Below, in pieces: positions 1 through 47,983 of a stretch of 47,983 nucleotides of DNA (position 1 is the stretch's first letter; each line of letters opens with the position of its first letter). Source of the stretch: Rhodanobacter sp. 67-28. Lineage in GTDB: Bacteria > Pseudomonadota > Gammaproteobacteria > Xanthomonadales > Rhodanobacteraceae. Location: assembly GCA_001898415.1 (NCBI GenBank), contig MKTU01000027.1:121873-169855 (forward strand). The letters are read 5' to 3'. The notes beneath the pieces are model-generated. The model did no database searches, was not told the DNA's origin, and saw only the letters and a program-made list of their open reading frames with translations. Made by a program: the position numbers and the translations under genes.

Positions 1-715
1 CCTTGTGGAACAGCGTGGTCTCCGGCGAATTGAGGTACTTGGGGGATTGCTCCGAGCTGAGCACCCTCCCGCCGAAGGCGATCACGCGCCCGCGCCGGTC
101 GAGGATCGGGAACATCAGCCGTTCGCGGAAGCGGTCGTACTTGCTGCCGCGTTCGCCGGTGGAAACCATGCCGGCCTCCTCGAGCAGTTCCATGCGGCGC
201 GGGCTGCTGCCCAGCGCCTTGCTCACGCCGTCGTAGCCGGCCGGCGCCCAGCCGAGGCGGAAGCGCGCGATGGTATCGGCGTCAAGGCCACGCTTCGTGC
301 AATACGCCTTCGCCTCGACGCTGCCCGGCAGCTGCTGCTGGTACCAGCTGGCGCTGGCGTCGAGCAGGGCGTAGAGATCGGTCTTGTCCTCGCGCGGGCG
401 CTCGTCGCGGCCGCCTTCGCGCGGTACGGTGAGGCCCACGGACTGCGCCAGTTCCTCCACCGCGTCGGGGAACTCCAGCCGGTCGTAGTCCATCAGGAAC
501 TTGATCGCGCTGCCGTGCACGCCGCAGCCGAAGCAGTGGAAGAACTGCTTGGCCGGGCTGACGTAGAACGACGGCGTGCGCTCGTTGTGGAACGGGCAGC
601 AGGCGGTCCACTCGCGGCCGGCCTTCTTCAACGGCACGCGCCGCTCGATCACGTCGACGATGTCGACGCGGGCGAGCAGTTCATCGATGAAGCTGTCGGG
701 GATCAGGCCGCGCAT
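1..715 (-). CDS. dnaG: DNA primase DnaG, N-terminal 238 residues (gene runs off the window)
   Basis: DnaG makes the RNA primers for lagging-strand and initiation synthesis. The translated N-terminus carries the CHC2 zinc-binding domain: Cys40 and His43 in CCPFHNERTPSF, then Cys61 and Cys64 in FHCFGCGVHG, at the same numbers as in E. coli DnaG. Further on, the start of the catalytic core is visible (RERLMFPILDRRGRVIAFGG, then PKYLNSPETTLFHK). The ATG at 715 is chosen because the zinc finger follows at the usual distance. The TOPRIM remainder and the DnaB-binding C-terminus lie beyond position 1. The gene follows rpsU, yqeY and a small membrane protein on the same strand, which is the macromolecular-synthesis operon arrangement; rpoD would be expected next (inference). 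Confidence 0.97.
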   Translation of the reverse strand, partial: MRGLIPDSFIDELLARVDIVDVIERRVPLKKAGREWTACCPFHNERTPSFYVSPAKQFFHCFGCGVHGSAIKFLMDYDRLEFPDAVEELAQSVGLTVPREGGRDERPREDKTDLYALLDASASWYQQQLPGSVEAKAYCTKRGLDADTIARFRLGWAPAGYDGVSKALGSSPRRMELLEEAGMVSTGERGSKYDRFRERLMFPILDRRGRVIAFGGRVLSSEQSPKYLNSPETTLFHK

Positions 716-813
716 AGACCGCCTAGTCTAGTCGGTCGCCGCCGGGGAGGCGCACTGGCGCCGACCGGTGGCATACCGCGAGGCGACCTGGCGCCGGCGC
801 GTGGTCGGGCCGG

Positions 814-984
814 CTAGAACAGGCTGATCACGCCGACCAGGGCCAGCACCGCGAGCAGGAACAGGATCACGAAGCACGCGAACAGCACCTTGGCGATGGT
901 CGCGGTGGCGCCGGATACGCCGCCGAAGCCGAGCCAGCCGGTGATCAGCGAAATGATGGCGAAGATGATGGCCCACTTCAGCAT
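814..984 (-). CDS. Small DUF1328/YtjA-family membrane protein, 56 aa
   Basis: The product is about 56 residues with two hydrophobic segments ([20 protein letters not shown], and [20 protein letters not shown] near the C-terminus) joined by a short Gly/Ala/Thr-rich loop that reads [11 protein letters not shown]. This pattern is typical of the DUF1328 (YtjA) family of tiny inner-membrane proteins, whose function is unknown. A good ribosome-binding site (CCGGAGGACCGC) precedes the ATG at 984. It lies between yqeY and dnaG on the same strand. It may be co-transcribed with them, though about 80 bases separate it from yqeY, so a promoter of its own is possible. Family assignment is from sequence pattern; the role is unknown. 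Confidence 0.85.
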
Positions 985-1067
985 GCGGTCCTCCGGAAGG
1001 CGATGGGGTTTGCGGAGGTTGTAGCGGGATCGGCGTGAAGGCGGCGCATCGCCGACCGGGCGGCGCG

Positions 1068-1514
1068 TCAGCCGGCCAGGCGGGCCTTGATGCGTGCGGA
1101 CACCACGCCCATGTCGGCGCGGCCGGCGGCCTTGTCCTTCACCGCGGCCACCACCTTGCCCATGTCCCGCGGCGAGCTGGCGCCGGTGTCGGCGATCGCG
1201 GCGGCGATCAGCGCGTCGATCTCGGCTTCGCCCAGCTTGGCGGGCAGGTAGGTTTCGATGACGGCCATCTCGGCGCGCTCCACCTCGGCCAGGTCTTCGC
1301 GCTGGGCGGCAACGTACTGACTGACCGAGTCCTTGCGCTGCTTCATCATCTTTTCCAGTACGGCGAGCACCTGGCCATCGTCCAGCTCGATGCGCTCATC
1401 CACCTCGCGCTGCTTGATCGCCGCGAGCATCAGCCGGATCACGCCCAGCCGCGGCTTGTCGCCGCCGCGCATGGCGGTCTTCATGTCCTCGGTGAGCTGC
1501 TGCTTGAGCGTCAT
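1068..1514 (-). CDS. yqeY: GatB/YqeY domain protein
   Basis: This 148-residue soluble protein begins [20 protein letters not shown] and continues [18 protein letters not shown]. It ends in the glycine/alanine-rich domain ([20 protein letters not shown]) that matches the tail domain of the GatB amidotransferase subunit. In GatB this domain contacts tRNA; stand-alone YqeY proteins have no firmly established role. The ATG at 1514 is preferred over upstream codons because family members begin at this motif and the upstream codons run into the rpsU terminator hairpin. The position between rpsU and dnaG is typical of many proteobacteria and supports a link to translation. Confidence 0.93.
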
Positions 1515-1549
1515 GGCGATGCCTCGTTGGGTGGAATTCCGATTCGTCG

Positions 1550-1590
1550 GAAACGGCAAAGCCGGCGTTGTCCCTGGGAACAACGCCGGC
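1550..1590 (-). terminator. Intrinsic terminator or attenuator after rpsU
   Basis: An 11-bp perfect stem (1561-1571 with 1580-1590, arms GCCGGCGTTGT and ACAACGCCGGC) is followed on the minus strand by a broken T tract (TTTGCCGTTT). It lies between rpsU and yqeY, so it could make rpsU mRNA more abundant than the downstream yqeY and dnaG messages, as the terminator between rpsU and dnaG does in E. coli. Confidence 0.7.
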
Positions 1591-1685
1591 CATGGCCTAT
1601 CCGGATGCTTGCGGCGGCAGCGAGAACCCGCGCCTGCCGCATGACTGTTGCCGCTCGACCCGCCGACGCGCGGCGGGGAGGGCGC

Positions 1686-1901
1686 TCAGTACAGGCGGAC
1701 CTTGCGCGAAACGTCGCGCGAGAGGCGACGCAGGTGGCGCTTGACGGCGGCAGCGCGCTTGCGCTTGCGCTCCTGGGTCGGCTTCTCGTAGAACTCGCGC
1801 TTGCGCGTCTCGGCCAGCACGCCGGCCTTCTCGCAGGTACGCTTGAAACGACGCAGTGCGATCTCGAACGGCTCGTTCTCGCGAACTTTTACGTTGGGCA
1901 T
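1686..1901 (-). CDS. rpsU: 30S ribosomal protein S21
   Basis: This 71-residue, very basic protein starts [20 protein letters not shown] and continues with [20 protein letters not shown], the canonical bS21 sequence at the usual length. S21 is a small-subunit protein that helps base-pairing of the 16S 3' end with Shine-Dalgarno sequences. A TGGAG site lies about 8 bases before the ATG at 1901. It is the first gene of the rpsU-yqeY-dnaG block and has a strong predicted promoter about 60 bases upstream. Identification is secure. Confidence 0.98.
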
Positions 1902-1961
1902 GGAAACTCCAGGTGGTAATCTGCCCGCCTGTGCGGGACAGTGGAAAGTGGTGAGCCGCGA

Positions 1962-1991
1962 ATTATACCGTGGATAACAAAGAATTTTCAA
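1962..1991 (-). promoter_or_regulatory. Sigma-70 promoter of rpsU
   Basis: Reading the minus strand, TTGAAA (1991-1986) and a perfect TATAAT (1967-1962) are 18 bases apart, placing the transcript start about 55 bases upstream of the rpsU ATG. The -35 box lies inside the first codons of tsaD, so the divergent genes share this short region. Confidence 0.75.
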
Positions 1992-3031
1992 AGCCGGCCC
2001 ACCGGCCGGTGCTGGGCATCGAGAGCTCCTGCGACGAGACCGGCGTAGCCATCCTGCGCTGGCAGCCGGATGCCCCGGGGGCGGGCCTGCTGGCCCATAC
2101 CCTGTACAGCCAGATCAAGTTGCACGCCGATTACGGCGGCGTGGTGCCCGAGCTGGCCAGCCGCGACCACGTGCGCAAGCTGCTGCCGCTGATCCGCGAG
2201 GCGCTGGCGCAGGCCGGGCTGGGCGTGCGCGATCTCGGCGGGGTGGCCTACACGGCCGGTCCCGGCCTGGTCGGCGCGCTGCTGGTGGGGGCCTCGGTGG
2301 GCCGCGCGCTGGCCTGGGCGCTGGACGTGCCGGCCGTCGCCGTCCACCACATGGAAGGCCACCTGCTGGCCCCGCTGCTGGAGCAGGACCCGCCGCAGCC
2401 GCCGTTCGTGGCCTTGCTGGTGTCCGGCGGCCATTCGCTGCTGGTCGAGGTCAAGGCGATCGGCCAGTACACCATCCTGGGCGACACCCTGGACGACGCC
2501 GCCGGCGAGGCCTTCGACAAGACCGCCAAGCTGATGGGCCTGCCCTACCCGGGCGGACCGGCGCTGGCGAAACTGGCCGAACAGGGCCGGCCGGGGGTGT
2601 TCCGCTTCTCGCGGCCGATGACCGACCGGCCCGGGCTGGATTTCAGCTTCTCCGGCCTGAAGACCCAGGTGCTGCTGGCCTGGCAGAAATCCGACCAGAG
2701 CGAGCAGACCCGCGCCGACGTGGCCCGCGCCTTCGAGGAGGCGATCGTGGACACGCTGCTGATCAAGTGCCGCCGCGCACTGGAGGCCACCGGCACCCGC
2801 CGGCTGGTGATCGCCGGCGGGGTGGGCGCCAACCGCAGGCTGCGTGCGGATCTGGCGGCGGCAGGCGAGAAGGACGGCTTCCGCACGTACTTCCCCCGCC
2901 TGCAGTTCTGCACCGACAACGGCGCGATGATCGCCCTGGCCGGCGCGATCCGGCTGGCCAGCGGCCAGCAGCAGGACGAAACCGTGCAGGTGCGCCCGCG
3001 CTGGGACCTGCAGACGTTGCCGGCTGCCTGA
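1970..3031 (+). CDS. tsaD: tRNA N6-adenosine threonylcarbamoyltransferase TsaD
   Basis: TsaD (formerly YgjD/Gcp) transfers the threonylcarbamoyl group to A37 of ANN-decoding tRNAs together with TsaB and TsaE. Recognisable ASKHA-fold motifs are [14 protein letters not shown] near the N-terminus, the metal-binding [22 protein letters not shown], and late in the protein [10 protein letters not shown] and [13 protein letters not shown]. Length is about 350 residues, slightly above the usual 335-340. The start is uncertain: the GTG at 1970 gives the longest form with extra residues before VLGIESS, no clear Shine-Dalgarno sequence is visible, and a downstream codon could be used. It is divergent from rpsU, a common arrangement. 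Confidence 0.97.
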
Positions 3032-3037
3032 GCTGCC

Positions 3038-3107
3038 GTAGGGCGGGCACCGCCCGCCGCTCCTGGTCTTGGTACGTCGAAAAGCCGGCGGGCAGTGCCC
3101 GCCCTAC
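3038..3107. repeat. Family A inverted-repeat (REP-like) element, copy 1
   Basis: Two palindromic units face each other: 3038-3058 (GTAGGGCGGGC then CCGCCCGCC) and 3087-3107 (GGCGGGCAG then TGCCCGCCCTAC). They are separated by 28 bases. The GTAG head with a GC-rich hairpin matches the architecture of REP elements known from Xanthomonadales such as Stenotrophomonas. This copy lies between the convergent 3' ends of tsaD and rluF and may act in transcription termination. Copies 2 and 3 are at 17942-18005 and 19233-19291. Confidence 0.85.
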
Positions 3108-3122
3108 AAAGCGACTACGCGC

Positions 3123-3842
3123 TCACCATTGCGTGCGCCCGGGCAGCAAGCCCTTCAGCTCCGCGTCGGTGAGGTTGCGCCACTGGCCGGGTTTCAGGTG
3201 GGCCAGCTTCACGTTGTCGATGCGCACGCGGCGCAATTGGGTCACGCGATAGCCGAACGCCGCCGCCATCAGGCGGATCTGCCGGTTCAGGCCCTGGGTC
3301 AGCACGATGGCGAAGCCGAACTTCGCGATCCGGCGCACGCGGCAGCGCTGGGTCAGCTGGCCGTGGATGCGCACGCCCTTGCTCATGCCGGCGATGAACT
3401 CGTCGGTGACCGCCTTGTTCACGCCGACCAGGTATTCCTTCTCGTGGTGGTTTTCCGCGCGCAGGATCTCGTTGACGATGTCGCCATTGCTGGTGAGCAG
3501 GATCAACCCTTCGGAATCCTTGTCCAGCCGGCCGATCGGGAAGATCCGCTGCGGGTGGTCGACGAAATCCACGATGTTGCCGGCCACGCTCTGGTCGGTG
3601 GTGCAGGTGATGCCGACCGGCTTGTTCAGCGCGATGTAGACCGCCTTCTTCGCCGCCGGCGTGGCGGCCAGCACGCGCGCCCGGACGATCTCGCCATCCA
3701 CGCGGACCTCGTCGCCGTCCAGCGCCTTGGCGCCAGTGCCGACCACCTCGCCGTTGATGCTGACGCGCCCGGCGAGCAGCCACTCGTCGGCTTCGCGGCG
3801 CGAACACAGGCCGGCTTCGCTGATGTACTTGTTTACGCGCAT
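3123..3842 (-). CDS. rluF: 23S rRNA pseudouridine(2604) synthase, RluF-type
   Basis: The 239-residue protein has an N-terminal S4 RNA-binding domain (MRVNKYISEAGLCSRREADE) and a RsuA/RluB/RluF-type catalytic domain with GRLDKDSEGL, in which Asp107 is the catalytic aspartate. The downstream motifs HEKEYLV and LNRQIRLM are also conserved. RluF modifies U2604 of 23S rRNA (and tRNA-Tyr in E. coli). The overall pattern, including NIVDFVDHPQRIFPIGRLDK, matches RluF better than RluB or RluE. It lacks the long basic C-terminal tail of E. coli RluF, ending at GRTQW. A heptad repeat array starts 7 bases upstream of the ATG, so the native leader and ribosome-binding site appear to be displaced. Confidence 0.9.
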   Translation of the reverse strand: MRVNKYISEAGLCSRREADEWLLAGRVSINGEVVGTGAKALDGDEVRVDGEIVRARVLAATPAAKKAVYIALNKPVGITCTTDQSVAGNIVDFVDHPQRIFPIGRLDKDSEGLILLTSNGDIVNEILRAENHHEKEYLVGVNKAVTDEFIAGMSKGVRIHGQLTQRCRVRRIAKFGFAIVLTQGLNRQIRLMAAAFGYRVTQLRRVRIDNVKLAHLKPGQWRNLTDAELKGLLPGRTQW

Positions 3843-3848
3843 AAGGCC

Positions 3849-4008
3849 GGGAATCGGGAATGGGGAATCGGGAATCGGGAATCGGGAATCGGTGAGGTTG
3901 GGTGAGGTCGCTCTGATCGGATTTCGTATGGTTTTCGGGCATTGGGCGAGGCGCGTGGCTCACGTTCTGCAGCTTTTACCTATTCTCGATTCCCTATTCC
4001 CGATTCTC
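3849..4008. repeat. Family D facing heptad arrays, copy 1 (no gene inside)
   Basis: The left array at 3849-3890 has six tandem heptads of the form GGGAATC; the second ends in G. The right array at 3981-4008 has four inverted heptads of the form GATTCCC/TATTCCC, two of them with a mismatch. The 90 bases between hold no convincing ORF. The left array abuts the rluF start and the right array overlaps the stop codon of the ABC permease. The same arrays occur at 32276-32368 in uvrD and at 43482-43910 between accB and accC. Confidence 0.88.
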
Positions 4009-4783
4009 AGCTCCTCAGCCCCACGCCGCGCCTGAGCAGTTGCAGCGCCGCGATCGACAGCCCGGCGATGAACCCCAGCATCACCGCGAAGGCCCAGCCC
4101 ACCGATACGTCGCTGATGCCGAGCACGCCGTAGCGGAAGGCGTTGACCATGTACAGGATCGGGTTGGCGTGCGATATCGCGCGCCATGGCTCGCCCAGCA
4201 TGTCGATCGAATAGAACACGCCGCCCAGGTAGGTCAGCGGCGTGATCACGAAGGTGGGCACCAGGGCGATGTCGTCGAACTTGCTGGCGAACACCGCGTT
4301 GATGAACCCGGCCAGAGCGAAGATCACCGCACCCAGCAGCACCGCGGCCAGCGCGGTCAGCGGGTGCGCCACGTGCAGCGACGTGAAGAACAGCGCGACC
4401 ACCAGCACCAGCGCGCCGACCACCAGGGCGCGTGCGACCGCGCCGATCACGTAACCGGAGAGGATCGCCCAGTTGGCCATCGGGGCCACCAGCATCTCCT
4501 CCACCGAGCGCTGGAACTTGGCGCCGTAGAACGAGCTGGAGATGTTCATGTAGCTGTTGTTGATGACCGACATCATGACCAGGCCGGGCACGATGTACTG
4601 CATGTAGCTGAACCCGCCCGCAATCGGGCCGATGCGGCTGCCGATCAGCTTGCCGAAGATGATGAAGTACAGCGTCATCGTGATGACGGGCGGGATCAGC
4701 GTCTGGGTCCAGATGCGCAGGATGCGCACGATTTCGCGCCGCGCGACGGTGTACAGCGCGACGAGGTTGGTGGAACTGCTCAT
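4007..4783 (-). CDS. yadH: ABC-2 type transporter permease, YadH-like
   Basis: This 258-residue integral membrane protein has six hydrophobic stretches and the ABC-2 permease signature (for example QYIVPGLVMMSVINNSYMN and FVITPLTYLGGVFYSIDML). With the overlapping ATPase gene it forms a complete exporter. The YadGH family is widespread, and its substrate in E. coli is not settled. The start at 4783 overlaps the ATPase stop by four bases (ATGA), which implies translational coupling. The C-terminus LLRRGVGLRS is normal for the family. Its TGA stop overlaps the last heptad of a family D repeat, so the repeat was inserted right at the gene end. Confidence 0.92.
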   Translation of the reverse strand: MSSSTNLVALYTVARREIVRILRIWTQTLIPPVITMTLYFIIFGKLIGSRIGPIAGGFSYMQYIVPGLVMMSVINNSYMNISSSFYGAKFQRSVEEMLVAPMANWAILSGYVIGAVARALVVGALVLVVALFFTSLHVAHPLTALAAVLLGAVIFALAGFINAVFASKFDDIALVPTFVITPLTYLGGVFYSIDMLGEPWRAISHANPILYMVNAFRYGVLGISDVSVGWAFAVMLGFIAGLSIAALQLLRRGVGLRS

Positions 4784-5742
4784 GCCGCCTTCTCCCGCTC
4801 CGGTGCGCGGCCTTGCTCCACCAGTCGCACGAACAGTTCCTCCAGCCGGTTGGTCTTGGTGCGCATGGAATGCACCGTGATGCCCCGCTCGGTGAGCGCG
4901 CTGAACAGCGCGTTGAGATCCTGCTTGCGGGCCATCTCGGCTTCCAGCGTGCGCTCGTCGACGCGGCGCAGGGCGATGCCGGCCACGCTGGGCAACTCGG
5001 CCGGCGGCTCGGCCAGGTCGAGCACGAAGGTTTCCACGTCCAGCGTCGCCAGCAGGCGCTTCATGCTGGTGTTCTCGATGATGGTGCCGTGGTCGATGAT
5101 CGCGATGTTGCGGCACAGCGACTCGGCTTCCTCCAGGTAGTGCGTGGTCAGGATCACCGTGGTGCCGGCCGCGTTGATGGCGCTGACGAAGTGCCACATC
5201 GAGCGGCGGATCTCGATGTCCACGCCGGCGGTGGGCTCGTCCAGGATCAGCAGCTTCGGCTCGTTCATCATCGCGCGGGCGATCATCAGGCGGCGCTTCA
5301 TGCCGCCGGACATCTCGCGCGCCTGGTGGAACGCCTTGTCCCACAGGCGCAGTTCCTTCAGGTACTTCTCCGCGCGCTCGGCGGCGAGCTTGCGCGGGAT
5401 GCCGTAGAAGCCGGCCTCGTTGACGCAGATGTCGAACGGCTTCTCGAACTGGTTGAAATTGATCTCCTGCGGCACCAGCCCGATCAGCCGCATCGCCTCG
5501 CTGCGCTCGCGCGCCACCGAGCGGCCGAACACGCGCGCGTCGCCGCTGCTGGCGTTGACCAGCGAGGACAGGATGCCGATCAGGGTCGACTTGCCCGCGC
5601 CGTTGGGGCCGAGCAGGGCAAAGAAGTCGCCGGGCTGCACGGTCAGGCTGACGCCCTTGAGCGCTTCCACGCCGTTGCGGTAGACCTTGCGCAGGTTGTC
5701 GACGACCAGCGCGGGGGGCGAATCGTTGTGCGGAGCGGACAT
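4780..5742 (-). CDS. yadG: ABC transporter ATP-binding protein, YadG-like
   Basis: This 320-residue ATPase carries Walker A (GPNGAGKST), the Q-loop (GLVPQEINFNQFEKP), the ABC signature (MSGGMKRRLMIARAM), Walker B (LLILDEPTAGVD) and the H-loop (TTHYLEEAE). After the ATPase core, a C-terminal domain of about 80 residues is typical of drug- or antibiotic-type exporters. It powers the YadH-like permease encoded next. The ATG at 5742 gives MSAPHNDSPPALVVDNLRKV, the usual family start. The gene is divergent from fpr, with a shared intergenic region of about 90 bases. Confidence 0.93.
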   Translation of the reverse strand: MSAPHNDSPPALVVDNLRKVYRNGVEALKGVSLTVQPGDFFALLGPNGAGKSTLIGILSSLVNASSGDARVFGRSVARERSEAMRLIGLVPQEINFNQFEKPFDICVNEAGFYGIPRKLAAERAEKYLKELRLWDKAFHQAREMSGGMKRRLMIARAMMNEPKLLILDEPTAGVDIEIRRSMWHFVSAINAAGTTVILTTHYLEEAESLCRNIAIIDHGTIIENTSMKRLLATLDVETFVLDLAEPPAELPSVAGIALRRVDERTLEAEMARKQDLNALFSALTERGITVHSMRTKTNRLEELFVRLVEQGRAPEREKAA

Positions 5743-5770
5743 GGGCTGCGCCAGGAGGGACAAGCCGCTT

Positions 5771-5799
5771 ATTATACGGGGCTGACCACCATCGTCCGG
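5771..5799 (-). promoter_or_regulatory. Probable promoter of the yadGH exporter operon
   Basis: On the minus strand a perfect TATAAT (5776-5771, in the context CCGTATAAT) lies about 30 bases upstream of the ATPase start. The -35 region 17 bases away (CCGGAC) is weak, so the promoter may need an activator. Confidence 0.45.
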
Positions 5800-5833
5800 G
5801 TCCGCCCGACGCACACACTGTTTCGGGAATGCC

Positions 5834-6580
5834 ATGGCCGAATCCTTCCAGCTCCGTCTCGTCGACGCCTACATGCTCGCCCCGACGGTGCGCCACCTGG
5901 TGTTCGAGCGCGTCGACGGCCAGCCGCTGGCGTTCCAGCCCGGCCAGTTCCTGCAGGTGCATTTCCATTACGACGACGGCACCCCCACCAAGCGCAGCTA
6001 CTCGGTGGGCAGCGTCGGGGACGGCGCCTCGCCCGTGCAGCGGATCGAGATCGCGGTGAGCTACGTCGAGGGCGGCGCCGCGACCAAGCTGCTCGGCGAA
6101 CTGCCGATCGGAGGCGTGGTCGACGCCAGCGGCCCCTACGGCCGCTTCTGCCTGCAGGAGGCCGACACCCACCCGCGTTACCTGCTGCTGGCCACCGGCA
6201 CCGGGGTCACCCCGTATCGCGCCATGCTGCCGCAGATCGAGAAACTGCTCGCGGGCGGCGATCGCGAAGTGGTGCTGCTGTACGGCGCCCGCAACGAAAC
6301 CGAACTGCTCTACGGCGAGGAGTTCGAGGCGTTCGCGCAACGCCATCCCGGCTTTCGGTTCCACGGCTGCCTCAGCCGCGAGGCCCGCGCCGTGCCGCGC
6401 CCCGGCGATCGGGCCGGCCACGTGCAGAACGTGCTGGCCGAACTCGGCCCCAGCGCCGAGCGCGACATCGCCTACCTGTGCGGCAACCCCAACATGGTCG
6501 ATGCCGCCTACGCGGCCCTGCAGGAGTTCGGCCTGCCGGTGCGGCAGATCCGTCGCGAGAAGTACATCTCCTCGCGCTGA
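5834..6580 (+). CDS. fpr: Ferredoxin--NADP+ reductase, Fpr-type
   Basis: This 248-residue FAD-dependent reductase moves electrons between NADPH and ferredoxin or flavodoxin. It shows the FAD-binding motif KRSYSVGS, the NADP-binding loop LLATGTGVTPYRAM, the second nucleotide motif YLCGNPNMVDAAY, and the C-terminal REKYISSR tail that stacks on the flavin in the bacterial Fpr subfamily. The chosen ATG at 5834 has a short GGAAT upstream. In other proteobacteria Fpr supports Fe-S cluster repair, ferredoxin recycling and oxidative-stress defence. Its neighbours here do not define its partner. Confidence 0.93.
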   Translation: MAESFQLRLVDAYMLAPTVRHLVFERVDGQPLAFQPGQFLQVHFHYDDGTPTKRSYSVGSVGDGASPVQRIEIAVSYVEGGAATKLLGELPIGGVVDASGPYGRFCLQEADTHPRYLLLATGTGVTPYRAMLPQIEKLLAGGDREVVLLYGARNETELLYGEEFEAFAQRHPGFRFHGCLSREARAVPRPGDRAGHVQNVLAELGPSAERDIAYLCGNPNMVDAAYAALQEFGLPVRQIRREKYISSR

Positions 6581-6683
6581 CGTCGCCGACCTTCCCGGTT
6601 CACGCCTCTTCCACGCGCGCATCACGCGCGAGGCGGTATGCAGGCGGACATGGAAGCGGCATGGCGTTCTTGCCCGGCTGAAA

Positions 6684-6699
6684 CGTGACGCACATCACA
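6684..6699. promoter_or_regulatory. CRP/Clp-like binding site upstream of the lone fimbrial gene
   Basis: CGTGA-N6-TCACA matches 9 of 10 positions of the CRP/Clp consensus TGTGA-N6-TCACA. It sits 105 bases before the ATG at 6804, in a gene-free stretch of 223 bases. A second such site lies near the fimbrial operon promoter at 12613-12628. Confidence 0.6.
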
Positions 6700-6803
6700 G
6701 TTTGCGATGCGCGCCGGCTCCGCCGCTAAAGCCCGCACAAGCGCTGCCGAAAAGCCACTTGAGTCGCCCCGTCACAGGCGGGTTTGCGCAAGAGGTGCAG
6801 GGC

Positions 6804-7166
6804 ATGAGGAGTTCGTGGAGCAGCAACGTGGTCGGAGGCGCATGGATGGCGCTGGCTCTGCTGGGCGCCTTCTCGGTGGCCAAGGCCGCCAGTGGGCGCA
6901 TCTCGTTTTCCGGCGCGGTGGTCGAACCGACCTGTACCGTGCCGGCCCACTACCTTGCCGCCAGCATCGCCGCCCCGGCCGTCGACGCCCGCGCGCCGCT
7001 GCGACTCGCCTGCGGCCAGACCGCGACCGATCCAGGGCGGCCGTATTCGCGCGTGGTGCTGGATCTGGATGCGACGCGTGTCGCCGGCGATCGCCTGCTG
7101 ACCTATTTCACCCGCAATCAGCATGGCGCAACCGCCGCGAAGCTTGTCGTGCACACCTACGAGTGA
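6804..7166 (+). CDS. Short fimbrial-subunit-like secreted protein
   Basis: This 120-residue protein has a signal peptide (residues 1 to about 28, ending SVAKA) followed by GRISFSGAVVEPTCTV, the typical N-terminal strand of mature type 1 pilins, with a Cys pair (VVEPTC and LRLACG). The mature part is only about 92 residues, short for a pilin domain of about 150, and it ends in LVVHTYE. It could be a minor subunit, an anchor or terminator, or a decayed pilin. It converges on the tip-adhesin gene at the far end of the fimbrial operon and has its own upstream CRP-like site, suggesting separate transcription under shared control (inference). Confidence 0.65.
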   Translation: MRSSWSSNVVGGAWMALALLGAFSVAKAASGRISFSGAVVEPTCTVPAHYLAASIAAPAVDARAPLRLACGQTATDPGRPYSRVVLDLDATRVAGDRLLTYFTRNQHGATAAKLVVHTYE

Positions 7167-7206
7167 GGAGGGGTCGGGCCCGCCATCCGGCGTTGTCGCG
7201 CGTCCT

Positions 7207-8208
7207 TCAGGGGTAGGTCAACGTATAGGTGGCTGTCGCCGTGACCGACCCCGATGCAAGCGCTCCCGTGGTCCGGTAGTAGCGTGCGACCAGCGGGATT
7301 TGCGACGCACCACTGGCCGCGTTGAAGGTGACGGCCGTGCCCAGCGCGACCGGATTGCCGCTGGTTCCCGGCGCGCCGTTCCAGACGATCTGGATACCGA
7401 CTCCCGTTGCCGTCCCGCTGTTCGACAACACGCCGTTGGGTCGGTTGACCGGGTTGGTCGAGTCCAGCGTGATCGCCAGCTTGGCGTTTGCCGAGCAGGT
7501 CAGCGGGATCGCGAAAGGCTTGTCACCCGTGGTCACGCCGGTCCCGCCGGCGAGAGCGCTGGTGGTGACCGTCGGCAGCGGCACGGTCAGGCTTGACGGC
7601 ACGCTGCAGGCCGGGGCCACGAAAGTCAGCGATCCGGCCAGCACGATGGATGCGTCGACAATGTTGTTGCTGACGGTGCCGGCCTGAAAGTCGGCGAGCG
7701 CGCCGGACACCACCGTGCCGTCGGCGATATTGCCGGTCTTCACCAGCTCGACCGTGACGGGGTCCGCTTCAGTCCAGGTGGAGCTGCCGTCCAGGCTCTG
7801 GAACGGCCAGGGGCCGATGAGTCCGGGGTAACTGCCCGAAGTCTGGGTGATCCGGAAGCTGATGCCGGTGGTGCCGATCGGGAACAGGTATTGCCCGGCA
7901 GCGGGAGTCGCGCCGGCACGGTTCGTCAGGCCCCAGTAGTTCTGGTTGCCGTTGCACTTGAAACTCACCGGTTGGCTGATTCCGGTCAGGCCGGAGGTGT
8001 AGAGCGTGGCGCCCACCGGGATGCCGGGATCGTTGACGATGGTCGCCGGGACGCCAACGGAATACGTGCCTGTTGAGTCGCCACGGCTGAAGGAGCAGCC
8101 GGCATGCGCGACGGGCGTTGCTGCCAGCAGGGTGCAAGCCAGCAGCAGGAGCCACCGGTTCGGCAATCGGAATGCCCGCGGGATGGAGGTGATGGGACCG
8201 TTGCTCAT
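7207..8208 (-). CDS. Fimbrial tip adhesin-like protein
   Basis: This 333-residue exported protein has a signal peptide ending near ATPVAHA. An N-terminal half of unknown binding specificity begins GCSFSRGDSTGTYSV. A C-terminal pilin domain begins about GSLTFVAPACSVPSSLTV and carries a second Cys in PLTCSANAK. A two-domain layout, lectin-like then pilin, is characteristic of FimH/MrkD-type tip adhesins of chaperone-usher fimbriae. It is the last gene of the operon; its ATG overlaps the usher stop by four bases. The ligand cannot be predicted from sequence alone. Confidence 0.8.
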   Translation of the reverse strand: MSNGPITSIPRAFRLPNRWLLLLACTLLAATPVAHAGCSFSRGDSTGTYSVGVPATIVNDPGIPVGATLYTSGLTGISQPVSFKCNGNQNYWGLTNRAGATPAAGQYLFPIGTTGISFRITQTSGSYPGLIGPWPFQSLDGSSTWTEADPVTVELVKTGNIADGTVVSGALADFQAGTVSNNIVDASIVLAGSLTFVAPACSVPSSLTVPLPTVTTSALAGGTGVTTGDKPFAIPLTCSANAKLAITLDSTNPVNRPNGVLSNSGTATGVGIQIVWNGAPGTSGNPVALGTAVTFNAASGASQIPLVARYYRTTGALASGSVTATATYTLTYP

Positions 8209-10967
8209 GGGCGGGCCTCTGCAAGCTTTGCTCGAAGGTCGGGTGCGACGCAGGTGGCCTCGATCCGCCGGATTCCCGCAGCCGTGCCGTTCGACTTTGC
8301 GAGGTCATAGGGGAGGGTGCACGACTGCGATGCGCCATCATCCGTTTGCCAGTTCACCCGCAGCGAGCCGCTGTCGTTCGGCAATCGCGCCATGATCTGC
8401 CCGGCCTGGCCGACCACGCCCACCAGCGTGCCGCGCGCGTCATCCACTTCGGCACCGAACGGCAGCGTGTTGCCGTCGGCCAGGCGGGTCTGGATCAGCA
8501 CGAAGCGGCCGCTTTCGCTCTTGAACTTGATCAGCACCACCGCGCCGGCGCGCGGCGCGATCTGCGCGCTGGTGTTGTCCAACTGCACGTCCAGCGACAG
8601 GCCGGTGGGGTCGATGTCGATGCGGTTGAGCTGGTACGGGGTGAGGTACGGGATCAGCGCATAGCCGTTGTGCCCGATCCTCACGCCCGCGGCGTTGATG
8701 ACCCGCGCGCCGGCGGCGTCCCGTGCCTCGACGAGGCCCACGGTGTCGCCCAGCGGCTGGCCGAAGGTGACGCCGCCGGGATGCGCGACGATGCCGCCGG
8801 CCAGGTTGAACGAGGCCTGCGAATAGCCGCTGCCCGCGCCGACGCCGACGTTGACCTGCACGTGGCTGCCGCGATAGCCGGCGTTGACGCTGCCGCTGGT
8901 GCCCACCGAGCCGCTGTCGCGACCGTTGTCGTGGGTGGCGGTGACGCCGTAGTTGAACTGGTCGTTGCTGCCGGCGGTGCCGCTGACGGTGGCCTGCTCC
9001 TGCGTGGCGTCGCTGCCGGTGCGGCTCAGCGCGCCGGTGAGGATCGGCGCATGCGCGCCGTTGCCCAGCGGGATCGTGAGGTTGAGCATGAAGCGGTTTT
9101 CGCTGCGCCCGAACAGGTTGCGCTCGCGGCTGGCCGAGACGTTGTAGTTCAGCCGGCCCACCGAGTTGTTGTAGCCGACCTGGAATTGGGTGTCGGTGCC
9201 ACCGCGGTTCCAGTAGTCGCGCGCCGAACCGGTGACGTACAGCGAGCCGCCGGTCGCGCCCAGGCGCTGGCTGAGGTTGATGCTGAAATTGTTGCGCTGG
9301 CGATCGACGCCCACGGTGTCCAGCGCGCCGGTGTAGTTGATGCCGGCCAGCGCCGCCTGCTGCTGCGGGGTGAGCAGGCCGGCCACCGGCACGCCGTTGA
9401 TCAGGATCGGCCGGGCCGGGCCGCTGGCGAACACCGGCAGGCCGCGTTGCGCGTAGTCGCGCGCGCGCGCCGCATCGCGCAAAGTCAGGTAGCCGCTGGT
9501 GGAATAGCGATAGGCCGCCACCGACAGCGAGGTGCCGGTGGGCGCCATGATCTTGCTGTAGCTCAGCCGTACGCTCTGGCCGGACATGGTGTCGAGGCCG
9601 GGGATGCGCGTGCGCGCGCCGGTGATGTCCATCGCGAACGCGCCGTAGCGGGTGTTGAGCGCGCTGCCCAGCAGCATGGCGCCGTAACCTTCCGAGCCCA
9701 CCACGCCGGCATAGCCGGTGAGCAGGTTGGTGAAGCCGTGCTGCAGGGTGGCCTGCACCACGTTCGGCTCGTCCTCGATGGTCTGCTCGCGCATCTGCCC
9801 CGCCGCGATGCTGAAGCGGTTGACGCCGGGGCGCAGCAGCTGCGGCACCGAGGCGTAGGGCACCGAGAAGCTGTGCACGCGGCCGCTGGCTTCGGTCACG
9901 CTGACTTCGAGATCGCCGCCGTAGCCGGTCGCATAGAGGTCGTCGATCACGAACGGGCCGGGCGCGACCGTGGTCTGGTAGATCAGCATGCCGTTCTGGC
10001 GCACCACCACCTTGGCGTTGCTGTCGGCCACGCCGCGCACGGTGGGTGCGTAGCCGCGCAGCGACTGCGGTTGCATGCGGTCGTCGGTGGCGATCTGCAC
10101 GCCGCGCAGGCCGAAGCTGTCGAAGATCTCCCCGCTGGTCCAGGAGTCGCCCACGGTCAGCTGCGCGCGCAGTGCGGTCAGGTCGCGTTGGGCGTAGGTG
10201 GCGATGTTCTGCCAGTGGTGCGAGGAACCAGCGCCGGCCGTGCCCGATTGCCAGTCCAGCGTCGAGTCGTGGCGGACCCGCCAGGCGCCGAGGTTGATGC
10301 CGGCATCCAGGCCCAGGTAGGTCGAGGTCTGGTGCAGGCCGCCGGCGCTGGTGCGGTAGCTGTTCAAGTTGTAGTTGAGCAGGCCCGCGGTCACGCCTTC
10401 GTCCCAGTACTGCGGGTCGACATAACCGCGCGCCACGCGGCCCAGGAACGCCTGCGGCACGCTGGCGTCCAGTCGCAGGTCGCCGAGGTCGAAGCCGAGG
10501 CTGGCGCCCGGGATCACGCGCGTGATGTCGACGCAGGCGGCAGGGTCGGCCATTTCCGCAAGCAGCGCGTCGGAGAGATCGGCCGGGTGCAGGCCCAGGG
10601 TGTCCAGCAGCGCCGGGGTCACGCAGGGCGTGGCGCTGGCGTCGGGCGAGGGCGCGGCCAGGCGCACGTCGCGGCGGCCGACCGGCGCGTCGTTGAGGTA
10701 GATGTCGACGCTGTAGTTTCCGGCAGGCACGAAATTGCCGCGTTCGAAGCGCGACAGGTCGGTGGTGTTCTGGCCCGCGCCGGCGAGCATGCTGCGGTCG
10801 AAGTTGGCATCCGCCGCGTCGGCCGCGGCGCCGGCGTCGGCGTTGGCCGCGGCAGCGTGGGCGGCACCGGCGGCGGTGGCCAGCGCCAGCAGGATCGACA
10901 ACGCCAGCCGACGGCTGGCGACTGCGCGCGCGCAGGGCGTCGATGCGCGGGCGCGTGCGCGCTTCAC
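8205..10967 (-). CDS. Fimbrial outer-membrane usher protein, FimD/PapC family
   Basis: This usher of about 920 residues forms the outer-membrane pore and assembly platform for fimbrial subunits. Visible parts are a signal peptide after an unusually Arg/Ala-rich leader, the N-terminal chaperone-binding domain (NFDRSMLAGAGQNTTDLSRF and GNFVPAGNYSVDIYLN), a long beta-barrel region with plug, and the C-terminal domains with the Cys-containing segment QSCTLPYD. The start is taken as the GTG at 10967, which overlaps the chaperone TGA by four bases (GTGA); the open frame continues upstream only in antisense to the chaperone. An Ala/Asp-rich stretch of about 35 residues follows the signal peptide. 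Confidence 0.9.
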   Translation of the reverse strand: MKRARARASTPCARAVASRRLALSILLALATAAGAAHAAAANADAGAAADAADANFDRSMLAGAGQNTTDLSRFERGNFVPAGNYSVDIYLNDAPVGRRDVRLAAPSPDASATPCVTPALLDTLGLHPADLSDALLAEMADPAACVDITRVIPGASLGFDLGDLRLDASVPQAFLGRVARGYVDPQYWDEGVTAGLLNYNLNSYRTSAGGLHQTSTYLGLDAGINLGAWRVRHDSTLDWQSGTAGAGSSHHWQNIATYAQRDLTALRAQLTVGDSWTSGEIFDSFGLRGVQIATDDRMQPQSLRGYAPTVRGVADSNAKVVVRQNGMLIYQTTVAPGPFVIDDLYATGYGGDLEVSVTEASGRVHSFSVPYASVPQLLRPGVNRFSIAAGQMREQTIEDEPNVVQATLQHGFTNLLTGYAGVVGSEGYGAMLLGSALNTRYGAFAMDITGARTRIPGLDTMSGQSVRLSYSKIMAPTGTSLSVAAYRYSTSGYLTLRDAARARDYAQRGLPVFASGPARPILINGVPVAGLLTPQQQAALAGINYTGALDTVGVDRQRNNFSINLSQRLGATGGSLYVTGSARDYWNRGGTDTQFQVGYNNSVGRLNYNVSASRERNLFGRSENRFMLNLTIPLGNGAHAPILTGALSRTGSDATQEQATVSGTAGSNDQFNYGVTATHDNGRDSGSVGTSGSVNAGYRGSHVQVNVGVGAGSGYSQASFNLAGGIVAHPGGVTFGQPLGDTVGLVEARDAAGARVINAAGVRIGHNGYALIPYLTPYQLNRIDIDPTGLSLDVQLDNTSAQIAPRAGAVVLIKFKSESGRFVLIQTRLADGNTLPFGAEVDDARGTLVGVVGQAGQIMARLPNDSGSLRVNWQTDDGASQSCTLPYDLAKSNGTAAGIRRIEATCVAPDLRAKLAEARP

Positions 10968-11698
10968 GGCGTGATCGTGCCCTGGTTGGCGTCGGCGGCG
11001 CCGAAGTCGTTGATCGTGGTGAACGCGACGGCGGTGCCGGCGGCAGGGGCCGGTGCGCCTTCGGCAAGCGGCAGGCGCAAGGTCGACAGCGGCGCGACCA
11101 TGCCCGCGTCGGTCGCCAACGCCGCCTTGCCGGCACTCAGCGACACCTTGCTGAACGTGACGTGGTAAGGCGTCGGGTTGTGCGCCACCAGCGCATGGCC
11201 GTCGCTGGCCACCGACCAGGTGATCTGCGAGGCGGCGGTCAGCGGGTTGCCGGCCAGGCCGGCCGGGCGGAAGAACAGCTTCAGCCGCGACCGCACGGCG
11301 AACTGCAAGGTGTTCTGCGTCTCGCCATTGACGGTGCCGGGCTTGGGCGGGATCTCGAGCACGTTCAGCCAGAACAGCGACTCGCGATCCGTCGGCAGCG
11401 GCTGGCTGGTGTAGACGATGCGCAGGCTCTGGCCCTTGCCGGCGTTCATGCGGAACAGCGGCGGCGTGATCAGGAACGGCACGCGCGCGGTATCGGGGGT
11501 GGAATCGGGATTGCCGGCGTCGATCCAGGCTTCGACCAGGGCTGGTTGCTGGCCGTTGTTGTTCAGGCGCACGGTGACTTCGCCACTGGCGGCCGGGAAC
11601 ACCACGCGGGTGCCGCCGATCACGACGCTGGCGTCGGCCGCGCCACTGAAGGCCGTCAAGGCAATCAGCATGGCGCCAAGGGCGAGCAGGTTCTTCAT
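10964..11698 (-). CDS. Periplasmic fimbrial chaperone, PapD/FimC family
   Basis: This 244-residue protein has a signal peptide (ending GAADA) and the two-domain immunoglobulin-like fold of pilus chaperones. The first strand is VVIGGTRVVFPAASGEVTVR. The edge strand carries QSLRIVYTSQ and LPTDRESLFWLNVLEIPPKP, which contains the conserved chaperone signature. It binds nascent subunits by donor-strand complementation and delivers them to the usher. The ATG at 11698 gives a normal leader. It is separated from the pilin gene by a strong terminator hairpin, so its level should be lower than that of the pilin. Confidence 0.93.
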   Translation of the reverse strand: MKNLLALGAMLIALTAFSGAADASVVIGGTRVVFPAASGEVTVRLNNNGQQPALVEAWIDAGNPDSTPDTARVPFLITPPLFRMNAGKGQSLRIVYTSQPLPTDRESLFWLNVLEIPPKPGTVNGETQNTLQFAVRSRLKLFFRPAGLAGNPLTAASQITWSVASDGHALVAHNPTPYHVTFSKVSLSAGKAALATDAGMVAPLSTLRLPLAEGAPAPAAGTAVAFTTINDFGAADANQGTITP

Positions 11699-11739
11699 CG
11701 GAGGATTCCCGGGACGGTGGAGCGGTAGTGGCGGCTGGC

Positions 11740-11784
11740 AAAAAAACGGCGCGCTGCAGCCGCCATGGCGACTGCGGCGCGCCG
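11740..11784 (-). terminator. Intrinsic terminator (attenuator) between pilin and chaperone genes
   Basis: A 13-bp stem with one mismatch (11747-11759 with 11772-11784) is followed on the minus strand by seven T residues (11746-11740). It is the clearest intrinsic terminator in the fimbrial locus. Partial read-through would give abundant pilin mRNA and less chaperone/usher/adhesin mRNA. Confidence 0.88.
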
Positions 11785-11793
11785 ATGTCGCGC

Positions 11794-12318
11794 TTACTGG
11801 TAGCTCAGGGTGAAGTTGACGGTCGAGGCGACCAGGCCGGCGGTGGCCGCGGCGCTGGCGGCGACGTAGCGGGCGTTCATGGCCACGCTGCCGCTGCCGC
11901 TGGTGACGTTGATCACCGGAGCATTGGCGCCGCTGGATGCGTTGATCAGGGAGGCGCCATTGAGCAACTGGATCTGCACGTTGGAGCCGCCGACGACGGT
12001 GTTCTTCAGGTTGCCGGTGCCGGCGTCGATGTTGCTGCCGCTGAAGCTCATCGCGGCGGTGGTGGTGTTGGTGTCGCAGCCGGTCAGCGCAACGGTAAAC
12101 GGCGTGGTGCCGGCGGTGGCGCCCACGGTGCCCAGGCTGGCGGTCATCACGGTGGGCAGCGCCACGGTGGCGCCGCCATTGACGGCGACGGTGCAGGTGT
12201 CGGACAGAACCTTGCCGGAGATGGTGATGGTGCCGGTGTTGGCTGCCTGGGCGGTCGGCGCGAAGGCGGTGGCGGCGATCACGACGACCAGTGCGGTGGA
12301 AAGCAGAGTCTTGTTCAT
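11794..12318 (-). CDS. Major fimbrial subunit (type 1 pilin family)
   Basis: This 174-residue pilin has a signal peptide ending TAQA and a mature start ANTGTITISGKVLSDTCTV. The second Cys lies in VALTGCDTNT, and the terminal beta strand is STVNFTLSYQ, used in donor-strand exchange. The length and the conserved Cys pair are those of a polymerising major subunit. A strong ribosome-binding site (CGAGGAACACC) precedes the ATG at 12318. It is the first gene of the fimbrial operon, with a long leader region upstream and a terminator directly after it. Confidence 0.93.
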   Translation of the reverse strand: MNKTLLSTALVVVIAATAFAPTAQAANTGTITISGKVLSDTCTVAVNGGATVALPTVMTASLGTVGATAGTTPFTVALTGCDTNTTTAAMSFSGSNIDAGTGNLKNTVVGGSNVQIQLLNGASLINASSGANAPVINVTSGSGSVAMNARYVAASAAATAGLVASTVNFTLSYQ

Positions 12319-12612
12319 GGTGTTCCTCGTTGGATGGATGGTTTCGGGATCTCGGCATCGCCGCACGAGGAAAGGCCCGTTGGCGGCAAGGCATCTGGTA
12401 AACCGGCGGGTTCTGGCTAAATTCATTCCCCCCGGATGAAATGCAGACCACGATCTACCGTGGCTTGCGGTGGCTAAAGCAACCGGCATGCCAATCATCC
12501 TGATCGTCCGGATTCCCCCTCGCCGCCACGACCTGCCATGTGGTTTTTCTGCCGTGGGGCAAAAAATTGGCAGCGTTTGTCGGCGTCCCCCTACAGATTG
12601 CGTCACATAAAG

Positions 12613-12628
12613 TGCGAACTGCGTCACA
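12613..12628. promoter_or_regulatory. CRP/Clp-like site near the fimbrial promoter
   Basis: TGCGA-N6-TCACA matches 9 of 10 positions of the CRP/Clp consensus. On the minus strand the surrounding sequence, GTGACGCA followed by TTCGCA and then TTT, closely resembles the site at 6684-6699 in front of the other fimbrial gene. It overlaps the predicted start of transcription, a position more often linked to repression than to activation. Confidence 0.55.
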
Positions 12629-12629
12629 A

Positions 12630-12657
12630 ATTGTACTGATATATGAAGCTTGAGCAA
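12630..12657 (-). promoter_or_regulatory. Candidate promoter of the fimbrial operon
   Basis: On the minus strand TTGCTC (12657-12652) and TACAAT (12635-12630, 5 of 6 to consensus) are 16 bases apart in an AT-rich stretch. The predicted start near 12623 gives a leader of about 300 bases before the pilin ATG. Closer promoters cannot be excluded. Confidence 0.45.
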
Positions 12658-12685
12658 CCGCACCTCGTCTGATTGCTTAGCTTTG

Positions 12686-12725
12686 GTCAAGTAAACTTGA
12701 CACTACTGGGCCGGCCCGATAGCTT
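12686..12725 (+). promoter_or_regulatory. Palindromic operator overlapping a plus-strand promoter
   Basis: GTCAAGTAAACTTGAC (12686-12701) has 7-bp inverted arms around AA. Its right arm overlaps a perfect TTGACA -35 box (12697-12702), followed after 17 bases by a weak -10, TAGCTT (12720-12725). The layout suits a repressor site, perhaps for the XRE protein encoded 250 bases downstream (inference). Confidence 0.5.
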
Positions 12726-12977
12726 CGCGGCGGGAAGATTGCCCGCGCGTCCGGAGCCCGCCGTGAACCCCTTTCGCCAGCGGCGAATCCCTCTCTCGCC
12801 GTTGCGCCCGCGGCTGCGAACAGCCGGAAAACCGGTCACGCCGGCATCCGCCTTGCCTTTTCTCGCGGTTGATCCGACGGCCCGCTTCGTCGTGAGCAGG
12901 CGCCTCGCCTCTTTGCGAAAAATGCCGGGCAACAAGCCCGCCCCGCAGCAGGGCCGATCGACATCGGAGTCCCGCCG

Positions 12978-13208
12978 ATGAACAACTGCCTGCGCGAGTT
13001 GCGCGGCGAACAGGCATGGTCGCAGGCCGAGCTGGCCGAGCGCCTGGCCGTGTCGCGGCAAACGGTGAACGCGATCGAGACCGGCAAGTACGATCCCGGC
13101 CTGCCGCTGGCGTTCCGGATTGCGCGCCTGTTCGGGCGGCCGATCGAGTCGATCTTCCTGCCTGGCGTGGATGTCGCCGGGCAGGGTCGGGGGCGCCGGC
13201 CGACCTAG
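12978..13208 (+). CDS. Small XRE-family transcriptional regulator
   Basis: This 76-residue protein is almost entirely a Cro/C1-type helix-turn-helix: WSQAELAERLAVSRQTVNAI followed by ETGKYDPGLPLAFRIARLFG. It belongs to the small stand-alone regulators often coded next to a membrane protein; here no such partner follows. The protein at 14932-15144 is a clear relative (shared RQTV, GKY and LAFRIA motifs). The ATG at 12978 has a distant GGAG. Its TAG stop overlaps the stop of the convergent EF-hand gene. The target is unknown; the palindrome at 12686 is a candidate operator. Confidence 0.85.
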   Translation: MNNCLRELRGEQAWSQAELAERLAVSRQTVNAIETGKYDPGLPLAFRIARLFGRPIESIFLPGVDVAGQGRGRRPT

Positions 13209-13534
13209 CGCGGCGGCGCGGTCAACTCGCGCGCATCCAGGCTGCCGTCATGGTTGCGGTCCAGCCGATGGAACTGGCGGCGCAGGTTGTCCTGGAATGC
13301 CGGGAGCGAAATCGGCTCGCCGCGGCGGCCCGGCAACTCGTCGGTTTCCAGCACGCCGTCGCCGTTGGCATCCATCTGCGCGAAGCCGCGGCTCATGTAC
13401 TGGACGTATTCGGCGACGCTGACCTTGCCGTCGCCGTCGCGATCGAAGAACCCCAGGTAGGCGACGCGTGAATCCTGCGCGTGCGCAAGGGCTGCCAGCC
13501 ACAGCAGCGGCACGGCGCACCAGCAGGGGCGCAT
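13205..13534 (-). CDS. Secreted EF-hand calcium-binding protein
   Basis: This 109-residue protein has a signal peptide (ending AALAHA) and three EF-hand loops: DRDGDGKVSVAE, DANGDGVLETDE and DRNHDGSLDARE. Each has the Asp/Asn spacing and terminal acidic residue needed to bind calcium. No catalytic domain is seen, so a periplasmic or secreted calcium-responsive or buffering role is likely. The ATG at 13534 lies only two bases after the folE stop, so it is probably translated from the folE mRNA. The functional link to folate or queuosine synthesis is unclear. It converges on the XRE gene with overlapping stops. Confidence 0.83.
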   Translation of the reverse strand: MRPCWCAVPLLWLAALAHAQDSRVAYLGFFDRDGDGKVSVAEYVQYMSRGFAQMDANGDGVLETDELPGRRGEPISLPAFQDNLRRQFHRLDRNHDGSLDARELTAPPR

Positions 13535-13536
13535 GT

Positions 13537-14139
13537 TCAGCGGGCGCTGCCGTGGATGCCGATGAACTGCAGGAACTCGTTGCGCGTGCGCACATCGTCG
13601 CGGAAGCTGCCCAGCATCTGGCTGGTCACCATCGACACGCCGCGCTTGTGCACGCCGCGGGTGGTCATGCACTGGTGGCTGGCGTCGATCACCACCGCCA
13701 CGCCGCTGGGCTGCAGGGTTTCCTGGATGCAATGGGCGATCTGCGCGGTCAGTTTCTCCTGCACCTGCAGGCGGCGTGCGAAGCCGTCGACCACGCGGGC
13801 CAGCTTGCTGATGCCGACCACGCGGTTGGTCGGCATGTAGCCGACGTGGGCGCGGCCGATGATCGGCGCCAGGTGGTGCTCGCAATGGCTCTCGAACTGG
13901 ATGTCGCGCAGCACCACCATCTGGTCGTAGCCGGCCACTTCCTCGAAGGTGCGCCGCAGGAACTCCGCCGGGTCCGATTCGTAGCCCGAGAACCAGTCCC
14001 GGTAGGCCTTGGTCACCCGCTTGGGCGTGTCCAGCAGGCCCTCCCGCGTGGGGTCGTCGCCGGCCCAGCGCAGCAGGATACGCACCGCGTCCTCGGCCTG
14101 CTGCTGACTGACTTCCTGGGAATGATGCTCTTCGTTCAT
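13537..14139 (-). CDS. folE: GTP cyclohydrolase I
   Basis: This 200-residue enzyme converts GTP to 7,8-dihydroneopterin triphosphate, the first step of tetrahydrofolate (and queuosine) synthesis. The active-site zinc ligands are visible: Cys86 and His89 in [12 protein letters not shown], and Cys157 in [10 protein letters not shown], equivalent to Cys110/His113/Cys181 of E. coli. The length and the [20 protein letters not shown] block are typical. The ATG at 14139 gives [10 protein letters not shown]; upstream codons in frame run into the promoter region of the divergent gene. It is followed immediately by an EF-hand gene. Confidence 0.97.
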
Positions 14140-14227
14140 GCGGGGGCCTCGGGATGGCTGATTTGCCAGTTTAACGTTCCCACCCTGATGACGTCTGTGT
14201 CGCCGGGGTTCCCGCGCGGGGAGGCCA

Positions 14228-14271
14228 TTGTCCGCCTGACAAGACATGATGTAATGTATAGCGTACATAAC
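14228..14271 (+). promoter_or_regulatory. Promoter with overlapping palindromic operator for the membrane protein/XRE pair
   Basis: TTGTCC (14228-14233) and TGTAAT (14250-14255) are 16 bases apart. An inverted repeat ATGTA-N5-TACAT (14254-14268), extendable to 21 bases with one mismatch per arm, covers the -10 end. The pair encoded downstream ends with an XRE repressor, so autoregulation is the simplest reading. Confidence 0.55.
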
Positions 14272-14290
14272 GTCCGATGGAGATGACACC

Positions 14291-14935
14291 ATGTCGCGCA
14301 ACCTGCGCTACTTCGTCCTGGTTCCGCTGTCCGTGGCGGCGTTCTACGTGCTGTTCGTGCTGCCCGACGTGGATCTGGGCTGGCCCGGCGGGCTGGCCGT
14401 GCTTGGTGGCGCCTGGCTGGTCTGGTACCTGCTCTGGGCCACGCTCCAGGAATCCGCCGCGATGGCGGCCCGGGACGAGTCGGCGGCACCGGTGTCGCCG
14501 GGCGAGCAGCGGGCCTGGATCGGCCTGGTCTTCACCGCGGCCATCGGCGCCTACTACCTCCTGCGCGGTTCGCAGATGGTGGCTGCGGATGGGTCGATGG
14601 CGCCGGAGGCCTCGGCGATCGGCCGGCACATCGGCATGCTGGTGGTCGGCTGGCTGGTGGTGATGCAGCTGCTGCGGCATCGCTGGCGCGACACGGTGGA
14701 ACAGGACGAGCGCGATCGCCAGATCGAGGCGCGCGCCTGCGGTTGGGCGCGGGTCGGCTTGTCGGTGTTCGTGATCGGCCTGGCCGTGATGTTCGCGTTC
14801 TCGCCGCTGGAACGCCTCGCCTGGGCCCGGCCGATGGCGGTCGCCAACGTGCTGATCGTCGGCCTGATGGCGTCGTGCCTGCTGGAATACCTGGCTACCG
14901 GCATGGCCTACTGGCACGACCGGCGCAGCGCATGA
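14291..14935 (+). CDS. Integral membrane protein paired with an XRE regulator
   Basis: This 214-residue protein has about six hydrophobic segments (for example [32 protein letters not shown] and [16 protein letters not shown]). A short charged stretch, [20 protein letters not shown], resembles the DERD(R/E)xI motif of DUF2178/DUF3796-like membrane proteins that are co-encoded with small XRE regulators. The function of these pairs is unknown. Its stop overlaps the start of the regulator gene by four bases, implying coupled translation. The promoter region carries a palindrome suited to repressor binding. Confidence 0.75.
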
Positions 14936-15144
14936 GCGGCACGCCGATCGACAACAGCATCCGCAAGCTGCGCTTCGAGCATGGCGAAATGACCCAGCAG
15001 GCGCTGGCCGATGCCTGCGGGATCACGCGGCAGACGGTGATCGCGCTGGAAGGCGGCAAATACGCGCCGTCGCTGGAGCTGGCCTTCCGTATTGCCCATG
15101 CGTTCGGCGTGGGGGTGGAGGACGTGTTCCGCTGGCGACGCTGA
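14932..15144 (+). CDS. Small XRE-family regulator coupled to the membrane protein
   Basis: This 70-residue Cro/C1 helix-turn-helix protein ([20 protein letters not shown], then [19 protein letters not shown]) ends in the short tail VEDVFRWRR. The ATG at 14932 overlaps the preceding stop (ATGA). It shares its recognition-helix region (RQTV.A.E.GKY.P.L.LAFRIA) with the regulator at 12978-13208, so the two may bind related operators. It is predicted to repress its own operon through the palindrome at 14254-14268 (inference). Confidence 0.87.
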
Positions 15145-15147
15145 GGT

Positions 15148-16590
15148 TCAGTCGGCCGTCGGTTCGTCGCCGTCCTCCGTGGCGGGGGCGGTATCGAGAA
15201 GTTGCTGGCTGACTTCGCCGGGCAGTGTTTCGACGCCGCGCAGCCTGCGTTCGATCGCGCGCGTGCGCACGCCGGTCGCATCGATCTGGTTGCTGGCCTG
15301 GTCCAGATTCTTCTTGACCTTGTCTAGCACGGCACCGAACTTGCCGAACTCGGTCTTGACCGCACCCAGCAGCTGCCAAACCTCGCTGCTGCGCTTCTCG
15401 ATCGCCAGCGTGCGGAAACCGGCCTTGAGGCTGGTCAGGATCGCCGCCAGCGTGGTCGGTCCGGCCACGGTGATGTGGTGTTCGCGCTGCAGCGACTCGA
15501 ACAGGCCCGGCCGCCGCAGCACTTCGGCGAACAGGCCTTCGGTCGGCAGGAACAGGATGGCGAAATCCACCGTATGCGGCGGCACCACGTATTTGCTGCG
15601 GATGCGCTTGGCCTCCTCGCGCACGCGCCGTTCCAGCGCGTTGGCGGCATCGGCGGCGGCCGCGGCATTGGCGTTCTCGTGAGCTTCCTGCAGGCGCTGG
15701 TAGTCCTCGAGCGGAAACTTCGCGTCGATCGGCAACCACAGCGCGGCGCCATCGACGCCGTTGGGCATGTGGATGGCGTACTCCACCCGCGCGTCTGAGT
15801 TGGGTGCGACGGCCACGTTGACCGCGTACTGGTCGGGCGTCAGCAGCTGTTCGAGCAGCGCGCCGAGCTGGGTCTCGCCCAGCACGCCGCGGGTCTTCAC
15901 GTTGCCCAGCACGCGCTTGAGGTCGCCCACGCCGACGGCCAGGCCCTGCATCTCGCCAAGGCCGCGCTGCACGGCCTCCAGTCGTTCGGAGACCAGCTTG
16001 AACGATTCGCCGAGGCGATTTTCCAGCGTGGCGTGCAGCTTCTCGTCCACGGTGGCGCGCATCTGCTCCAGCTTGGCCGCGTTGTCCTGCTGGATCGCGC
16101 CGAGCTTGGCCTCCAGCGTGGCGCGCACCTCGCCCATGCGCTTCTCGTGTTCGGCGCTGAGTGCGGCGAGGCGCTGCTGCTGCTGTTCGCCGAAGCGGTT
16201 GAGCGCGAGCGTGGTCTCCGCGCGGCTCTTGCGCGCGTCCTCCGCGAGTTGCTGCGCCAGGGTCTGCAGACCCTGGCTGGTGCCGTCGGTGAGCGCAGCC
16301 AGGCGCTGGCCGAAGCCCTCGATGCGCTCGGCCTGCTGCTGCGACATGCCGCCGAGCTGCTCCCCCACATGGCCGCGGAAACGGTCGAAACCCTGTTGCA
16401 ACTCCTCCCGACCGGCGCGTTGCTCCTCGCGCAGGGTGCGCTCGACCCGGGCACTGTCGTCCTTCAGCGCATCCAGTTTGGCGCTCACGCCCGCGCCGTC
16501 GCGGCCGCGCAGCAGCGTGACGAGCTGCAACAGCAGCACCAGCACAAGCAGGATGACGAGGACGATCTGCAGGATCTCGTTGAGTGGCAT
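15148..16590 (-). CDS. rmuC: DNA recombination protein RmuC
   Basis: This 480-residue protein has one N-terminal membrane anchor (ILQIVLVILLVLVLLLQLVT) and a long coiled coil rich in Gln, Glu and Arg (roughly residues 35-190). The RmuC domain contains VKTRGVLGETQLGALLEQLL, WLPIDAKFPLEDYQRL and ILFLPTEGLFAEVLRRPGL. RmuC restricts inversion at short inverted repeats in E. coli and has a PD-(D/E)XK nuclease-like core. That is of interest in a window packed with inverted repeats, although the link is only suggestive. The gene converges on the XRE pair with three bases between the stops. Confidence 0.95.
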   Translation of the reverse strand: MPLNEILQIVLVILLVLVLLLQLVTLLRGRDGAGVSAKLDALKDDSARVERTLREEQRAGREELQQGFDRFRGHVGEQLGGMSQQQAERIEGFGQRLAALTDGTSQGLQTLAQQLAEDARKSRAETTLALNRFGEQQQQRLAALSAEHEKRMGEVRATLEAKLGAIQQDNAAKLEQMRATVDEKLHATLENRLGESFKLVSERLEAVQRGLGEMQGLAVGVGDLKRVLGNVKTRGVLGETQLGALLEQLLTPDQYAVNVAVAPNSDARVEYAIHMPNGVDGAALWLPIDAKFPLEDYQRLQEAHENANAAAAADAANALERRVREEAKRIRSKYVVPPHTVDFAILFLPTEGLFAEVLRRPGLFESLQREHHITVAGPTTLAAILTSLKAGFRTLAIEKRSSEVWQLLGAVKTEFGKFGAVLDKVKKNLDQASNQIDATGVRTRAIERRLRGVETLPGEVSQQLLDTAPATEDGDEPTAD

Positions 16591-16715
16591 GGAACGTTTC
16601 CCGGGTTCGATGCATCCAGTGTACGTCGAGCCGTCTCATGGCCTGCGCCGGCGTTTCACGCTGGAATGGCGGGCGTGGTGCATGATGGGCGGAGTGCTTG
16701 TTCAAGGAGAAGGTC

Positions 16716-17909
16716 ATGGAACATGTCCACGATTACCTGATCATCGGCGCAGGCATGGCCGCCGATGCGGCCGCCAAGGCGATCCGCGAGGTCGATCCGG
16801 CGGCCGACGTCGGCCTGGTCGGCGACGAGACCTCTGCGCCGTACCAGCGCCCGCCGCTCAGCAAGGGGCTGTGGAAGGGCGACAAGTCGCCCGCCGACGT
16901 CGACCTGGCCACCGCGGCCAGCGGCGCCACCCTGCATCTCGGCCGGCGGATCGAATCGCTCGACCGCGCCACCCGCGTCGCGCGCGACGACCGCGGCGAC
17001 ACCTACCGCTATCGCCGCCTGCTGCTGGCCACCGGTGCCACGCCGCGGCAGCTGCCGTTCGAGGGCGGCAAGCGGCTGATCCATTACCGCACGCTGGCGG
17101 ATTACCAGGCGCTGCACGGTTTCGCGCAGCCCGGCGCGTACATCGCGGTGATCGGCGGCGGCTTCATCGGCTGCGAACTGGCTGCCTCGCTGGCCGCGCT
17201 GGGTTGCAAGGTCAGCCTGCTGTTTCCCGGCGAGCTGCTGGGGGCAGGACGTTATCCCGAGGGACTGGCGCGTTTCATCACCGACTACTTTGCGCGCCAT
17301 GGCGTGGACGTGCGACCCGGCGCGCAGGTCACCGGCAGCAATCCCACGGATGGCGGCGTGGAGCTGAGCCTGTCCGACGGCAGCTTGCTGCGCGTGGAGG
17401 CCGCCGTGGCCGGCATCGGCGTGACGCCGAACGTCGCGCTGGCCGAACAGGCGGGGCTGGCGGTGGACAACGGCATCCTGGTCGATGCGCAGCTGCGCAC
17501 CAGCGATCCGGACATCTGGGCCGCCGGCGACGTGGCCAATTTCCACAGCGTGAGCCTGGATCGCCGGATGCGCGTGGAGCACGAGGACGCCGCCGTCGGC
17601 ATGGGCCGGCTCGCCGGCCGCGCGATGGCCGGGATCGCGGATGAGTACGTCACCCAGCCGTTCTTCTACTCCGACCTGTTCGACCTGGGTTACGAGGCGG
17701 TGGGCCTGCTCGATACGCGGCTGGAAGTGGTCGAGGACTGGCGCGAACCGAACCGCGAAGGCGTGGTGTATTACCTCGACGGTGGGCGCGTGCGCGGCGT
17801 GCTGCTGTGGAACACGTGGGACCAGGTCGATGCCGCGCGTGCGCTGATTGCCGAGCCGGGCCCGTTCGACGCCGCCTCGCTGCGTGGCCGGTTGCCGCAA
17901 AAGGCCTGA
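16716..17909 (+). CDS. FAD-dependent NAD(P)/ferredoxin-type reductase
   Basis: This 397-residue flavoprotein is of the two-dinucleotide-binding-domain type. The FAD site is DYLIIGAGMAADAAAKAI (third Gly of GxGxxG replaced by Ala), followed by APYQRPPLSKGLWKG. The NAD site is IAVIGGGFIGCELAASL. The ATG motif is LLLATGATPR, and the second FAD motif is DIWAAGDVANFHS. The family includes rubredoxin/ferredoxin reductases and AIF-like proteins; the electron acceptor cannot be told here. The ATG at 16716 is chosen because AAGGAGAAGG precedes it; a TTG at 16698 would include that ribosome-binding site in the coding region. A family A repeat follows. Confidence 0.88.
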   Translation: MEHVHDYLIIGAGMAADAAAKAIREVDPAADVGLVGDETSAPYQRPPLSKGLWKGDKSPADVDLATAASGATLHLGRRIESLDRATRVARDDRGDTYRYRRLLLATGATPRQLPFEGGKRLIHYRTLADYQALHGFAQPGAYIAVIGGGFIGCELAASLAALGCKVSLLFPGELLGAGRYPEGLARFITDYFARHGVDVRPGAQVTGSNPTDGGVELSLSDGSLLRVEAAVAGIGVTPNVALAEQAGLAVDNGILVDAQLRTSDPDIWAAGDVANFHSVSLDRRMRVEHEDAAVGMGRLAGRAMAGIADEYVTQPFFYSDLFDLGYEAVGLLDTRLEVVEDWREPNREGVVYYLDGGRVRGVLLWNTWDQVDAARALIAEPGPFDAASLRGRLPQKA

Positions 17910-17941
17910 CCGATGCCGCTCCCGCGGAGGCGAAGCGAAAT

Positions 17942-18005
17942 GTAGGGCGGGCAAAGCCCGCCATCGGTATGCCGCGGAAGAGCTGGCGGGCAGTGCCCGC
18001 CCTAC
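17942..18005. repeat. Family A inverted-repeat element, copy 2
   Basis: Facing units lie at 17942-17962 (GTAGGGCGGGC, then AAAGCCCGCC) and 17985-18005 (GGCGGGCAG, then TGCCCGCCCTAC), with 22 bases between. It lies between the convergent ends of the FAD reductase and rlmI genes. Confidence 0.85.
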
Positions 18006-18020
18006 GCAGCTCGGGCTGTT

Positions 18021-19193
18021 TCAATCCACCCGGCAGAACACCGCCTTCAGGTAGCGCCCTTCCGGCACGTCGGTGCGGAACGGGTGGTCGGCGCCGGCGC
18101 CGCGCACTTCCAGCACCTGGATCGTGCGGCCGGCGTTGAGCGCCACCCGGCGCAGCATCTCCAGGAACTCGCCTTCGCCGACCAGGCCGGTGCACGAGCA
18201 GGTCAGCAGCAGGCCGCCGGACGGGATGATGTCCAGCGCCATGCGGTTCATCGCGAAGTACTTCTTCAGCGCGTCCATCACCTTGCTGCGGTCGCGGGTG
18301 AGCTTGGCCGGGTCGAGGATCACCGCGTCGTACTTCTCGCCGCGCGCGACGGCGGCGCGCACCCAGTCGAAGATGTCGGATTGCTCGAACGTCACCGCGA
18401 CCTGGTTAGCTTCCGCATTCGCGCGGGCGACTTCCAGGATGCCCGCGTCCAGGTCCACGCCGACCGCCTCGCGCGCACCGCAGGCCATCGCGTGCACGGC
18501 GAAGCCGCCGGCGTTGCAGCACAGGTCGAGCACGCGGCGGCCTTTCGCCAGCTCGGCGAAGCGCTTGCGGTTGTCGCGCTGGTCGGCGAAGAAGCCGGTC
18601 TTGTGGCCGAGCCCCGGCGCGGCGTGGAAGCGCAGGCCGTGCTCGTGCACCTCGAACGGCGCCGGCACCTCGGGGCTGCGACAGTCGAACGACTCCTGCT
18701 TCTGCACGTGCGACTCGGCGAACCAGTACAGCTGCGCGCCGGGGAAGTGGGTGAGCAGGGCGGCGTGGATCGCTTCGCGAAAACGCCACATGCCGGCAGC
18801 GAAGTATTCGATGACGATGACGTTGGCGTAGCGATCGACGATCAGCCCGGAAAGGTCGTCGCCTTCGCTGTGCACCACGCGCCAGGCATCGCTGACCTCG
18901 TCGAGCTGCAGCCACTCGCGGCGCAGCTGCACCGCGCGGGCGATGCGCGCGGCGATCCAGTCGGCGTCGATCACGGCATCCGGATGCGTGTCCAGCAGGC
19001 GAAGGGCAATGCGCGCATGGCCGTTCCAGAATGCACGGCCGACGAAACGCCCCTTCGCATCCTGCACCTCGACCACGCTGCCCGGCGGCAGCTTTGACTC
19101 CGGCTTGTGCAGCTGCGCCGACCATACCCACGGGTGGCCGGGAGCACGATCGGATTTCAGGCGGATGACGGGAAGCGCTGCGGGCGTATTCAT
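18021..19193 (-). CDS. rlmI: 23S rRNA (cytosine-1962-C5)-methyltransferase RlmI-like
   Basis: This 390-residue class I methyltransferase has an N-terminal PUA domain (IRLKSDRAPGHPWVWSAQL and PPGSVVEVQDAKGRFVGRAF). Its SAM-binding core contains RVLDLCCNAGGFAVHAMACG, VGVDLD and VILDPAKLTR, and the catalytic-cysteine region reads LLLTCSCTGLVGE. The length fits RlmI (about 396 aa in E. coli). RlmI methylates C1962 of 23S rRNA. The ATG at 19193 gives the usual family start. The gene is flanked on both sides by family A repeats. Confidence 0.9.
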   Translation of the reverse strand: MNTPAALPVIRLKSDRAPGHPWVWSAQLHKPESKLPPGSVVEVQDAKGRFVGRAFWNGHARIALRLLDTHPDAVIDADWIAARIARAVQLRREWLQLDEVSDAWRVVHSEGDDLSGLIVDRYANVIVIEYFAAGMWRFREAIHAALLTHFPGAQLYWFAESHVQKQESFDCRSPEVPAPFEVHEHGLRFHAAPGLGHKTGFFADQRDNRKRFAELAKGRRVLDLCCNAGGFAVHAMACGAREAVGVDLDAGILEVARANAEANQVAVTFEQSDIFDWVRAAVARGEKYDAVILDPAKLTRDRSKVMDALKKYFAMNRMALDIIPSGGLLLTCSCTGLVGEGEFLEMLRRVALNAGRTIQVLEVRGAGADHPFRTDVPEGRYLKAVFCRVD

Positions 19194-19232
19194 CCGCGCA
19201 TGATAGCCGCTGGTCGGGTTCCTCTTCGGAGC

Positions 19233-19291
19233 GTAGGGCGGGCACTGCCCGCCGCTTTGCGGGAAAGACCGGCGGGCAGTGCCCGCCCTAC
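19233..19291. repeat. Family A inverted-repeat element, copy 3
   Basis: Facing units lie at 19233-19253 and 19271-19291, the closest-spaced copy (17 bases between). Both units have the GTAGGGCGGGC head and the CACTGCCCGCC tail with no mismatch between arms. It lies between the 5' end of rlmI and the 3' end of the next membrane protein gene. Confidence 0.87.
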
Positions 19292-19300
19292 TCCCGTGCG

Positions 19301-19735
19301 TCAGCGCAGGCGCAGCACCAGCCAGGAGAGCAGGGCGAGCAGGTTGATGCCCAGGCGCGACACCGACGGGCCGGCGACCGCGAGTACGAAACCCTGGCTG
19401 CCGAGGTGCCAGTCCAGTCCCAGCCGCGGCGCGGCCTGCAGGGTGGCAAACACGTTGATGAAGGCGCCGCAGTGCAGGCCGTAGCTGAACACCGGCAGGG
19501 CGATCAGCGGCAATTGCAGCAACTGCGCCCAGCGCGACAGCCGCACGCCATGCTCGGTGCCGGCCACCAGCTGGATGCCGGCGGCGAGCACGAAACCGTA
19601 CAGCACCAGGCCGATCAGGGCGATCACGCCGTCATGCGCGCCGAACGGCAACAGCCGCCGCAGCATCGCCGCCACGCCGTACAGGCCGCCGGCGATTTCG
19701 AGGACGCCGATCAGGCGGAACAAGGTGGTGCGCAT
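19301..19735 (-). CDS. Hypothetical four-helix membrane protein
   Basis: This 144-residue protein has about four hydrophobic helices (FRLIGVLEIAGGLYGVAAML, IALIGLVLYGFVLAAGIQLV, LLQLPLIALPVFSYGLHCGA and LGINLLALLSWLVLRLR). No known catalytic motif is visible and the family is not recognised. The ATG (MRTTLFRLIG) is chosen because CAGGAG lies at the correct distance upstream; a TTG 21 bases earlier would bury that site. It sits between family A and family B repeats and is probably transcribed alone. Confidence 0.72.
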   Translation of the reverse strand: MRTTLFRLIGVLEIAGGLYGVAAMLRRLLPFGAHDGVIALIGLVLYGFVLAAGIQLVAGTEHGVRLSRWAQLLQLPLIALPVFSYGLHCGAFINVFATLQAAPRLGLDWHLGSQGFVLAVAGPSVSRLGINLLALLSWLVLRLR

Positions 19736-19767
19736 GCAAGAAACTCCTGAAAGCAAGTCGGTGGATT

Positions 19768-19844
19768 GTAGGAGCCCGCTCGCGGGCGATGTTCCTGCTG
19801 CATCCCGAATCCGGGAACCGCATCGCCCGCGAGCGGGCGCCTAC
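19768..19844. repeat. Family B inverted-repeat element, copy 1
   Basis: Facing units lie at 19768-19791 (GTAGGAGCCCG, then CTCGCGGGCGATG) and 19821-19844 (CATCGCCCGCGAG, then CGGGCGCCTAC). The right end supplies the TAG stop codon of srkA (19841-19843). Confidence 0.87.
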
Positions 19845-20797
19845 GAGGGGGCGCCGAGCTCGTCGGCCAGTTCATGCAGGTCGGCGACGTGCTGGTCCCA
19901 CCAGCGCGATTCGGCGACGAAGGGGAACGCGGCAGGAAACGCCGGATCGTGCCAGCGTGCGGCGATCCAGCCGGCGTAGTGCAGCTGGCGCATCGCGCGC
20001 AGTGCCGGAATCAGCGCCAGTTCGCCGTCGTCGAAATCGCGGAACTGGCGGTAGCCTTCGAGCACGGCATCCATCGCGCGCTCGTCGTTGGCCAGCATCC
20101 ACAAGTCCTGCACCGCCGGGCCGGTGCGGGCGTCGTCGAGGTCGACGAAATGCGGTCCGGCGTCGGTCCACAGCACGTTGCCGGGGTGGCAGTCGCCGTG
20201 CAGGCGCAGCTGGCGCACCGGACCGACCGCCTCCAGGCGCGCGGCGATGGCGGCATCCAGGCGAGTCGCTGCCGCGCGGTAGTTCCCCTGCAGCGAGGTC
20301 GGCAGCAGCGACGAGTCGAGCACCGCGCACAGCGGCTGCTGCACCATGGTGTCGCGATCGAGCCGGCCGCGGTGGACGAACGGCGCACGCGCGCCGACCA
20401 CGTGCATGCGCGCGATCAGCCGGCCCAGCCACTGCAGCTGGTCGACGGCTTCCAGTTCGGGTGCGCGGCCGCCGCGGCGCGGCGTCAGCGCGTAACGGAA
20501 GCCGCCGTACAGCAGCAGGGTGCGGCCGTCGAATGCCAAAGGCGCGACCACCGGCAATTCGGCCTCGGCCAGCTCCTGCGCGAACGCGTGCTCCTCGATG
20601 ATCGCCGCATCGCTCCAGCGGCCGGGCCGGTAGAACTTCGCGATCACCGGCGGCGAGTCTTCCAGGCCCACCTGCCAGACCCGGTTCTCGTAACTGTTCA
20701 GCGCCAGCAGGCGTCCGTCCGGCCACAACCCGCAGGCGCCCACGGCATCGAGCACCAGGTCGGGGGTGAGGCTGGCGTAGGGCGCGTCGGCGGTCAT
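19841..20797 (-). CDS. srkA: Stress response kinase SrkA (YihE/RdoA)
   Basis: This 318-residue protein kinase-like enzyme is of the choline-kinase/APH fold. It shows the nucleotide-loop region ENRVWQVGLEDSPPVIAKFY, the catalytic loop LHGDCHPGNVLW (Asp202) and the metal-binding FVDLDDAR (Asp219/Asp221), all at positions close to E. coli SrkA (328 aa). SrkA protects cells against stress-induced death and is often found with dsbA, which is not next to it here. The start is taken as ATG 20797; a GTG at 20830 is possible but runs toward a family C repeat. Its TAG stop lies in a family B repeat. Confidence 0.9.
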   Translation of the reverse strand: MTADAPYASLTPDLVLDAVGACGLWPDGRLLALNSYENRVWQVGLEDSPPVIAKFYRPGRWSDAAIIEEHAFAQELAEAELPVVAPLAFDGRTLLLYGGFRYALTPRRGGRAPELEAVDQLQWLGRLIARMHVVGARAPFVHRGRLDRDTMVQQPLCAVLDSSLLPTSLQGNYRAAATRLDAAIAARLEAVGPVRQLRLHGDCHPGNVLWTDAGPHFVDLDDARTGPAVQDLWMLANDERAMDAVLEGYRQFRDFDDGELALIPALRAMRQLHYAGWIAARWHDPAFPAAFPFVAESRWWDQHVADLHELADELGAPS

Positions 20798-20833
20798 GTC
20801 GGCGGGAGTGCCGATCTCACCGGTGCGCACCGG

Positions 20834-20942
20834 TCGTCATTCCCGCGAAAGCGGGAATCCATGGGTTCACGAGGTAAAAGACAGCGGATGACCAGACATT
20901 CGTCTGTTGAAAAAACGCCTCCCGCTCTCGCGGGAATGACGA
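20834..20942. repeat. Family C inverted-repeat pair
   Basis: CGTCATTCCCGCGAAAGCGG (20835-20854, continuing GAATCCATGG) faces CCCGCTCTCGCGGGAATGAC (20921-20940). Each half forms its own small hairpin, and the pair can also fold on itself. The GTCATTCCCGC motif is a dispersed repeat seen in many proteobacteria. The 55 or so bases between contain AT-rich sequence and no ORF. It separates srkA from the thioesterase gene. Confidence 0.8.
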
Positions 20943-20975
20943 TGCTCCAATGAGAGTCATCGGGAGCAGGTCGCA

Positions 20976-21416
20976 TTATCGGGTGCCCATGCCGCGCGCG
21001 GCGATCACCGCCATGGTGATGCGCGAGATGCACACCAGCGCGCCGTCCTCGTTCTCGATGCGGATTTCCCAGACCTGGGTGGTGCGGCCGATGTGCAGCA
21101 TCTTCGCGGTGCCGGTCACGGTGCCCGCGCGCACGCCGCGGATGTGGTTGGCGTTGATGTCCAGGCCCACCGCCAGCTCCTGGTCCGGGTCCAGGGTAAG
21201 CATCGCCGCGGTGCTGCCCAGGGTCTCGGCCAGCGCCACCGAGGCGCCGCCGTGCAGCAGGCCGTAGGGCTGGTGGGTGCGCGCGTCGACCGGCATGGTG
21301 CCTTGCAGCCAGTCGTCGCCGACGGCGGTGATGCGGATGCCCAGCGTCTCCATCATCGTGTTGGCGCTCCAGCCGTTCAGGCGCGCCAGGTCGGTGGGTT
21401 GTTTCCAGAGGCTCAT
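20976..21416 (-). CDS. Hotdog-fold acyl-CoA thioesterase, YdiI/MenI-like
   Basis: This 146-residue hotdog thioesterase has THQPYGLLHGGASVALAETL, with the catalytic Glu in AET, and VGLDINANHIRG. It matches E. coli YdiI/MenI across nearly the full length. In E. coli this enzyme cleaves 1,4-dihydroxy-2-naphthoyl-CoA in menaquinone synthesis. Xanthomonadales are thought to use ubiquinone, so a general acyl-CoA housekeeping role is more likely here (inference). The ATG at 21416 gives MSLWKQPTDL. It is divergent from the 2Fe-2S reductase gene with about 54 bases between. Confidence 0.88.
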   Translation of the reverse strand: MSLWKQPTDLARLNGWSANTMMETLGIRITAVGDDWLQGTMPVDARTHQPYGLLHGGASVALAETLGSTAAMLTLDPDQELAVGLDINANHIRGVRAGTVTGTAKMLHIGRTTQVWEIRIENEDGALVCISRITMAVIAARGMGTR

Positions 21417-21470
21417 CGTCGATTCCCGTGCGGCGAGCCCGCATTGTTGTCTGTCGCGTTCACGGCGACA

Positions 21471-22532
21471 ATGCTGCCGGTGCCCATCGTTACCCTGAAA
21501 TCCTCCGGCCGGCAGTTCCCCGTGGCCATCGGCGAGACCGTGCTGGAAGCGGCGCAGCGCGCGGGCGTGGCGTTGCCGTATTCCTGCCGCGCCGGCGTCT
21601 GCGGCAGTTGCAAGGCCACCGTGCTGCAGGGGCGCTGCGAATACCCGCGCAACCCGCCGCTGGCGCTGAGCGCCGATGCGGTGGCCCATCACGCGGTGCT
21701 CTTGTGCCAGGCCGTGCCGGTCACCGACCTGCTGCTGGAAGCGCGCGAAGTGCCCTCGGTGGAGGACATCGTGCGGCGCCAGCTGGGGGTGGAAGTGGTC
21801 GACAAGTGGCGCCTGGCCCCCGACGTGATCGGCGTGCGCCTGCGCCCCGAACGCGGCGAACGGCGCCTGCGCCGGCTGCCCGGCCAGTATTTGGACGTGG
21901 TGCTTGAAGACGGCCGGCATCGGCCGTTCTCGATCGCCAACCGGCCGCAGCCGGACGGCAGCCTCGAACTGCACGTTCGTCACGTCGCCGGCGGCGGCTT
22001 CACTTCATGGGTCAACGATGCCCTGCAGGTCGGCGACCGCCTGCGCGTGGAGGGGCCGCTGGGCACTTTCGTGCCGCGCGAGGATTCCGAACGGCCGATG
22101 ATCTTCATGGCCGGCGGTACCGGCTTCGCGCCGGTCAAGGCGATCATCGAGCACTTCATCGCGCTGGGCACGCGCCGCCCGATCCGGCTCTACTGGGGCG
22201 CACGCAGCGCCGACGAGTTGTACCTGCGCGAGCTGGCCGCGCAGTGGGCGCGTGACGTGCCCGGCCTCGACTTCCATCCGGTGGTGTCCGACGCCGCGCG
22301 CGCCGACGGCCTGCGCACGGGCCTCGTGCATGAGGCAGTGCTGGCCGACTGGCCCGACCTGTCGGGTCACGACCTCTACATGAGCGGCCCGCCGGCGATG
22401 ATCGACGCTGCGCACCCGAGCTTCCTCGCCGCCGGCCTGCCGGAGGATCGGCTCTACTACGACTCGTTCGAATACGCACCCGACGTGCTGGCGCAGATCA
22501 TCGCCAGCCGCGCCGGCATCCATGATGGCTAG
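21471..22532 (+). CDS. 2Fe-2S ferredoxin/FNR-type flavin reductase (AscD/CDP-6-deoxy reductase-like)
   Basis: This 353-residue one-polypeptide electron-transfer protein has an N-terminal plant-type ferredoxin domain with Cys39, Cys44 and Cys47 in YSCRAGVCGSCKA and Cys79 in LLCQA. A FAD domain (HRPFSIANRP) follows, then an NAD(P) domain (IFMAGGTGFAPVKAII and DLYMSGPPAMID). This order is shared with CDP-6-deoxy-delta-3,4-glucoseen reductase and with several oxygenase reductases. No sugar-nucleotide or oxygenase gene is nearby, so the partner is unknown. In Xanthomonadales this gene is usually a single-copy housekeeping reductase. The start at ATG 21471 is reasonable but has no strong ribosome-binding site. 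Confidence 0.87.
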   Translation: MLPVPIVTLKSSGRQFPVAIGETVLEAAQRAGVALPYSCRAGVCGSCKATVLQGRCEYPRNPPLALSADAVAHHAVLLCQAVPVTDLLLEAREVPSVEDIVRRQLGVEVVDKWRLAPDVIGVRLRPERGERRLRRLPGQYLDVVLEDGRHRPFSIANRPQPDGSLELHVRHVAGGGFTSWVNDALQVGDRLRVEGPLGTFVPREDSERPMIFMAGGTGFAPVKAIIEHFIALGTRRPIRLYWGARSADELYLRELAAQWARDVPGLDFHPVVSDAARADGLRTGLVHEAVLADWPDLSGHDLYMSGPPAMIDAAHPSFLAAGLPEDRLYYDSFEYAPDVLAQIIASRAGIHDG

Positions 22533-22537
22533 AAGCG

Positions 22538-22602
22538 GGTGAAGAGGAGTGAGAAAAGAGAGGACAACCCCGCTTTCTCTCACTTCTCACTCCTCTCCAC
22601 TC
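22538..22602. repeat. Family E inverted-repeat element, copy 1
   Basis: A purine-rich left arm (GTGAAGAGGAGTGAGAAAAG, from 22539) faces a pyrimidine-rich right arm ending TCTCACTCCTCTCCACTC (to 22602). The gap between the arms is about 16 bases. The arms pair through GAGGAGTGAGAA with small mismatches. It fills the gap between the convergent 2Fe-2S reductase and rhodanese genes. A longer copy lies at 41981-42102. Confidence 0.82.
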
Positions 22603-22609
22603 GCTCCTG

Positions 22610-23056
22610 CTACTTGTTGCCTTTGGCCACCGGCAACTGCGCCGCGTGCCAGGCCAGTACGCCGCCGCCGAGGGTGTGCACGTGCTCGAAGCCGGCCTTG
22701 AGCAGGCGCTGCGCGGCCTTGGCCGCATTGCCGCGACCGTCCTTGTCCATCAGCACGACCGGCAGGGACTTCGCGGCGGCGAGATCCTTCTTTTCCGGGT
22801 CGAACTGGCTCATCGCCACGTGCTTCGCACCGGGCACGTGCATCTTCTCGAAGTCCGCCAGCGCGGACAGGTCGATCAGCAGCGGATTCTCGCGGTTGAT
22901 CAGGCCGGTGAGCGCGGCCGGGCTCAGTTCCTTGATCTTGCTGAACATGATCCGCGCCTGGATGACCAGCAAGGCCACCAGCAGGATCACGAACAGCACC
23001 GACAGGGCGACATGGTTGCCGACAAAGGCAGGCAGCTGGTGCAGGAAATCGTTCAT
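22610..23056 (-). CDS. Membrane-anchored rhodanese-like protein lacking the active-site Cys
   Basis: This 148-residue protein has an N-terminal membrane helix (ALSVLFVILLVALLVIQARI) followed by a rhodanese domain (LLIDLSALADFEKMHVPGAK and FEHVHTLGGGVLAWHAAQ), the YibN arrangement. At the active-site loop, where sulfurtransferases have Cys-x-x-G-x-R, the sequence is VVLMDKDGRGN, with Asp104 in place of Cys, so sulfur transfer is not expected. A binding or regulatory role is more likely. Upstream is a perfect TATAAT at 23110-23105. Confidence 0.87.
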   Translation of the reverse strand: MNDFLHQLPAFVGNHVALSVLFVILLVALLVIQARIMFSKIKELSPAALTGLINRENPLLIDLSALADFEKMHVPGAKHVAMSQFDPEKKDLAAAKSLPVVLMDKDGRGNAAKAAQRLLKAGFEHVHTLGGGVLAWHAAQLPVAKGNK

Positions 23057-23104
23057 CGTCAGTCCATCGGCGCGCCGCGCGGCGCCGGTTCGGGTAAACC
23101 CGCG

Positions 23105-23110
23105 ATTATA
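23105..23110 (-). promoter_or_regulatory. Candidate -10 box for the rhodanese-like gene
   Basis: A perfect TATAAT on the minus strand in the context CCGTATAATCGCG lies about 50 bases upstream of the ATG. The -35 region is GC-rich and weak. The same CCGTATAAT context occurs before the yadG-like gene, and CGGTATAAT before rpsU. Confidence 0.4.
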
Positions 23111-23140
23111 CGGGTTGCGTGCGGCAGCCGGCGCCTGCGC

Positions 23141-23554
23141 TCATTCGCGGGTGATGTCCGGCAGCCCGCTGGTCAGCCACCAATGCCTGGTCTGCTCGTC
23201 GTAACGCCAGGTCTGGCGGTCGATCACGCTACGCTCGGCCTGGGTGTGGATGTTGACCACGCTGATCCGCACCGTCTGCTGCACCTCGGTCGGGCCGAGT
23301 GGCACCGGGCCGCTGCCGTCGTCGTACTCGGTGACGCGCACCTGCTTGTAGCGCGCGCGGTCCAGTTCGCTCAGCGGGTGTTCGGCACGGATCTTCGGGT
23401 CGATGAACTGCGCGGCACTGGCGAAATCGCCCCAGCGCAGCGTGCCGGCATAGGCCGACAAGGTGGTGGTCAGCGAGCGGCTGCGTTCCTGCGTGGCGCA
23501 GGCGGCCAGCAGCAGGAGCGACAACACCAGCAGGAGCTGCGGGATACGGCGCAT
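23141..23554 (-). CDS. Putative lipoprotein of unknown function
   Basis: This 137-residue protein has a lipoprotein signal peptide (MRRIPQLLLVLSLLLLAAC, lipobox LAAC) followed by ATQERSRSLTTTLSAYAGTL. The rest is a soluble, mixed-charge domain with several Trp residues (WRYDEQTRHWWLTSGLPDI). A good AAGGAGA site lies before the ATG at 23554. The protein is probably anchored to the outer or inner membrane facing the periplasm. The family is not firmly recognised; it resembles small Xanthomonadales lipoproteins. It has same-strand neighbours but 80 or more bases of spacing. Confidence 0.8.
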   Translation of the reverse strand: MRRIPQLLLVLSLLLLAACATQERSRSLTTTLSAYAGTLRWGDFASAAQFIDPKIRAEHPLSELDRARYKQVRVTEYDDGSGPVPLGPTEVQQTVRISVVNIHTQAERSVIDRQTWRYDEQTRHWWLTSGLPDITRE

Positions 23555-23595
23555 GGGTGGTTCTCCTTGGCGGTGGCCGGGCCATTCTGCCTCAT

Positions 23596-24111
23596 TCAAG
23601 CCGGCAGGGTCGGCTCGCGCCGCTTGGCCACGAAACGCGCCGCCAGTGTGGCCGCGGGCTGGCCGTCGGTGCCGGGAACGATGCATTCGACCGCGATGCG
23701 GGCGCGTCCGCGCGCGGCCAGCGTGTCGAAGAAGGTGTCCCACCGTGCGTCGGGCGCGAGCCGCGCCTCGCTGCAGAAGTCCTGCCACAGCGGCGCGAGG
23801 TAGCGCACGCCGGATTCGGCGACGAACACGTCGCAGTCGATGCCGCGCCGGCGCAGCGCCAGTTCAACCAGTGCCCAGCCGCTCAGCGTCATCAGGCTGA
23901 CCAGGCTGCCGCCGAACGCGCAGCCCTTGTCGTTGACGTTCGGCGGCAACGGCGCGCACAGGCTCAGCATGTCGGCGTCGTGGTGCTGCAATCGCAGGTC
24001 CATTGCGCGGGCCAGCGGGATTTCGTCGCGGATGAACCGGATCAGGCGCTGCGCGTCATCGTTGTCGGAAAGGGTATCCACGTGGCTCGATGAGGTGGGG
24101 GAAAACTCCAC
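23596..24111 (-). CDS. YiiD C-terminal-type hotdog thioesterase
   Basis: This protein of about 171 residues has the putative thioesterase domain found at the C-terminus of E. coli YiiD: LPPNVNDKGCAFGGSLVSLM, then TLSGWALVELALRRRG and the later FVAESGVRYLAPL. It is usually a stand-alone protein in Pseudomonas and Xanthomonas relatives. The physiological acyl substrate is unknown. The start is uncertain: the GTG at 24111 gives the longest form, while a second GTG about 30 bases downstream is also possible. It is divergent from hemD with 28 bases between. Confidence 0.82.
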   Translation of the reverse strand: MEFSPTSSSHVDTLSDNDDAQRLIRFIRDEIPLARAMDLRLQHHDADMLSLCAPLPPNVNDKGCAFGGSLVSLMTLSGWALVELALRRRGIDCDVFVAESGVRYLAPLWQDFCSEARLAPDARWDTFFDTLAARGRARIAVECIVPGTDGQPAATLAARFVAKRREPTLPA

Positions 24112-24139
24112 AGTGTAGGGCCGCCGCTACACTGCAGCC

Positions 24140-24931
24140 ATGCCGGACCATCGACCCGACACGCGAACGCACCCGCAGGCACTGACGAGAGTCGGCGCCT
24201 TGCGCGCCCGGGTGCTCGTCATCACCCGCCCGGTGGGCACCGCTGCGGCCTTGTCGCGTCGCGTGCGCGCGCTCGGTGGCGTGCCGTTGTCGCTGCCAGG
24301 CCTGGCGCTGCGCGCAGCGGACGATCCGGCGGCCGTGCGTGCGCTGCTGCGCGAGGCGCTCGCCGACGAACTGGTGATCTTCACCAGCCCCGCGGCCGTG
24401 CATCACGCAGCGGCGCTCGTTGCGCTGCGCACGCGGTCGACCGTGCTGGCGGTGGGGCAGGGCACTGCGCGTGCGCTGCGCCGGCATGGGGTGAAGCAGC
24501 CGCTGTGTCCTGACCAGCAGGACAGCGAAGGCCTGCTCGCGCATCCGGCATTGCAGGCATTGCGCGATCGCCGCGTGGCGCTGATCGGCGCGCCGGGTGG
24601 CCGCGGCGTGCTGCGCCGCGAACTCGCCGCACGCGGTGCATGCCTGCGCGAAGTGCAGGTCTATCGTCGCGTGCCGCCGCGGCTCGATCGCCGCCACACC
24701 GCGGCGCTGCAGGTACTGCCGCGTTCGGCGCGCGTGCTGCTGTCCAGCCAGGAGGCGCTGCACAACCTCTGCAGCTTGCTGCCCCCGCCGGCGCGGCAGC
24801 GCCTGTGTGCCGCCACCGCCGTGGTGAGCAGCGAACGGCTGGCCGCGGCCGCGCGTGCGGCCGGGTTTCGTCGCGTCGTGCAGGCGGCCTCGGCGCTGGC
24901 CGACGACATGCTGGCCGCTGCCGCGCGTTGA
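24140..24931 (+). CDS. hemD: Uroporphyrinogen-III synthase
   Basis: This 263-residue HemD-fold protein has two alpha/beta domains. Characteristic stretches are RVLVITRPVGTAAALSRRVR, LVIFTSPAAVHHAAAL, STVLAVGQGTARALRRHG and later VLLSSQEALHNLCSLL. HemD closes and inverts ring D of hydroxymethylbilane to give uroporphyrinogen III for heme and siroheme. HemD is poorly conserved in general, and the assignment is supported by the hemX and hemY genes directly downstream. hemC, which often precedes hemD, is absent here and must lie elsewhere. Confidence 0.9.
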   Translation: MPDHRPDTRTHPQALTRVGALRARVLVITRPVGTAAALSRRVRALGGVPLSLPGLALRAADDPAAVRALLREALADELVIFTSPAAVHHAAALVALRTRSTVLAVGQGTARALRRHGVKQPLCPDQQDSEGLLAHPALQALRDRRVALIGAPGGRGVLRRELAARGACLREVQVYRRVPPRLDRRHTAALQVLPRSARVLLSSQEALHNLCSLLPPPARQRLCAATAVVSSERLAAAARAAGFRRVVQAASALADDMLAAAAR

Positions 24932-24990
24932 GGCGCTCTTCACGCGCAGGCGCTACGAACGCAGGCGTATGGCCTGCTAGCATGCGAGCC

Positions 24991-26172
24991 ATGAGCCAGC
25001 CAGATGAACCCACCGAGCCGCTCGCCGCGGCAGCCAGGACCCCGGCCTCGTCGCGGGACGTGCAGCCCGATCCGGTGATCGTCGACCCGCCGCGCTCGCG
25101 CCCGGCGCCCGCCGGCCGCGCGCCGCAGTCACGTGGTGGCGGCACCTTGGCATTCGCCCTGATCCTGTCGCTGCTGGCGCTGGCCGCCGCCGCATGGGTC
25201 GGCTGGCAGCAATGGCAACAGCAGCGCGGCAGCAACGCCGACCGCCAAGGCGTGGCGGCCTTGCAGCAGCGCGCAGAGGGCATCGAATCACGCGTGGGTG
25301 CGCTGGCCGACCAGCGTGCCAGCCTCGATCAGCGCGTGGACGACGCGGCGGCAGTCAACCGGTCGCTGCGCGAAGAATTGCTGGGCCAGAGCGAGCGCAT
25401 CCGCAACCTGGAAGATGCCGTGGCCAAGCTGGCGGAGAAGAGCCTCTCCGGCCACGACGCCATGCTGCTGGACGAAACCGACTCGCTGCTGCGCATGGGC
25501 GCCGAGCGCTATCGCCTGTTCCACGACGCACCAGCGGCCGCTGCCGCCTACGAGCTGGCCGACCAGACCCTGGCGGCGGTCAATGACGGCGCCTTCAGTG
25601 GCGTGCGCCAGGATATCCAGGCCGAGCGCGAAGCCCTGCTGAAGAGCCAGCCGACCGACCAGGCCGGGCTGCTGCAGCAGTTGCAGGCGCTGCGCGGCAC
25701 GATCGGCGAACTGCCGCTGAAGCCACTCGACACCCCCGCCGCCGCGCAGGCCACCGACGTCTGGTCGCGCATCCGCCGCGCGCTCGGCAGCGTGGTCAGC
25801 GTGCGTCGCGACAACGGTGCGCCGCTGGCGGTGGCTGATGCCCGCTTCGCGCGCGAGCTGGCCGCGCTCGACCTGGCGCAGGCGCAGGCCGATCTGCTCG
25901 CCCACGACGGCATCGCCTATGCCGCGGCATTGCAGCGGGTGCAGGCCAGCCTGACGAGCCAGTTCGATGGCGACGCGAATTCGGTGCAGCAAGCCCGCGC
26001 CGCGCTGAAGAAGCTGCAGGAGCAACGACCTGCCGACAGCGCGGTGGAACTGGGTGCGGCCTTGCGCGAGTTGCGCAACCTGCGCGCGGTGCACGCGCTT
26101 GCGCCCGCGCCGGCCCAGTCCGCGGCGAAGCCTGCCGTTCCGGCGGCACGCCGGGGTGGAGTGCAGCCATGA
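24991..26172 (+). CDS. hemX: HemX-like membrane protein (uroporphyrinogen-III C-methyltransferase annotation)
   Basis: This 393-residue protein has a Pro-rich cytoplasmic N-terminus, one membrane helix at about residues 52-71 (TLAFALILSLLALAAAAWVG) and a coiled coil at about 80-135. The HemX domain contains ALLDETDSLLRMG-type sequence (MLLDETDSLLRMGAERYRLF). Despite its common database name it has no methyltransferase motif, and its role in the heme pathway is unproven. It may organise a membrane-bound complex with HemY. The ATG at 24991 is used; another in-frame ATG lies at 24982. It ends overlapping hemY by four bases. Confidence 0.88.
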   Translation: MSQPDEPTEPLAAAARTPASSRDVQPDPVIVDPPRSRPAPAGRAPQSRGGGTLAFALILSLLALAAAAWVGWQQWQQQRGSNADRQGVAALQQRAEGIESRVGALADQRASLDQRVDDAAAVNRSLREELLGQSERIRNLEDAVAKLAEKSLSGHDAMLLDETDSLLRMGAERYRLFHDAPAAAAAYELADQTLAAVNDGAFSGVRQDIQAEREALLKSQPTDQAGLLQQLQALRGTIGELPLKPLDTPAAAQATDVWSRIRRALGSVVSVRRDNGAPLAVADARFARELAALDLAQAQADLLAHDGIAYAAALQRVQASLTSQFDGDANSVQQARAALKKLQEQRPADSAVELGAALRELRNLRAVHALAPAPAQSAAKPAVPAARRGGVQP

Positions 26173-27422
26173 GGCTGTGGCGCTGGCTGTTGCTGCTGGT
26201 CATCGTGGCGGCCGTGGCCGCGTTCGGCTGGCACTGGGTGGCCGAAGACCCGGGCTACGTCCTGCTGCGCATGCGCGGCTGGCGCGTCGAGACCACGGTG
26301 ATTGCCGCGGTGGTGCTGTGGCTGCTCGCGTGGGCCGTGCTCAGCCTGGCGTGGAGCCTGCTGCGCTGGCCGTTCGGCGCACTCTCGCGGCGCCATCGCC
26401 GGCTAAGCCAGCAGCGCCTGGGCGAAGGTCTGGTGGCACTGATCGAAGGCCGCCACGGCGACGCCGAGCGCGACCTCAATCGCGCCTCGCGGCTGGAAAG
26501 CCTGCGCGGCCCGGCCCTGCTCGCCGCCGCCGAAGCCGCGTCGCGCCGCGGCGAGTCCGCCCGCGCGCTGGAGTCGCTCGATCGGGCTTCGCAATACGTT
26601 CCGCAGGCGGCCCGCGTGTTGCGCGCCCGCCTGCTGCGGCGCGAGGGCAAGCCGGCCGAAGCGCTGGCGCTGCTGGCGCCGGAAGCGGACAAGGGCACGC
26701 TCACTCCCGGCGGTTGGCGCGAGCTGGCGCAGGCGGCTCGCGAAAGCGGCGATCTGCGCCGCGCGCGCACCGCGCTGGAGCCGCTGCAGAAGAGCGGCGC
26801 GCTCGGCAGTCGCGCGTACGCGGCACTGGAAACGCAGATCCTGGCCGATACCTTGCAGGCCGCGCCGGACGGCGCCGCGCTGAACACGCTGTGGTCGCAG
26901 TTGCCGAAAGCGCAGCGCCGCCCGCCGACCGTGGTCGACGCCTATGCGCGCCGCGCCGCGTTCTTCGGACTGATGCTGCCGGCGATGGACGAACTGGAGT
27001 CGGCACTGCGCCGTGAATGGTCGCCGCGCTTGATCGAGACCTGGGGCCTGCTTGCCGGCGACGATCTCGAACCGCGCCTGCGCCGCGCCGAAGCCTGGCT
27101 CGACGTCCACCCGAACGACGCCCACCTGCTGCTCGCCCTGGGCCGCATGTGCGTGCGCCTGAAACTGTGGGGCAAGGCCCGCCAATACCTCGAACGCTCG
27201 CTGGCGCTGGAGCCCGTCGCCGGCGCGTGGGAAGCCCTCGGCGACACGTTCGCCGGTCAGGGCGACGCCGCCGAAGCGCAGCGCTGTTATCGCAACGCAC
27301 TGGCGATGACCCGCGGCGAAGCCGTGCGCGACACTCGCAGCCGCACCGGCGGCGCCATCGACACCACCGTCATCGCGGTGGAGGAGCGTGACCAGCACGG
27401 CGTGCCGAGGTTGCGCAGCTGA
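26169..27422 (+). CDS. hemY: HemY-like TPR membrane protein
   Basis: This 417-residue protein has two N-terminal membrane helices (RWLLLLVIVAAVAAFGWHWV and IAAVVLWLLAWAVLSLAWSL), typical of the proteobacterial HemY_N domain. A row of TPR-like helical repeats follows (for example GHGDAERDLNRA-type and ALESLDRASQYVPQAARVL). It is not the protoporphyrinogen oxidase of the same name in Gram-positives. Its start overlaps the hemX stop (ATGA). Its conserved place after hemD and hemX suggests a role in tetrapyrrole synthesis, for example complex assembly, which has not been proven. Confidence 0.9.
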   Translation: MRLWRWLLLLVIVAAVAAFGWHWVAEDPGYVLLRMRGWRVETTVIAAVVLWLLAWAVLSLAWSLLRWPFGALSRRHRRLSQQRLGEGLVALIEGRHGDAERDLNRASRLESLRGPALLAAAEAASRRGESARALESLDRASQYVPQAARVLRARLLRREGKPAEALALLAPEADKGTLTPGGWRELAQAARESGDLRRARTALEPLQKSGALGSRAYAALETQILADTLQAAPDGAALNTLWSQLPKAQRRPPTVVDAYARRAAFFGLMLPAMDELESALRREWSPRLIETWGLLAGDDLEPRLRRAEAWLDVHPNDAHLLLALGRMCVRLKLWGKARQYLERSLALEPVAGAWEALGDTFAGQGDAAEAQRCYRNALAMTRGEAVRDTRSRTGGAIDTTVIAVEERDQHGVPRLRS

Positions 27423-27528
27423 ACCTCGGCCAGTGGCCCGCTCAGGTCGTCCCCGGCCTCCCGATTTCCACACGCGAACTTCCTTTCGTCGCCCCGGTCC
27501 CATGCCTGATCTCGAACCGGATCAGCAC

Positions 27529-28548
27529 ATGAAACATCGACACGCGGGACTTCTTGGCCTGGCCTGCAGCGGACTGTTCATTGCAGCCGCCGCGACGGCG
27601 GCTCCGCCGGCGCCAGCGACCACGCCGGACAGCTACGCCAGGCCCGGCCAGCGCATCGCCATCGATCACGGGCGCAGCCTCAACCTGCGCTGCAGCGGCA
27701 GCGGGCCGGTGACCGTATTGCTGGAGGCCGGGGCGCATGCCGATTCGCAGAGCTGGTTCCGCGTGCAGCCGTTGCTGGAAACGCATGCGCGCGTGTGTGC
27801 CTATGACCGCGCCGGCTACGGCTTCAGCGACGAGGGCCCGTTGCCGCGCGATCTTGCCGCCGACGTCGCCGACCTGCATGCGCTGATCCGCGCCGCCGGC
27901 CTGCACACACCGCTGCTGCTGGTGGGTCATTCGCTGGGCAGCAACATCGTGCGCCGCTATGCCAGCGAGCATCCGGACGACGTTGCCGGGATGGTGCTGG
28001 TCGATCCGCCGGCACAGGACCAGGCGCGTTTCCTGCCGGCATCCTGGACGAAGGACGAAGCCGCGCTGACGACGCAGCGCGACGCCTTCATCGCCAGCTG
28101 CGAGCTGGGCGCCGAGCGTGGCGTGCTGGGCCAGCCGCCGCCGGCGCTGGCGCAGTGCGTCGGCGGACCGCTGCCGTGGCAGAGCGCGGCGGTGGCGGCC
28201 GCCGACCGTGCGCGCAAGCTGCGTCCGGCGTTCTGGCATACCTTGCGCTCGGAGCTGGCGCAGAACGCGTCGGTGTTCGCCGCGCCGGTGCCGGCAAGCG
28301 AATCGCACGGCGACATGCCGCTGCTGGTGCTGCAGGCTTCGGGCACCTACGCGGATGCGCCGGAAGCCATGCGCAAGCCGCTGGAGGCCGCGCGCGAGGC
28401 GACGCAGCAGCGCATCACGGCCAGCTCGACCCGCGGCACGCTGCGCCAGGTGGCCGACAGCTCGCACGACATCGAGATGGATCAGCCGCAGGCGGTGGCC
28501 GATGCGGTCATGGAGCTGCTGCGCGAACCGGCCCCGGCCAGGCGCTGA
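27529..28548 (+). CDS. Secreted alpha/beta hydrolase
   Basis: This 339-residue protein has a signal peptide (MKHRHAGLLGLACSGLFIAA, ending near ATAA) followed by an alpha/beta hydrolase domain. Visible features are the oxyanion-region VTVLLEAGAHADSQSW, the strand-4/5 motif CAYDRAGYGFSDEG, the nucleophile elbow LLVGHSLGSN (Ser135) and a C-terminal DSSHDIEMDQP with the likely catalytic His. The acid residue is probably in the VLVDPP region or later. It is likely a periplasmic or secreted esterase or peptidase-like enzyme of unknown substrate. The ATG at 27529 is preferred over one at 27502 because it gives a clean signal peptide. Confidence 0.87.
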   Translation: MKHRHAGLLGLACSGLFIAAAATAAPPAPATTPDSYARPGQRIAIDHGRSLNLRCSGSGPVTVLLEAGAHADSQSWFRVQPLLETHARVCAYDRAGYGFSDEGPLPRDLAADVADLHALIRAAGLHTPLLLVGHSLGSNIVRRYASEHPDDVAGMVLVDPPAQDQARFLPASWTKDEAALTTQRDAFIASCELGAERGVLGQPPPALAQCVGGPLPWQSAAVAAADRARKLRPAFWHTLRSELAQNASVFAAPVPASESHGDMPLLVLQASGTYADAPEAMRKPLEAAREATQQRITASSTRGTLRQVADSSHDIEMDQPQAVADAVMELLREPAPARR

Positions 28549-28572
28549 CCCGCGCAACGCGCGCGGGCAGCC

Positions 28573-30594
28573 TCAGCGTTCCTTGATGCGCAGGTTCTTC
28601 ATCAGCAGGTCGAGCTGGTGTTTCATGCGGGCCTGCGAAGAAGTGCCGGCGACGCCGTAGAAAGCGGTGTACAGCACCGACGGTTTGCCCTCGCCCGGCG
28701 CTGGCGCGGCCACGGCGTCGATCTTCATCAGGCCGTTCTCGGGGCGCGCCACCGCGTTGAACGGAAACTGGCGCTGCACCAGTTGCTGCCAGCGGCTGCT
28801 CATGTCCTTGTCCAGGTTCGGTGGCGGTGCCATGTAGCGCTGGATGTCGACGTTTTCCTGGTTGTCGGAGGTGGAGTCCTTCCACACATTGACGATGCCA
28901 ACGTCCCATACCGGCTTGCCGTCGGAAAGAAAGAAGCGGAAGCCAAGCCACAGCATGTTGTCGGGGGTGATCTCCTGCACCTCGGGGCCGTAGGAGAAAG
29001 CCACCCGCGGCGACGCATAACTGAAGCGGTGGCCGTAGTCGAAGTCGATGCGGATGTCCTTGAAGACGGCCGGTTTCAGCTTCGCGTTCTTCAGGTAGCC
29101 GGTCCACTGCGCAAGCGTGCCCTCGTAGGTCGCGTGGATGAAGCCGCTGAGCTGGTCCATGTCCAGCCGGGTGTCGTGCAGGCTTGCCGGCGACGTCATC
29201 CGGGTCAGCATCACGCTGCCGTCAGGCACCGGCAGCGAATACACCACGCCCAGCGCGTTGGCATATGGCAACGCCCATACCGACACATGCCACGGCCGGC
29301 CCCAGCGATCCTCGTGCACCGATTCCTGCACGGGCTTGCCGAAGGAGGTGATCTTGATGTTCTCGCCGGCCACCGCGCGCCGGAACATGCCGGTCTGCGC
29401 CAGCAGGTCCATGCGCGCACGTGCATCGCGGTAATAGGTTTCCGCGTCGAAACCGTCGGGGCGGCGCAGATGAAACAGGCCGTTGCGACCGATCGCGCCG
29501 GCGTCCACGTAGCCGTTGCCGCTCAGCGTGTAATGACTGGAAGCCTCGCCCACGCGGCTCCATTCGCCTTCCGCACCGCGCATGATCAACGACGGGAACG
29601 CGTTGAGTTTGGTGCGCTGGTGCAGCAGGCGCAGCGAGCCCGGGCCATCGGGAAACAGGTTGGCGGATTCCCTGGCGAGCAGGGTTTTCAGCATTGTGTC
29701 GGCGTTGGCGTTCGCGCGATCGAGGAAGGCGCGGTAGAACGCGTCCAGGCCCAGCGGCAGCGCGAACTGCGCCTTGAACGTGCCGTTCTCGACGGCCTGG
29801 AAGATGTCCAGCTGATAGACCAGGCGCGAGTCGATGATCGCCTGGTGCGCCGGGGCGTTCAGCACCTCGCTGATCGGCAGCGCGTAGTTGAGGTTCTCGT
29901 TCGCCGATTTCGCCAGCACCACGCCGATGAGCTTGCCGTTCCTGTCCAGCAGCGGGCCGCCGCTGTTGCCCGGTGAGGCGGCGGCGGAAAAGCGCATCCA
30001 GTTCCAGCTGCCGTCCTGCTGTTCCGGCGTGTTGGAGGTGTACAGGCCGTCGCGGATCACGATGCCGGTGCCCAGCGCGTTGCCCACCGCATACACGACC
30101 TGGTTCAGTGCCGGTCGGGTGTCCACCGGCAGCGGCTTGACCGACGGCGGCGAGGCCAGCGAGAACACCACGAAGTCCTTGCGCAGCGAGTACTGCTCGA
30201 TCTTGTCGATGGCGTAGACATGGCCTTGCGAATCGCGCAATTCAGGTGCGCCCCACAGGCTGCCCGCGCCGGCCAGCAGCACGTGGCCGGCGGTGACATA
30301 GCGGTTGGGGCCGATCGCGAACGCCGTGCCGATCGAGTGGTACTTGTCGGTGCGTTCCTGGAACGGCAGCAGGTCCAGCGGCAACGGCTTCTCGTAACTC
30401 AGCGGATCGTCGACGGGCTTGGCCTGCACGACCTCGAACGTGGCCGCTTCGATGCGGGGCAGCATGGCCGGATCGAGCGTCGCGGCGTGGCTGCCGGTGA
30501 AGCCGCCCCAACCGATGCCGATGCACAGCGCCCACCGCGCGAAGTTCCTTCCCGTGCCGCCGATCCGGCGGCTCACGCCTTGCGAACTGGACAT
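28573..30594 (-). CDS. Exported trypsin-like serine protease with large C-terminal domain
   Basis: This 673-residue protein has a signal-type N-terminus (WALCIGIGWGGFTGSHA) and a chymotrypsin-fold domain with a complete triad: His104 in VTAGHVLL, Asp140 in RKDFVVFSL and Ser211 in SPGNSGGPLL. The architecture resembles HtrA proteases at the N-terminus but no PDZ domain is evident. Residues from about 260 onward form a long domain of unknown fold that I do not recognise. The protein probably acts in the periplasm. It converges on the alpha/beta hydrolase gene. The ATG at 30594 gives MSSSQGVSRR; a later start near the signal peptide is possible. Confidence 0.83.
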   Translation of the reverse strand: MSSSQGVSRRIGGTGRNFARWALCIGIGWGGFTGSHAATLDPAMLPRIEAATFEVVQAKPVDDPLSYEKPLPLDLLPFQERTDKYHSIGTAFAIGPNRYVTAGHVLLAGAGSLWGAPELRDSQGHVYAIDKIEQYSLRKDFVVFSLASPPSVKPLPVDTRPALNQVVYAVGNALGTGIVIRDGLYTSNTPEQQDGSWNWMRFSAAASPGNSGGPLLDRNGKLIGVVLAKSANENLNYALPISEVLNAPAHQAIIDSRLVYQLDIFQAVENGTFKAQFALPLGLDAFYRAFLDRANANADTMLKTLLARESANLFPDGPGSLRLLHQRTKLNAFPSLIMRGAEGEWSRVGEASSHYTLSGNGYVDAGAIGRNGLFHLRRPDGFDAETYYRDARARMDLLAQTGMFRRAVAGENIKITSFGKPVQESVHEDRWGRPWHVSVWALPYANALGVVYSLPVPDGSVMLTRMTSPASLHDTRLDMDQLSGFIHATYEGTLAQWTGYLKNAKLKPAVFKDIRIDFDYGHRFSYASPRVAFSYGPEVQEITPDNMLWLGFRFFLSDGKPVWDVGIVNVWKDSTSDNQENVDIQRYMAPPPNLDKDMSSRWQQLVQRQFPFNAVARPENGLMKIDAVAAPAPGEGKPSVLYTAFYGVAGTSSQARMKHQLDLLMKNLRIKER

Positions 30595-30730
30595 GGATTT
30601 CCCTGGCTGCGGGCGGCCATCCGAGTATCCCCCGTGAATGCTCGCGGACGCGGCCCCGCTGCAGATAGTGGCATGCCGCCGCGGCAATTGCATCGCGCGG
30701 CTTGCCTTGCGGCTCCTGCCCCGTACGCGG

Positions 30731-33091
30731 TTACAGCGCGGTGAGATTGGCGTAGGCCGCCACCAGCCACTTGCTGCCCACCCCTTCGAAGTTGACCTGC
30801 AGGCGGGTGTGCGCGCCGCTGCCCTCGGCGCTGAGCACCACGCCTTCGCCGAAGCTGGGATGGCTCACGCGCTGGCCGAGTTTCACCGGCAGCGACTCGT
30901 CCAGGGAGGGCGACGTCTCGCGCGCGCGACCGGTGTACAGCGGTCGGGTCACGTGCACGCGCGGGCGCACTTCGTCGATCAGTTCGGCCGGCATTTCGGC
31001 GAGGAAGCGCGACGGGCGGGTCAGCATCTCGGCACCGTGCATGCGGCGCGACTCGGCGTGGCTGACGATCAGCCGCTGGCGCGCACGGGTGATGCCGACG
31101 TAGGCGAGCCGGCGCTCTTCCTCCAGCCGGCCCTCGTCGTTCACCGAGCGCTGGCTGGGGAACAGGCCTTCTTCCATGCCGACCAGGAACACCACCGGAA
31201 ACTCCAGCCCCTTGGCCGAATGCAGGGTCATCAGCTGCACGCAGTCCTCGCCTTCGGCACCCTGGCTTTCGCCGGCCTCCAGCGCGGCGTTGGAGAGGAA
31301 CGCGTTGAGCTCGCTCAGGCCCGCGTCGATATCCTCCGCCGAGCGCTCGAAGCGGCTGGCCACATTGATCAGCTCGTCCAGGTTCTCCACCCGCGCCTCG
31401 GCGTTGCCGCGGCTGTCCTTCTCGTAATAGTCGCGCAGGCCGGTGTGGGTGATGGCGTGGTCGATCTGTTCGGCCAGGGACAGGGAATGGTTCCCCTCTC
31501 CCTCCGGGAGAGGGGCCGGGGGTGAGGGTACGGGCGGAGCGGCGCCTTCCGGTGATCTCGTACCCTGAAAGTCGTGCGCCATCTGGTCGATCAAGGCCAG
31601 GAATGCCTTCACCGCATTCTTCGCGCGGCCGGCCAGCTCGTTGCCGCTGCCCAGTTCGATCAGCGCCGCTTCCCACATCGAGACGTTGTCGCGCCGCGCG
31701 CGCCGGCGCAGCACGTCGAGCGTGCGCTCGCCGATGCCGCGCGGCGGGGTGTTCACCGCGCGCTCGAACGCGGCATCGTCGTGGCGGTTGGCGCTGAGGC
31801 GCAGGTAGGCCAGCGCGTCCTTCACTTCGGCGCGGTCGAAGAAGCGCTGGCCGCCGTAGACGCGATAGCCGATGCGGCGCTGGACGAGCTGCTCCTCGAA
31901 GTTGCGCGACTGTGCGTTGGAGCGATAGAGGATCGCGCAATCCTGCGCACTGCCGTGCTCGTCGATGTACTCGCGGATGCGCTCGACCACGAAGCGCGCC
32001 TCGTCCTGCTCGTTGTAGGCGGCATACAGCGCGATGCGCTCGCCGTCCTCGCCGGCCGTCCACAGCTGCTTGCCGAGGCGGCTGCCGTTGCGCTGGATGA
32101 TGTGGTTGGCCGCCTGCAGGATGGTCGAGGTGGAGCGGTAGTTCTGTTCCAGCTTGATCGTGCGCGCACCGGGAAAATCGCGCAGGAACTGCTGCATGTT
32201 CTCGACCTTGGCACCGCGCCAGCCGTAGATGGACTGGTCGTCGTCGCCTACTGCGAAAACCTGACCGGTTTTCGCGGGAATAGGGAATGGGGAATAGGGA
32301 ATAGGAGCATCCCCGGTCGCCGCGGCGCCGTCAGCTCTCCCTATTCCCGATTCCCTATTCCCGATTCCTTGGTTCGCACCCGACAGGACGCGCACCCACG
32401 CATACTGCAGCGTGTTGGTGTCCTGGAACTCGTCGATCAGCAGATGGCGCCAGCGTTGCTGGTAGTGCTCCAGCACGGCGGGATTTTTCAGCCACAGTTC
32501 GTGCGCGCGCAGCAGCAGTTCGGCGAAGTCCACCAGGCCGGCGCGACGACAGGCTTCCTCATAGGCCGTGTAGATGTTGACGAAAGCGCGCGTTACCGGG
32601 TGGTCGCGATGCTCGATGCCGTCCGGCCGCTTGCCCTCGTCCTTCCACTGGTTGATCTGCCAGCAGGCCTGGCGCGGCGGGAACTTCGCCTCGTCCAGCC
32701 CCAGCCCGGCCACCACGCGCTTGACCAGCCGCTGCTGGTCGTCGGAATCCAGGATCTGGAACGTCTCGGGGAGGCCCGCCTCGCGCCAGTGCCGGCGCAG
32801 CAGGCGGTGGGCGATGCCATGGAAGGTGCCCACGGTCAGCCCCTGGGTGCCACCGGGGATCAGCGAGGCCAGCCGCGCGCGCATTTCGCCGGCGGCCTTG
32901 TTGGTGAAGGTGACGGCGAGGATTGCCCACGGCGGCACGCCTTCGGCCTGCATCAGCCAGCCGATGCGGTGGGTCAGCACGCGGGTCTTGCCGGAGCCGG
33001 CGCCGGCCAGCACGAGGTAGTGCCCGGGTGGGGCGCAGACGGCTTCGCGCTGGGCTTCGTTCAGCGGATCGATCAGGTACGAGACATCCAT
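30731..33091 (-). CDS. uvrD: DNA helicase II UvrD with two in-frame repeat-derived insertions
   Basis: This is a 786-residue superfamily 1A helicase for nucleotide-excision and mismatch repair. Motifs in order are LVLAGAGSGKTRVLTHR (Walker A), TFTNKAAGEMRARL, LIDEFQDTNTLQYAW, FAVGDDDQSIYGWRGAK, IKLEQNYRSTSTIL, LMTLHSAKGLEFPVVF and YVGITRARQRL. It exceeds the usual length (E. coli 720) by about the size of two insertions. Residues about 242-272, between motifs II and III, come from a family D element. Residues about 509-533 come from a family F element. Both keep the frame. The start is ATG 33091 (MDVSYLIDPLNEAQREAV); ATG 33100 is an alternative. Confidence 0.95.
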   Translation of the reverse strand: MDVSYLIDPLNEAQREAVCAPPGHYLVLAGAGSGKTRVLTHRIGWLMQAEGVPPWAILAVTFTNKAAGEMRARLASLIPGGTQGLTVGTFHGIAHRLLRRHWREAGLPETFQILDSDDQQRLVKRVVAGLGLDEAKFPPRQACWQINQWKDEGKRPDGIEHRDHPVTRAFVNIYTAYEEACRRAGLVDFAELLLRAHELWLKNPAVLEHYQQRWRHLLIDEFQDTNTLQYAWVRVLSGANQGIGNRESGIGRADGAAATGDAPIPYSPFPIPAKTGQVFAVGDDDQSIYGWRGAKVENMQQFLRDFPGARTIKLEQNYRSTSTILQAANHIIQRNGSRLGKQLWTAGEDGERIALYAAYNEQDEARFVVERIREYIDEHGSAQDCAILYRSNAQSRNFEEQLVQRRIGYRVYGGQRFFDRAEVKDALAYLRLSANRHDDAAFERAVNTPPRGIGERTLDVLRRRARRDNVSMWEAALIELGSGNELAGRAKNAVKAFLALIDQMAHDFQGTRSPEGAAPPVPSPPAPLPEGEGNHSLSLAEQIDHAITHTGLRDYYEKDSRGNAEARVENLDELINVASRFERSAEDIDAGLSELNAFLSNAALEAGESQGAEGEDCVQLMTLHSAKGLEFPVVFLVGMEEGLFPSQRSVNDEGRLEEERRLAYVGITRARQRLIVSHAESRRMHGAEMLTRPSRFLAEMPAELIDEVRPRVHVTRPLYTGRARETSPSLDESLPVKLGQRVSHPSFGEGVVLSAEGSGAHTRLQVNFEGVGSKWLVAAYANLTAL
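31493..31566. repeat. Family F palindromic repeat inserted in uvrD
   Basis: CCCCTCTCCCTCCGGGAGAG (from 31493) continues into GGGCCGGGGGTGAGGG, a dispersed palindrome common in Xanthomonadales and other proteobacteria. It is followed by an inverted pair AGGGTACG (31526-31533) and CGTACCCT (31559-31566). It is read in frame as a Pro/Gly/Glu-rich loop of about 25 residues (PPVPSPPAPLPEGEG) in the 2B/1B helical region of UvrD. Confidence 0.75.
32276..32368. repeat. Family D facing heptad arrays, copy 2, inserted in uvrD
   Basis: Four GGGAAT-type heptads (32276-32303, ending A, G, A, A in order) face four inverted heptads (32339-32366, alternating CCCTATT and CCCGATT). A 35-base GC-rich spacer lies between. 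The 93-base insertion equals 31 codons and is translated as GIGNRESGIG, a spacer, then IPYSPFPIP. The left array has the same heptad order as the copy between accB and accC. Confidence 0.9.
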
Positions 33092-33108
33092 CTCGCCCAT
33101 TGTAGTGG

Positions 33109-33153
33109 CCGCCAACGAAAACCGCCGCGAAGCGCGGCGGTTTTCGTTGGCGG
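33109..33153. terminator. 21-bp perfect hairpin, probable bidirectional terminator
   Basis: Perfect arms at 33109-33129 and 33133-33153 enclose a 3-base loop. Each arm contains AAAACC/GGTTTT, so either strand could use it to end transcription. It lies between the small membrane protein gene (which ends at 33165) and the uvrD start. Confidence 0.75.
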
Positions 33154-33164
33154 GTCGATGCGCT

Positions 33165-33383
33165 TCAGCGCTTCTGCATGAAGCCGCCGAGGGCGAGCAG
33201 GCCGCCGACGACGACACCGACGATGCCGATCCACTGCGGCACGCCCTTGTCGTGCGTGGCGGTGAGCTTGGCCGAGCCGACCTGCACCAGCGTGTCGGTG
33301 TCCTGGTAGAAGGCATGTCCGGCGACCACCCAGATGCCCGCGGCGACGAGAATGATGCCAATGACGATCAAGCCTGCACGCAT
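33165..33383 (-). CDS. Small DUF3185-family membrane protein, 72 aa
   Basis: This protein of about 72 residues has two membrane helices (AGLIVIGIILVAAGIWVVAG and IGIVGVVVGGLLALGGFMQ) and a polar middle with HAFYQDTDTLVQVGSAKL. The pattern matches the DUF3185 family. Function is unknown. The ATG at 33383 is chosen by family start. It lies between the predicted sRNA behind polA and the uvrD hairpin, and is probably transcribed separately. Confidence 0.82.
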   Translation of the reverse strand: MRAGLIVIGIILVAAGIWVVAGHAFYQDTDTLVQVGSAKLTATHDKGVPQWIGIVGVVVGGLLALGGFMQKR

Positions 33384-33456
33384 GGTATTCCCCGTGATGA
33401 TGGTGGATCGAGTATGCCGCAATCGTTCGTGCACGGAATGTACACGCCGGCGAGGC

Positions 33457-33495
33457 AAAAAAAGGCCCCGAAGGTTAGGGGGAACCTTCGGGGCC
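33457..33495 (-). terminator. Intrinsic terminator of the predicted sRNA / polA transcript
   Basis: A 13-bp perfect stem (33464-33476 with 33483-33495) has a 6-base loop and is followed by seven T residues on the minus strand (33463-33457). It is one of the two strongest terminators in the window. It ends the predicted sRNA and any polA read-through. Confidence 0.92.
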
Positions 33496-33582
33496 GGGGC
33501 AGACGCGAAAACCCAGGGGAGAGGTTCGCGACTGTGGCCGCCCAGGGAGGTGGGCTGGCCGCGGATGCCGTTGCGTGCATCC
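33457..33582 (-). ncRNA. Predicted sRNA behind polA with C-rich hairpin loops (sX13-like)
   Basis: The minus strand reads as a compact RNA of about 125 bases with four hairpins. The first is GGATGC...GCATCC (33582-33563). The second (33560-33536) has loop CCUCCC, the third (33530-33504) has a loop containing CUCCCC, and the last is a 13-bp terminator stem with loop CCCCCU followed by seven U. C-rich loops that can pair with Shine-Dalgarno sequences are the hallmark of the Xanthomonas sRNA sX13, and the length agrees. A promoter with TCTAAT at -10 lies at the expected distance. The position just downstream of polA is also that of Spot 42 in E. coli. The relation to sX13 is inferred from architecture, not from alignment. 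Confidence 0.68.
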
Positions 33583-33587
33583 GAAGG

Positions 33588-33618
33588 ATTAGATGCGGCC
33601 GCGCCGGGAAAGTTGCAA
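33588..33618 (-). promoter_or_regulatory. Candidate promoter of the predicted sRNA
   Basis: On the minus strand TTGCAA (33618-33613) and TCTAAT (33593-33588, 5 of 6 to consensus) are 19 bases apart. The predicted start near 33581 coincides with the first hairpin. The spacing is on the long side. Confidence 0.45.
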
Positions 33619-33677
33619 GGCTCGCGCAGAAATTCAACTGCGATTCATTCTCATGGAAAATTAACCTCCGGCCGGCG

Positions 33678-36413
33678 TCAGTGTGCCTCGTCCCAGTTGG
33701 CGCCCACGCCGACATCGACCAGCAGCGGCACGGACAGTTCCGCCGCGCCGGACATCCGCTCCGACACCGCGCGGCGGACCTCCTCGACGGCGTCGGCGCG
33801 CACCTCGAACACCAGTTCGTCGTGCACCTGCATCAGCATGTGGGCGTCGTCGCGTTCGGCCAGCCACGCCGCCACGGTGATCATCGCGCGCTTGATGATG
33901 TCCGCCGCGGTGCCCTGCATCGGCGCGTTCACCGCGGCGCGTTCGGCGCCCTGGCGCAGGCCGGCGTTGCGTGCGGTGAGGTTTTCCAGGTACAGCCGGC
34001 GGCCGAACAGGGTCTCCACGTAGCCGTCGCGGTGGGCCCGCTCGCGGGTGGCTTCCATGAAAGCACGCACGCCGGGGTAGCGCGAGAAATAGCGGCCCAT
34101 GTAGTCGCTGGCCTCGCCGCGGTCCACGCCGAGCTGGCGGGCCAGGCCGAACGCGCTCATGCCGTACATCAGGCCGAAATTGATCGCCTTGGCCGCGCGG
34201 CGCTGGTTGGTGGTGATGTCTTCCGGCGCCACGCCGAACACTTCGGCCGCGGTGGCGCGATGCACGTCGCCACCGGAGTGGAACGCGCGCAGCAGGCCTT
34301 CGTCGCCGGACAGGTGGGCCATGATGCGCAGTTCGATCTGCGAGTAGTCCGCCGCCATCACCTTCCACCCCGGCGGCGCGATGAAGGCCTGGCGGATGCG
34401 CCGGCCTTCCTCGGTGCGCACCGGGATGTTCTGCAGGTTGGGGTCGGAGGAGGAGATCCGCCCGGTCGCCACCGAGCCTTGGTGGTAGCTGGTGTGCACG
34501 CGGCCGGTGCGCGGGTTGACGATGCCGGACAGCTTGTCGGTGTAGGTGCTGCGCAGCTTGGCCAGGCCGCGGTAGTCCAGGATCAACCGCGGCAGTTCGT
34601 GCGTCTCGGCAATCGCCTCCAGCGCTTCCTCGTTGGTCGAGGGCTGGCCGGTGGGCGTCTTGAGTTTCGCTTCCAGGCCCAGTTCGTCGAACAGCACCGC
34701 CTGCAGCTGCCTGGGTGAATCGAGATTGAACTCGCGCCCGGCCAGCGCATGCGATTGCTGCTGCAGCTCCAGCATGCGCTTGCCCAGCTGCTGGCTCTGC
34801 GCGCGCAGCGCGTCGCCGTCGATCAGGACGCCGCGGCGCTCCATCCCGGCCAGCACCGGCACCAGCGGAATCTCGATCTCCTCGTACACGCGTTGCAGCG
34901 AGGGCACGCCCTGCAGCCTGGGCCATAGCGCATGGTGCAGGCGCAGGGTGATGTCGGCATCCTCGGCGGCGTAGCGGCAGGCAGTGTCCAGGTCCACCTG
35001 CGAGAAGGAAATCTGCTTGGCCCCCTTGCCGGCGACTTGCTCGTATTTCACGGTCTCGTAGCCGAGGTATTTCTTCGCCAGCGAATCCATGTCGTGGCGT
35101 GTGGCGGTGGCGTTCCACACGTAGGATTCAAGCATCGAATCGTGCTTCACGCCCTGCACCGTGATGCCGTAATGCGACAGGATGTTGATGTCGTACTTCG
35201 CGTGCTGGCCGAGCTTGGGCCGCGCGGCATCCTCGAAGATCGGCTTGAGCGCGCGCAGCACCTCGCCACGATCGAGCTGCGGCGGCGCGCCCGGATAGTC
35301 GTGGCCGAGCGGGATGTAGCAGGCCTTGCCCGGCTCCACCGCGAAACTGATGCCGACGATGTCCGCACGCATCGCGTCGATGCTGGTGGTTTCCGTATCG
35401 AAGGCGATCAGTTCGGCGCTGCGAAGCTTTTCCAGCCACGCATCGAAGGCCGGCCGGGTGATGACCAGTTCGTATTCGCCCGGCCCTTGCAGGAGCGCAC
35501 CCTGTGCGCGATGCCCTTCGTCCCGCGCCGGAGGAGCTTCGCGCACGGGGTGCGCTCCTGCAGGTTCCGCCGCTCCATCCAGCTCCTTCAACGCCGCCTT
35601 GAACTCGTAGCGCGTGTACAGCTCGCGCAACTGTTCGACATTGGGCTCGCGCTGCGCCAGGTCGGTGGGGCCGAACTCCAGTGCCACGTCGGTCTTGATC
35701 GTCACCAGTTCGCGCGACAGCGGCAGTTGCGGCAGCGTGGCGCGCAGGCTCTCGCCGATCTTGCCGCCGACCTTGTCGGCATTGGCCATCACGCCATCCA
35801 GCGAATCGAACTCGGCCAGCCATTTGGCGGCGGTCTTGGGCCCGCACTTGGGCACGCCGGGAATGTTGTCGATGGCGTCGCCGGTGAGCGTGAGAAAGTC
35901 GATGATCTGGTCCGGCCGCACGCCGAACTTGGCCATCACGCCGGCATCGTCCATCACCGTGCCGGTCATGGTGTTGACCAGGGTGACCTGCGGTCCGACC
36001 AGCTGCGCCATGTCCTTGTCGCTGGTGGACACTTCCACCTCGATGCCGAGTGCGCGCGCCTGCACCGCCAGCGTGCCGATCACGTCGTCGGCCTCGACGC
36101 CGTCCACGCGCAGGATCGGAAAGCCCAGCGCAGCGACGATGGCCAGCATCGGCGCAACCTGCGCGCGCAGGTCGTCCGGCATCGGCGGCCGGTTCGCCTT
36201 GTACTGGTCGTACAACGCATCGCGGAAGGTCGGCCCGGGCGCGTCGCTGACGAAGGCCAGGTAATCGGGCTTTGCCTTCAGCGTGGCGCGCAGCATGTTG
36301 ACCACGCCGAACAGCGCACCGGTGGGCTCGCCGCGCGCGTTGGAAAGCGGCGGCAACGCGTGGAACGCGCGGTAGAGATAGGACGAACCGTCGATGAGGA
36401 TGAGCTTGGGCAT
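33678..36413 (-). CDS. polA: DNA polymerase I, with an in-frame repeat-derived linker
   Basis: This 911-residue polymerase has all three domains. The 5'-3' exonuclease (residues 1 to about 280) contains ILIDGSSYLYRAFHALPP, VDGVEADDVIGTLA and GDAIDNIPGVPKCGPKTA. The 3'-5' exonuclease begins about 315 and has AFDTETTS and HAKYDINIL. The polymerase contains MAADYSQIELRIMAHLSGD, RRAAKAINFGLMYGMSAFGL and MLMQVHDELVFEV. Residues about 285-309, in the flexible linker after the 5' nuclease, are encoded by a family B-like repeat. The ATG at 36413 gives MPKLILIDGS. A DUF2782 gene is divergent. A terminator and predicted sRNA lie downstream. Confidence 0.97.
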   Translation of the reverse strand: MPKLILIDGSSYLYRAFHALPPLSNARGEPTGALFGVVNMLRATLKAKPDYLAFVSDAPGPTFRDALYDQYKANRPPMPDDLRAQVAPMLAIVAALGFPILRVDGVEADDVIGTLAVQARALGIEVEVSTSDKDMAQLVGPQVTLVNTMTGTVMDDAGVMAKFGVRPDQIIDFLTLTGDAIDNIPGVPKCGPKTAAKWLAEFDSLDGVMANADKVGGKIGESLRATLPQLPLSRELVTIKTDVALEFGPTDLAQREPNVEQLRELYTRYEFKAALKELDGAAEPAGAHPVREAPPARDEGHRAQGALLQGPGEYELVITRPAFDAWLEKLRSAELIAFDTETTSIDAMRADIVGISFAVEPGKACYIPLGHDYPGAPPQLDRGEVLRALKPIFEDAARPKLGQHAKYDINILSHYGITVQGVKHDSMLESYVWNATATRHDMDSLAKKYLGYETVKYEQVAGKGAKQISFSQVDLDTACRYAAEDADITLRLHHALWPRLQGVPSLQRVYEEIEIPLVPVLAGMERRGVLIDGDALRAQSQQLGKRMLELQQQSHALAGREFNLDSPRQLQAVLFDELGLEAKLKTPTGQPSTNEEALEAIAETHELPRLILDYRGLAKLRSTYTDKLSGIVNPRTGRVHTSYHQGSVATGRISSSDPNLQNIPVRTEEGRRIRQAFIAPPGWKVMAADYSQIELRIMAHLSGDEGLLRAFHSGGDVHRATAAEVFGVAPEDITTNQRRAAKAINFGLMYGMSAFGLARQLGVDRGEASDYMGRYFSRYPGVRAFMEATRERAHRDGYVETLFGRRLYLENLTARNAGLRQGAERAAVNAPMQGTAADIIKRAMITVAAWLAERDDAHMLMQVHDELVFEVRADAVEEVRRAVSERMSGAAELSVPLLVDVGVGANWDEAH
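35489..35562. repeat. Family B-like repeat inserted in polA
   Basis: GCAGGAGCGCACCC then TGTGCGCGATG (35489-35513) faces CGCGCACGGGG then TGCGCTCCTGC (35540-35561). It has the GCAGGAGC head and CGATG tail of family B but a diverged stem. It is read in frame as REAPPARDEGHRAQGALLQG in the linker between the two exonuclease domains. Confidence 0.82.
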
Positions 36414-36506
36414 GGGCGCGATTCTCGCATGCACGGCGAAATGTCGCGTTTCACGGAAGCGCCGCGGGTGCGCTGCTATGCTGCCCTCCCCATCGAGGTT
36501 GCCGCC

Positions 36507-37025
36507 ATGAAAATCCCTGCCGTGCCGGTTGTTGTCGCCACCTTGCTGTCGACCGCGCTGTTCGCCGCGGCAGTGCACGCCCAGACGGCCGCCCCCGGTC
36601 CGGCCTTGCCGCCGCCCGGCATGAACGATCCCGGCGTGCAGGCAAACCCGCCGCCGGCCACGTCCGCGGCACCGCCCGCGAGCGCGCCGAAACCCGATCT
36701 GCGTCCGCTCACCCTGCCGGCGATGAAGAGCGGCGACAGCCGCATGGGCCGTCCCGCCGACGAGCCCGAAGTGCAGATCCGTCAGCAGGGCGAAAACACG
36801 GTGCAGGAATACAGCCGCAACGGTCGCGTCTACATGGTGGTGGTCACGCCCAGGCACGGCCTGCAGCAGACCTACATGGTCGACCCGCAGGGCCGGCTGG
36901 TGGACGAACACGGCCAGCGACGCGCCACGCCTGCGCTGTACAAGGTGCTGGAATGGGGCAAGAGCCGCCCGCCGGCCGAGCCGTCCGACGACACCGGCGC
37001 GCCGGCTTCCAGCAGCAGTCGCTGA
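36507..37025 (+). CDS. DUF2782 family periplasmic protein
   Basis: This 172-residue protein has a signal peptide (ending AAAVHA) and a long Pro/Ala-rich spacer (residues about 28-75). The conserved DUF2782 core reads EVQIRQQGENTVQEYSRNG, then RVYMVVVTPRHGLQQTYMVD and the ending LYKVLEWGKSRPP. The domain is found beside polA in many gammaproteobacteria, and its function is unknown. A GAGG lies upstream of the ATG at 36507. It is divergent from polA with a 93-base intergenic region. Confidence 0.87.
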   Translation: MKIPAVPVVVATLLSTALFAAAVHAQTAAPGPALPPPGMNDPGVQANPPPATSAAPPASAPKPDLRPLTLPAMKSGDSRMGRPADEPEVQIRQQGENTVQEYSRNGRVYMVVVTPRHGLQQTYMVDPQGRLVDEHGQRRATPALYKVLEWGKSRPPAEPSDDTGAPASSSSR

Positions 37026-37047
37026 ACCTCGATGACGGCGCGGCCGC

Positions 37048-37758
37048 TCAGGCCGGGTCGTCCAGCTCCGGGTAGTGGCGGAAGATGCCGCTTTCATTGA
37101 ACGGTACGCGCCGCGTGGACGCCAGGTAGGCCGCGATACGCGGGCGCTGGGTCACGTTGGCGTGCAGCGCGTGCAGCAAGGGCAGGCCGGCGTGCAGGCG
37201 TTGCATCATGCGGGGAAACGCATAGTTCAGGCCACTCATCAGCTGGAACAGCGACAGGTCGACGCAGGAGTGCCGGCGCAGGGCGTGGCGGCCACCGCCG
37301 CGCTCCAGCACCTGCTCGAAGTAGTGGAGGAACTTCGGCAGCCGCTGCGTGCGCAGGTCGCCGGCCCGGCGGCGGGCTTCCTCGCGCTGGTCTTCGTAGT
37401 AAAGGCCGCTGGCGATGGGGTGGTGCGCGTCGTGCACTTCTGCCACGAGGTCGGCGATGGTCAATTGCAGCTGGTGGGCGTAGCGCCGCACGCTGGTGCC
37501 TTGCGGCAGCAGCGACAGTGGCGGGCCCAGGTACTGCAGGATGTTCGCGGTCTGCGCGATCACCAGCCGACCGGCCTTGAGAAACGGCGGTGCGAACGGC
37601 AACGCGCCTTCGTGCGCGCCGTCGAGGTAGCGCACGATGGCATCGTCGCCTTCCTCGCGCGCCACGTCGACGTAATCGGCGCCGGCATCCTCCAGCGCCA
37701 ACCGCACGAATTCACCGCGGCCCTGGATGCCGCTCCAGTAATACAGTTCGTAGCGCAT
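37048..37758 (-). CDS. Glutathione S-transferase family protein
   Basis: This 236-residue protein has a thioredoxin-like N-terminal half (MRYELYYWSGIQGRGEFVRL and PPFLKAGRLVIAQTANILQY, with the glutathione-binding region) and an all-helical C-terminal half. The Tyr near the start and the SGIQGRGE pattern resemble sigma/alpha-type or uncharacterised bacterial GSTs. It likely binds glutathione for detoxification or reduction; the substrate is unknown. GGAGG precedes the ATG at 37758. It converges on the DUF2782 gene, and a family B repeat separates its 5' end from purH. Confidence 0.87.
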   Translation of the reverse strand: MRYELYYWSGIQGRGEFVRLALEDAGADYVDVAREEGDDAIVRYLDGAHEGALPFAPPFLKAGRLVIAQTANILQYLGPPLSLLPQGTSVRRYAHQLQLTIADLVAEVHDAHHPIASGLYYEDQREEARRRAGDLRTQRLPKFLHYFEQVLERGGGRHALRRHSCVDLSLFQLMSGLNYAFPRMMQRLHAGLPLLHALHANVTQRPRIAAYLASTRRVPFNESGIFRHYPELDDPA

Positions 37759-37813
37759 GGCAGCCTCCGCAGCGGGATATCCGATGCTGCGGCGTGACAC
37801 TACTACACGACGT

Positions 37814-37890
37814 GCAGGAGCCCGCTCGCGGGCGATGCTCTTGCCTTTGCGAATCCCCGGGAAAGGCATCGCCCGCGAGCGGGCTCCCGC
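37814..37890. repeat. Family B inverted-repeat element, copy 2
   Basis: Facing units lie at 37814-37837 (GCAGGAGCCCG, then CTCGCGGGCGATG) and 37867-37890 (CATCGCCCGCGAG, then CGGGCTCCCGC). It lies 11 bases beyond the purH stop and probably acts as the 3' end structure of the purH mRNA. Confidence 0.87.
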
Positions 37891-37901
37891 GGGGCGTGCG
37901 C

Positions 37902-39512
<1,611 letters not shown>

Positions 39513-39521
39513 GATGGCTCC

Positions 39522-39597
39522 GGGATCAGGGATGGAAAATTCGTGGTTGCAGTGGCGGGCCGGGCGGTGATCTGGGCTGTTGCCAATCCCCCATCCC
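39522..39597. repeat. Weak facing repeat between fis and purH (family G, degenerate)
   Basis: GGGATCA then GGGATGG (39522-39535) faces CCAATCC then CCCATCC (39583-39596). It looks like a two-unit version of the heptad-array design with a GGGATNG core. Short and imperfect; could be chance. Confidence 0.4.
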
Positions 39598-39609
39598 GCG
39601 TCAGCGGCC

Positions 39610-39933
39610 TCAAAGCAACCCGTGCGCCGCCAGCTTCTTGCGCAGCGTGGCGCGATTGATGCCCAGCGCCACGGCGGCGCGGCTCTGGTTGCCGCCGTGG
39701 AAGGCCAGCACCTCGCGCAGCAGCGGCACTTCGACTTCGTGCAGCACCAGCGCGTGCAGGCCCTCGGCACATTCGGTGTCGCCGATGTCGGCCAGATAGC
39801 GTCGCACCGTGCGGCTGACGCACTCACTCAGTGCGCTGCCGGAGCCGTGCGCAAGCGCAGCTTGCGACGAGGTCGATACGGCAGCCTCGGCGGCAGGCAG
39901 TCTGGCGGCATTCACGGATACTTTCCCTCGCAT
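39610..39933 (-). CDS. fis: Fis family DNA-binding/nucleoid protein
   Basis: This 107-residue protein is close to the usual Fis length (98 in E. coli). The C-terminal half has the Fis helix-turn-helix ([20 protein letters not shown], then [12 protein letters not shown]), which bends DNA at rRNA and many other promoters. The N-terminal extension ([20 protein letters not shown]) is Ala/Ser-rich and less conserved. The start at ATG 39933 is plausible. In many gammaproteobacteria fis follows dusB; here it is preceded by a DUF3426 gene about 200 bases away and followed by purH. A candidate promoter lies about 100 bases upstream. Confidence 0.92.
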
Positions 39934-40031
39934 GCGGTGCGGCGGCTGCGAGGGCCGCTGCGTTCTCTGGTGTCGGTTGGTGCATTCGCAGCATGGATCG
40001 AGTGCCGGCGGGCACTCGGTGCGAGCGCTTG

Positions 40032-40060
40032 AGTCTACCCTTGTGCGCGGTCGATTTTAA
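40032..40060 (-). promoter_or_regulatory. Candidate fis promoter
   Basis: On the minus strand TTAAAA (40060-40055) and TAGACT (40037-40032) are separated by 17 bases; each matches 4 of 6 consensus positions. A perfect 8-bp hairpin (39999-40006 with 40011-40018, CGAGTGCC arms) lies in the predicted leader. Confidence 0.4.
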
Positions 40061-40131
40061 GTCCCTCGACAAGCGCGGGAGACCCTGATCCGTTCAGCCG
40101 AGGCGTCGTTGCCCATGGGGCGCGGCACGCT

Positions 40132-40974
40132 TCACTCGAAGCCGAACTCGAACGCGACGGCCCGGTCGCCGGGGTCCTTGACCTCCAGCAGCAACACCGC
40201 CACGGCACCGGGCGCCAGGCCGCGACGCAAGGTCGCAGGGTCGTCGAGGTACTCCGTCGGCTGCAGCCGGCGCATGGCCAGTCGCTGGCCTTGCGCGTCG
40301 GACAGCGTCACCGTCACCACCGGATAGGGTTGCGCGAAGCTGGCGTCGTTGCGCACGCTGGCGCTGATCATCAGCGCGTTCGGCACGCTGGGGTGCGCCT
40401 GCACGTTGCTGGCGAGCAGGCGCAGGCGTGCCGGCGCGGCCACCAGCGGCAGCCGGCAGTGCAGCACGGCACAACTGCTGCGCAACCAGCCGCCTACGGT
40501 GGGATCGCGGATCAGGGCGTCGCGCTTGGCCCACCCCAGTTGCGCGAGCAACAGCAGTGTCAGCACGCCGCAGGCAAGTATCCACGGCCAGTTGCGCTCG
40601 CCCGAGGCGGCGCGCAGGCGATGGGCTTTCCCGCGCGTGCGCTTGCCCGCGCGGCCGCGCGACTGGCGGGCGAAGCGCGGCGTGAACACCAGTTGCGAAA
40701 AATCCTCGGGCGGCGCGCTGGCCGGCTGTTCGGTCGCCACCACCACCGGCTCGGGTTGCGGCCGATAGACCACCAGGTCCAGCAGCGGCGGTTCCAGCGC
40801 GGGCTCGTTGACGGCCAGTTCGACGAACGGCTCGGGCGGCAATTGCTCGGTGAGCGTGGCCAGGCTGCCGAAGCTGGCGTTGCAATGCCCGCACACCACG
40901 TGACCGTGAGCCTTCGCCAGTGTCTGTGCATCCAGCGAAAACACGGACAGGCATTCGGGGCATTGGGTATACAT
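40132..40974 (-). CDS. Zinc-ribbon membrane protein, DUF3426 / MJ0042 family
   Basis: This 280-residue protein begins with a zinc ribbon (Cys5 and Cys8 in QCPECLSVF, Cys28 and Cys31 in VVCGHCNASFG) of the MJ0042 type. A Pro/Glu-rich linker follows, then a single membrane helix (WPWILACGVLTLLLLAQLGW). The C-terminal DUF3426 domain lies outside the membrane (for example VPNALMISASVRNDASFAQP). The role is unknown; the family is regularly found downstream of prmA. The ATG at 40974 gives MYTQCPEC, the expected start. It lies about 70 bases after prmA on the same strand. Confidence 0.9.
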   Translation of the reverse strand: MYTQCPECLSVFSLDAQTLAKAHGHVVCGHCNASFGSLATLTEQLPPEPFVELAVNEPALEPPLLDLVVYRPQPEPVVVATEQPASAPPEDFSQLVFTPRFARQSRGRAGKRTRGKAHRLRAASGERNWPWILACGVLTLLLLAQLGWAKRDALIRDPTVGGWLRSSCAVLHCRLPLVAAPARLRLLASNVQAHPSVPNALMISASVRNDASFAQPYPVVTVTLSDAQGQRLAMRRLQPTEYLDDPATLRRGLAPGAVAVLLLEVKDPGDRAVAFEFGFE

Positions 40975-41044
40975 GCGTCGCCGCTTCAACCGGTATCGCC
41001 CAAGCTTAACAGGCTGTCCGGAGCATGCGGATGCAGCGGCGGCG

Positions 41045-41971
41045 TCAGCGGCGACGACGCCCGCTGATGCGCACCCAGTCGTCGCGAAGGTCTGCGCGCA
41101 AGTCCTCGAACCATTCCGCGTAGCGCGTCAGCAACTCGTCCTGCTGGCCGGCGAGGATGCCGGAGATCGCGAATGGCGCGCCGGGTTTTGCCGCGGCCGC
41201 GAAGGTCGGCGCCAGCGTATCGAGCGGCCCGGCGAGGATATTGGCGACGAACACGTCGGTGGCGCCGTCGGGGCGATCTTCCGGCAGGAACAGCGTCAGG
41301 CGATCGGCCACGCCGTTGCGCGCGGCGTTGTCGGCCGAGGCCGTGAGTGCCTGCGGATCGTTGTCGATGCCGATTGCGGCAGCGGCGCCGAGCTTCAGCG
41401 CAGCGATGGCCAGGATGCCGGAGCCGCAGCCGTAATCGGTGATCGTCCTGCCGTGCAGGTCGAGCCCGTCCAGCCATTCCAGGCACAGCGCGGTGGTCGG
41501 GTGGGTGCCGCTGCCGAAGGCGAGGCCCGGGTCGAGCCGCACGACGACGCGCGTGGAGGCGTCGGAGCGGCCGATGTTGCCGTCATCGACGGGCGGCTCG
41601 ATGTTCCACGGATAGATCCACAACCGGTGGCCGAACGCCATCGGCTTGAACTGGTCCATCCACGCGCGCTCCCAGTCCTGGTCGGCGACGTCGCGGAAGC
41701 TCAGCTGATCCGGTTCCAGCCATGGCAACAGGTCGCCCAGTGCCGCGGCAATGCCGCGCCGGTCGGCGTGCTCGTCGAACAGCGCATCCAGCGTGATCGT
41801 CGGCCACAGCGGCAACTCGCCCACGCCCGGCTCGAAGATCGCCTGCTCGTCCGGCGTCTCGGCGTCGGCATCGCGCAGGGTGATCGACAACGCGCCCAGA
41901 TCCTCCAGCGCCTCTTCCACGCGCGGCTGCTGTTCGGTGCGGATGATCAGGGAGAGTTCGAGGAAGGGCAT
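41045..41971 (-). CDS. prmA: Ribosomal protein L11 methyltransferase
   Basis: This 308-residue methyltransferase trimethylates L11. The N-terminal substrate-binding domain is followed by the SAM site: RLDPGLAFGSGTHPTTALCL, then TDYGCGSGILAIAALKLGA, AIGIDNDPQAL and VANILAGPLDTLAP. The length is normal (293 in E. coli plus a few residues). The ATG at 41971 gives MPFLELSLII. It lies downstream of accC in the conserved order aroQ-accB-accC-prmA, but a long family E repeat separates the two genes. Confidence 0.96.
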   Translation of the reverse strand: MPFLELSLIIRTEQQPRVEEALEDLGALSITLRDADAETPDEQAIFEPGVGELPLWPTITLDALFDEHADRRGIAAALGDLLPWLEPDQLSFRDVADQDWERAWMDQFKPMAFGHRLWIYPWNIEPPVDDGNIGRSDASTRVVVRLDPGLAFGSGTHPTTALCLEWLDGLDLHGRTITDYGCGSGILAIAALKLGAAAAIGIDNDPQALTASADNAARNGVADRLTLFLPEDRPDGATDVFVANILAGPLDTLAPTFAAAAKPGAPFAISGILAGQQDELLTRYAEWFEDLRADLRDDWVRISGRRRR

Positions 41972-41980
41972 GAGGCGAGG

Positions 41981-42092
41981 AGTGAGTGAAGAGGAGTGAG
42001 GAACGAGAGAAGGGCGAGGCTTGGCGAGTGTGTCAAAGGTGGAGAGAAGCACGGGCGCGCCGGCCTTCTCTCACTCTTCAACTCCTCTTCAC

Positions 42093-42102
<10 letters not shown>
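41981..42102. repeat. Family E inverted-repeat element, copy 2 (long)
   Basis: The left arm is 41981-42013 (beginning AGTGAGTGAAGAGGAGTGAG). It faces the right arm 42064-42102 (CCTTCTCTCACTCTTCAACT and onward). The two can form a long imperfect stem of about 33 bp with a 50-base loop. The right arm encodes the last residues (AEK) and the stop of accC; the left arm begins 10 bases before the prmA start. It can therefore fold within the accC-prmA transcript. Confidence 0.87.
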
Positions 42103-43469
<1,367 letters not shown>

Positions 43470-43910
43470 GGGAATGTGAAAGGGAATAGGGAATGGGGAA
43501 TAGGGAATAGGGAGATCATCGAATCGCCTCTCTTGTTCGCAGTGTGTTCATCAGACCAGTCAGCATGGCAAACACCTCATCTATGGAAATCTTGGTGTCA
43601 ACCGGAATAGTCCCGTAACCAAGCCGTGCGGCGATCTGCAGCTGAGTGTCCAGCTCTGATAGCGATCCACGAGCGATCGACAAAAAGCGCAGGTATTCGG
43701 GAGTCGAGCGACGAGCGGCGCCCTCGGCGATGTTAGACGGGACGCTGACGGCAGCGCGCCTGAGCTGGGCGGTCAGCCCGAAGCGTTCGCTGTCGGGGAA
43801 TGCCGAAGAGCAGGCATAGACTTGCTCCACCAGCGACATTGCTCGCTTCCAGACCGACAAGTCTTCGTGCGGCCGCTTTGACAATTCCCTATTCACGATT
43901 CCCTATTCCC
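43470..43910. mobile_element. Family D cassette between accB and accC: facing heptad arrays around a four-helix-bundle gene
   Basis: Left: one heptad GGGAATG abuts the accC start (43470-43476), then four heptads at 43482-43509 (ending A, G, A, A). Right: four inverted heptads at 43883-43910, ending 6 bases before the accB stop. The space between is filled almost completely by one gene (43516-43896). The inside is visibly less GC-rich than its neighbours. Solo copies without the gene exist at 3849-4008 and 32276-32368. Mobility is inferred from the exact gene-junction insertion, base composition and multiple copies; no transposase is present and target duplications are not evident. Confidence 0.65.
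43516..43896 (-). CDS. Four-helix-bundle protein (23S rRNA intervening-sequence / S23 family)
   Basis: This 126-residue helical protein matches the four-helix-bundle family first found in rRNA intervening sequences and related to Avd of diversity-generating retroelements. Hallmarks are [59 protein letters not shown] and [19 protein letters not shown]. Avd forms a pentameric nucleic-acid-binding barrel; the function of stand-alone members is unknown. The start is a GTG (43896) inside the right-hand heptad array, so the first codons (MNRE) are repeat-encoded. The AGGGAAT of the array may act as ribosome-binding site. The gene interrupts the accB-accC operon and has lower GC. Confidence 0.9.
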
Positions 43911-43916
43911 TGCTTT

Positions 43917-44384
43917 TCAGGCAATCACGAACATCGGTTCGTCGAATTCCACGGGCTGGCCGTTCTCGATCAGGATGGCCTGTACGGTGCCGGCGACTTC
44001 GGCTTCGATCTGGTTGAACATCTTCATCGCCTCGATCACGCCCAAGGTGTCGCCGGCCTTGACCTGCTGGCCGACCTTGACGAAGGCGGGGGCGCCGGGC
44101 GAGGCGGAGGCGTAGAAGGTGCCGACCATCGGCGCCTTGACCACGTGGCCGGCCGGCAGGGCGTCGGCGGGCGGCGCTTCGGAAGCGGCGGCGGGCGCAG
44201 CGGCCACCGGGGCGGCGGCCACGGCAGGCGCGGCGGCGGCCACCGGCGCGGCGGCCGCGACCGGTGCGGCGCCCTTGGGCACGCGCGACAGACGCACGAC
44301 TTCCTCGCCCTCCTTGATCTCCAGTTCGGCGAGGTTGGATTCCTCGAGCAAGTCGATCAGCTTCTTGATTTTGCGCAAATCCAT
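43917..44384 (-). CDS. accB: Acetyl-CoA carboxylase biotin carboxyl carrier protein
   Basis: This 155-residue protein carries the biotin that shuttles carboxyl groups between AccC and AccAD. The N-terminal helix is [21 protein letters not shown] Pro/Ala-rich swinging linker (residues about 39-75) is followed by the biotinyl domain with [17 protein letters not shown], in which Lys121 is the biotinylated residue. It ends [10 protein letters not shown]. An AAAGG lies upstream of the ATG at 44384. It is the second gene after aroQ. The family D cassette begins 6 bases after its stop and separates it from accC. Confidence 0.97.
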
Positions 44385-44450
44385 CGGATCAGCCTTTGGT
44401 CAGTCATGCCGCCGTGGAGGCGGCTGGAAGGGGAAAGAGGGTGCCGCCGG

Positions 44451-44909
44451 TCAGGCGTCGGCGGCAGGCGGCGCCTGCAGCCGCTGGATCGCCGCGTCCA
44501 GCGCCAGTGCGTAGCTGGCGCTGCCGAAGCCGCAGATCACGCCGAGCGCCAGATCCGACAGATACGAGTGGTGGCGGAACGGCTCGCGCGCGAACACGTT
44601 GGACAGGTGCACTTCGATGAACGGGATGGCCACCGCCGCAAACGCGTCGCGCAGCGCGATGCTGGTATGGGTGAAGGCGCCGGCATTGCACAGGATCAGG
44701 GCGGTGCGGTCGTCGCGCGCCTGGTGCACGCGCGCAATCAGCTCATGCTCGGCATTGGACTGGAACCACTGCAATTCGTGACCGGCCGCCTGCGCCCGAT
44801 CGGCCAGGCTCTGGTTGATCCCGGCCAGCGTTTCGCGGCCGTAGATCTGCGGCTCGCGTGCACCCAGCAGGTTGAGGTTGGGTCCGTGCAGGACCAGGAT
44901 CTTCGCCAC
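44451..44909 (-). CDS. aroQ: Type II 3-dehydroquinate dehydratase
   Basis: This 152-residue enzyme of the shikimate pathway converts 3-dehydroquinate to 3-dehydroshikimate. The active-site loop is [20 protein letters not shown], with Tyr23 and nearby Arg. Asn75 lies in [13 protein letters not shown], His101 in [15 protein letters not shown], and [14 protein letters not shown] follows. The length and dodecamer-type sequence are typical. The start is GTG at 44909 (read as MAKILVLHG). The aroQ-accB-accC order is common in gammaproteobacteria, and the upstream 145 bases probably hold the operon promoter, although I see no strong one. Confidence 0.97.
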
Positions 44910-45054
44910 GAAACCACCCAGCTTGCGTCCGGAGGCCCCGGAACCCGGCGCAGTGTGCGCGCGTCGGGCGATGTTGTCCAGTTCGCGGCAGATCGGCGAT
45001 GTTCAACGGAGAACCCGCAGGGATTGCCCTGCGCTGGCGTATGTTTGGCCGAAC

Positions 45055-45618
45055 TCAGGGAGCACCTTGCTGCGGCGCCAACCACTGGGTCAGCAGCTGC
45101 GGCGAAAGAATGCCGGCGTGAGTCGCGATAATGTGTCCATCGGCACCGATCAGCACGCTGAATGGCAAGATTTCAGCCTCATCGCCCAATTGCAGGGATG
45201 TGCTCGGTGTCTCCAGATTGCCCAGCAAGATCGGGTAACTCACCGGTTGCCTGGCCAGAAAAGCACGAACGTGGTCGGGCTGATCCATGGCGATTCCCAG
45301 CACGATCACCCCATTATCGGCGAACTTGCGTTGGGCTTCGTCGAGCGCGGGCATTTCCTGCAGACACGGGCCGCACCAGCTGGCCCAGAAATTGATGAGC
45401 AGGCGGCGCCCGCGGTACGCCGTCAGCGCGTGCATGCGCCCGTCCAGATCCGCCAGCGTCAGCGCCGGCAGCGGCTTGCCGACCATCGCCGATACGGCCG
45501 GCGCGGCGACCGGAACGGAGGCTGTCGCGCGATGGTGTCGGTATTGGGCCAGCCCGCCGCCGAGCAGGGCGGCCAGCGCGGCCAGCAGCAGGATCAGGCC
45601 GGAGGTGCGGTCGAGCAT
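45055..45618 (-). CDS. TlpA-like thioredoxin-fold membrane-anchored protein
   Basis: This 187-residue protein has an N-terminal membrane anchor (GLILLLAALAALLGGGLAQY) and a periplasmic thioredoxin-like domain with ASWCGPCLQEMPALDEAQRK (Cys82, Cys85) and the cis-proline region EILPFSVLIG. It is of the TlpA/ResA class of thiol-disulfide reductants. Its start overlaps the dsbD stop (TGATG), so the two are translationally coupled. The pairing suggests that DsbD supplies its electrons, for example for cytochrome c maturation or repair of periplasmic thiols (inference). Confidence 0.9.
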   Translation of the reverse strand: MLDRTSGLILLLAALAALLGGGLAQYRHHRATASVPVAAPAVSAMVGKPLPALTLADLDGRMHALTAYRGRRLLINFWASWCGPCLQEMPALDEAQRKFADNGVIVLGIAMDQPDHVRAFLARQPVSYPILLGNLETPSTSLQLGDEAEILPFSVLIGADGHIIATHAGILSPQLLTQWLAPQQGAP

Positions 45619-47807
45619 CAGCGCGCCGCGTCGGTCAACGCCCGTTCGACCATCGAGGCGGTCAGCACGGTCGACAGCTGCCGGCCGGGACCGCCATCCT
45701 TCGGGAACACCACGTACAGCGGCACGCCCGGCGAGTGGTACTCGGCCAGGAAGGCGCTGATCGCCGGGTTCACGTCGGTCCAGTCGCCCTTCATGTAGAC
45801 CGCGCCGGTGCGCTGCAGCAGGTCGCGGAAGCGCGCGGTGTCGAGCACCGTGTGCTCGTTGGCCTTGCAGGTCACGCACCAGTCGGCGGTCATGTCCACG
45901 AACACCGGCGTGCCCGCTTCGCGCAGCGCGGCCAGCTTCTCCGCGGAATAGGGCACCACGCCGTCGGCCATGCGGGCTGCGGTAGGCGGCGGCACCTGGC
46001 TGAGCAGGCTCATCGGCACCAGCGTGGCGACCGCCAGCACGGCCACCGCCAGCTTGCTGACCACGCCGCGCGAACGGCTGCGCTCGAACCACCACAAGGT
46101 CATCGCCAGCAGCACCATCGCCACCAGCACCAGGCCCACCGCGTCGGCGCCACGCTGGTTGGCGAGCACCCACACCAGCCAGGCGGCGGTGAGATACATC
46201 GGGAAGGCCAGCACCTGTTTCAGCGTTTCCATCCAGCGGCCCGGCCTCGGCAGCAACCGTGCCACGGCGGGCACGAAGCCGATCGCCAGGAACGGCAGCG
46301 CCAGGCCGACGCCGAGCGCGAGGAACACCAGCAGCGCGGACAGCTTCGGTGCGGTGAATGCATAGGCCAGCGCGCCACCCATGAACGGCGCGGTGCAGGG
46401 GCTGGCCACCACCACCGCCAGCACGCCGGTGAAGAAATCGCCCGCCGGACCCGCACGCCGCGCCAGGCCGGCGCCGGCGTTGCCGAGCGAGGCGCCGAAC
46501 TGCACCACGCCGGACATCGACAGGCCGACGGCGAGCATCACGCACGCCAGCACGCCGACCACCACCGGCTGCTGCAGCTGGGTACCCCAGCCCAGCGCGT
46601 GGCCGGCCGTGCGCAAGGCGAGGATGCCCAGCCCCAGCGCCGCGAAACTGCACAGCACGCCGGCGGTATAGAACAGGGCGTGGCTGCGCCGGGTGGCCGG
46701 GCTTTCGCCACTTTCCAGCACGCCTACCGCCTTGATCGAAAGCACGGGCAGGACGCACGGCATCAGGTTGAGGATCAGGCCACCACCCAGTGCCAGCGCC
46801 AGCGCGGCGAGCAGGCTGGTGCGCAACGGGCCGCCGTCGGCGGCCGGCGGCAACTCCTTGGCGGCAGTGGTCGGCGTGCCGCTGGCGAGCGCGCCGCTGC
46901 CCAGGTCGAGTTGCACCGTCCGCGTCATCAGCGGGTAGCACAGGCCGCCGTCCTGGCAGCCCTGGAAGGTCGCCTCCAGCGTCAACGGCCCGTGGCCGGC
47001 AGGCGCGCCCTGGAGCGCCACCGGCACTTCCACCTGGTCGAAGTACACCGTGACGTCGCCGAACTGCGGGTCCTGATGGCGCACGCCGGCGGGCCACGCG
47101 GGCGCGCCGAGCTGCACGCCATCGGCGTCCTTCAGCTTGAGCGTGGTGTGGTCGCGGTACAGGTAATAGCCCGCAGGCATGGTCCAGCGCAGCAGCAGTT
47201 GCTGCGGACTCTGCGCCAACGCGTCGAAGCGGAACGCCTGCTCGGGCGGCAGCGGCGCCTGCGTCGTGGCGGACGCGCCGGGCCTGCCGCGCCCGAGCTG
47301 ATCCAGCGCCGCACCCAGCGAAGCCGCCGCTGCGGCCGGCGCGCCCGCGGCATCGGGCAGGGCCAGGTCGAGCTGCTCGGTATGCGGCGGATAGCAGATC
47401 TTCGGGTCGACCTCGTGGCAGCCCTGGTATTGCACGCTGAGCTTGAGCCGCGTGGTGCCCGCGGCGACGGTGTAGGGGATGCTGGCGTCGATGGCGTGGC
47501 GGTAGGTCTCCACGTCACCGAGGTATTCGTCGTGATGCTTCTTGCCGTCGGGGAGTTGGGCCTCGCCGAGGGTGACGCCATCGCCTGCCTTGAACTTCAT
47601 GCGGCCGCGATAGAGGTAGTAATCCGGCGCGATCTTCCAGTGCAGCTTCAGCACGCCCGGGGTGCTGGCGTCGGCGCTGAGCTGGTAGGCCTCGGTCACC
47701 GGCAGCAGCCCGTCGGTTTCCTGGGCGAACGCTGGCAGGGCGGCCAGCAGCAGGCCCACGCCCAGCAGCAAGCGGGCGAACCTCGGGCCGATCGACAACG
47801 AATACAT
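45618..47807 (-). CDS. dsbD: Thiol:disulfide interchange protein DsbD with two N-terminal alpha domains
   Basis: This 729-residue membrane protein moves reducing power from cytoplasmic thioredoxin to the periplasm. It has a signal peptide (ending PAFA). A first alpha domain carries QYQGCHEVDPKICYPP (Cys130, Cys138), and a second related domain carries TFQGCQDGGLCYPLM (Cys284, Cys290). The transmembrane beta domain carries NLMPCVLPVLSIKA (Cys351) and VVASPCTAPFMGG (Cys471). The C-terminal gamma domain carries DMTADWCVTCKANE (Cys644, Cys647). E. coli DsbD (about 565 aa) has one alpha domain, so the duplication explains the extra length. cutA lies upstream, as in E. coli. Confidence 0.95.
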   Translation of the reverse strand: MYSLSIGPRFARLLLGVGLLLAALPAFAQETDGLLPVTEAYQLSADASTPGVLKLHWKIAPDYYLYRGRMKFKAGDGVTLGEAQLPDGKKHHDEYLGDVETYRHAIDASIPYTVAAGTTRLKLSVQYQGCHEVDPKICYPPHTEQLDLALPDAAGAPAAAAASLGAALDQLGRGRPGASATTQAPLPPEQAFRFDALAQSPQQLLLRWTMPAGYYLYRDHTTLKLKDADGVQLGAPAWPAGVRHQDPQFGDVTVYFDQVEVPVALQGAPAGHGPLTLEATFQGCQDGGLCYPLMTRTVQLDLGSGALASGTPTTAAKELPPAADGGPLRTSLLAALALALGGGLILNLMPCVLPVLSIKAVGVLESGESPATRRSHALFYTAGVLCSFAALGLGILALRTAGHALGWGTQLQQPVVVGVLACVMLAVGLSMSGVVQFGASLGNAGAGLARRAGPAGDFFTGVLAVVVASPCTAPFMGGALAYAFTAPKLSALLVFLALGVGLALPFLAIGFVPAVARLLPRPGRWMETLKQVLAFPMYLTAAWLVWVLANQRGADAVGLVLVAMVLLAMTLWWFERSRSRGVVSKLAVAVLAVATLVPMSLLSQVPPPTAARMADGVVPYSAEKLAALREAGTPVFVDMTADWCVTCKANEHTVLDTARFRDLLQRTGAVYMKGDWTDVNPAISAFLAEYHSPGVPLYVVFPKDGGPGRQLSTVLTASMVERALTDAAR

Positions 47808-47913
47808 CGCGACTCCGGAACGCTGGGGCCCGCGGCGGCGGGCATTGACCCATTATGGCGCAGCCGCTGCGCTGCGCCGTGGCGTGCTTCATTTGACCGC
47901 GGGCGGGCGTGGC

Positions 47914-47983
47914 TCAGTCGCGGCTGTGCCGGCGCACCCAGTCGAGGTAGGCGGCGTGACCTTGCGCCACCGGTACCGCGATC
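47914..47983 (-). CDS. cutA: CutA divalent-cation tolerance protein, C-terminal end only
   Basis: The last 22 codons before a TGA at 47914-47916 read IAVPVAQGHAAYLDWVRRHS plus RD. This matches the conserved C-terminal segment of CutA (Pro-Val/Ile, Gly, Tyr-Leu-x-Trp). The rest lies beyond the window. CutA is a small trimeric protein linked to copper tolerance and cytochrome c biogenesis. The cutA-dsbD order is the same as in E. coli, which supports the identification from so short a piece. Confidence 0.8.
   Translation of the reverse strand, partial: IAVPVAQGHAAYLDWVRRHSRD

Follow-up and report, generated by a model that had tools for sequence, protein, structure and literature searches.

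How a single small gene came to stand between accB and accC, enclosed by two facing arrays of seven-base units, is the question raised by one locus of Rhodanobacter sp. 67-28, which was analysed as part of a stretch of 47,983 nucleotides of contig MKTU01000027.1 (hereafter the window; Table 1).

Table 1. Positions in the window of the cassette, its neighbours and the related gene-less arrays
Feature	Position	Strand	Basis	Remark
accC (biotin carboxylase)	42093..43469	-	ORF	Downstream neighbour on coding strand
3' arm, facing heptad array	43470..43508	-	Sequence; predicted RNA pairing with 5' arm	Abuts accC ATG
PF05635/TIGR02436 four-helix-bundle gene, 126 aa	43516..43896	-	ORF and profile matches	
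5' arm, heptads GGGAATA GGGAATC GTGAATA GGGAATT	43883..43910	-	Sequence	
accB (biotin carboxyl carrier protein)	43917..44384	-	ORF	Upstream neighbour on coding strand
Facing heptad arrays without the gene (six GGGAAT units, then a loop and inverted units), L229	3849..4001	.	Sequence	Dispersed relative of cassette
Second gene-less facing heptad pair, L230	32276..32362	.	Sequence	

On the coding (minus) strand the accB stop codon (43917-43919) was followed by 6 nt, the 5' array, the gene, a gap of about 7 nt, the 3' array and the accC ATG (43467-43469), and a first-pass annotation of this DNA had given both outer distances correctly. The same annotation had seen a single gene enclosed by facing arrays, which held; the gap between its stop, put there at 6 bases from the nearer array, measured about 7 nt. 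The four heptads claimed for each side were found on the accB side, with three exact ATTCCC hexamers and one ATTCAC variant, while the accC side had five exact GGGAAT hexamers on the plus strand (at 43470, 43482, 43489, 43496 and 43503, that is, ATTCCC on the coding strand) interrupted by a GTGAAA. The two arrays consist of mutually complementary 7-bp units. The GTG start of the gene (43894-43896), rightly placed inside an array before, falls in the third heptad of the 5' array, so that the first residues of the protein are written in the array. Throughout the window GGGAATB occurred 29 times against 12.3 expected, a count, arrays elsewhere in the window included, that was reached in 0 of 100 shuffles, and the predicted RNA fold of the cassette paired both arms (z -2.0; 4/100 shuffles as stable). 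Distinct from the heptad arrays is a palindrome ATTCCC-N8-GGGAAT at 20838-20859 (ATTCCCGCGAAAGCGGGAAT), with another GGGAAT at 20932, which presumably resembles the dRS3-type repeat of Neisseria.

A structure of the S23/IVP protein was reportedly published in 2006. The window protein proved to be of the S23/TIGR02436 type first assigned to it, matching both PF05635 (119.8 bits; cut-off 33.8) and TIGR02436 (116.5 bits; cut-off 24), and it matched PDB 2GSC (XCC0516) with 166 bits, a homopentamer of four-helix bundles according to the available part of PMC4990558. Its predicted pI was 9.4. The Pfam scan of this protein at E 0.001 returned PF05635 alone, and so no IS200/IS605-type tyrosine transposase match; a catalytic protein linked to the cassette element was not found either, which counts against its reading as a mobile element. 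The pN/pS ratios of 0.04–0.20 in 13 overlapping pairs of relatives indicated purifying selection, thus the PF05635 protein has been kept working. A related four-helix-bundle fold is described, in the part of PMC10053308 available, for the Avd protein of diversity-generating retroelements, but the window protein, with accB and accC as neighbours, scored 19.4 bits with the DivGenRetAVD equivalog model, below its cut-off of 80.

Facing arms are a general trait of the PF05635 family, and their unit differs between lineages, two features that the first-pass annotation had not anticipated. The comparison included 106 PF05635 loci: the 80 nearest relatives of the query, 20 loci from the genus and 8 from plasmids, after removal of L026, which duplicates the record of L019, and of L034, whose flank was short. 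The upstream flank was compared with the reverse complement of the downstream flank, arms being called complementary at a score of 25, and period 7 required 14 of 21 matches on both sides, in flank windows set from the match ends. Complementary arms were present at 92 of the 106 loci against 18/227 ORFs taken from these loci as controls, and complementarity combined with period 7 on both sides at 73/106 against 6/227; the complementarity test was failed by 14 PF05635 loci, and flanks crossed between different loci reached the score in 50 of 424 cases. Seven was the best common period at 78 of the 106 loci, its double at 14 and eight at 4. The arm units varied (GTGAGGA, TAGGTCG, CAGTTCT, GGATTTA, AGGCACC and others), and 13 named phyla, including Cyanobacteriota, had at least one locus passing both tests.

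The 106 loci consisted mostly of the query's nearest relatives, and a second sample was therefore drawn evenly from the phylum, where 57 of 349 genomes had PF05635. Among 85 further places 60 were scored, the remainder being mostly fragments; L292-L296 do not enter the counts. Arms were complementary at 44/60 places against 14/180 crossed flanks, which served as the controls here, and the best period on both sides was seven at 42/60 and eight at 5/60. All these arm counts (106 loci, 60 loci and control ORFs) are not independent, since loci within a lineage are related. The heptads are not absent from most relatives: most of those examined have complementary arms, often of a unit other than GGGAAT. 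With 28-nt arms taken from fixed anchors (offsets set by hand for G007, G013, L035 and L039), in-register pairing averaged 24.0 of 28 over 21 loci against 21.9 with the 3' arms exchanged, and for these 21 related rows none of 5000 exchanges was as high as the observed value.

Two narrower descriptions were rejected: arms special to accB-accC or to Xanthomonadales, because they occur at PF05635 loci of many phyla, and one fixed repeat for the whole family, because the unit is lineage-dependent and the period is eight in some loci. PF05635 genes with complementary arms were also located in nrd, T4SS and integrase loci and in 23S rRNA, and at L175 and L180 the gene was oriented against its neighbours. 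The arms of L070, L089, L240, L243, L254, L261 and L265, which comprise some Bacteroidota and a group within the phylum sample, look 8-periodic. One contig (G203:C331) had two PF05635 genes about 1.3 kb apart (L246 and L268), both with AGATGTG-like arms.

The copy in rRNA came from G298, a genome of the phylum sample, where PF05635 copies stood in two stretches of identical sequence (L282 and L291), one of them called bacterial 23S rRNA by Rfam: L282 lies inside 23S rRNA (RF02541, 1685.8 bits). Its arms, with a score of 46 and period-7 matches of 13/21 and 16/21, read TCAGGAA TCAGAGT TCAGGAA, facing CCTCTGA TTCCTGA, and the odd unit was matched in register. Intervening sequences of 23S rRNA with an S23p/PF05635 ORF are known from Coxiella and Leptospira, and are reportedly also the subject of Ralph and McClelland 1993. 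In the available part of PMC4990558 (Warrier 2016), the Coxiella intervening sequence ends in a stem of 28 bp, the RNase III ends fall midway along that stem, and GACAGAT heptamers stand in tandem next to the S23 ORF. Warrier et al., in the same part, treat the heptamers as a difference between strains on the 5' side and consider the S23 protein as not made in vivo and its ORF as decaying (PMC4990558); their view of the protein and its ORF was counted against the mobile-element reading. The earlier proposal that the cassette has the design of an rRNA intervening sequence found support in L282, with its complementary and mostly heptad-spaced arms, and in the stem and heptamers of Coxiella, as far as that source was accessible. 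Common to both are the PF05635 ORF in the loop, the inverted repeats at the ends, which pair into a stem of about 28 bp, and the heptamers, which stand beside the ORF in Coxiella and as heptad-spaced arms on both sides in L282. The window cassette, in contrast, is located in an mRNA between two protein genes and not in a 23S rRNA gene, and has gene-less copies dispersed in its genome.

The occupancy of the accB-accC site was followed through 45 genus genomes, all with a match to the accB query (in G041 merely a weak one to another gene), and the junction was readable in 42 of them; it was not found in G017, lay at a contig end in G042 and was without a proper accB match in G041. Eleven of the readable junctions had the gene with arms, 8 a gene-less insert, 17 a bare 10 nt and 6 other spacers. 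Empty sites therefore exist, and the gene is not an ancestral one lacking them. The gene-less inserts were about 110–120 nt long; some, such as those of G009 and G036, had clear facing arrays, whereas others were degenerate. In G010 and G028, one with and one without the cassette, the accC flanks were 94–99% and the last 200 nt of accB 98–99% identical, and gap-free identity fell off further upstream. The PF05635 gene also stood at the accB-accC junction of records bearing the names Rhodanobacter, Dyella, Xanthomonas, Pseudoxanthomonas and Luteimonas, and on the accB/accC tree it was patchy, with at least 7 changes. Two X. arboricola loci (L022 and L027) had cassettes of different types between flanks that were 93–100% identical in 100-nt bins; cassettes of different type or lineage replace each other at accB-accC in close relatives. 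The accC start read mostly ATGCTAGAA in genomes with a cassette or insert and ATGCTCGAG or ATGCTTGAG in those with the bare 10-nt spacer.

Occupied and empty sites were also found on Nostocales plasmids. At one site the element was present in L176 and L204 and missing in L193 and L194, the remainder being about 97% identical, and GTAAT on both sides of the element was the sole clean target duplication. At a second site, occupied in L179, L205 and L206 and empty in L200 and L203, TTCTA stood on both sides in L205 and L206 and TTCTG on the right side in L179, these being bases which may be arm sequence; five further plasmid sites and the acc site gave no clear target duplication. L195 is a copy cut off without its 3' arm, and another gap of this plasmid family, empty in L198, L199, L200 and L179, was filled by arrays that have the same unit but no gene. 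One Nostoc plasmid family (L200 compared with L179/L206) had two PF05635 elements of unrelated units, GGGAAAA and CAGGAGT, at neighbouring gaps. At L182, on a Pseudanabaena plasmid, the PF05635 gene was located between cas6 and cas4 of a CRISPR-Cas operon and its arrays (AAAAGCT, AAAAGCC) pointed in the same direction instead of facing each other, an exception to the rule; its relative without the gene, L210, had a short AATTACG run in the same cas6-cas4 gap. According to the available part of PMC3936711, 18 23S_rRNA_IVP genes were found in cas loci.

The genome of the window had 307 GGGAATNGGGAAT places, and within the first 100 of these 38 of 44 arrays formed 19 facing pairs with gaps of 31–138 bp; 2 pairs were divergent. 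Gene-less pairs shared inner motifs with the gene-bearing copy in 10/18 and 13/18 cases against a background of 4.3% and 2.5%, the motifs having been chosen after viewing the sequences and L215 dropped as the same sequence as L214. Between pheS and pheT an insert of about 90–141 nt was present in 23 of 44 readable junctions, the other 21 being spacers of 20–37 nt. By eye most inserts had facing units, degenerate in G018, G020, G022, G032, G037 and G039, and in G002 and G003 the loop started with AAAAGCGGCCGC, like the PF05635 gene itself. The pheS-pheT spacers of G001 and G036 (L308 and L318) were short and free of a hairpin, and each retained one GGGAATC, which may be the scar of an excision or else a target. 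Arrays were also abundant in genus genomes without a PF05635 match (triple-unit matches: G009 77, G028 68, G031 66, G029 52), and the cassette genomes G007 and G023 had 4 each, mostly their own arms; this distribution was counted against the mobile-element reading.

Judged from the trees, the arm unit goes with the lineage of the PF05635 protein and not with that of the host accBC genes: a switch between GGGAAT and GGGATT was needed 2 times on the protein tree (21 typed rows), of which few branches were well supported, and 8 times on the accBC tree (20 rows), with L030 left out of the latter and L039 out of the two-state unit tests. When triple arrays were counted across whole genomes, their GGGATT/GGGAAT ratio separated 10 genomes with a GGGAAT cassette from 11 with a GGGATT cassette without overlap (U=0, p=1.2e-4); G007 and G023, with few arrays apart from those of the cassette itself, add little to this. 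The 5 supported independent pairs on the host tree all agreed on the unit match (p=0.0625, with a cut-off set after seeing the data). The unit of the pheS-pheT insert was that of the acc cassette in 8 of 9 genomes with both, G002 disagreeing and G007 and G023 having no insert; in G024 the insert resembled the arms of its own PF05635 gene located elsewhere, and G025, without the gene, had a similar insert.

Among 26 distant genomes GTGAGG arrays were present in 9 of 10 with GTGAGG-type arms (none in L031), numbered 9–35 in three GTGAGTG-type genomes, and were zero in 10 of 11 with clearly other arm units, the remaining one having a single array. L056 and L058, with arms of another unit, were exceptions with 35 and 70 GTGAGG arrays, and L031 was the reverse exception. 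The reversed control pattern was non-zero in several distant genomes (L032 3 and L037 4, against 7 and 7), so that low GTGAGG counts in those genomes say little. Total array load differed with cassette presence (11 against 31 genomes, p=2e-4, G017, G041 and G042 being out for their unreadable acc junction and the 31 including five genomes with PF05635 at other sites); it was rejected as proof, being weak on phylogenetically independent pairs (about 2.5/4 for, 0.3 against). Taken together, the repeat type appears to covary with the resident PF05635 gene, with few independent pairs and with G002, L056, L058 and L031 as exceptions; that many gene-less copies have the unit of the resident gene was likewise not anticipated by the first-pass annotation.

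A search of largely open-access journal literature found no paper linking PF05635 genes with facing heptad arrays generally. In the RAYT system, as presented in the accessible text of Nunvar 2010 (PMC2817692), the gene stands between two inverted copies of a genome-wide palindromic repeat whose type coevolves with it, REP abundance goes with the cognate RAYT gene, and RAYTs are related to IS200/IS605 transposases. The PF05635 gene likewise stands between inverted copies of a dispersed repeat of covarying type, but its product is a four-helix bundle that matched nothing else in Pfam, and its repeat is a facing pair of heptad arrays. The units themselves have been described: the accessible text of Rehm 2015 (PMC4692102) treats the GGGAATC G-quadruplex repeats found in Xanthomonas, and the GGGGA(C/T)T repeats found in Nostoc, as simple repeats that are rich in G and over-represented; it counts 70 and 75 convergent pairs, mostly in conserved places. 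Xcc repeats are given there as 83% at the same place in Xac and 90% between the same ORFs, and the Xanthomonas repeats as generally without association to mobile elements; the conservation, as far as this source goes, speaks for stability and against the mobile-element reading. The function of these xanthomonad and cyanobacterial heptanucleotide repeats is left open in that text, whose main part has no accB, accC, helix bundle or transposase, and so no PF05635 link. The arrays of the present study have the same or similar units, are likewise dispersed and intergenic, and convergent pairs are frequent in Xanthomonas too, according to the same source.

The cassette is probably one copy of a small dispersed, likely mobile, element composed of two facing arrays of 7-bp units around a PF05635 gene. 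Also weighed against this reading were the single clean target duplication, the 14 loci failing the complementarity test, the weak tie between array load and cassette presence, the few pairs behind the unit match and the exceptions L056, L058 and L031. The suspicion of the first-pass annotation that it belongs to an unrecognised class of element was borne out in the form of a little-recognised class, because of the arms in many phyla, the empty sites, the exchange of cassettes and the dispersed gene-less copies. What the cassette shares with the intervening sequence is the ORF and the stem; the wider element class is the novel case. By analogy, the best reading is that the element family would be organised like RAYT/REP, with a ring-forming four-helix bundle replacing the transposase, and the rRNA intervening sequences would be a special case of it.

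The readings competing with a mobile element differ in what they leave out. The heptad arrays might be ordinary slippage-prone, G-quadruplex-forming intergenic repeats which the PF05635 gene merely tolerates or has captured, as would suit the hundreds of gene-less arrays, found also in genomes without PF05635, and the description of the Xanthomonas and Nostoc repeats as over-represented simple repeats, mostly at conserved places, in the accessible text of PMC4692102. We consider this unlikely, as complementary period-7 arms accompany PF05635 in phyla with unrelated units, against 6/227 of the controls, the unit tracks the protein lineage and not the host, and the gene-less loops share their inner ends with the gene-bearing copy. 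The position between accB and accC in the records of five genera, together with the strong purifying selection, could instead suggest a long-standing gene of the acetyl-CoA carboxylase operon with a role at AccB/AccC and arms acting as a regulatory stem, a reading made very improbable by the gene's presence in just 11 of the 42 readable genus junctions and the bare 10 nt in 17, by the family members with complementary arms at the nrd, T4SS, integrase and 23S rRNA loci, and by the different cassette lineages at accB-accC in close relatives.

An element serving mainly in RNA processing, its RNase III-cut stem uncoupling accB from accC expression and its spread due to homologous recombination of the acc locus, is in our opinion improbable as well. 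The paired arms of the predicted fold and their in-register pairing of 24.0 of 28, above that of exchanged arms, agree with it, as do the first accC codons ATGCTAGAA shared by most occupied genomes, unlike the empty G028, which hint at a short recombination tract; it leaves unexplained the dispersed gene-less copies matching in unit and the insertions in plasmids, in rRNA and in loci such as L175 and L180.

Under the mobile-element reading, the PF05635 protein, a homologue of a pentameric ring, would recognise its own arm unit as folded RNA or as a single-stranded DNA hairpin, and so might spread or maintain its own copy and the gene-less copies, as is thought for RAYT and REPs. Because this small helix bundle is no transposase, the protein would supply the recognition, whereas the chemistry would fall to a different enzyme, with the joining of DNA provided in trans. 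Within the accB-accC message, the stem would place the stop codon of accB near the start codon of accC, thus limiting the harm of the insertion, and, by analogy with rRNA intervening sequences, could be a likely RNase III substrate.

More tentatively, and with rather less conviction than doubt, the PF05635 proteins may be the recognition subunits of a cross-phyla class of transposable elements with facing heptad arms and a ring-forming protein without a catalytic site. Its autonomous and non-autonomous members would be the rRNA intervening sequences, the xanthomonad GGGAATC repeats and probably the cyanobacterial heptanucleotide repeats, and it may move via folded RNA copied by an enzyme in trans. 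Three puzzles that are mostly discussed separately would thereby be tied together: the role of the S23/IVP protein, the way in which rRNA intervening sequences arose, and the heptanucleotide repeats so abundant in xanthomonads and cyanobacteria. The 23S_rRNA_IVP genes in cas loci, as given in the available part of PMC3936711, may likewise be insertions. If it is true that the protein binds its own arm unit, a single binding assay would open all three puzzles and the question of the cas loci.
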